NCBI GenBank assembly: GCA_028598975.1
Contig: JAQRMU010000041.1
Location: 1-32,429 of the forward strand
Origin: Gammaproteobacteria bacterium
GTDB lineage: Bacteria > Pseudomonadota > Gammaproteobacteria > Nitrosococcales > Methylophagaceae
Length of the DNA: 32,429 nt
Direction: 5' to 3'
How positions within the stretch are numbered: the first letter of the stretch is position 1; every line of letters begins with the position of its first letter. Made by a program: the position numbers and the translations under genes. Shown here one piece after another: positions 1-32,429 of this stretch. Below the pieces are notes generated by a model that ran no database searches, was not told the DNA's origin, and saw nothing but the letters and a program-made list of their open reading frames with translations.

Positions 1-45
1 TGATAGTGTGGGAGTTCCCATGTGAAAGTAGGTCACTGCCAGGCT
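1..45 (+). rRNA. rrf: 5S ribosomal RNA, 3' end (partial)
   Basis: The first 45 bases match the 3' third of a bacterial 5S rRNA: the GTGGG...TTCCCATGTGAAAGTAGG arm followed by the closing CTGCCAGGC strand of helix I. The 5' part and the rest of the presumed rRNA operon lie outside the window. An intrinsic terminator follows at once, as expected for the last gene of an rRNA operon. The exact mature 3' end is uncertain by one or two bases. Confidence 0.9.
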
Positions 46-60
46 TTAATATAAAGAAAT

Positions 61-93
61 ACCCAGTCCTCATTGAGGTCTGGGTATTTTTTT
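61..93 (+). terminator. Intrinsic terminator of the rRNA operon
   Basis: ACCCAGTCCTCA pairs with TGAGGTCTGGGT (12 positions, one T-T mismatch) around a tiny loop and is followed by ATTTTTTT. It sits 16 bases after the 5S rRNA. On the minus strand the same hairpin is followed by ATTTCTTT, so it may also stop transcripts arriving from the sugar dehydrogenase gene. Confidence 0.9.
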
Positions 94-276
94 GTCTATG
101 ATTTGAAGAAAGCATTGCTACATGTAATATGAAATATTACTGTTAAGGGTAAGTACAGTTAGAGCTCCACAAAAGTGTATGAATCAGAATTATGAATAGA
201 GTAACTCTCTTACAAGCGCTAAGCTCGAGCTACACTTATATAACAGATTAAGGCGAGTGTACTCTCTATAGATTAT

Positions 277-1395
277 TCAATCTTTAGGCCGAATTCTTAT
301 TATACGACCGTCATCAGTAGATATATAAAGCCAGCCATTAGAATCTTCTATTACATTCCTTATACGGCCGTTAACAGTCCTTAGAAGCCTTGTTTCTTCA
401 ACAGCAATATTGGATTTATCTAATGTAACTTTATTGAGATGTCGGAGCTTCATTGAACCTGTTAACAAGTTACCTTTCCACTTTGGGAAGGCTTTACCTG
501 AGTATTGTATTAGGCCGCTAGGTGCTATTGAGGGGATATAGGTCATAATGGACTGTTTCATGCCGTCACGGTGTGTTCCTTGTCCTACAGCGATATCTTT
601 GCCATATTCTTTGCCATATGAAATTACTGGCCATCCATAGTTATTAGTGGCCTCAATGATGTTAATTTCATCACCACCTCTCGGCCCATGTTCAATAGCC
701 CACAATATCCCTGTTTGTAGGTTAAAAAATAAACCTTGAGGATTGCGATGACCATAACTCCAGATTTCATCGAGTGCTTTTGTATTCTCGGTGTATGGGT
801 TATCTATTGGAATGCTACCATCAAGGTTCAGCCTGATGATAGTACCGGCATGATTGCCTAGGTTTTGTGCATTTTCACGAATACCCCGATCCCCGACAGA
901 TAGGAATACATGGCCATTATGATCAAAACTAATACGTCCACCATAATGGACATTAGTGCTAGTTGTTGATTGAGTGGTAATGAGATCTTGCCATTCTTGT
1001 AGATGCTCGTTACTAAGTTTTGCCCGACTAAGCGTCGTTGCTCCTCTGCCAGCTATATTTTTACTGTAACTAAAATATATCCAGCCAGTGGCAATATAAT
1101 CAGGGGATAAAGCGACATCAAATAAACCTCCTTGGCCTTTTACTTTGATATTGTTTGGAAGGCCTGACATTGTTGAGACATTACCGCTAGTGATATTAAG
1201 CTTACTTAAGATACCTTCTCGCTGAGTAATGAGCATTGTATTGTCAGGAAGCAAGGCCATTCCCCATGGAGTAGCAAGATCACTCGCTATCATTTTTATT
1301 TCTATGGCTGTTTTGTGAGCTTGAGATGTACTGTAATTGGAAAGGAAAAGTGTAAAAACTAGACTTATGCATAGCACATGTTTTTTTAGAGACAT
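277..1395 (-). CDS. Secreted PQQ-dependent sugar (aldose) dehydrogenase
   Basis: Soluble PQQ-dependent aldose dehydrogenase family (YliI/Asd, related to soluble glucose dehydrogenase B), a periplasmic six-bladed beta-propeller that oxidises aldoses with PQQ. Visible family features are the N-terminal ATPWGMALLPD blade, HYGGRISFD, SVGDRG, GHRNPQG and EHGPRGGDEIN, the last contributing PQQ and calcium site residues. A Sec signal peptide is clear: Lys-Lys, a hydrophobic stretch, then SQA before the mature protein. An ATG lies four codons upstream (1407), but the start at 1395 is preferred because GGAG sits 6 bases before it; this gives 372 residues. That GGAG lies in one arm of a hairpin (1402-1437). 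The gene is monocistronic and faces the rRNA terminator. Family call is firm; the sugar substrate is not known. Confidence 0.85.
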   Translation of the reverse strand: MSLKKHVLCISLVFTLFLSNYSTSQAHKTAIEIKMIASDLATPWGMALLPDNTMLITQREGILSKLNITSGNVSTMSGLPNNIKVKGQGGLFDVALSPDYIATGWIYFSYSKNIAGRGATTLSRAKLSNEHLQEWQDLITTQSTTSTNVHYGGRISFDHNGHVFLSVGDRGIRENAQNLGNHAGTIIRLNLDGSIPIDNPYTENTKALDEIWSYGHRNPQGLFFNLQTGILWAIEHGPRGGDEINIIEATNNYGWPVISYGKEYGKDIAVGQGTHRDGMKQSIMTYIPSIAPSGLIQYSGKAFPKWKGNLLTGSMKLRHLNKVTLDKSNIAVEETRLLRTVNGRIRNVIEDSNGWLYISTDDGRIIRIRPKD

Positions 1396-1401
1396 TATAT
1401 T

Positions 1402-1437
1402 CTCCATGTTAGTAACTATGGTCAGCTTAACATGGAG
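1402..1437 (-). promoter_or_regulatory. 10-bp hairpin covering the Shine-Dalgarno site of the sugar dehydrogenase
   Basis: CTCCATGTTA (1402-1411) and TAACATGGAG (1428-1437) are perfect inverted repeats around a 16-base loop. On the minus strand the 3' arm contains the GGAG that precedes the ATG at 1395. If folded in the mRNA the ribosome site would be masked. It could equally be an operator for a dimeric repressor. Seen in sequence; function is inference. Confidence 0.5.
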
Positions 1438-1493
1438 GGTAGAGTATTAGTTTATAAATGGTATTGTAGGAAAGGTGCTTTGAGTGTCAGAAA

Positions 1494-1949
1494 TTAAACA
1501 TGAACGTGTTGTTTAGTACTTTGTTTACCTGGCTTGTGTGTACTTTCAGGATCAGAAATGTACTCTAAGGCTCTAAGAATATTTTGACGAGTAATTGTGC
1601 CTACAAGACGGTTATCCATGACAACAGGAAAACGTTTATAGGAACCTGTCAAAAAGCGCTCGGCGACATCAAGAATGGGTGTTTCAACATCAATAGTGTC
1701 AACGCTAGGAGACATGAATTCTGATACTCGACCTGCAGCACCATCTTGTTGGTAAGCGGCATTGAGGGCAACTTGCATGCAATCTTTTTCTGATAGAAAA
1801 CCAATCATATTGCCATGTTCATCAATGACTGGAGCGCCTGAAATTCGAGATTCAAGCATTTTGTGAATTGCCCGCAAAATGTCCATATCTGGGGTAAACG
1901 TACACTTGTTTACAGCCATATAGTCTCTAACTTTTAATGATGCGAGCAT
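1494..1949 (-). CDS. Tandem CBS-domain protein, last gene of the nqr cluster
   Basis: A 151-residue protein made almost only of two CBS domains, roughly residues 7-60 (VRDYM...APVIDEHGNMIGFLSEKD) and 75-131 (VSEFMSP...FPVVMDNRLVGTITRQNIL). CBS pairs bind adenine nucleotides or other ligands and act as regulatory modules. The C-terminal tail is polar and His-ended. The start has a good GGAG 8 bases upstream. The gene begins 13 bases after the nqrM stop on the same strand, so it is probably co-transcribed with the Na+-NQR genes. That makes an energy-charge sensor or assembly role for NQR possible but unproven. No catalytic domain is present. Confidence 0.85.
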   Translation of the reverse strand: MLASLKVRDYMAVNKCTFTPDMDILRAIHKMLESRISGAPVIDEHGNMIGFLSEKDCMQVALNAAYQQDGAAGRVSEFMSPSVDTIDVETPILDVAERFLTGSYKRFPVVMDNRLVGTITRQNILRALEYISDPESTHKPGKQSTKQHVHV

Positions 1950-1962
1950 TGTTACTCTCCAA

Positions 1963-2175
1963 TTATTCGTTATTTTGCTTATCTAATTCAGCTTTACGTT
2001 TGGCACAAATATCTTTTTCTTCACTTGAGCAAGCACCACTGCAGCTACCAGATAAACCTACTTGGTTTAAGCCTCCGCAGCTACCTTTAATGGCAGGTTT
2101 GCCCATAATTACACCAATTGCCATGCCAAGAACAGCAACAGCTATGATGATAAATGTTGCGATAAAAATAGACAT
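1963..2175 (-). CDS. nqrM: Na+-NQR maturation protein NqrM
   Basis: A 70-residue protein of the DUF539/NqrM family, needed for assembly of active Na+-NQR, probably by supplying iron to the NqrD/NqrE metal centre (established in Vibrio). It has one N-terminal membrane helix (residues about 3-24) and four cysteines at 33, 45, 49 and 57, the GSCGGL...GSCSGAC...C pattern of the family. Its ATG overlaps the nqrF stop by one base (TAATG), implying translational coupling. In many genomes apbE lies between nqrF and nqrM; it is not here. Confidence 0.93.
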   Translation of the reverse strand: MSIFIATFIIIAVAVLGMAIGVIMGKPAIKGSCGGLNQVGLSGSCSGACSSEEKDICAKRKAELDKQNNE

Positions 2176-3392
2176 TAGCCAAAGTCATCAAGGAAGATGT
2201 TATCGCGTTCTACACCAAGATCTTCAAGCATGTTGATCACGGCTGAGTTCATCATTGGAGGACCACACATATAATATTCACAATCTTCTGGTGCAGGGTG
2301 ATCTTTTAATAGATTGTCACGAAGTACGTTATGAATAAAGCCGGTGTGACCTGTCCAGTTATCTTCTTCCATTGGATCAGATAATGCCACATGCCATTGA
2401 AAGTTATCATTTTCTGCTTGCAAGGTATCAAAGTCTTCAACGTAGAACATTTCACGTTTGCTTCGAGCTCCATACCAGAAAGACATCTTACGTTTACTAT
2501 TTAATCGACGAAGCTGGTCAAAGATATGTGAGCGCATCGGTGCCATACCTGCACCACCACCGATAAACACCATCTCTTTATCAGTATCTTTGGCGAAAAA
2601 CTCACCAAAAGGACCAGAGATAGTGACTTTATCACCTTCTTTTAAGTTGAAGATAAATGATGACATTTGACCTGGAGGTACGTCATCATCAGCACCTGGC
2701 GGTGGCGATGCGATACGTACATTCAGCATGATAATGCCTTCTTCTTCTGGGTAGTTAGCCATTGAGTAGGCACGAATAACATCACTTTTTACTGTTGATG
2801 TATAGCGCCACATATCAAAGCGATCCCAATCTTCACGATACTCTTTACCAATGTCGAAAGTTTTATATTCACTTACATGGGCTGGCGCTTCGATTTGAAT
2901 GAAACCACCTGCACGGAAGTTTACATTTTCACCAGTAGGTAATTCTAAAACGAGTTCTTTGATGAATGTCGCTACATTGTCATTGGAGCGTACCGTACAT
3001 TCCCACTTTTTGACGCCAAATACTTCTTCAGGTACTTGGATTTTCATATCTTGTTTTACAGCAACTTGGCATGCAAGACGTTCACCGTCAGCTGCTTCAC
3101 GTTTCGTGATATGAGATAGCTCTGTAGGCAAAATAGATCCACCACCATCAAATACTTTAACTTTACACTGACCACATGTGCCACCACCACCACAGGCTGA
3201 TGAAACAAACATTTCTGAATCTGCTAAGGCACCTAAAAGTTTTCCACCTGCACCACAGCTGATTGTTTTCTCATCATTAATATTGATAGCAATGTCGCCA
3301 GTAGATACTAGCTTTGATCGCGCACCAAGGATAATAAATACTAAGGCCATGATAATGACCGTGAATAGGATAATACCGAGTATTATTTCCAT
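2175..3392 (-). CDS. nqrF: Na+-translocating NADH:quinone reductase subunit F
   Basis: NADH-oxidising subunit of Na+-NQR, 405 residues. An N-terminal membrane helix (about 3-23) is followed by a [2Fe-2S] ferredoxin domain with cysteines 67, 73, 76 and 108 ([12 protein letters not shown]...ACQ), then a ferredoxin-reductase-like part with the FAD motif RAYSMANYP and an NADH motif [12 protein letters not shown], ending in [12 protein letters not shown] and the typical terminal LDDFG. Electrons pass NADH-FAD-2Fe2S to the membrane subunits. Start and stop overlap the neighbours by one base each. Confidence 0.98.
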
Positions 3393-4000
3393 TACAGTTG
3401 AATCCCCGAGAATGCCATAAAGCCTAACGCCATGAGGCCAGCAGTAATAAAGGTAATACCAAGGCCTTGTAAACCATCTGGTACATCAGAATATTTAAGT
3501 TTTTCGCGGATTCCAGCAATCGCAGTGATAGCTAAAGCCCAGCCAAAACCACTACCTAAACCATAAACTGCACTTTCAGCTAGATTATAGTCGCGTTCCA
3601 CCATGAAGAGTGTTCCACCTAATATGGCACAGTTCACTGTAATGAGCGGCAAGAAAATCCCCAAGGCGTTATAGAGTGCTGGGGTAAACTTATCCATGGC
3701 CATTTCAACTATTTGTACCATGGCGGCGATGACACCGATAAAGCTGATCAGACCTAAAAAGCTTAAATCAACATCAGGGTAGCCAGCCCATGCAAGTGCG
3801 CCATCTTTTAGTAAAAATTGATAGATTAAGTTATTTGCCGGCACTGTGATTACTTGTACCAAGATAACCGCAATACCTAGACCTAGTGCTGTTTCAATTT
3901 TCTTTGACACAGCCAAAAAGGTACACATACCTAAGAAGAAGGATAGGGCGAGGTTCTCAATAAAGATCGAGCGGATAAAGAGGCTTAGATAATGTTCCAT
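3392..4000 (-). CDS. nqrE: Na+-translocating NADH:quinone reductase subunit E
   Basis: Integral membrane subunit, 202 residues with about six helices. It is homologous to NqrD and forms a pseudo-symmetric pair with it. The cysteines in [12 protein letters not shown] and VNCAILGG correspond to the pair that, with NqrD, holds the intramembrane iron centre. Its stop overlaps the nqrF start by one base and its ATG directly abuts the nqrD stop. Confidence 0.98.
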
Positions 4001-4663
4001 CTATAGCACCTCCGTACGATGTACTTGGTGAATTTGGTAATCTGCTGGTTCAACTTGTTCTTTTTTAATGCTACGGATTAACCAAATAAGTAGTCCGATA
4101 ACAAAAAAGGCACTAGGTGGTAATAACATCAAACCATTAGGAATATACCAGCCACCTTCATTGGCAACAGGGATGATGACATGGCCGAATAGTTTGCCTG
4201 TACCGAGTAATTCACGGAAGAAAGCCACGACCATCAAAATTAGACTGTAACCAAGACCATTACCAATACCATCAAGAAAACTCATTCCCGGTGGGTTTTT
4301 CATGGCATAGGCTTCGGCACGACCTAATACAATACAGTTAGTAATGATTAATCCAACAAACACGGATAGTTGTTTGCTTGCATCATAAGCATAGGCTTTG
4401 AGCAATTGATCAACAATGATTACAAGAGATGCAATGATAGTCATCTGTACAATAATACGTATGCTCGAAGGAATATGGTTTCTTATTGAGCTGATAATTG
4501 CACCTGAAAATGCAGCGACCGTTGTCAGTGCAATACTCATAATCAATGCCGCCATCATATTGGTTGTTACAGCTAGGGCTGAACAAACACCTAAGACTTG
4601 TAGCGTGATCGGATTGTTATCAATAAGAGGATCGTAGACTGCTGCTTTGATTTCGCTCGCCAT
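4001..4663 (-). CDS. nqrD: Na+-translocating NADH:quinone reductase subunit D
   Basis: Integral membrane subunit, 220 residues, Rnf/Nqr family. Metal-centre cysteines are visible in [12 protein letters not shown] and [16 protein letters not shown]. The N-terminal residues [15 protein letters not shown] and about six hydrophobic helices match the family. It lies two bases from nqrC and abuts nqrE, in the invariant nqr order. Confidence 0.98.
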
Positions 4664-4665
4664 TA

Positions 4666-5484
4666 TTATTTCTCCATCTCAGCATTCATATTTCTTAAAT
4701 AAGGACCAAAACCGTGATCGCCTAACCAATATCTCACTAAATTAGATACGCCAACACTTGTCAGTGTCGCACCAGATAGGCCATCAATTTGATGTTTGGC
4801 ACCTGCAACTTTAAAGTCGACAAAGCCGCGAACAACTTCAATTTTTAGTTCACCTTGGTCATTAAATGCTTTTTTACCTTGCCATAGCTTACGCCATTTA
4901 GGATTATCAACTTCACCACCTAAGCCCGGAGTTTCAGCATGAGCATAAAATTGTAGTCCGCCAATAGTATTAAAGTCGCCTTCAAATGAGATGAAACCAT
5001 ATAAAGTAGACCAGAGGCCATAGCCATGAATTGGCAGCACAACTTGCGTCGTCTTATTGCCTTCCTTCAATAGGTATACCTTGGCGAGTTTTGCTCGACG
5101 ACCAATGCCTGCAATATCTTGCTCAGATGACAGTTTAATACTTTGCTCAGGATCACCTGCAGCCTTGTATTGGTCATATGATGCAGAATCAATGTCTGAA
5201 TATAAGCCTGTTTCAACATCGACGATTTTGACTTCAAACTGTTCAAAAAGTGTATTAACGTCAGCATTATCAGATAATAAACCTGTTACAGCGAGGATGT
5301 TTTTCTTAATATCAGCTTCTTTATTCGCAATTTGCAGAGGTTTAAACATAACAGCAGAGATTGATACTAGGATTGAACAGACTAAGCATAATAAGGCTGC
5401 AACAATAATTGTCTTCTTAGGATCATCATTGGGTAAATCGAGAATTTTGCCAACAAAGCCTGGTTTTTTAGTATTTTCAGTCAT
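4666..5484 (-). CDS. nqrC: Na+-translocating NADH:quinone reductase subunit C
   Basis: Flavoprotein subunit, 272 residues: one N-terminal helix (about 25-47) and a periplasmic FMN-binding domain. The flavinylation motif DGLSGAT places covalent FMN on Thr240. That FMN is attached by ApbE flavin transferase, whose gene is not in this operon and must be elsewhere. Upstream motifs [10 protein letters not shown] and [11 protein letters not shown] are typical. Confidence 0.98.
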
Positions 5485-5488
5485 AGTG

Positions 5489-6697
5489 TTAACTTCGCTC
5501 TAATCGACGTTTAATATTTGCTTGCACAACAAAGTAGTCAATCAGTGGTGCAAAGAGGTTGGCAAATAGAATGGCCAACATGATGCCTTCAGGGAATGCA
5601 GGGTTAATAACGCGAATAATAACGGTCATAAAGCCAATTAAAATACCGTAAATCCAGCGGCCTTTATTGGTCATCGCAGCAGATACAGGATCAGTTGCCA
5701 TAAAGATCATACCGAAAGCAAAGCCACCTAGGGTTAAATGCCAATACCAAGGTAGGGCAAACATTGGGTTAGTATCACTACCAATTAAGTTAAATAATAA
5801 GGTTGTGGCCACCATGCCAAAGAATACACCGAAGATAATTCTATACGAGGCAACTCGGGTATAAAGTAAGAATGCTGCACCAAATAAACAGGCAAGCGTC
5901 GATACTTCACCCATTGAACCTTGCATTGAACCTAGGAAGGTTTGAGTCCAAGTGAAACCTGCATCTGTAATGGCTTCTAAACCACCTTGAGCACCTAAAG
6001 ATAAAGGTGTAGCACCTGAAAAGCCATCAATTGCAGTCCAAACACCATCACCTGACATCGAGGCTGGATAAGCAAAGTATAAAAAGGCACGCCCCGTTAA
6101 TGCTGGATTTAAGAAGTTTTTACCTGTTCCACCGAATACTTCTTTACCCAATACCACACCAAATATAATACCTAATGCAACCTGCCATAATGGCGTTGAT
6201 GCCGGCAAGATTAATGTGTAAAGCATTGATGTTACTAGGAAACCTTCATTTACTTCATGGTTACGTACAGCAGCAAATAATACTTCAAATGTACCACCGG
6301 CAATTAATGTAGTTAGGTAGATTGGCAGGAAATAAAGTAGGCCGTGAATCATGCTCGCGGTAATGCTATTGGGATCAAACCCTACACCGATATAACCTAA
6401 TACTGTACCTCTCCAACCATCTAAAGCGGTCATGCCTAGTTCAGCCATCGCACTATTAGCTTGATGACCCGTATTCCATAACATCATTAAGATGACAGGG
6501 AATGTGGCAATAACAACGTAGGTCATCAATCGTTTTAAATCGATACCATCACGAACATGTGGTGAACCACGTGTATTATCAGCTGGTGAATATAGGAATG
6601 TATCGATCATTTCATAAACTGCAAACCACTTATGATATGGCCCGCCTTTATGGAATAAAGGTTCCTTCTTATCAAGGAAACGTCGTAAACGCGACAT
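5489..6697 (-). CDS. nqrB: Na+-translocating NADH:quinone reductase subunit B
   Basis: Main membrane subunit, 402 residues, about ten helices. It carries covalent FMN on Thr230 in DGFSGAT and also riboflavin and the quinone region in the known enzyme. The stretch [20 protein letters not shown] and the acidic residues in membrane segments are as in Vibrio NqrB. The start is two bases after the nqrA stop. Confidence 0.98.
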
Positions 6698-6699
6698 AG

Positions 6700-8097
<1,398 letters not shown>

Positions 8098-8115
8098 TTA
8101 TCCAAGATAGCCGCT

Positions 8116-8144
8116 AGTATAAGTATTGTTGCGCCTTATGGGAA
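8116..8144 (-). promoter_or_regulatory. Candidate sigma70 promoter of the nqr operon
   Basis: Minus strand TTCCCA, 17 bases, TATACT: four of six and five of six matches to consensus. Transcription would start near 8109, leaving a leader of about 60 bases before nqrA. It is the best match in the 131-base gap between the MFS gene and nqrA. Confidence 0.4.
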
Positions 8145-8180
8145 GCCGTTAGCACCATCAAAATGATGATATTTTTGGTA

Positions 8181-9335
8181 TTAATTGCTATGCGGATCTT
8201 TCAGCCAGCGTAATCCAATAAAAAATGCGATTAATGTTGCCACTGCTGCCATGCTAAAAGTAGCCGTTGGACCGGGAGATAACCAAAAATAACCACTAAA
8301 TAAACTTCCAATTGCGCCACCGGCACCGAAACCAAGACTACTGTACAAAGCTTGGCCTCGGCCTTGATTCTTGCCTGTGAAATAGTGATGAACCCATGCC
8401 ATTGCTGCGGCATGAATTGAGCCAAAACTGGCAGCATGTAAGAGTTGGGCAAATAGTAATAAGGCGAATGAATCAGGGAAGAAACCAATGATTAACCAGC
8501 GTAGCGTACTAAGTAATAAACTAGCGAGTAGTACGGTGCGAATGCCAAATCGAGGTAGCCAATGGTGCATAAAGAGAAAAATGATTATTTCTGCGATAAC
8601 ACCTAAAGCCCAGAGTTGACCAATCAAACCTCGGTTATAACCATGCTGCTCTAAGTAAATTGTGTAGAAGGTATAGTAAGGACCATGGCTCATTTGCACT
8701 AGGAAAGAGATAGCTAAAAAGGCAAGTACTTCAGAACGCTTTAAGATCTGTAAAATAGGTTGATGATTTAAGCTGAGATGGCGAGAAGATGATTCGGGTA
8801 CCGTTAAGCTGACTAGCCATATAGCAACCAAGCTAAGCAGCATCGTGTAGGGAACAATACTGGCATCATAATGTTCGAGTAACAAACCTAAACCAACGAC
8901 AATAACGATAAAGCCTACTGAGCCCCAAAGGCGAATTCTACTGTAGTGGTGGCTATGCTCCCCAAGGTGTTGCAGGGTGGTTGTTTCAAATTGTGGTAGT
9001 GAGGCATTCCAAAAAAAGCTGAACACCAACATAACGGCTGCGATCCAAATATAGCTGTTATTAAACAAGATAATTGAAAAGGCTATGGCCCCTGCCAAGC
9101 TTGCAAGGCGGACAATAGACATACGTTGACTACGATGATCGGCAATCCAGCCCCAAATATTAGGGGCAACGATGCGAGTGGCTAATAAAATGGCGGTTAA
9201 CTCACCAATCTCACGGGCAGAAAATCCTTCCCATTGCAGGTAAAGTCCCCAATAGGGAACAAGTACACCTAGGGATGCAAAATAAAAAAAGTAAAAGCCC
9301 GATAATCGCCAATAAGGCGTATTTTTTAGAGGCAC
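8181..9335 (-). CDS. MFS transporter, PPP/HcaT-like family
   Basis: A 384-residue, 12-helix major facilitator protein. The opening YWRLSGFYFFYFASLGVLVPYW and the WGWIADHRSQR loop between helices 2 and 3 place it with the MFS_1-like group annotated from HcaT (phenylpropionate transporter). That substrate should not be assumed, because close homologues occur beside housekeeping genes in many gammaproteobacteria. It starts with GTG seven bases after aroC and is probably the last gene of the rpoN-PTS-mgtE-aroC run. Confidence 0.8.
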   Translation of the reverse strand: MPLKNTPYWRLSGFYFFYFASLGVLVPYWGLYLQWEGFSAREIGELTAILLATRIVAPNIWGWIADHRSQRMSIVRLASLAGAIAFSIILFNNSYIWIAAVMLVFSFFWNASLPQFETTTLQHLGEHSHHYSRIRLWGSVGFIVIVVGLGLLLEHYDASIVPYTMLLSLVAIWLVSLTVPESSSRHLSLNHQPILQILKRSEVLAFLAISFLVQMSHGPYYTFYTIYLEQHGYNRGLIGQLWALGVIAEIIIFLFMHHWLPRFGIRTVLLASLLLSTLRWLIIGFFPDSFALLLFAQLLHAASFGSIHAAAMAWVHHYFTGKNQGRGQALYSSLGFGAGGAIGSLFSGYFWLSPGPTATFSMAAVATLIAFFIGLRWLKDPHSN

Positions 9336-9342
9336 GCCTTAA

Positions 9343-10434
9343 CTAGGCTTGAGCTGGAATAATAGGTGTTCCTGAATTTACATCCATATTTTGTGCGCGG
9401 TGGCGTAGCATATGATCCATCAACACCATGGCAAGCATGGCTTCAGCAATAGGTGTTGCACGGATGCCAACACAAGGATCATGGCGACCTTTGGTGACTA
9501 CTTCTACAGGTTCACCTTCGGTATTTACACTTCGACCGGGAATGCTAAGGCTAGAAGTAGCTTTTAATGCCATGCTGACCAAAATATCTTGACCACTTGA
9601 GATGCCGCCTAGAATACCACCGGCATTATTGCTTAAGAAGCCTTCTGGGCTTATTTCATCACGATGTTCGGTACCTTTTTGTGTGACCGACTCAAAGCCA
9701 GCACCAATTTCTACACCCTTAACCGCATTAATGCTCATCATTGCGTGGGCTATTTCAGCATCAAGTCGATCAAAAATGGGCTCACCTAAACCGGGAGGTA
9801 CATTGGTGGCAATAACATTAACACGAGCACCAATGGAATCACCCTTTAAGGACTTCATATAGTCTTCTAACTGTTGTTCTTTATCAGCATCAGGGCAGAA
9901 AAATGCACTTTTTTCTAACTGGTCCCAATCAAGTTTTTCGATTTTAACAGGGCCAAGTTGGGCTAAATAGCCGGTAACTTCAATGCCAAACTGTTCTTTT
10001 AAGTATTTTTTTGCAATACCACCCGCTGCAACACGCATTGCTGTTTCACGAGCAGAAGAACGACCACCACCACGATAATCACGGAAACCATATTTTTGAT
10101 GGTAAGTGTAATCAGCATGAGCAGGGCGGAACTGATGCATGATATTGCCATAATCTTTTGAACGCTGATCAGTGTTTTCGATCATCATCGCAATAGGTGT
10201 ACCTGTTGTTTTACCTTCAAATACGCCTGAAAGAATTTTGACTTGGTCTAATTCCTGACGTTGGGTGACATAACGTGTTTTACCGGGGCGACGACGATCA
10301 AGATCGCCTTGTAAATCTGCTTCTGTAAGCGCGAGTCCTGGAGGGCAACCATCAACAATACAGCCAATAGCGGGACCATGGCTTTCACCAAAGCTAGTGA
10401 CAGTAAATAATTTTCCGAAGCTGTTGCCTGACAT
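9343..10434 (-). CDS. aroC: Chorismate synthase
   Basis: Final step of the shikimate pathway: 5-enolpyruvylshikimate-3-phosphate to chorismate, FMNH2-dependent. 363 residues, as usual. Signatures present are the N-terminal [18 protein letters not shown], the [13 protein letters not shown] loop, [22 protein letters not shown] and C-terminal [17 protein letters not shown]. It lies 20 bases after mgtE and seven before the MFS gene. In many gammaproteobacteria aroC neighbours prmB; here prmB is about 18 kb away with leuC. Confidence 0.98.
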
Positions 10435-10454
10435 AATGAAGTCTCAATAATTTT

Positions 10455-11813
10455 TTAAACGATGAATAGAGTAGCAAATCCAAGAAATGCCATAAATCCC
10501 ACTACATCTGTTACGGTCGTGAGTAATACGCCACCCGAGAGGGCTGGATCAATTCCAAAACGTTTTAAAGCCACGGGAATAGTGACGCCAGCAAGTGCAG
10601 CGGCAACAAGGTTAATAATAATAGCTACGCCAATTAATACGCCTAATTCAATACTGTTAAACCATAAACTTGTGACAACTGCGATAGCAAAAGCCCAAAT
10701 AAGCCCATTACTTGCTCCTACTGCAATTTCTTTACGGAGTAACCAGCGTTGGTTTTTTTTATTTAATTGACCAAGTGCCATTGAGCGAATAACAAGCGTT
10801 AATGTTTGACTTCCAGCAACGCCACCCATGCTAGCAACTATTGGCATTAGTATTGCCAAGGCAACTTGCTTCTCAAGTGTCGTTTCGAATAAACCAATCA
10901 CCCATGCGGCTAGAAAAGCGGTGAGCAAGTTCACACCTAACCACAAAGAGCGGCGGTGAATACTTTTACCAATGGGGGCGAAGGTATCTTCATCTTCCCC
11001 TAAACCAGCCATACTTAACATGGTATGTTCAGCATCATCACGGATAACGTCAACCACGTCATCGATAGTAATACGACCTAAGAGGTGATTTTCTTTATCA
11101 ACAACAGGCGCAGAGATAAGGTCATGTTTTTCAAAGCGGAGTGCAACGTCACTTTCATCGGTATTGGCATGAATAGCTTCAATTTGGTGTGACATAACCT
11201 GGCTTACAGTCAAAGAACGACTACGGCTGACGACTTGGGTCAGTGCTAATGTGCCGAGATAATGATCTTCATTGTCAACAACATAGAGGCTATCGGTATT
11301 GTCAGGTAAGGTGTCTAGAAGGCGCAAATAGCGTAATACAACTTCAAGCGTGATATCGGATCGAACCGTGACCACATCGGTATTCATCAAGCCACCGGCA
11401 GTATCTTCATCATAGGCTAATACGGCTTCAACTCGGCGACGATGTTGACCATCCATTACTCGAAGTACTTCTTGAGTAACGTGGTCTGGTAAGTTTTGCA
11501 GAATATCCGCGACATCATCAGGCGGAAGATCTTCTGTTGCACTCACTAAATCTGCGGTGTCCATATCCTGAATTAAATCAGTTTGAACGTCCTCACCTAA
11601 ATACGATAATACTTCACCACGAAGTTCAGGGTTAATGATTGGCCAACAAACTCGTCGTTCTACGGGAGGGAGAGATTCAAGTAAATGAGCAGTTTCAGCC
11701 GGATGGAGGCTGGCTAATAAACGACGCATACGCAAAAAACGGCCACTTTCTAACGCTTCTGTTAGCGTATCAATAGGCTTGTTAATTGAATTTTGTTGAT
11801 TTAGCTCAGACAT
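10455..11813 (-). CDS. mgtE: Magnesium transporter MgtE
   Basis: Mg2+ channel/transporter of the MgtE family. Order of parts: an N-terminal superhelical domain (about residues 30-130), a CBS pair (about 135-255), a plug helix, then five membrane helices with SMGGVAGSQTLTLVIRSMALGQL, the conserved pore signature. The open frame extends four codons upstream to a TTG, but the ATG at 11813 (MSELNQQ) is the likelier start, giving 452 residues. The 65-base gap from ptsI is too short for a Mg2+ riboswitch. Confidence 0.93.
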   Translation of the reverse strand: MSELNQQNSINKPIDTLTEALESGRFLRMRRLLASLHPAETAHLLESLPPVERRVCWPIINPELRGEVLSYLGEDVQTDLIQDMDTADLVSATEDLPPDDVADILQNLPDHVTQEVLRVMDGQHRRRVEAVLAYDEDTAGGLMNTDVVTVRSDITLEVVLRYLRLLDTLPDNTDSLYVVDNEDHYLGTLALTQVVSRSRSLTVSQVMSHQIEAIHANTDESDVALRFEKHDLISAPVVDKENHLLGRITIDDVVDVIRDDAEHTMLSMAGLGEDEDTFAPIGKSIHRRSLWLGVNLLTAFLAAWVIGLFETTLEKQVALAILMPIVASMGGVAGSQTLTLVIRSMALGQLNKKNQRWLLRKEIAVGASNGLIWAFAIAVVTSLWFNSIELGVLIGVAIIINLVAAALAGVTIPVALKRFGIDPALSGGVLLTTVTDVVGFMAFLGFATLFIV

Positions 11814-11878
11814 CAGCTTATCCAAAACGTGGTGTTGCGTAATTAGCTGAGCATTTTAGCCTGCTTGGCGTCCTTAGC

Positions 11879-13624
11879 CTAGTGCGAAGCGCTATTTATT
11901 TGTTTTAGTAACACTTCTGCATCGAAGGGATCAGACATATTTAAGATCTGCAAGGTGTTTGTTGGCAGTTGTTTAAGATCTGTTTCGTTAATAATCTGCT
12001 TAATTTCTAATAAGGCATTTGGGTGCATACTGAAATTTTCTAGTCCCATTGCAAGCAGTAGACGAGTATAGCGAGAGTCACCAGCCATTTCTCCGCACAT
12101 TGAAACAGGAATATTATGTTTCTTACCTGCATCGAGTGTTACTTGAATTAGGCGTAATACAGCAGGATGAAGCGGATCATAAAGATAGTTAACATGATCA
12201 TCAATTCGGTCAATGGCAAGCGTATATTGGATGAGGTCATTAGTGCCAATAGATAAAAAGTCGACTTGTTTAGCAAACATTTCAGCACAAACTGCACTGG
12301 CAGGGATTTCAATCATTACCCCTGTTTCAATATGATGGTCGTATTCTAGCCCTTCTTTATCAAGTTCGAATTTACACCGTTGCAATAAATGTTGGGCTTG
12401 TAACAATTCTTGCGTATTGGAAATCATGGGAAACATGATTTTGATTTTGCCGAATGCGGAAGCACGTAGCAGAGCGCGTAATTGTGTTCGAAACATATTA
12501 GGTTGCTTTAAGCATAAGCGAATGGCGCGCAGACCTAAAGCGGGGTTGGTTGTCGTTTGATTTAGATTTCGACCGCCATCGACGGTTTTATCTGCACCCA
12601 AATCAAAGGTACGAATGGTGACTGCTTGACCATTCATTCCTTCAACAACTTTACGATAGGCTGTTAGTTGCTCTTCTTCTTCAGGAGGCGTGCTTCGGTT
12701 CATATAGAGAAATTCAGTGCGATATAATCCAATGCCTTGCGAACCTGAGTTACTAATAGGAGTGACATCATCAGGACTATCTGCATTTGCGTGTAAACTG
12801 ATCTTTTTGCCATCACGAGTTTGAGAAGGCTGTGATTTATAGCGACTTAGCGATGCAATGTGTTGTTTAAAGCTGGTGAGACGTTGCTGATATTCATCGA
12901 GTGTATTTTCATCTGCCCCAGCGATTAATGTGCCCGCTTCGCCGTCAACAATAAGTGGTTCATTATCTTGAATATAGCGACGGAGCGAACCAACACCAAC
13001 AATTGCGGGAATGCCTAAGCTTCGTGCCAAAATGGTGGTGTGTGATGTCGCACCACCATGTTCTGTTACAAAGGCTGCTACGCCTTGGTGTTGCATTAAC
13101 ATGGTGTCAGCAGGAGTCAGATCTTCGGCAATAATAATGGCACCTTTGAGACGACCATCTGCAATGTCTACATCAGGGCTTTCTTCATCAGCCAGTAAGC
13201 GATGAATTCGATTTACGACATGTTCGACATCATTACGCCGCGTACGTAAATAGGGATCATCCATTTCATTAAATACATTAATGAGTGCATCTCGCTGTAA
13301 CTGTAGCGCCCATTCTGCATTACAGTGACGCTGGCGAATCATCTCGACAGGTATTTTTGTTAATGATGAGTCTTGCATCATTAATAAGTGGGTATCAATA
13401 AAAGCAGAAACATCAGCAGGTGCATTGGCAGGGATATTATCTCGAATGGCTTTTAATTGTTTTTTAGCTTGCTCAGTTGCATGTTGTAGGCGTGTAACTT
13501 CACGCTCTACCTCACCTTTGAGAACAATGTATTCAAGCACATCAGGTTGATTATGAAAAAGAATATGGGCATTGCCGATAGCGATACCACGAGAAACACC
13601 TAGGCCATGTAGTTCGAGGCTCAT
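11879..13624 (-). CDS. ptsI: PTS enzyme I (phosphoenolpyruvate-protein phosphotransferase)
   Basis: 581 residues, full-length EI without the N-terminal GAF domain of EI-Ntr. The phosphorylated histidine is His195 in GGATSHTTILARSLGIPAIVG; the PEP-binding part has LYRTEFLYM, GLRAIR and the catalytic Cys in VSMCGEMAGD. It passes phosphate from PEP to HPr. The start overlaps the ptsH stop (ATGA), so the two are translationally coupled. No sugar permease is nearby, so EI probably feeds the two EIIA regulators encoded upstream. Confidence 0.96.
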   Translation of the reverse strand: MSLELHGLGVSRGIAIGNAHILFHNQPDVLEYIVLKGEVEREVTRLQHATEQAKKQLKAIRDNIPANAPADVSAFIDTHLLMMQDSSLTKIPVEMIRQRHCNAEWALQLQRDALINVFNEMDDPYLRTRRNDVEHVVNRIHRLLADEESPDVDIADGRLKGAIIIAEDLTPADTMLMQHQGVAAFVTEHGGATSHTTILARSLGIPAIVGVGSLRRYIQDNEPLIVDGEAGTLIAGADENTLDEYQQRLTSFKQHIASLSRYKSQPSQTRDGKKISLHANADSPDDVTPISNSGSQGIGLYRTEFLYMNRSTPPEEEEQLTAYRKVVEGMNGQAVTIRTFDLGADKTVDGGRNLNQTTTNPALGLRAIRLCLKQPNMFRTQLRALLRASAFGKIKIMFPMISNTQELLQAQHLLQRCKFELDKEGLEYDHHIETGVMIEIPASAVCAEMFAKQVDFLSIGTNDLIQYTLAIDRIDDHVNYLYDPLHPAVLRLIQVTLDAGKKHNIPVSMCGEMAGDSRYTRLLLAMGLENFSMHPNALLEIKQIINETDLKQLPTNTLQILNMSDPFDAEVLLKQINSASH

Positions 13625-13890
13625 TCTCCTTCTCCAAAGTAATTATTGATTAAGGTCTCGATTTCTTTTAGTGCAGGTTTTGCATCATCACCAGTGGCAC
13701 TCACGACTATTTCTGTACCTTTGGCTGCTGCGAGCATCATCATACCCATAATGCTCTTACCATTTACTGTGCGTCCATTACGAGAGACATTTATATCTGA
13801 CTCAAATTGAGAGGCTGTAGTCACAAACTTTGCTGAAGCGCGAGCATGTAGACCTAATTTATTAATAATAAGAAATGTTTTTTCGATCAT
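13621..13890 (-). CDS. ptsH: Phosphocarrier protein HPr
   Basis: Small phosphocarrier. Starting at the second in-frame ATG (13890) gives 89 residues, puts the active histidine exactly at His15 (KLGLHARASAKFV) and the regulatory serine exactly at Ser46 (VNGKSIMGMM), and makes the classic ATGA overlap with the preceding gene, with AGGA 8 bases upstream. The upstream ATG at 13899 would add three residues. An intact Ser46 fits the HPr kinase encoded two genes upstream. Confidence 0.96.
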   Translation of the reverse strand: MIEKTFLIINKLGLHARASAKFVTTASQFESDINVSRNGRTVNGKSIMGMMMLAAAKGTEIVVSATGDDAKPALKEIETLINNYFGEGE

Positions 13891-14291
13891 GATTCGCATC
13901 CTGTCTTATGGCAACGAGCAATGCCTTCTTGACCACCAGTAAGCGCTTTTTGTTCGAGTTCATTCAAGCTGAGGTTTGGGTAATTTAGTACACGAATAAG
14001 CATGGGTAAATTGAGCCCAGATATAACACAAATATCATCTCGTTCAGAGACTGTACAAGCAATATTACTCGGTGTTGAGCCAAACATATCCGTCATAATA
14101 AGAATGCCATTACCTTGATCTAGGCCTTCTAATTCTGCATTGAGTTGGCGGCGAATATGATCAGGATTATCATTAATCCCAATTGAAATCACTTTGGTTG
14201 GTAGAGGAGAACATGACAGCATTTGTCGTGCGGTGTTGATAAGCTCTGCCCCAATTTGATTGTGGGAGACGAGTAAGATGCCTACAGTCAT
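13887..14291 (-). CDS. Mannose-type PTS EIIA component
   Basis: 134-residue EIIA of the mannose/fructose (Man) family, like the N-terminal domain of ManX. The phosphohistidine is His10 in GILLVSHNQIGAELI; DMFGSTPSNIA and VISGLNLPMLIRVL match the family. No EIIB, C or D partner is present, so a regulatory rather than transport role is likely, as for similar stand-alone proteins beside hprK in other proteobacteria. It overlaps both neighbours by four bases. Confidence 0.9.
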   Translation of the reverse strand: MTVGILLVSHNQIGAELINTARQMLSCSPLPTKVISIGINDNPDHIRRQLNAELEGLDQGNGILIMTDMFGSTPSNIACTVSERDDICVISGLNLPMLIRVLNYPNLSLNELEQKALTGGQEGIARCHKTGCES

Positions 14292-14824
14292 GAAATTTCT
14301 CTAAGTTTAGTAGTGGACATGATGGTGCGTTGACGTTGTTTTAGCTCATTTTCAGGTTGATGTTGAGATGTTTGCATCATTAACCAGCATTGAATACGGT
14401 GAGAAAGGGATGCTGGGTTATCTGTAGAGAGTGTTAATAACGGAAAAGAGAGCCCTAAAAGGGGGTATGTTTTTTCTGCTGTGAGTTTTATATCAGGTGT
14501 GAATGTCGATTGTAATGAAATCACAACATCTAGTGTTTGCTGTTGTTGCCACGCATCTTGACCGAAGATGGTGAGAATAGAAATTAGCCCTAATTCTCGT
14601 GTATGCAGTAAGCCTTCTAGCATAGGAGGGCAATAACCAGTGATAAGGTTGGATTGTCGAGAAAATTCAACTACATCATCAGCGATAAGCTGGTGGCCTT
14701 GAGATATTAACTCTAGAGCAAGGCTACTTTTTCCAACCCCTGCAGGGCCAATAATGAGTACACCTAGACTGGCTACCCGCATCAGAACGCCATGATGACT
14801 TTCTAACTGCGTGTGATTAACCAT
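14288..14824 (-). CDS. hprK: Short HPr kinase/phosphorylase (catalytic domain only)
   Basis: Residues 10-90 show the HprK catalytic core: HHGVLMRVASLGVLIIGPAGVGKSS with the P-loop at 26-33, ADD at 48-50, and RELGLISI at 76-83, the position of the family's E-x-R-G-L-G-x-I signature. At 178 residues it lacks the N-terminal domain of the roughly 310-residue Gram-positive and betaproteobacterial enzyme and resembles the short alphaproteobacterial form. The last 60 residues diverge. The usual role is reversible phosphorylation of HPr Ser46, which is present in the linked ptsH. rapZ, often next to hprK, is absent. Confidence 0.82.
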   Translation of the reverse strand: MVNHTQLESHHGVLMRVASLGVLIIGPAGVGKSSLALELISQGHQLIADDVVEFSRQSNLITGYCPPMLEGLLHTRELGLISILTIFGQDAWQQQQTLDVVISLQSTFTPDIKLTAEKTYPLLGLSFPLLTLSTDNPASLSHRIQCWLMMQTSQHQPENELKQRQRTIMSTTKLREIS

Positions 14825-14830
14825 GTCGGT

Positions 14831-15292
14831 CTAAGCATCATCAATGGTCAGTAAAATCTCGAAGATTTGTTCTGAATTACTCGCATCACGAATCTTCTGA
14901 CATGTATCTGCTTCACGAAATAATGTAACTAGTCGTGCAAGGTGCTGAAGATGGTGGTCACCATCATCCTCAGGTACTAATAAACCAAATGCAATATCAA
15001 CAGGCTTTTGATCTGATGATTCATAATTGACGGGAGATGCTAATGTCATCATGGCTGCAATGGTATGTGTCAGACCTGGGATTCGGGCGTGAGGTATTGC
15101 TACGCCCTTACCCAGACCTGTACTGCCTAACCTTTCTCGTTCTAGCAATGCCTGAAAAATATTATCTGCAGAGATGACATTGGTGTTCTTTGCCAACATG
15201 TGGCTAATCTTTTCCAGAGTTCGTTTTTTACTAGACGCAGAATTATTACAACTAATATTGTCTGCATTGATGAGTAAGGCGGCAATAAGCAT
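14831..15292 (-). CDS. ptsN: PTS EIIA-Ntr (nitrogen regulatory) protein
   Basis: 153 residues, PTS_EIIA type 2 fold. The phosphorylated histidine is His68 in GLGKGVAIPHARI; DIAFGLLVPEDDGDHHLQHLARL is typical of PtsN. In other proteobacteria its phosphorylation state controls potassium transport and other processes. It lies 14 bases after hpf and six before hprK in the conserved rpoN-hpf-ptsN order. Its EI partner here is presumably the linked ptsI, since no EI-Ntr gene is in the window. Confidence 0.94.
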   Translation of the reverse strand: MLIAALLINADNISCNNSASSKKRTLEKISHMLAKNTNVISADNIFQALLERERLGSTGLGKGVAIPHARIPGLTHTIAAMMTLASPVNYESSDQKPVDIAFGLLVPEDDGDHHLQHLARLVTLFREADTCQKIRDASNSEQIFEILLTIDDA

Positions 15293-15306
15293 TAATAGAC
15301 CTACAC

Positions 15307-15633
15307 TTAGCTAGCGTTTTGTTTCATGTTAGCACCATCAGTTTGGTGATGATTTTTGATTTTATCTTTGTGCTTGATGATTTGGCGATCAAGTTTTGAT
15401 ACCAAATGCTCAATTGCAGTATACATATTTTCATTTTCATCTGATGCGAACAAATCAGCACCGCTCACATGAACCGTTGCTTCAGCTTTTTGACGTTTCT
15501 TTTCAACGGTTAGAATGACGTGAACATTTGTCATATGGTCAAAGTGACGAGTTAACTTTTCAAATTTACTGTTGACATGGTCACGAAGACTATCTGTGAT
15601 TTCAATATGTTGTCCGCTTAAGTTTAATTGCAT
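15307..15633 (-). CDS. hpf: Ribosome hibernation promoting factor (short HPF)
   Basis: 108 residues of the sigma54-modulation/HPF/YfiA family, beginning MQLNLSGQHIEITDSLRDHV with the basic helix KKRQKAEATVHV and ending in HLVSKLDRQIIKHKDKIKNHH. It binds the 30S decoding region and inactivates ribosomes in stationary phase. It lacks the C-terminal dimerisation domain of long HPF. Position just after rpoN is conserved in many proteobacteria. Confidence 0.95.
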   Translation of the reverse strand: MQLNLSGQHIEITDSLRDHVNSKFEKLTRHFDHMTNVHVILTVEKKRQKAEATVHVSGADLFASDENENMYTAIEHLVSKLDRQIIKHKDKIKNHHQTDGANMKQNAS

Positions 15634-15668
15634 AAGACTTAACTCCTGTTGAGAGAATAAAAACTGGT

Positions 15669-17114
15669 TTAAACCAGCCGTTTACGTTCGTTAGATGGCG
15701 GGATTGCCAATGTTTCACGGTATTTTGCAATGGTTCTACGTGCTACGTTAATACCTTGGTCACCAAGAATATCTGCAATTTTACTATCGCTTAGTGGTTT
15801 CCGTGGGTTTTCAGCAGCAACAAGTTTTCTAATAATGGCACGAATAGCTGTTGCAGAACATTCGCCTCCACTATCGGTACTCACATGGCTTGAAAAGAAA
15901 AATTTCAATTCATAAATGCCACGAGGGGTATGGAGATATTTTCGAGTAGTCACTCGAGAAATAGTGGATTCATGCATCTCTACTATTTCAGCAATATCAG
16001 CAAGCACTAATGGTTTCATTGCTTCATCGCCGTAATCGAGGAAGCTTGCTTGGCGTTCAATAATCGCTTCGGCTACTTTAAGTAATGTTTCATTACGGCT
16101 TTGTAAGCTTTTTAGGAACCAACGGGCTTCTTGTAAATTGTTTTTAAGGTATGTGTTGTCAGCACTATTATCAGCACGTTTAATGAGTTGTGCATAATGT
16201 TCAGCAACTTGGATGCGTGGGGCATTATCAGGATTTAGCGATAACTGCCATTTACCATTCATTTTTTTGGTATACACATCTGGCACAATATATTCAGTTT
16301 TATCAACTTGGATATGACTGCCCGGACGCGGGTTTAAAAGTTGAATTGTCCGAACAAGATCCGTTAATTGATCATCACTGACTTTTAGAGCACGTTTAAT
16401 TTGGGCATAATCACGTTTTGCTAACGTGTCTAAGTGTTTGTCGATAAGTTCTGTTAAAAGTTCAATATTATCAATATCGGACTCATATAATTTGAGCTGA
16501 ATTAATAAACATTCTCGTAAATCACGAGCAGCGACACCGATAGGGTCAAAATGTTGAATGCGATGTAAGACTGCCTCTATTTCATCAAACTCACTGCCCA
16601 AGCTTTGTTGAATGTCTTCGAGAGTACCCTTCAAATAACCATCATCTTCAATTGAATCGATAATAATGGTCGCTATTGCACGCTCAGCATGTGAAAAAGG
16701 CGTTAAGCGCATTTGCCAGAGCAAATGTTCTTGCAGGCTTTCACTACTATTATCTTCGTTTTCTCGCTCCATACCAGAATCAATAACTTGACTAGTGGTT
16801 GTTGTAGCTGGAGGTGCATCGAAGGTATCTTCCCACTGACTATCGGTAGGAAGTTCATCAGGAATAGTGCCGTTATCAAGATGCATATCATCCTGAGTAA
16901 CCGCTTCTGCTATTTCTTTATTTTCTTGCGCTGCACTTGTATCACTATTGTGTTCAAAGTCTTCTTCTACTTCGAGAAGAGGGTTTGTTTCTAGGGCTTC
17001 TTGAATTTCTGCCTGTAGTTCCAACGATGAAAGTTGTAACAAGCGAATGGCTTGTTGTAACTGGGGAGTCATCGATAGGCTTTGACCTACACGTAGCTGT
17101 AATGAGGCTTTCAC
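15669..17114 (-). CDS. rpoN: RNA polymerase sigma54 factor
   Basis: 481 residues. Region I is glutamine-rich (QLRVGQSLSMTPQLQQAIRLLQLS), region II is acidic (about 50-120), and region III carries the core-binding part, HTH motif and the RpoN box ARRTIAKYRE at 458-467. The start is GTG with only a weak ribosome site. Upstream of rpoN in most gammaproteobacteria lies lptB; here it is a tungstate-type ABC gene instead. A sigma54 promoter-like sequence precedes the gene. Confidence 0.98.
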   Translation of the reverse strand: MKASLQLRVGQSLSMTPQLQQAIRLLQLSSLELQAEIQEALETNPLLEVEEDFEHNSDTSAAQENKEIAEAVTQDDMHLDNGTIPDELPTDSQWEDTFDAPPATTTTSQVIDSGMERENEDNSSESLQEHLLWQMRLTPFSHAERAIATIIIDSIEDDGYLKGTLEDIQQSLGSEFDEIEAVLHRIQHFDPIGVAARDLRECLLIQLKLYESDIDNIELLTELIDKHLDTLAKRDYAQIKRALKVSDDQLTDLVRTIQLLNPRPGSHIQVDKTEYIVPDVYTKKMNGKWQLSLNPDNAPRIQVAEHYAQLIKRADNSADNTYLKNNLQEARWFLKSLQSRNETLLKVAEAIIERQASFLDYGDEAMKPLVLADIAEIVEMHESTISRVTTRKYLHTPRGIYELKFFFSSHVSTDSGGECSATAIRAIIRKLVAAENPRKPLSDSKIADILGDQGINVARRTIAKYRETLAIPPSNERKRLV

Positions 17115-17157
17115 GACTAGTTATAAAAAAACTTATGGTTCATATGGCTATACTACC

Positions 17158-17172
17158 GCAAGTATTATGCCG
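17158..17172 (-). promoter_or_regulatory. Candidate sigma54 (-24/-12) promoter before rpoN
   Basis: Minus strand reads CGGCATAATACTTGC, against the consensus TGGCAC-N5-TTGC. The GG and GC doublets are spaced by exactly ten bases. Transcription would start near 17146, about 32 bases before the rpoN GTG. The match is at 8 of the 10 core bases; regulation by sigma54 itself is inferred. Confidence 0.45.
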
Positions 17173-17209
17173 TTGCATATAGTTTTCAGTGTAATTTTTA
17201 AAAAGGGTT

Positions 17210-18199
17210 TTAAAATACAGTTACGGCAGTAGATTTAAAGCTTAGGCAGACGGTCTTTCCTAGCGATAAATTGAGATTATTCAGTGACTCAGGACTAATG
17301 AGAACATGAAAGCGCTCACCACACTCTACTATTAGGCGAACGGATTCTTCTTCTTCAGCGATCAAAATTAGCCGACCACTAAAGCTGTTGCGCATACTTG
17401 ATTGCAATGGTTGCGCTGAAATAATGATTTCTCGAGGGTCAATCGCAATATGATGGGCATCACGTAATGTGCTGGTGGAATGGATCTGCATTTTCCCTGT
17501 ATTAAAAAGGTGCTGAGATAGTGCACCATGAAATACATTGAGGAGAGGACTGGCAGTGGTTTTACCTGCAACGAGATTAATAACGTCATCAGCCATTGCC
17601 AGACCTTGCAGACGATTATGGCTAGAAAAAATAACAGTTTTATTGGCGTGTTGAGTGAAATTAACAATAAATTCTTCAAGTAATTGAATGTGGTGTTGGT
17701 CTAAGTGGGAGAAGGGCTCATCAAGCAACAAAATATCAGGCTGATAAGAAATGGCCCTCGCAATCGCTACCCGCTTTAGCTCGCCACCCGATAATGTACT
17801 TACTTCTTGCTGTGCCAAGTGGTGTGTTTTTGTTTGCTCAAGCGCTTGTTTTGTTAATGCCGAATGTTGTGAAGATGGCACCCCCTGAAGTTTGAGTGCC
17901 AACTTAATATTGTTTTCAACTGTGCCGGGTAATAAATAAGGATGCTGGTCTACAACACCTATTTGTTGCCTTTGGGAAGCTTTTAATGGGCATGTTGCAG
18001 GTTGACTGAGAAGCGTTATCGCTCCTTCATTGGCTTGCGAAGTAAATGCTAATAGTTTGAGTAATGAGGATTTTCCTGCACCATTTTCACCTAAAAGAGC
18101 AATGGACTTGCCAGAGGGGATTGTCAGCGTTGGAATATCAAGTGCCAACCGTTGTTGATAGCTGAGTTTGATGCCAGAGAGTTGGTAGGCATTAGTCAT
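17210..18199 (-). CDS. tupC: Tungstate/molybdate-type ABC transporter ATPase
   Basis: 329 residues. ABC domain at about 1-215 with Walker A GENGAGKSS, Q-loop GVVDQHP, signature LSGGELKRVAIARA and Walker B ILLLDEP followed by SSHN (H-loop). The C-terminal part, about 260-329, is a TOBE/Mop-like oxyanion domain (RNSFSGRLILIAEEEESVRLIVECG) as in TupC and ModC. It overlaps the permease gene by eight bases. The protein pairs with the TupB-like permease; substrate is inferred from the permease and Mop-like domain. Confidence 0.85.
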   Translation of the reverse strand: MTNAYQLSGIKLSYQQRLALDIPTLTIPSGKSIALLGENGAGKSSLLKLLAFTSQANEGAITLLSQPATCPLKASQRQQIGVVDQHPYLLPGTVENNIKLALKLQGVPSSQHSALTKQALEQTKTHHLAQQEVSTLSGGELKRVAIARAISYQPDILLLDEPFSHLDQHHIQLLEEFIVNFTQHANKTVIFSSHNRLQGLAMADDVINLVAGKTTASPLLNVFHGALSQHLFNTGKMQIHSTSTLRDAHHIAIDPREIIISAQPLQSSMRNSFSGRLILIAEEEESVRLIVECGERFHVLISPESLNNLNLSLGKTVCLSFKSTAVTVF

Positions 18200-18884
18200 T
18201 GCTTGAGTTTAACCATGACAAGATAAAGTTAAGCGCAAAGGCAATAAGGAGGAGCAATATGCCAAGTGCTAAGCCTAGTTCAAATTCACCTTTACTAGTC
18301 TCAAGTGCGATAGCTGTGGTCATGGTTCGTGTGAAGCCTTCAATATTTCCACCCAACATCATTGCTGCGCCAACTTCCCCAATGGCTCGGCCAAAGCCGG
18401 TGACAAGAGCTGCAAGCATGGCTAGGCGTGTGGTACGGATAACATGAATTGTCAGAGATACGGGTTTAGCGCCAAGGCTAATCAGTGTAGGCACGAGGCG
18501 AGGATCAGCAGAACGAACAGCGGTGATCGCGAGATTCATCATAATAGGAAAAATCAGGATTGCTTCGGCAATAATAATCGCGGTTGGTGTATACAGTAGT
18601 CCCCAATGCCCCAGCGGCCCTAAACGACTAAATAGACCATAGAGTAGTAAACCTATGACTACAGTTGGCATTGCCATTAAGGTATTTAAGAGGTGTTGGA
18701 CAAAGCTTTTGCCACGGAAATTATTGAGTGCCATGGTGACACCGGCAGGAACCGCAAGACTAGCCGCAATAATGGCAGCAGTAATCGAGATGAGTACAGA
18801 GGTGAATACCACCTGATAAATATCAGGATCAAAGCTAATGATTAGTTTAAATGCTGAGGATAAAGACTCGGCAAAGTAATTCAT
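18192..18884 (-). CDS. tupB: Tungstate-type ABC transporter permease
   Basis: 230 residues, about five or six helices, binding-protein-dependent permease domain. The long EAA-like loop FGRAIGEVGAAMMLGGNIEG followed by TRTMTTAIALETSKGEFELGLALG is characteristic of TupB/WtpB-like tungstate permeases. No binding-protein gene (tupA) precedes it: the neighbour 14 bases upstream is metF. It may therefore be read through from the methyl-cycle genes and use a binding protein encoded elsewhere. Confidence 0.85.
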   Translation of the reverse strand: MNYFAESLSSAFKLIISFDPDIYQVVFTSVLISITAAIIAASLAVPAGVTMALNNFRGKSFVQHLLNTLMAMPTVVIGLLLYGLFSRLGPLGHWGLLYTPTAIIIAEAILIFPIMMNLAITAVRSADPRLVPTLISLGAKPVSLTIHVIRTTRLAMLAALVTGFGRAIGEVGAAMMLGGNIEGFTRTMTTAIALETSKGEFELGLALGILLLLIAFALNFILSWLNSSND

Positions 18885-18898
18885 TTGAGCGTGTTAAA

Positions 18899-19750
18899 TT
18901 ACTTAATTAAACCTAAACGCTGACAAATTGTCAGTGTCGGATCGATGCGGTTCATGGTGTAGAAATGTAAACCAGGCACGCCAGCCGTAATCAACTTTTC
19001 AGTAAAGTCGGTTAAAAAATCTAATGTAAAAGCTTGCAGTGATTCAGCATCATCAGCAAACTCTTCTAGGCGTTTACGTAACCAACGCGGGATTTCTGCA
19101 CCACAGCCATCAGAAAAGCGAGCCAGTTGAGAAAAGTTATTAATCGGCATAATGCCGGGAATAATTGGGATTTCGATCCCCGCACGCTGACAGCGATCAA
19201 CAAAATAAAAATAGGAGTCGATATTGTAGAAATATTGCGTTAAAGCACTATCGGCACCTGCATCCACTTTGCGTTTGAAATTTACTAGATCAATCGCTGC
19301 TGACTCTGCTTGAGGATGAACCTCTGGGTAAGCCGCGACTTCAATCGTAAAATAGTCATTCGTTTCTTTGCGAATAAAGTCAATCAATTCATTGGCATAA
19401 CGGAAATCACCCGGATCACGCATACCCGAGGGCAAGTCACCACGCAGAGCGACAATACGTCGAATATCATTTTCTTTAAATGTATTGAGAAGATCACGGA
19501 TCCCTTCTTCAGTCGAACCGACGCAAGATAGGTGAGGTGCAGCATCAATACCTGTTGTTGCGCGGTCTTGTTGAATATCAATCACAGCAGCTAGGGTATT
19601 ATCTTGTGTCGAGCCACCCGCACCAAAAGTAACGGAATAAAATTCAGGATTGAGGGGCGCAAGCTTATGACGCACCTCACGCATATTGGCTATCCCTTTA
19701 TCCGTTTTAGGAGGGAAGAATTCGCAGCTAATCGTGAGTTGTTTAGTCAT
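18899..19750 (-). CDS. metF: 5,10-methylenetetrahydrofolate reductase
   Basis: 283 residues, FAD-dependent TIM barrel making 5-methyl-tetrahydrofolate for methionine synthesis. Family features: CEFFPPKTDKG at the N-terminus (catalytic Glu), SVTFGAGGSTQDNT, RIVALRGDLP, EVAAYPEVHPQA and GADSALTQYFYN, with FLTDFTEKLITAGVPGLHFYTMNR at the end. It follows metK and ahcY on the same strand and completes the methionine/SAM cycle set. Confidence 0.98.
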   Translation of the reverse strand: MTKQLTISCEFFPPKTDKGIANMREVRHKLAPLNPEFYSVTFGAGGSTQDNTLAAVIDIQQDRATTGIDAAPHLSCVGSTEEGIRDLLNTFKENDIRRIVALRGDLPSGMRDPGDFRYANELIDFIRKETNDYFTIEVAAYPEVHPQAESAAIDLVNFKRKVDAGADSALTQYFYNIDSYFYFVDRCQRAGIEIPIIPGIMPINNFSQLARFSDGCGAEIPRWLRKRLEEFADDAESLQAFTLDFLTDFTEKLITAGVPGLHFYTMNRIDPTLTICQRLGLIK

Positions 19751-19781
19751 AATGTTTTTATCAAAAATAAAGAGTTAATAG

Positions 19782-19813
19782 ACCGTCATTCCCGAAAAAT
19801 CGAGAATGACGGT
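19782..19813. repeat. GTCAT-ended hairpin repeat between ahcY and metF
   Basis: ACCGTCATTCCCG pairs with CGAGAATGACGGT (12 of 13) around AAAAAT. The ends match the longer elements at 21156-21238 and 28301-28372, so this is a short copy of the same dispersed family. Read on minus it lies 12 bases past the ahcY stop and could attenuate transcription into metF, though there is no uninterrupted T run right after the stem. Confidence 0.7.
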
Positions 19814-19824
19814 GACATTAATTG

Positions 19825-21129
19825 TTAGTAACGGTAATGTTCAGGCTTATAAGGGCCTTCTTTACTTAGGCTTAAGTAGTCAGCCTGTTCCGTTGTTAAT
19901 TCTGTCAGGTTAGCACCAATTTTAGCTAAATGTAGGCGGGCTACTTTTTCATCTAATTCTTTTGGTAAAACATAGACTTCATTTTTGTAGCTATCGCTGT
20001 TATCCCATAACTCTATTTGAGCCATTACTTGGTTAGTAAACGATGCTGACATTACAAAGCTAGGGTGACCTGTTGCACAGCCTAAGTTTACAAGGCGACC
20101 TTCAGCTAACAAGATAATGCGCTTGCCATCAGGGAAAACAATGTGATCAACTTGAGGTTTAATGTTAATCCATTCGTAGTCTTTTAATGATGCAACAGCG
20201 ATTTCTGAGTCAAAGTGACCGATATTACATACGATTGATTCATTTTTCATTGCAACCATATGGTCATGGTTAATGACATCAACATTACCAGTTGTTGTTA
20301 CAAAGATATCACCGTAACTTGCAGCTTCATCCATATTTACAACACGGTAGCCTTCCATTGCAGCTTGTAGCGCACAGATAGGATCAATCTCAGTCACCAT
20401 TACTGTTGCGCCCATGCCTTTAAATGCTTGGGCACAGCCTTTACCTACATCACCGTAACCTAAAACAACACAGATCTTACCGGCAACCATTACATCTGTT
20501 GCACGCTTGATACCGTCTAATAAAGATTCACGACAGCCGTATAGGTTGTCGAATTTAGATTTAGTCACAGAATCATTAACGTTGATGGCAGGCACTTTCA
20601 AAGAACCATCTTTCATCATTTCATATAAACGATGAACGCCTGTTGTGGTTTCTTCTGATAAACCTTTAATATCGGCTAATAGTTCAGGGTAATCATCATG
20701 CATGATTTGCGTTAAATCACCGCCATCATCCAAGATTAAGTTTGGACGCCAGCCATTAGGGCCAAAGATCGTTTGTTCAATGCACCAAATCGCTTCTTCG
20801 TTTGTTTCGCCTTTCCAAGCAAAAACAGGAATATCTTGTGCCGCAATTGCTGCTGCTGCTTGATCTTGTGTTGAGAAGATATTACAAGAAGACCAGCGAA
20901 CTTCAGCACCTAAATCGATTAATGTTTCAATTAATACCGCCGTTTGGATTGTCATATGTAAGCAACCCGCAATACGAGCACCAGCAAGCGGGTTTTTGCC
21001 AGCATATTCTTCACGAATAGCCATTAAACCAGGCATTTCAGTTTCAGCAATTTTGATTTCTTTAGCGCCCCACTCAGCTAAGCTGATATCGGCAATTTTG
21101 TAATCAGGTGTTAGGTTTTCAATGGTCAT
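19825..21129 (-). CDS. ahcY: S-adenosylhomocysteine hydrolase
   Basis: 434 residues, NAD-dependent hydrolysis of SAH to homocysteine and adenosine. Signatures: [42 protein letters not shown], the NAD motif [22 protein letters not shown] and the C-terminal [10 protein letters not shown]. It sits between metK and metF. The metK leader carries an SAH riboswitch candidate, so this SAH-consuming enzyme is probably switched on by its own substrate. Confidence 0.99.
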
Positions 21130-21155
21130 GTATTAGTGTCCTTAAATATTAATTT

Positions 21156-21238
21156 ACCGTCATTCCCGCGAAGGCGGAAACCCAAGGATAGTGGCTATTT
21201 GAGCAGCCCATGGATCTCCGCTTTCGCGAGGATGACAA
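21156..21238. repeat. GTCAT-ended inverted repeat element between metK and ahcY
   Basis: Two imperfect inverted arms of about 28 bases: ACCGTCATTCCCGCGAAGGC... at the left and ...CTTTCGCGAGGATGACAAA at the right, each itself a small CCGC/GCGG-type hairpin, around a 27-base centre. The arm resembles the ATTCCCGCG-type short repeats known from Neisseria (dRS3) and other proteobacteria. It interrupts the metK-ahcY spacer inside the presumed operon. Confidence 0.75.
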
Positions 21239-21250
21239 AATGAGTATGAT

Positions 21251-22411
21251 TTAGATGCCCGCGGCATCACGTAATGTATCGGCAAGGTCAGTACGTTCCC
21301 ATGTGAACTCAGGCTCTTCACGACCAAAGTGACCGTAAGCCGCAGTGCCTTGGTAAATAGGCCGAATTAAGTCGAGCATTTTGACAAGGCCAACTGGGCG
21401 TAAGTCAAAATGTTCGCGAACGAGTGCTTCAAGTTTGTCATTAGCAATTTTGCCGGTGCCAAATGTTTCGATACTGATAGATGTTGGCTCTGCCACGCCG
21501 ATAGCGTAAGACACTTGAATCTCACAGCGCTCAGCTAATCCTGCCGCAACAATATTCTTAGCGACATAACGACCTGCATAAGCAGCACTACGATCCACTT
21601 TTGATGGATCTTTACCAGAGAAGGCACCACCACCATGGCGTGCCATACCACCATAAGTATCAACGATGATCTTACGGCCTGTTAAACCGGCATCACCCAC
21701 GGGGCCACCAATGATAAATTGGCCTGTTGGGTTGATATGGAATGAGGTATCTTTAGAAATCCATTCAGCTGGTAATGTTGGCCAAATGATTAATTCCATT
21801 ACTGCTTCTTGTAAATCTTTTAATGACACCTCAGGGTTATGTTGCGTTGAAAGTACAACCGCATCAATACCCACCGGTTTTCCATCTTCATAGATAAAGG
21901 TAACTTGGCTTTTTGCATCAGGGCGTAACCACGGCAATGTCCCATTCTTACGAACTTGAGCTTGGCGTTTAACTAAACGGTGAGCGTAGGTTATTGGTGC
22001 GGGCATTAAAACATCGGTTTCATTGCTAGCGTAACCAAACATTAAACCTTGATCACCAGCACCTTGATTCTCAGGCTTATCACGATCAACACCCATAGCA
22101 ATATCAGGCGATTGTTTACCAATTAATGACATGACGGCACAGGTTTCGCCATCAAAACCAACATCAGAACTGTTATAACCGATATCCGTAATGGTTTTAC
22201 GGACAACATCTTCTAAATCAACCCATGCTTCTGTTGTAATTTCACCAGCAACAATTGCTGCCCCTGTTTTGATTAATGTTTCACAGGCAACGCGAGCGTT
22301 AGGGTCTTGACGTAATATTTCATCAAGAACAGCATCAGAGATCTGATCTGCGACTTTATCTGGGTGGCCTTCTGAAACTGATTCAGAAGTGAAAATTAAA
22401 CGATTACTCAT
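21251..22411 (-). CDS. metK: S-adenosylmethionine synthetase
   Basis: Makes SAM from methionine and ATP. Signatures: [13 protein letters not shown] (ATP/methionine site), [27 protein letters not shown] (P-loop-like). The frame opens at a TTG (22417), but the ATG at 22411 fits the family N-terminus (MSNRLIF) and has GAGG ten bases upstream, giving 386 residues. First gene of metK-ahcY-metF, behind a 328-base leader that holds the SAH riboswitch candidate. Confidence 0.98.
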
Positions 22412-22461
22412 AGTCAACGTACCTCATTACTTGAATGATAGGTGAAGAGAGTTGTTTGATG

Positions 22462-22486
22462 TGCTTGCTGAAATCGAGAGCAAGCA
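22462..22486 (-). other. 8-bp hairpin in the metK leader
   Basis: TGCTTGCT and AGCAAGCA (22462-22469 with 22479-22486) form a perfect 8-bp stem with a 9-base loop, about 20 bases downstream of the riboswitch aptamer and 50 bases before metK. No T run follows it on minus, so it is not a standard terminator. It might be part of the expression platform. Confidence 0.4.
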
Positions 22487-22505
22487 GGGGATAGGTCAAA
22501 AACAC

Positions 22506-22606
22506 AACGCTCATTATTATTCAATATTTGTTAATAATGAACGCGGTTTAAAGTATAGATTTGAATAAGCCTAGCAGGGTGATCCTGTTGCAGCGTTCCT
22601 TATTCA
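22506..22606 (-). promoter_or_regulatory. S-adenosylhomocysteine (SAH) riboswitch
   Basis: On minus the core reads TGAATAAG-GAACGCTGCAACAGG-ATCACCCTGCTAGG-CTTATTCA, close to the SAH aptamer consensus (GAGCGCUGCAACGG...AGGCUCGG). P1 is a perfect 8-bp helix, 22599-22606 with 22562-22569. P2 is CAGG/CCTG within 22575-22587. P4 is AACGCT (22592-22597) with AGCGTT (22506-22511). Between P1 and the distal P4 strand lies an extra hairpin (CGTTCATTATTA/TAATAATGAGCG), like the optional P3. It precedes metK-ahcY-metF, the usual SAH-switch regulon. SAH binding normally raises expression. Confidence 0.85.
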
Positions 22607-22745
22607 GAAGGTGCACTTTAGTCTATTTACGATAAAAACACAAGATACGAGGTCATCAAAAAATATGGCTAAGCTAATATTTTTAATACAAATACTAATG
22701 TTATTTTGAATTAAAAGGATAGGGTAGGCATGCCGTCTAATAGTG

Positions 22746-23462
22746 TTATATTTCTAAACTATGACCGTTAGATTTTAACCATTGGCGTGAGGCTTTGAAT
22801 GTTGGGGAATGGTGTTCTACTAATTGCCAAAATAGTGCTGAATGATTGTGATGTTTTAGATGGCAAAGCTCATGAACAATCACATAATCAATGATACTAG
22901 GAGGAGCGAGCATTAACTTCCAATTAAATTGAACATCACCACGAATGCCACAGCTTCCCCAGCGGGCTTTATAAGTTTTTACAGTAACTGATGTGGGCAT
23001 TAAATCAATTTGGCGAGCTATTTCTGCGGTACGCGATGTTAAATAGTGTTCGGCTTGTTGTTTATACCAGCGAATTAATGTGGCACGAATTGTCGTTATA
23101 GATAGGCGGTTTAAACGTCCATGAAGCTCAAGTTCAAGAGGTGTTTTTATAACGGAAGGTGACGTATCTGCCTGAATAAAACGCAATGTGTATTTTTTAT
23201 CTAAGAATAAAAATCCTTCTCCATCGATGAACTGCTTTTCTGGCGTTTCTTTTAGGGACTGTTCGGCAAGTTTTTTCTGGATCCATGATGTTTTCTGTAA
23301 CACAAATTCACGGGCAAGTTTGAGTGGTAGCCTAGATGGAATATGAATAGACACGTGTTGGTCTTTTATTTTCAAGGCAGAGGTCTTTCGTCGACCACTT
23401 TTAATAACAGTGACTATAAATCCATCACCTTGTATTGTTTGCATGATAGGAAGAGCCTTCAC
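22746..23462 (-). CDS. YgjP-like zinc-metalloprotein (M48/WLM-type fold)
   Basis: 238 residues of the YgjP/DUF45 family. The HELCH motif is at 197-201 with HNHSALFW providing a third ligand (His207), and RWGSC at 167-171 is the family hallmark. E. coli YgjP has been linked to nucleotide hydrolysis, so peptidase activity should not be assumed. The frame opens with GTG at 23462; an ATG at 23444 is an alternative start with AAGG some 11 bases upstream. It diverges from dusA with only 18 bases between them. Confidence 0.85.
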   Translation of the reverse strand: MKALPIMQTIQGDGFIVTVIKSGRRKTSALKIKDQHVSIHIPSRLPLKLAREFVLQKTSWIQKKLAEQSLKETPEKQFIDGEGFLFLDKKYTLRFIQADTSPSVIKTPLELELHGRLNRLSITTIRATLIRWYKQQAEHYLTSRTAEIARQIDLMPTSVTVKTYKARWGSCGIRGDVQFNWKLMLAPPSIIDYVIVHELCHLKHHNHSALFWQLVEHHSPTFKASRQWLKSNGHSLEI

Positions 23463-23463
23463 G

Positions 23464-23469
23464 TATAAT
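23464..23469 (+). promoter_or_regulatory. Candidate -10 box (TATAAT) just before dusA
   Basis: A perfect TATAAT ends 11 bases before the dusA ATG. The best upstream -35, TTGCAT at 23439-23444, is at 19-base spacing. If used, transcription would start about five bases from the ATG, leaving almost no leader; no Shine-Dalgarno is visible. Confidence 0.35.
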
Positions 23470-23480
23470 ATCTGCCTATT

Positions 23481-24488
23481 ATGACATCATCTGAATTTAC
23501 ACTTAAACAATCTCACCGTCTTTCTGTGGCCCCCATGCTGGACTGGACCAATAGAGACTTTCGTTATTTCCTTCGCTTAATATCAAAACACTGCTTGCTT
23601 TATACCGAGATGGTGACCACGGGAGCCATTATTCATGGTCAGCGAGAGCGATTTTTAGGCCATGATGTGAGTGAGCACCCCTTGGCGTTACAACTAGGCG
23701 GTTCCGATCCTGAGGCGCTAGCAAAGTGTGCAAAACTGGCTGAGGATGCAGGTTACAGTGAGATCAATTTGAATGTAGGCTGTCCGAGTGATCGTGTTCA
23801 GTCAGGTAGTTTTGGTGCTTGTTTAATGGCTGAGCCAAAGCTGGTGGCTGAAGGGGTTGCGGCGATGCAGGCTGAGGTAGACATTCCTGTAACGGTAAAA
23901 ACACGCTTAGGGATTGATAAGCTAGATAGCTATGACTTCTTGGTTGATTTTATTACACAAGTCGCTGATGCGGGCTGTGATATTTTTATTTTGCATGCAC
24001 GTAAAGCATGGTTGCAAGGTTTAAGCCCTAAAGAGAACCGTGATGTACCGCCACTTGATTACAATCGTGTTTATCAGATAAAAAAGGACTTTCCACACCT
24101 TCATATTGATATTAATGGCGGCATTCAAAGCTTAGAGCAAGCCCAGCAGCATTTGAATCATATTGATGGGGTGATGATGGGACGTGCTATTTATAATGAT
24201 CCCTATCTGTTAGCGGATGTTGACAAGACATTGTTTGGTGCTCAACATAAAGTGCTTTCTCGACATGATATTATTCGAGCAATGTTGCCTTATATTGAAC
24301 AGAGAATGACGGAAGGTCGGCCGGTTAAGTCGATAACGCGCCATTTACTTGGCTTGTTCCAAGGAATGAAAGGTGCTAAGGCATGGCGTCGTCATTTGAG
24401 TGAGAATGCTCACCTAAAAGGGGCGGGACTTGAGGTGGTAGAACAAGCCTTAGCCTTAGTTCCGGATGCCAGTGCCTTTATTGAGTAG
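23481..24488 (+). CDS. dusA: tRNA-dihydrouridine(20/20a) synthase DusA
   Basis: 335 residues, FMN-dependent reduction of uridine 20/20a in tRNA. DusA features: [44 protein letters not shown], the catalytic Cys101 in [37 protein letters not shown] and [12 protein letters not shown]. The C-terminal helical tRNA-binding domain is complete. Its last 33 bases overlap the end of the convergent ABC permease gene. Confidence 0.97.
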
Positions 24489-25235
24489 ATAAAGTGCAAA
24501 ACTAGTCAAAGCTACAATACACACGAGAATGATTGCAAAGGCTATTTCAACCGCAATATCAGATACGCCTAACATGCCAAAACGGAAGGCATTGACCATA
24601 TAAAGAATCGGGTTCAATAGTGATACGTTTTGCCAAAACTCGGGCAATAGGCTGATTGAATAAAATACACCACCTAGATAAGTCATTGGTGTCAGAATAA
24701 ACGTTGGAATGATCGATATCTCATCAAAGCTTCGTGCATAAATTGCATTGATAAAGCCACCTAAAGCAAACATGACGGCACTTAATACAACCATACTTAG
24801 TGTGATTAATAAATGTTGAATTTCTATTGATGTAAAGAATAGCGAGACGATTGTAACAATTAGCCCAACACAAAGACCACGGGCAGTTCCCCCCGCAACA
24901 TAACCTGCCAAAATAAGACTATTAGGTATGGGTGCAACCAATAACTCTTCAATATGGCTTTGAAATTTAGCGCTATAAAATGAGGATGCAACATTAGCAT
25001 ATGCATTATTGATAACAGACATCATGATGATACCGGGGGCTATATATTCCATATAGCTAAAGCCACCCATTTCACCAATTCTACTACCGATTAAATTACC
25101 AAATATGATGAAATATAAGGTCATCGTTATGGCTGGTGGAAGTAATGTTTGTGGCCAAATTCGAATAAAGCGGCGTACTTCACGAGTGAGCAAGGTATTA
25201 AAAGCCACCCAGCGCTGAGACAGTTGATGGCTCAT
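24456..25235 (-). CDS. ABC-2 type exporter permease (YadH-like)
   Basis: 259 residues, six helices, ABC2_membrane family. It begins [39 protein letters not shown] and has the ABC-2 stretch [15 protein letters not shown]...ARGLCVGL, matching E. coli YadH. The partner ATPase gene overlaps its ATG (ATGA). Substrate unknown. The 3' end overlaps dusA tail-to-tail by 33 bases. Confidence 0.9.
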
Positions 25236-26161
25236 AATGTTGCCTCAGATTTTTCGACTAGGCTTAGGAATAACTCTTCCAAACGGTTGGCTTTATTTTT
25301 CATGCTCACGACATTGATATTTTGTTGGTTGAGAAGGGAAAATAAATGATTAAGACCTTCATCTCGATTAATCTCGACTTCTAGTGTGGTGTCATCAACC
25401 TGTATATAGCTGATGTCTTCTAATTCAAAATTAGGTTTTAAAGCATCGCTTAAATAAAGAACAAAGGTTTCTTTATCTAATCGGTTTAAGAGTGACTTCA
25501 TATCCGTATTTTCGATAATTTTGCCTTTATCAATAATGGCAATGTTACGGCATAGGTTTTCAGCTTCTTCCAAATAATGTGTGGTAAGAATGATGGTTGT
25601 GCCTTGTTCATTAATCTCTTGTAAGAAAGTCCACATTGAACGACGCAGTTCAATATCTACCCCCGCGGTTGGTTCATCGAGAATTAATAACTGTGGGTTG
25701 TGAACTAACGCTCTAGCGATCATGAGCCGACGTTTCATTCCACCAGAAAGTGCACGGGCTGGGGTATGACGCTTTTCCCACAATCCTAATTGGAGCAGTA
25801 GCTCATCAGCACGAGGCTCGGCCACTTTTGCAGGCATGCCGTAATAACCTGCCTGAGTAATGAGGATATGTTTAACCTGTTCAAAACCATTAAAATTAAA
25901 CTCTTGCGGTACCAAACCTATATGTGATTTGGCAATTTCTGGAGCACTGTCTAAATCGGTGCCAAATACGGAGACCTGGCCAGATGATTTAGTGACGAGT
26001 GAAGTGATAATGCCAATTGTTGTCGACTTTCCAGCCCCATTGGGGCCGAGTAAGGCAAAGAAGTCGCCTTGATCAACAGCTAGGCTAATATCTTTCAATG
26101 CCTTAAAGCCATTACCGTAGGTTTTCGTTAAATTATTGATATAGAGTGCTTTCACAGCCAT
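25232..26161 (-). CDS. ABC-2 type exporter ATPase (YadG-like)
   Basis: 309 residues. Walker A GPNGAGKST, Q-loop GLVPQEFNF, signature LSGGMKRRLMIARAL, Walker B LLILDEPTAGVD and H-loop TTHYLEEAE are complete. The C-terminal 70 residues are the extension seen in YadG-type exporters. It is first in a two-gene operon and diverges from mutH across 41 bases. Confidence 0.92.
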   Translation of the reverse strand: MAVKALYINNLTKTYGNGFKALKDISLAVDQGDFFALLGPNGAGKSTTIGIITSLVTKSSGQVSVFGTDLDSAPEIAKSHIGLVPQEFNFNGFEQVKHILITQAGYYGMPAKVAEPRADELLLQLGLWEKRHTPARALSGGMKRRLMIARALVHNPQLLILDEPTAGVDIELRRSMWTFLQEINEQGTTIILTTHYLEEAENLCRNIAIIDKGKIIENTDMKSLLNRLDKETFVLYLSDALKPNFELEDISYIQVDDTTLEVEINRDEGLNHLFSLLNQQNINVVSMKNKANRLEELFLSLVEKSEATL

Positions 26162-26202
26162 TAGTCTAAGCAGAATAAAGCTTCCTAGGTTATCATGCTT
26201 GG

Positions 26203-26886
26203 ATGAAAGACAATATGCCTAAAAGTAATATTTTACCGCCACAGACACAAGATGAACTCATGCAACGCTGCCAAATTTTGGCGGGTAAGACATTAGGTCA
26301 GATCGCCGCCGAATTAAAGGTTGATGTGCCAGAGAACTTGCAACGACATAAAGGCTGGACTGGAATGTTGCTAGAGTCATACTTAGGTGCAGATGCAGGC
26401 AATCAAGCAGAACCTGATTTTATTGGTTTAGGTATTGAAATGAAAACAATGCCGCTTAATAGCCTCGGCCAGCCAAAAGAGTCCACTTATGTTTGTACGG
26501 TTTCTATGCGGCAAAGTGGTGATCTGGTTTGGCAAGATAGTTGGGTAAGGCGTAAATTGTCACATGTGTTATGGGTTCCTGTCGAAGCGGACCCTAATAT
26601 ACCTTTAGCGGAACGCTATGTTGGTAACGCATGGTTATGGCAACCAACTGAAGAGCAAGATGCCATTTTGAAGCGTGACTGGGAAGAGTTAATGGATCGC
26701 ATCGTTTTGGGTGAGCAAGCGGACATTACAGCGAAAGAAGGTGAATATATGCAGCTCCGACCTAAAGCAGCAAATAGTCGAATCTTGGTTAAAGGCGTAT
26801 CGGCCCATGGGGAGCAGGAGTTTATAAATCCTAAAGGCTTTTATTTACGAACTTCGTTTACTAAATTGTTACTACTTACTGCATAA
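26203..26886 (+). CDS. mutH: DNA mismatch repair endonuclease MutH
   Basis: 227 residues. It nicks the unmethylated strand at hemimethylated GATC sites during mismatch repair. Catalytic residues E58, D72, E79 and K81 (LLESYLG...PDFIGLGIEMKT) keep the exact spacing of E. coli E56-D70-E77-K79. KGWTGMLLE, STYVCTVSM and PKGFYLRTSFT are family motifs. An alternative ATG lies four codons in (26215); neither has a strong ribosome site. Its presence implies Dam methylation and MutSL elsewhere in the genome. Confidence 0.96.
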   Translation: MKDNMPKSNILPPQTQDELMQRCQILAGKTLGQIAAELKVDVPENLQRHKGWTGMLLESYLGADAGNQAEPDFIGLGIEMKTMPLNSLGQPKESTYVCTVSMRQSGDLVWQDSWVRRKLSHVLWVPVEADPNIPLAERYVGNAWLWQPTEEQDAILKRDWEELMDRIVLGEQADITAKEGEYMQLRPKAANSRILVKGVSAHGEQEFINPKGFYLRTSFTKLLLLTA

Positions 26887-26905
26887 TATCGGTAGGATTT
26901 AAAAA

Positions 26906-26932
26906 ATGAAAATAAGCGAGAGAGTGCTGTGA
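26906..26932 (+). CDS. Eight-codon leader ORF overlapping the next start
   Basis: ATG AAA ATA AGC GAG AGA GTG CTG TGA encodes MKISERVL. TAGGA lies eight bases upstream, a better ribosome site than that of the following gene. Its TGA overlaps the GTG start of the receiver/GGDEF gene (GTGA), a typical arrangement for translational coupling. Whether the peptide is made is inference. Confidence 0.35.
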   Translation: MKISERVL

Positions 26933-28230
26933 AAAGTTTAAATGTATTAGTTGTTGATGGATCGGCGGCCTTTCGTGATGTCGTGCGAGAAATTCTGGAA
27001 AAAGCAGGGTGTATCGTCACAATTGAAAATACAGGAGCTGAAGGGTTGAAGAGTATAAAGCTTCAAGACTTCACCTTAATATGTACGGGCTATCATTTAC
27101 CTGATATGGCGGGAGTTGATTTTTGTAGCCAAGTTCGAGGCTTGCCAGAATACAAGCATACATCACTGCTCTTGTTAACGGCCGAAGATAATACTGCAAC
27201 ATTGAAAAGAGCGATGCTTGCCGGTGCAACCGATATATTCAATAAGCAGGATATTGCTCAACTCGAAGCCTATGTTCAACGCTTGGTAACAAGAGAAACT
27301 CGCACCATTACTGGTCGAGTATTATTTGTAGAAGATTCTGCCGCAGTACAAGGTGTTTTTCTCGATATCCTTATAGAGATGGGGCTCGATGTTGATGCAT
27401 ATACACGTGCTGAAGACGCATGGATCGCCTATCAACGTGGCGGCTATGATCTGGTCATGACTGACATCATATTAGAAGGTGCGATGAGCGGTGTCTCATT
27501 AGTTCGTAATATTCGACGACTGGATGGTGATGATGGTGATGTTCCTGTTATTGCGATATCGGGCTTTGATAATGTCTCTCGCCGAATAGAGCTCTTCCAC
27601 TTAGGAATTAATGATTATGTGGCAAAACCAATCATTCAAGAAGAGTTAATAGAGCGTGTTTATAATCAAATTCATGGCTACCACATAAAACTGGAATTAC
27701 GCTCACAACAACAATCTCTTAATAGAATGGCGATGTTAGATGAGACGACACAGTTGTTTAATCGCTATTCTTTACGAGAATTTTCAGGCCGCTACTTTAG
27801 TGATGTTGATAGAAATAACAGTTTTCTTAGCTTAGCCGTTTTAGAGATAGATGACTTCAAACAAATAGAGCAGGAAGATGGGGCAGAGAAGAGTCTTGCC
27901 GTAATCGCTGAGTTAGGGATCTGGTTAAAACGGATTGTGCGTGAAGCAGATATGGTGGCACGTTGGAAAGGTGAGAAATTTGTCTTTCTATTAGCAAACT
28001 GTGAGAAAGAAGCTGCAATGGATTTAATGTTACGCGTATCTTCTCGACTAAAACGCTTAAAGCCAGCAGATAGGTTAATTTCAGCTAGCATTGGGATTGC
28101 AACAATGTCAGTAGGTGAAAAACACAACCTAGCAAGTTTATTTCGCTTAGCAGATAGTGCGTTGGCACAAGCGAAAGAAGTCGGTCACGATCAAGTGTTT
28201 ACTTTCGAAGGAGAGACTGGGGAAGTCTAG
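26929..28230 (+). CDS. Double-receiver protein with a degenerate GGDEF domain
   Basis: 433 residues, GTG start. First receiver, about 4-120: the acidic pair is D10-G11 rather than DD, and the phospho-Asp position is Gly54 (CTGYHLPDM), so it is probably not phosphorylated. Second receiver, about 132-248: acidic residues (VEDS), Asp179 in VMTDIILEG, AISG and VAKP are all intact. The GGDEF domain, about 270-430, has KGEKF (347-351) where GGDEF/GGEEF belongs, and lacks the normal LTGLxNR (LDETTQLFNR) pattern in part. It is therefore likely a signalling protein without diguanylate cyclase activity. A leader ORF may couple its translation. No kinase gene is adjacent. Confidence 0.87.
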   Translation: MKSLNVLVVDGSAAFRDVVREILEKAGCIVTIENTGAEGLKSIKLQDFTLICTGYHLPDMAGVDFCSQVRGLPEYKHTSLLLLTAEDNTATLKRAMLAGATDIFNKQDIAQLEAYVQRLVTRETRTITGRVLFVEDSAAVQGVFLDILIEMGLDVDAYTRAEDAWIAYQRGGYDLVMTDIILEGAMSGVSLVRNIRRLDGDDGDVPVIAISGFDNVSRRIELFHLGINDYVAKPIIQEELIERVYNQIHGYHIKLELRSQQQSLNRMAMLDETTQLFNRYSLREFSGRYFSDVDRNNSFLSLAVLEIDDFKQIEQEDGAEKSLAVIAELGIWLKRIVREADMVARWKGEKFVFLLANCEKEAAMDLMLRVSSRLKRLKPADRLISASIGIATMSVGEKHNLASLFRLADSALAQAKEVGHDQVFTFEGETGEV

Positions 28231-28236
28231 TTATCT

Positions 28237-28408
28237 CCATAATCAATGAAGGTGCTTGGGCATATATCCGTAATCATTCAATCTGCAAATTTTTTATTTG
28301 GTCATCCCAGCATGCTTTTAGCTGGGCTCTACTTAATACAATAGATTCTCGATAAAAACACTCGAGAATGACGGGGAGTGTAAGAAGCTGCACCTTCATT
28401 GATTATGG
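28237..28408. mobile_element. 172-bp MITE-like element with perfect 19-bp inverted ends
   Basis: CCATAATCAATGAAGGTGC at 28237-28255 is the exact inverse of GCACCTTCATTGATTATGG at 28390-28408. The element carries no coding potential and fills nearly the whole gap between two convergent genes: six bases after the upstream stop and seven before the prmB stop. It contains a second inverted repeat (28301-28372). No target duplication could be made out. Confidence 0.6.
28301..28372. repeat. GTCAT-ended inverted repeat nested in the MITE-like element
   Basis: The left arm 28301-28331 (GTCATCCCAGCATGCTTTTA...) and right arm 28342-28372 (inverted GTCATTCTCGAGTGTTTTTA...) are 31 bases each and share GTCAT, C, TG-TTTTTA and TCTA positions. 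Each arm folds into its own short hairpin (CCAG/CTGG and CTCGA/TCGAG). It belongs to the same family as 19782-19813 and 21156-21238. Confidence 0.7.
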
Positions 28409-28415
28409 GGGGGGA

Positions 28416-29345
28416 CTAAGTACCATAGTGTTGTGAAAAGCGGATGCATTGCTCGAAGTTCAGCATAAATACACCATGGCCACCATATTCAAAATCTAGC
28501 CACATAAACTCAATGTCAGGCCATTTATCCATAACAGCATAGTCACTATTACCGACTTCAACAAATAAGATACCTGTGGGTGTTAGGAACTTATGAGCAT
28601 CTAATAGAATTCTTTCAACCAATGCTAAACCGTTATCATCGGCTTCAAGGGCAGACGTTGGCTCATGGTTATATTCTGCAGGTAATGTTGCCATTTCATC
28701 AGCACCAACATAGGGTGGGTTGCTGACAATGAGATCATATTTTTTACCATTAAGAGCAGCCCATAAATCAGACTGAATGGCATGAACATGCCCATTCAAA
28801 TGATGCTTTTTAATATTTATCTTGGCAACATCAAGTGCATCTAAACTGATATCAACAGCATCGACTTGAGCTTCTGGAAATGCATCCGCACAAGCAATAG
28901 CAATGCAGCCACCACCAGTACAAAGATCAAGAATATCTGACACTGCCTCAGCTTGCATTAACCAAGGCATAAACTGATCTTGAATTAATTCGGCAAAGGG
29001 CGAGCGAGGAATTAAAACACGCTCATCAACATAGAAGGGCAAATTAGCAAACCATGCTTCATGTGTCAGATAGGGAACAGGGACGCGATCCACAACGCGT
29101 CGTTCAATTAAATCGGCAATGGCTTGCTTTTCAGCATGAGTCAGTCGGGCATCAGCAAACAGTTCCGGAAATTCAGTTGCCGGTAAGTGAAGACTATGTA
29201 GAATAAGTTGTAATGCATCATTAAACGCATCGACATTACCATGGCCATAGAACAGTTCGGCAGCATTAAATTGTGATGTAGCCCAACGCAATACATCACG
29301 TAGCGTATATAGCTCATCAATGACTGTTTTCTGAATGGATGCCAT
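28416..29345 (-). CDS. prmB: Ribosomal protein L3 glutamine methyltransferase
   Basis: 309 residues, SAM-dependent N5-glutamine methyltransferase. The NPPYV motif at 209-213, the SAM loop DLCTGGGCIAI at 140-150 and the PrmB-type IPRSPFAELI at 112-121 (PrmC has PRPET) identify it. The N-terminal helical domain is complete. It starts one base after the leuC stop, so the two are probably co-transcribed. In many relatives prmB lies beside aroC instead. A run of eight Gs ends two bases past its stop codon. Confidence 0.95.
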   Translation of the reverse strand: MASIQKTVIDELYTLRDVLRWATSQFNAAELFYGHGNVDAFNDALQLILHSLHLPATEFPELFADARLTHAEKQAIADLIERRVVDRVPVPYLTHEAWFANLPFYVDERVLIPRSPFAELIQDQFMPWLMQAEAVSDILDLCTGGGCIAIACADAFPEAQVDAVDISLDALDVAKINIKKHHLNGHVHAIQSDLWAALNGKKYDLIVSNPPYVGADEMATLPAEYNHEPTSALEADDNGLALVERILLDAHKFLTPTGILFVEVGNSDYAVMDKWPDIEFMWLDFEYGGHGVFMLNFEQCIRFSQHYGT

Positions 29346-29346
29346 T

Positions 29347-30750
29347 TTATTTCGTTACATCAACGAAGTGACCAGCGATTGCGGCAGCGGCGGCCATTGA
29401 TGGACTAACTAGGTGTGTTCGGCCACCTAAGCCCTGACGACCTTCAAAATTACGGTTTGATGTTGATGCACAATGCTCACCAGATTCTAAGCGATCTGCA
29501 TTCATTGCTAAGCACATAGAGCAGCCAGGATCTCGCCACTCAAACCCTGCTTCAATAAAGAGTTTATCTAAGCCTTCTTTTTCTGCTTGTTCTTTAACTA
29601 AGCCAGAACCAGGAACGACTAAAGCTTGTTTTAATGTCGAAGCAACTTTACCGCCTTTAATCGCCGCGGCAGCTTGACGTAAATCTTCAATGCGAGAGTT
29701 TGTACATGAACCTATAAAAACGCGATCAAGTTGAATGTCACTAATTGCTTGGTTGGCAGAAAGTCCCATATAAGTAAGTGCTTTTTCCATGCCGTTGCGT
29801 TTAACAAGATCCGTTTCTTGAGCTGGGTCGGGTACATTTGCATCAACAGCAACCACCATCTCAGGAGATGTTCCCCAGCTGACTTGAGGTTTAATATCTT
29901 CAGCTTTAAGTACTACCGTTTTATCAAAAATAGCACCCTCATCACTATGCAAGTCATTCCATGCAGAAATAGCCTTGTCCCAATTTTCACCAGATGGGGC
30001 AAAAGGGCGACCTTGCAGATAATTGATGGTTGTATCATCAACCGCAATAACCCCAGCTCTTGAACCAGCTTCAATGGTCATATTGCAGACAGTCATACGA
30101 CCTTCCATGCTTAATGCCTGAATAGCTTCACCTGCAAACTCAATGGTATAACCTGTTCCACCTGCTGTACCTAGTTCACCAATAATCGCTAAGACGATAT
30201 CTTTTGCAGTAACGCCTGTTCTTACTTGACCATCAACACGAACTAACATGTTTTGTGCTTTTTTCTGGATCAGGCATTGTGTTGCTAAAACATGTTCAAC
30301 TTCAGAGGTTCCAATACCAAAAGCTAAGGCACCAAATGCACCATGTGTTGAGGTATGAGAGTCGCCGCAAACTACAGTCATTCCGGGCAATGTTGCCCCT
30401 TGTTCAGGGCCAACAACATGGACGATACCTTGACGAATATCACCTAAGTTAAACTCAGTCACACCAAACTCTTTACAGTTTTTGTCTAAGGTTTCAACTT
30501 GTAAACGAGCAATAGGATCAGTAATACCTTGCTCACGTTTATTGGTGGGCACGTTATGATCAGGGGTAGCCAAAATAGAATCAAGACGATGTGGAACGCG
30601 ATCAGCTAAACGTAAACCTTCAAATGCCTGCGGAGAAGTTACTTCGTGAACCAGTTGGCGATCAATATATAGGAGTGCAGTACCATTTTCATCGGTGCGG
30701 ACAATATGTTGATCCCATAATTTATCGTAAAGTGTTTTTTCTGTAGTCAT
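29347..30750 (-). CDS. leuC: 3-isopropylmalate dehydratase large subunit
   Basis: 467 residues, aconitase-family [4Fe-4S] subunit of isopropylmalate isomerase in leucine synthesis. Cluster cysteines C349 (FIGSCTNSR), C410 and C413 (DPGCSMC) are present; other motifs are [15 protein letters not shown] and [20 protein letters not shown]. The small subunit gene leuD, normally next in line, is missing: prmB follows directly. leuD and leuB must be elsewhere. Confidence 0.97.
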
Positions 30751-30783
30751 AATTAACTTATTTTTCTAATTTTTAGTCTGGGT

Positions 30784-30789
30784 ATTATA
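30784..30789 (-). promoter_or_regulatory. Candidate -10 box for leuC
   Basis: Minus strand has a perfect TATAAT about 34 bases before the leuC ATG. No good -35 is found at 16-18 bases; that position falls in the end of the inverted repeat element (CTGTGG). Confidence 0.3.
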
Positions 30790-30800
30790 TATTAAAAACC

Positions 30801-30874
30801 TTCACCACAGAGACACTGAGTTCACAGAGAAATAATTATAAAAGGCTCTGTGATCTTCGTGTCTCTGTGGTGAA
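30801..30874. repeat. CACAGAG-type long inverted repeat
   Basis: The left arm 30801-30829 begins TTCACCACAGAGACAC and ends TCACAGAG. The right arm 30846-30874 is its inverse with the outer 16 and inner 8 bases perfect and a few mismatches between. The loop is 16 bases. Similar palindromes of the type CACAGAG-CACAGAG are familiar intergenic repeats in many bacteria; this identification is from memory. It separates leuC from the phi terminator. Confidence 0.75.
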
Positions 30875-30890
30875 TTCTAAATTTCAGGCA

Positions 30891-30922
30891 AAAAAAAACG
30901 AGTAGCCCGAAGACTACTCGTT
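30891..30922 (-). terminator. Intrinsic terminator of hps-phi
   Basis: AACGAGTAG pairs with CTACTCGTT (9 bp, loop of eight) at 30897-30922. On minus it is followed by an eight-base T run and lies 25 bases past the phi stop. Confidence 0.9.
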
Positions 30923-30947
30923 TCTTTATGCTTTTCAGGAAAAGTGA

Positions 30948-31481
30948 TTATTCCATATTAGCGTGACGATGACGCATTTCTTCTTCAGCAATACCGCGCT
31001 CATGGATTAGATGAGACACCATCGCTTCTAAGAAAATGAGTGTTGATAATTCAAACATAGTTCCCATAGGCATGCCCTTTGTAGGAGCAAAACTATCGTC
31101 ACCACCGACTTGAATTGTCTGATCAGCTAAATCACCAATCGTTGAGCTAGCTTTAGAGCAAATTAATACTACTTTAGCGCCTTCAGATTTGGCTTTGTTA
31201 GTAAATGAAACAAGTTGAGTTGTTTCACCTGAGCCAGAGATAACGATTAATAAATCGCCTTCACGGATGCTCGGTGTACTAATTTCACCTTGAACAAATA
31301 CTTCATAACCACTATGCATCAATCTCATCCCTAGGAAGTTACCAACCAGTTTTGAGCGACCTGCACCTGTAATAAAGATGCGTTTGGCATCATCACACAT
31401 TGAAACTAATGTAGCTTCGAGTGAATTATCAGTATCACCAAGGATATTAGTGATTTTATTTAAGAGTAGATCACGATGCAT
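30948..31481 (-). CDS. hxlB: 6-phospho-3-hexuloisomerase
   Basis: 177 residues, SIS-domain isomerase converting hexulose-6-phosphate to fructose-6-phosphate in the RuMP pathway. The SIS motifs FITGAGRSKLVGNFLGMRLMHSGYEVFV and ISGSGETTQLVSFTNKAKSEGAKVVLI are complete, as is PKGMPMGTMFELSTLIFLEAM, the family's catalytic region. It starts 11 bases after hps and shares its promoter and terminator. hxlB is the symbol used for this enzyme in many genomes; phi is also used. Confidence 0.96.
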   Translation of the reverse strand: MHRDLLLNKITNILGDTDNSLEATLVSMCDDAKRIFITGAGRSKLVGNFLGMRLMHSGYEVFVQGEISTPSIREGDLLIVISGSGETTQLVSFTNKAKSEGAKVVLICSKASSTIGDLADQTIQVGGDDSFAPTKGMPMGTMFELSTLIFLEAMVSHLIHERGIAEEEMRHRHANME

Positions 31482-31492
31482 TGTAATATTCC

Positions 31493-32128
31493 TTATGCTG
31501 CGTCAACTAAAGCACGTAATTCTTTAGCTGAGTCAGCTGGAGAATCTGCACCGTAGATTGCTGCACCAACAACAACGATTGAAGCACCAGCTTGAACTGT
31601 GCCTTGGATTGTATCTTTGTTGATACCACCAGCAACTGAGATTTTAACATCTAAGCCAAGACCAGCGATTAACGCTAGATCAGCAAAAGGTGTTTGACCT
31701 GCTGCTTGAGCATCAAGACCAGTGTGAACACCGATGATTTGTGCGCCGTTACCAGCTGCTGCTGTAGCAACTGCTGCTTTATCTTCAACACCGATTAAAT
31801 CGATTTGAGCTTCTGCACCGTTTGCTTTAGAAGCATCGATAACGCCTTGGATTGTCGCCATATCAGCCGCACCCAAAACTGTAGTGATATCACCACCAGC
31901 TTCGAAGAAAGGAGTTGACTCGTAACCACCAGCATCCATAGTTTTAAGATCAACTAAGATTTTTTTATCAGGGTGAGCAGCTTTTAAAGCTTTAACAAGT
32001 TTAAGACCGTTGTATTTGATACAAGGTGTACCGATTTCTAAGATATCGACATGAGGAGCAACTGCTTCTGCTAAAGCCATAGTTGCGTCGAAGTCTAGAG
32101 AATCTAGAGCCATTTGGATTTCTGCCAT
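31493..32128 (-). CDS. hxlA: 3-hexulose-6-phosphate synthase
   Basis: 211 residues, OMP-decarboxylase-fold aldolase joining formaldehyde to ribulose-5-phosphate, the key RuMP step. Family motifs: MALDSLDF, HVDILEIGTPCIKYNGLK, VDLKTMDAGGYE (metal and phosphate site), GVHTGLD and SVAGGINKDT. Its ribosome site is strong (AGGAG, eight bases). The very repetitive alanine-rich codon choice (GCT, GCA) suggests high expression, fitting the near-consensus promoter upstream. Also called hps. Confidence 0.97.
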   Translation of the reverse strand: MAEIQMALDSLDFDATMALAEAVAPHVDILEIGTPCIKYNGLKLVKALKAAHPDKKILVDLKTMDAGGYESTPFFEAGGDITTVLGAADMATIQGVIDASKANGAEAQIDLIGVEDKAAVATAAAGNGAQIIGVHTGLDAQAAGQTPFADLALIAGLGLDVKISVAGGINKDTIQGTVQAGASIVVVGAAIYGADSPADSAKELRALVDAA

Positions 32129-32186
32129 GTTACATACTCCTAAAGTAGTAAAATTTAATTAGTACACGTTAAATACGCGACTAGGA

Positions 32187-32216
32187 ACTATAATTCATTA
32201 ATTAGCATAATGTCAA
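32187..32216 (-). promoter_or_regulatory. Strong sigma70 promoter of hps-phi
   Basis: TTGACA (perfect -35), 18 bases, TATAGT (five of six) on minus. Transcription should start near 32180 and leave a leader of about 50 bases before hps. Confidence 0.75.
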
Positions 32217-32237
32217 TCGAGCTAATTACTGAGAAAC

Positions 32238-32277
32238 ATTAGCCCAAGAATCAAATCAATTTGAAACTTGGGCTAAT
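32238..32277 (-). terminator. Large hairpin between transaldolase and hps
   Basis: ATTAGCCCAAG (32238-32248) pairs perfectly with CTTGGGCTAAT (32267-32277), with an inner TCAAAT/ATTTGA stem. It lies about 31 bases past the transaldolase stop. No long T run follows on minus (GTTTCTC), so it may be a weak terminator or an RNA-stabilising hairpin. Confidence 0.55.
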
Positions 32278-32308
32278 AGATTTTGGACTTGCTATTTTAA
32301 AGCTTGAA

Positions 32309-32429
32309 TTAAGCTTCAAGTTCCGCAAGACGGTTTGCAAGTAATTCTTCAAGAACGCCTAATGCTTTAGCAAAACCATCAATACCTTCAGATAGTTTTT
32401 CTGTAGCCATGCGATCTTCTGCGTGCATT
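32309..32429 (-). CDS. tal: Probable transaldolase, C-terminal end (partial)
   Basis: Only the last 39 codons and the stop are in the window: [20 protein letters not shown]...[17 protein letters not shown]. The [22 protein letters not shown] pattern resembles the C-terminus of the longer transaldolase type. Position next to hps-phi fits, since transaldolase regenerates ribulose-5-phosphate in the RuMP cycle. The call rests on few residues and context. The 5' part lies past the right edge. The frame is open throughout. Confidence 0.55.

Follow-up and report, generated by a model that had tools for sequence, protein, structure and literature searches.

The question raised by this locus is whether a perfect inverted repeat that fills the space between two convergent genes almost exactly is a signal serving both messages or a mobile element that came to rest there. 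In the window (the whole stretch of DNA analysed here, 32,429 nucleotides), a plus-strand gene for a two-receiver GGDEF (diguanylate cyclase) protein (26929..28230, stop codon at 28228-28230) faces a minus-strand gene for a prmB/prmC-like protein (glutamine-N5) methyltransferase (28416..29345, stop codon at 28416-28418), and a 172-bp segment occupies nearly the whole of the 185-nt gap between them. Its two arms, 28237-28255 (CCATAATCAATGAAGGTGC) and 28390-28408, are 19 nt long, 100% complementary and spaced by 134 nt, lying six bases from the end of the plus-strand gene at 28230 and seven bases from the stop codon of the minus-strand gene, in full agreement with the preliminary description of the segment; simple arithmetic gives a probability on the order of 1e-7 for such a perfect pair to arise by chance within 185 nt. 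The gap contains no open reading frame of 100 amino acids; at about 150-182 bp, the element is short and devoid of coding capacity. The long hairpin previously claimed for read-through from either side was also borne out, since the predicted RNA folds of the two strands (-62.7 and -59.3 kcal/mol, with z values of -6.0 and -6.7, respectively) are far more stable than those of shuffled sequences, none of 200 shuffles reaching the stability of either fold. In the mRNA, the termini of the element close a hairpin stem of 22 pairs. Elsewhere in the window (30948-32128), genes of the SIS-domain and HUMPS/OMPdecase families adjoin each other and probably encode the 6-phospho-3-hexuloisomerase and hexulose-6-phosphate synthase of the RuMP pathway, which fits a methylotroph.

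The segment is best explained, with a probability of about 0.93, as an IS630-group MITE that landed between convergent genes with almost no gap and has been tolerated there. BLAST searches of its own genome yielded 48 matches to the gap segment and 55 to the family consensus, so that the segment is not single copy, and the family terminal repeat TATACCCRTRATNWHTSAADNTGC, counted with up to three mismatches, occurs 94 times in this genome versus 3 times for the reversed pattern used as control. The family matches stop at the terminal repeats. Complete copies of the REP-like type, mostly 147-200 bp long, contain two palindromes of opposite orientation, GTCATCCCAGC...GCTGGG and CTCG...CGAG, and most of them have imperfectly pairing termini, the longest perfect run usually being 3-11 nt of 27. 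Tandem junctions between family copies read GGGTATATACCC, as predicted from TA duplication. In other copies the same termini surround unrelated interiors, as in a type of about 230-300 bp with CTCCCTC/GAGGGAG palindromes; this second MITE type is represented by loci L126, L128, L129 and L130, located on contigs C79, C10, C6 and C15 of the same genome, respectively. Short length, absence of coding sequence, terminal inverted repeats and many interspersed copies are features of bacterial MITEs, as are termini in common with an autonomous transposon and empty sites in relatives, both of which were likewise found here. A literature search retrieved no description of this MITE family in Methylophaga.

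Two further observations concern individual copies. At locus L134 (contig C21:3333-3496 of the same genome) an upstream reading frame apparently takes its stop codon from the terminal repeat, which extends into that frame (..TATATCCGTGACCATTGA). The interiors of four copies (L016, L018, L020 and L030) carry a partial duplication of the GTCATCCCAGCATG half-palindrome, which suggests stepwise growth of the interior.

The copy in the window is composite. The family consensus matches positions 28263-28409, i.e., it begins at an inner left end and not at 28237. This inner left terminal repeat (TATATCCGTAATCATTCAATCTGC, 28263..28286, plus strand), the usual left terminus of family members, has one mismatch to the pattern and, as is ordinary in the family, pairs imperfectly with the right end, with 70% complementarity over 27 nt. 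Between them lie REP-like palindrome 1 (GTCATCCCAGC-loop-GCTGGG, 28301..28330, plus strand) and palindrome 2 (TAGATTCTCG-loop-CGAGAATGAC, 28342..28371, plus strand), both delimited by copy alignment and predicted hairpins, the second being oriented opposite to the first. The right terminal repeat (28385..28412, minus strand), recognized by pairing and consensus match, includes the right 19-bp arm, and in place of its outermost TATA (expected GGGTATA) there are eight consecutive G at 28407-28414, likely a slippage tract. The outer left terminal repeat (TATCTCCATAATCAATGAAGGTGC, 28232..28255, plus strand, two mismatches to the family terminal pattern) is a second left end, which includes the left arm and pairs perfectly with the right end over the 19 nt of 28390-28408. 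As the outer terminus, located by homology, starts at 28232, the element essentially equals the whole gap. The two left ends are separated by TTGGGCA, giving GGGCATATATCC, two changes away from the GGGTATATACCC of tandem insertions.

The perfect arms form an extra outer pair. Judging from sequence resemblance, the simplest history is that a second copy would have inserted at the left of an older element whose 19-bp ends matched perfectly, after which part of the array, including the intervening right end, would have been lost. The contrast between outer arms that are perfect over 19 nt and an ordinary pair that is 70% complementary could also reflect template switching on the hairpin, by which the right end was copied to the inverted position and no nested insertion took place. 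This alternative is possible, albeit on the unlikely side: copy L025 possesses a perfect 18-nt pair and no second left end, so that perfect ends arise without any template-switch event, and the TGCTTG following the outer left arm resembles both family end L132 and the left end of a Vibrio IS630 element, as nested insertion predicts.

Transposases of IS630-family elements recognize the terminal repeats and move the element by cut and paste into TA dinucleotides. A likely autonomous partner of the MITE family was found in Methylophaga sp. NORP53, with which genome G017 was equated because three termini occupy matching positions. This genome harbors two identical 1111-bp elements with the family terminal repeats at both ends (0 and 1 mismatch), enclosing a single open frame that encodes an IS630 transposase (NCBIfam NF033545, E 1.5e-65). 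A 1076-bp pair of terminal repeats on contig C17 of the same genome was rejected as an autonomous element, since it flanks host genes and not a transposase. An IS630 element on a Vibrio campbellii plasmid matches the pattern exactly where it begins on the left, and is flanked by C-TA...TA-G; an enterobacterial plasmid IS630 (L299) was discarded as a source of target information because its left end is lost. The NORP53 and Vibrio campbellii elements share with the window element the 24-bp terminal pattern and the TA junctions, but are about 1.1 kb long and carry a transposase gene, which the window element lacks. The GGGTATATACCC junctions and the Vibrio flanks support TA target duplication at the level of the family, the right end of the window copy being degenerate. 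According to the title of an article by Tenzen and Ohtsubo that PMC2170065 cites, IS630 transposes preferentially to TA in CTAG, and insertion into TA with its duplication has been shown for ISY100, which is related to IS630 (PMC2170065).

The association between terminal repeats and transposase also holds in an independent set of named genomes, where a homologous transposase lies within 1.2 kb on the inner side of 34 of the 128 exact terminal repeats and solely on the outer side of none (0/128), a further 45 pairing at MITE distance. Among genomes of the genus, the number of terminal repeats is 6, 46, 111, 126 and 295 in the five that have transposase matches and 0-3 in most of the rest; G004, G013 and G020 contain 13-26 terminal repeats with no transposase detected. 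An IS630 transposase was not found in the window's own genome, a 94-contig assembly of a kind from which repeated elements can drop out, and the family copies there may for this reason be stranded. Mobilization in trans by an IS630 transposase is the most likely way in which the family moved, as far as its sequence relationships indicate. The same 24-bp IS630 terminus recurs across Gammaproteobacteria, namely in Photorhabdus, Vibrio, Colwellia, Psychromonas, Fukatsuia and Legionella. In the Alteromonadaceae MAG DT_4 (within L145-L261) many uniform 160-bp copies with this terminus are present, which looks like a recent MITE burst.

The REP-like palindromes in alternating orientation that fill the interior, together with two Y1 genes in the own genome, recall REP/BIME repeats, and a repeat moved by a RAYT (Y1) transposase, with incidental terminal repeats, was therefore weighed. 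About 1.3 kb from one of the Y1 genes there is a GTCAT palindrome pair of similar, though not identical, sequence. The other, of RAYT type (L296, contig C43, approximately 38216-38548), is closely ringed by GTAG-type GTAGGAGCG...CGCGAA REP palindromes and represents a classic REP/RAYT arrangement. In the present family, unlike in REP/BIME, the palindromes are bounded by IS630-type terminal repeats at which the matches end, and the same repeats enclose unrelated interiors as well as whole IS630 elements. The shared IS630 termini thus largely refute movement by RAYT, which is highly improbable as an explanation of the segment. A broader scheme, in which IS630-type termini repeatedly captured REP-like palindromes, the resulting chimeric MITEs spread hairpins without any RAYT, and the copies adjacent to stop codons process or stabilize many 3' ends, is quite unlikely to hold in full.

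Comparison with relatives accounts for the exact fit of the segment. Nine congeners, in which the orthologues of the prmB/prmC-like protein are 76-81% identical, keep the convergent pair without the element, their stop codons being -29 to +15 nt apart versus 185 in the window. Two of them, G008 and G017, lack the element at this position although the family abounds in both genomes. Hence the position is not conserved, and the segment is neither single copy nor fixed in place across relatives, the combination that the preliminary description had named as an argument against mobility. The element fills the gap exactly because the distance between the stops was nearly nil, so that the element itself is the gap. 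The intergenic DNA of the congeners does not align base for base with this gap and the right outer end is degenerate, which makes the target duplication at this particular site unreadable.

Often only a few bases separate a family copy from a stop codon. Convergent pairs account for 12 of 38 element-bearing gaps but for 6 of 63 other gaps in the same loci, which is an enrichment (Fisher p 0.007, with genes taken as open reading frames and not from a trained gene finder, and with partly overlapping loci de-duplicated). A similar enrichment of the pneumococcal RUP between convergent genes has been interpreted to mean that insertions downstream of genes are tolerated (PMC3049150). In the lineage of the window, an IS630 transposase would have recognized the terminal repeat and moved a gene-less copy in trans into TA, and this copy would have come to lie between the REC-GGDEF and prmB stops, which were then separated by a few bases at most. 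Such an insertion would have broken no reading frame and separated no gene from its promoter, and would on this account have been tolerated. The earlier proposal of a non-autonomous mobile element is well supported by the many copies, by termini shared with an intact IS630 transposon, by junctions of the TA type and by the empty site in each of nine congeners.

Its companion proposal, a shared termination or 3'-processing signal, found no support. A very stable hairpin on both strands, flush with both stops, and the enrichment of convergent pairs speak for a dedicated bidirectional signal in place of a mobile element. However, dozens of copies lie elsewhere, and 26 of the 38 element-bearing gaps are not convergent but separate tandem or divergent genes; the same gene pair in the nine congeners has nothing comparable. 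Neither strand of the segment contains an intrinsic terminator (a G+C-rich stem followed by a T run), an Rfam search of the segment gave no family match and a scan of it for promoter-like sites was empty. A dedicated signal is consequently extremely improbable. Co-option of a transcribed MITE hairpin to serve both messages as an RNase III site or a stability site, by analogy with the Correia/NEMIS elements of Neisseria, is a different matter, but still unlikely. The 22-pair stem in the mRNA speaks for this reading, as does the cutting of Correia transcripts by RNase III at the terminal repeats (PMC10969869, PMC2229807); against it, the imperfect termini of most complete copies show that the family as a whole has not maintained perfect pairing. 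The hairpin in the 3' ends of both mRNAs follows from the termini and the internal palindromes, and may expose both messages to RNase III, whose cleavage of so strong a hairpin is possible by the same analogy. A selected role for the hairpin is not indicated.

Among known systems, the closest counterpart is RUP (repeat unit of pneumococcus), a short gene-less repeat of about 100 copies, with termini common to IS630-Spn1, TA targets and mutual insertion (PMC2229807, PMC3049150, PMC10969869). The present family is likewise a short gene-less repeat with termini common to an IS630 element and enriched between convergent genes, but it differs in sequence and host, in the paired REP-like palindromes inside, in the greater length of its copies and in that its own genome yielded no transposase. 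The Correia/NEMIS elements, about 105-155 bp long with 24-bp terminal repeats ending in TA and forming mRNA hairpins cut by RNase III (PMC10969869, PMC2229807), are classed as IS630-derived (PMC2817692); their terminal sequence is unlike that of the present family, in whose window copy no promoter-like site was found.

The family of the segment is thus an IS630-type MITE family comparable to RUP. Its interest resides in the clear identification of a likely partner and in the empty sites, the mechanism itself not being new. It provides a non-pathogenic, well-populated example of an IS630-driven MITE, for which the genus also supplies clean empty sites and a likely autonomous partner, and the wide gammaproteobacterial spread of the terminal repeat makes the latter useful for annotation. 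The locus also illustrates that a mobile element can mimic a designed intergenic signal, as insertions are tolerated between convergent genes that nearly abut.
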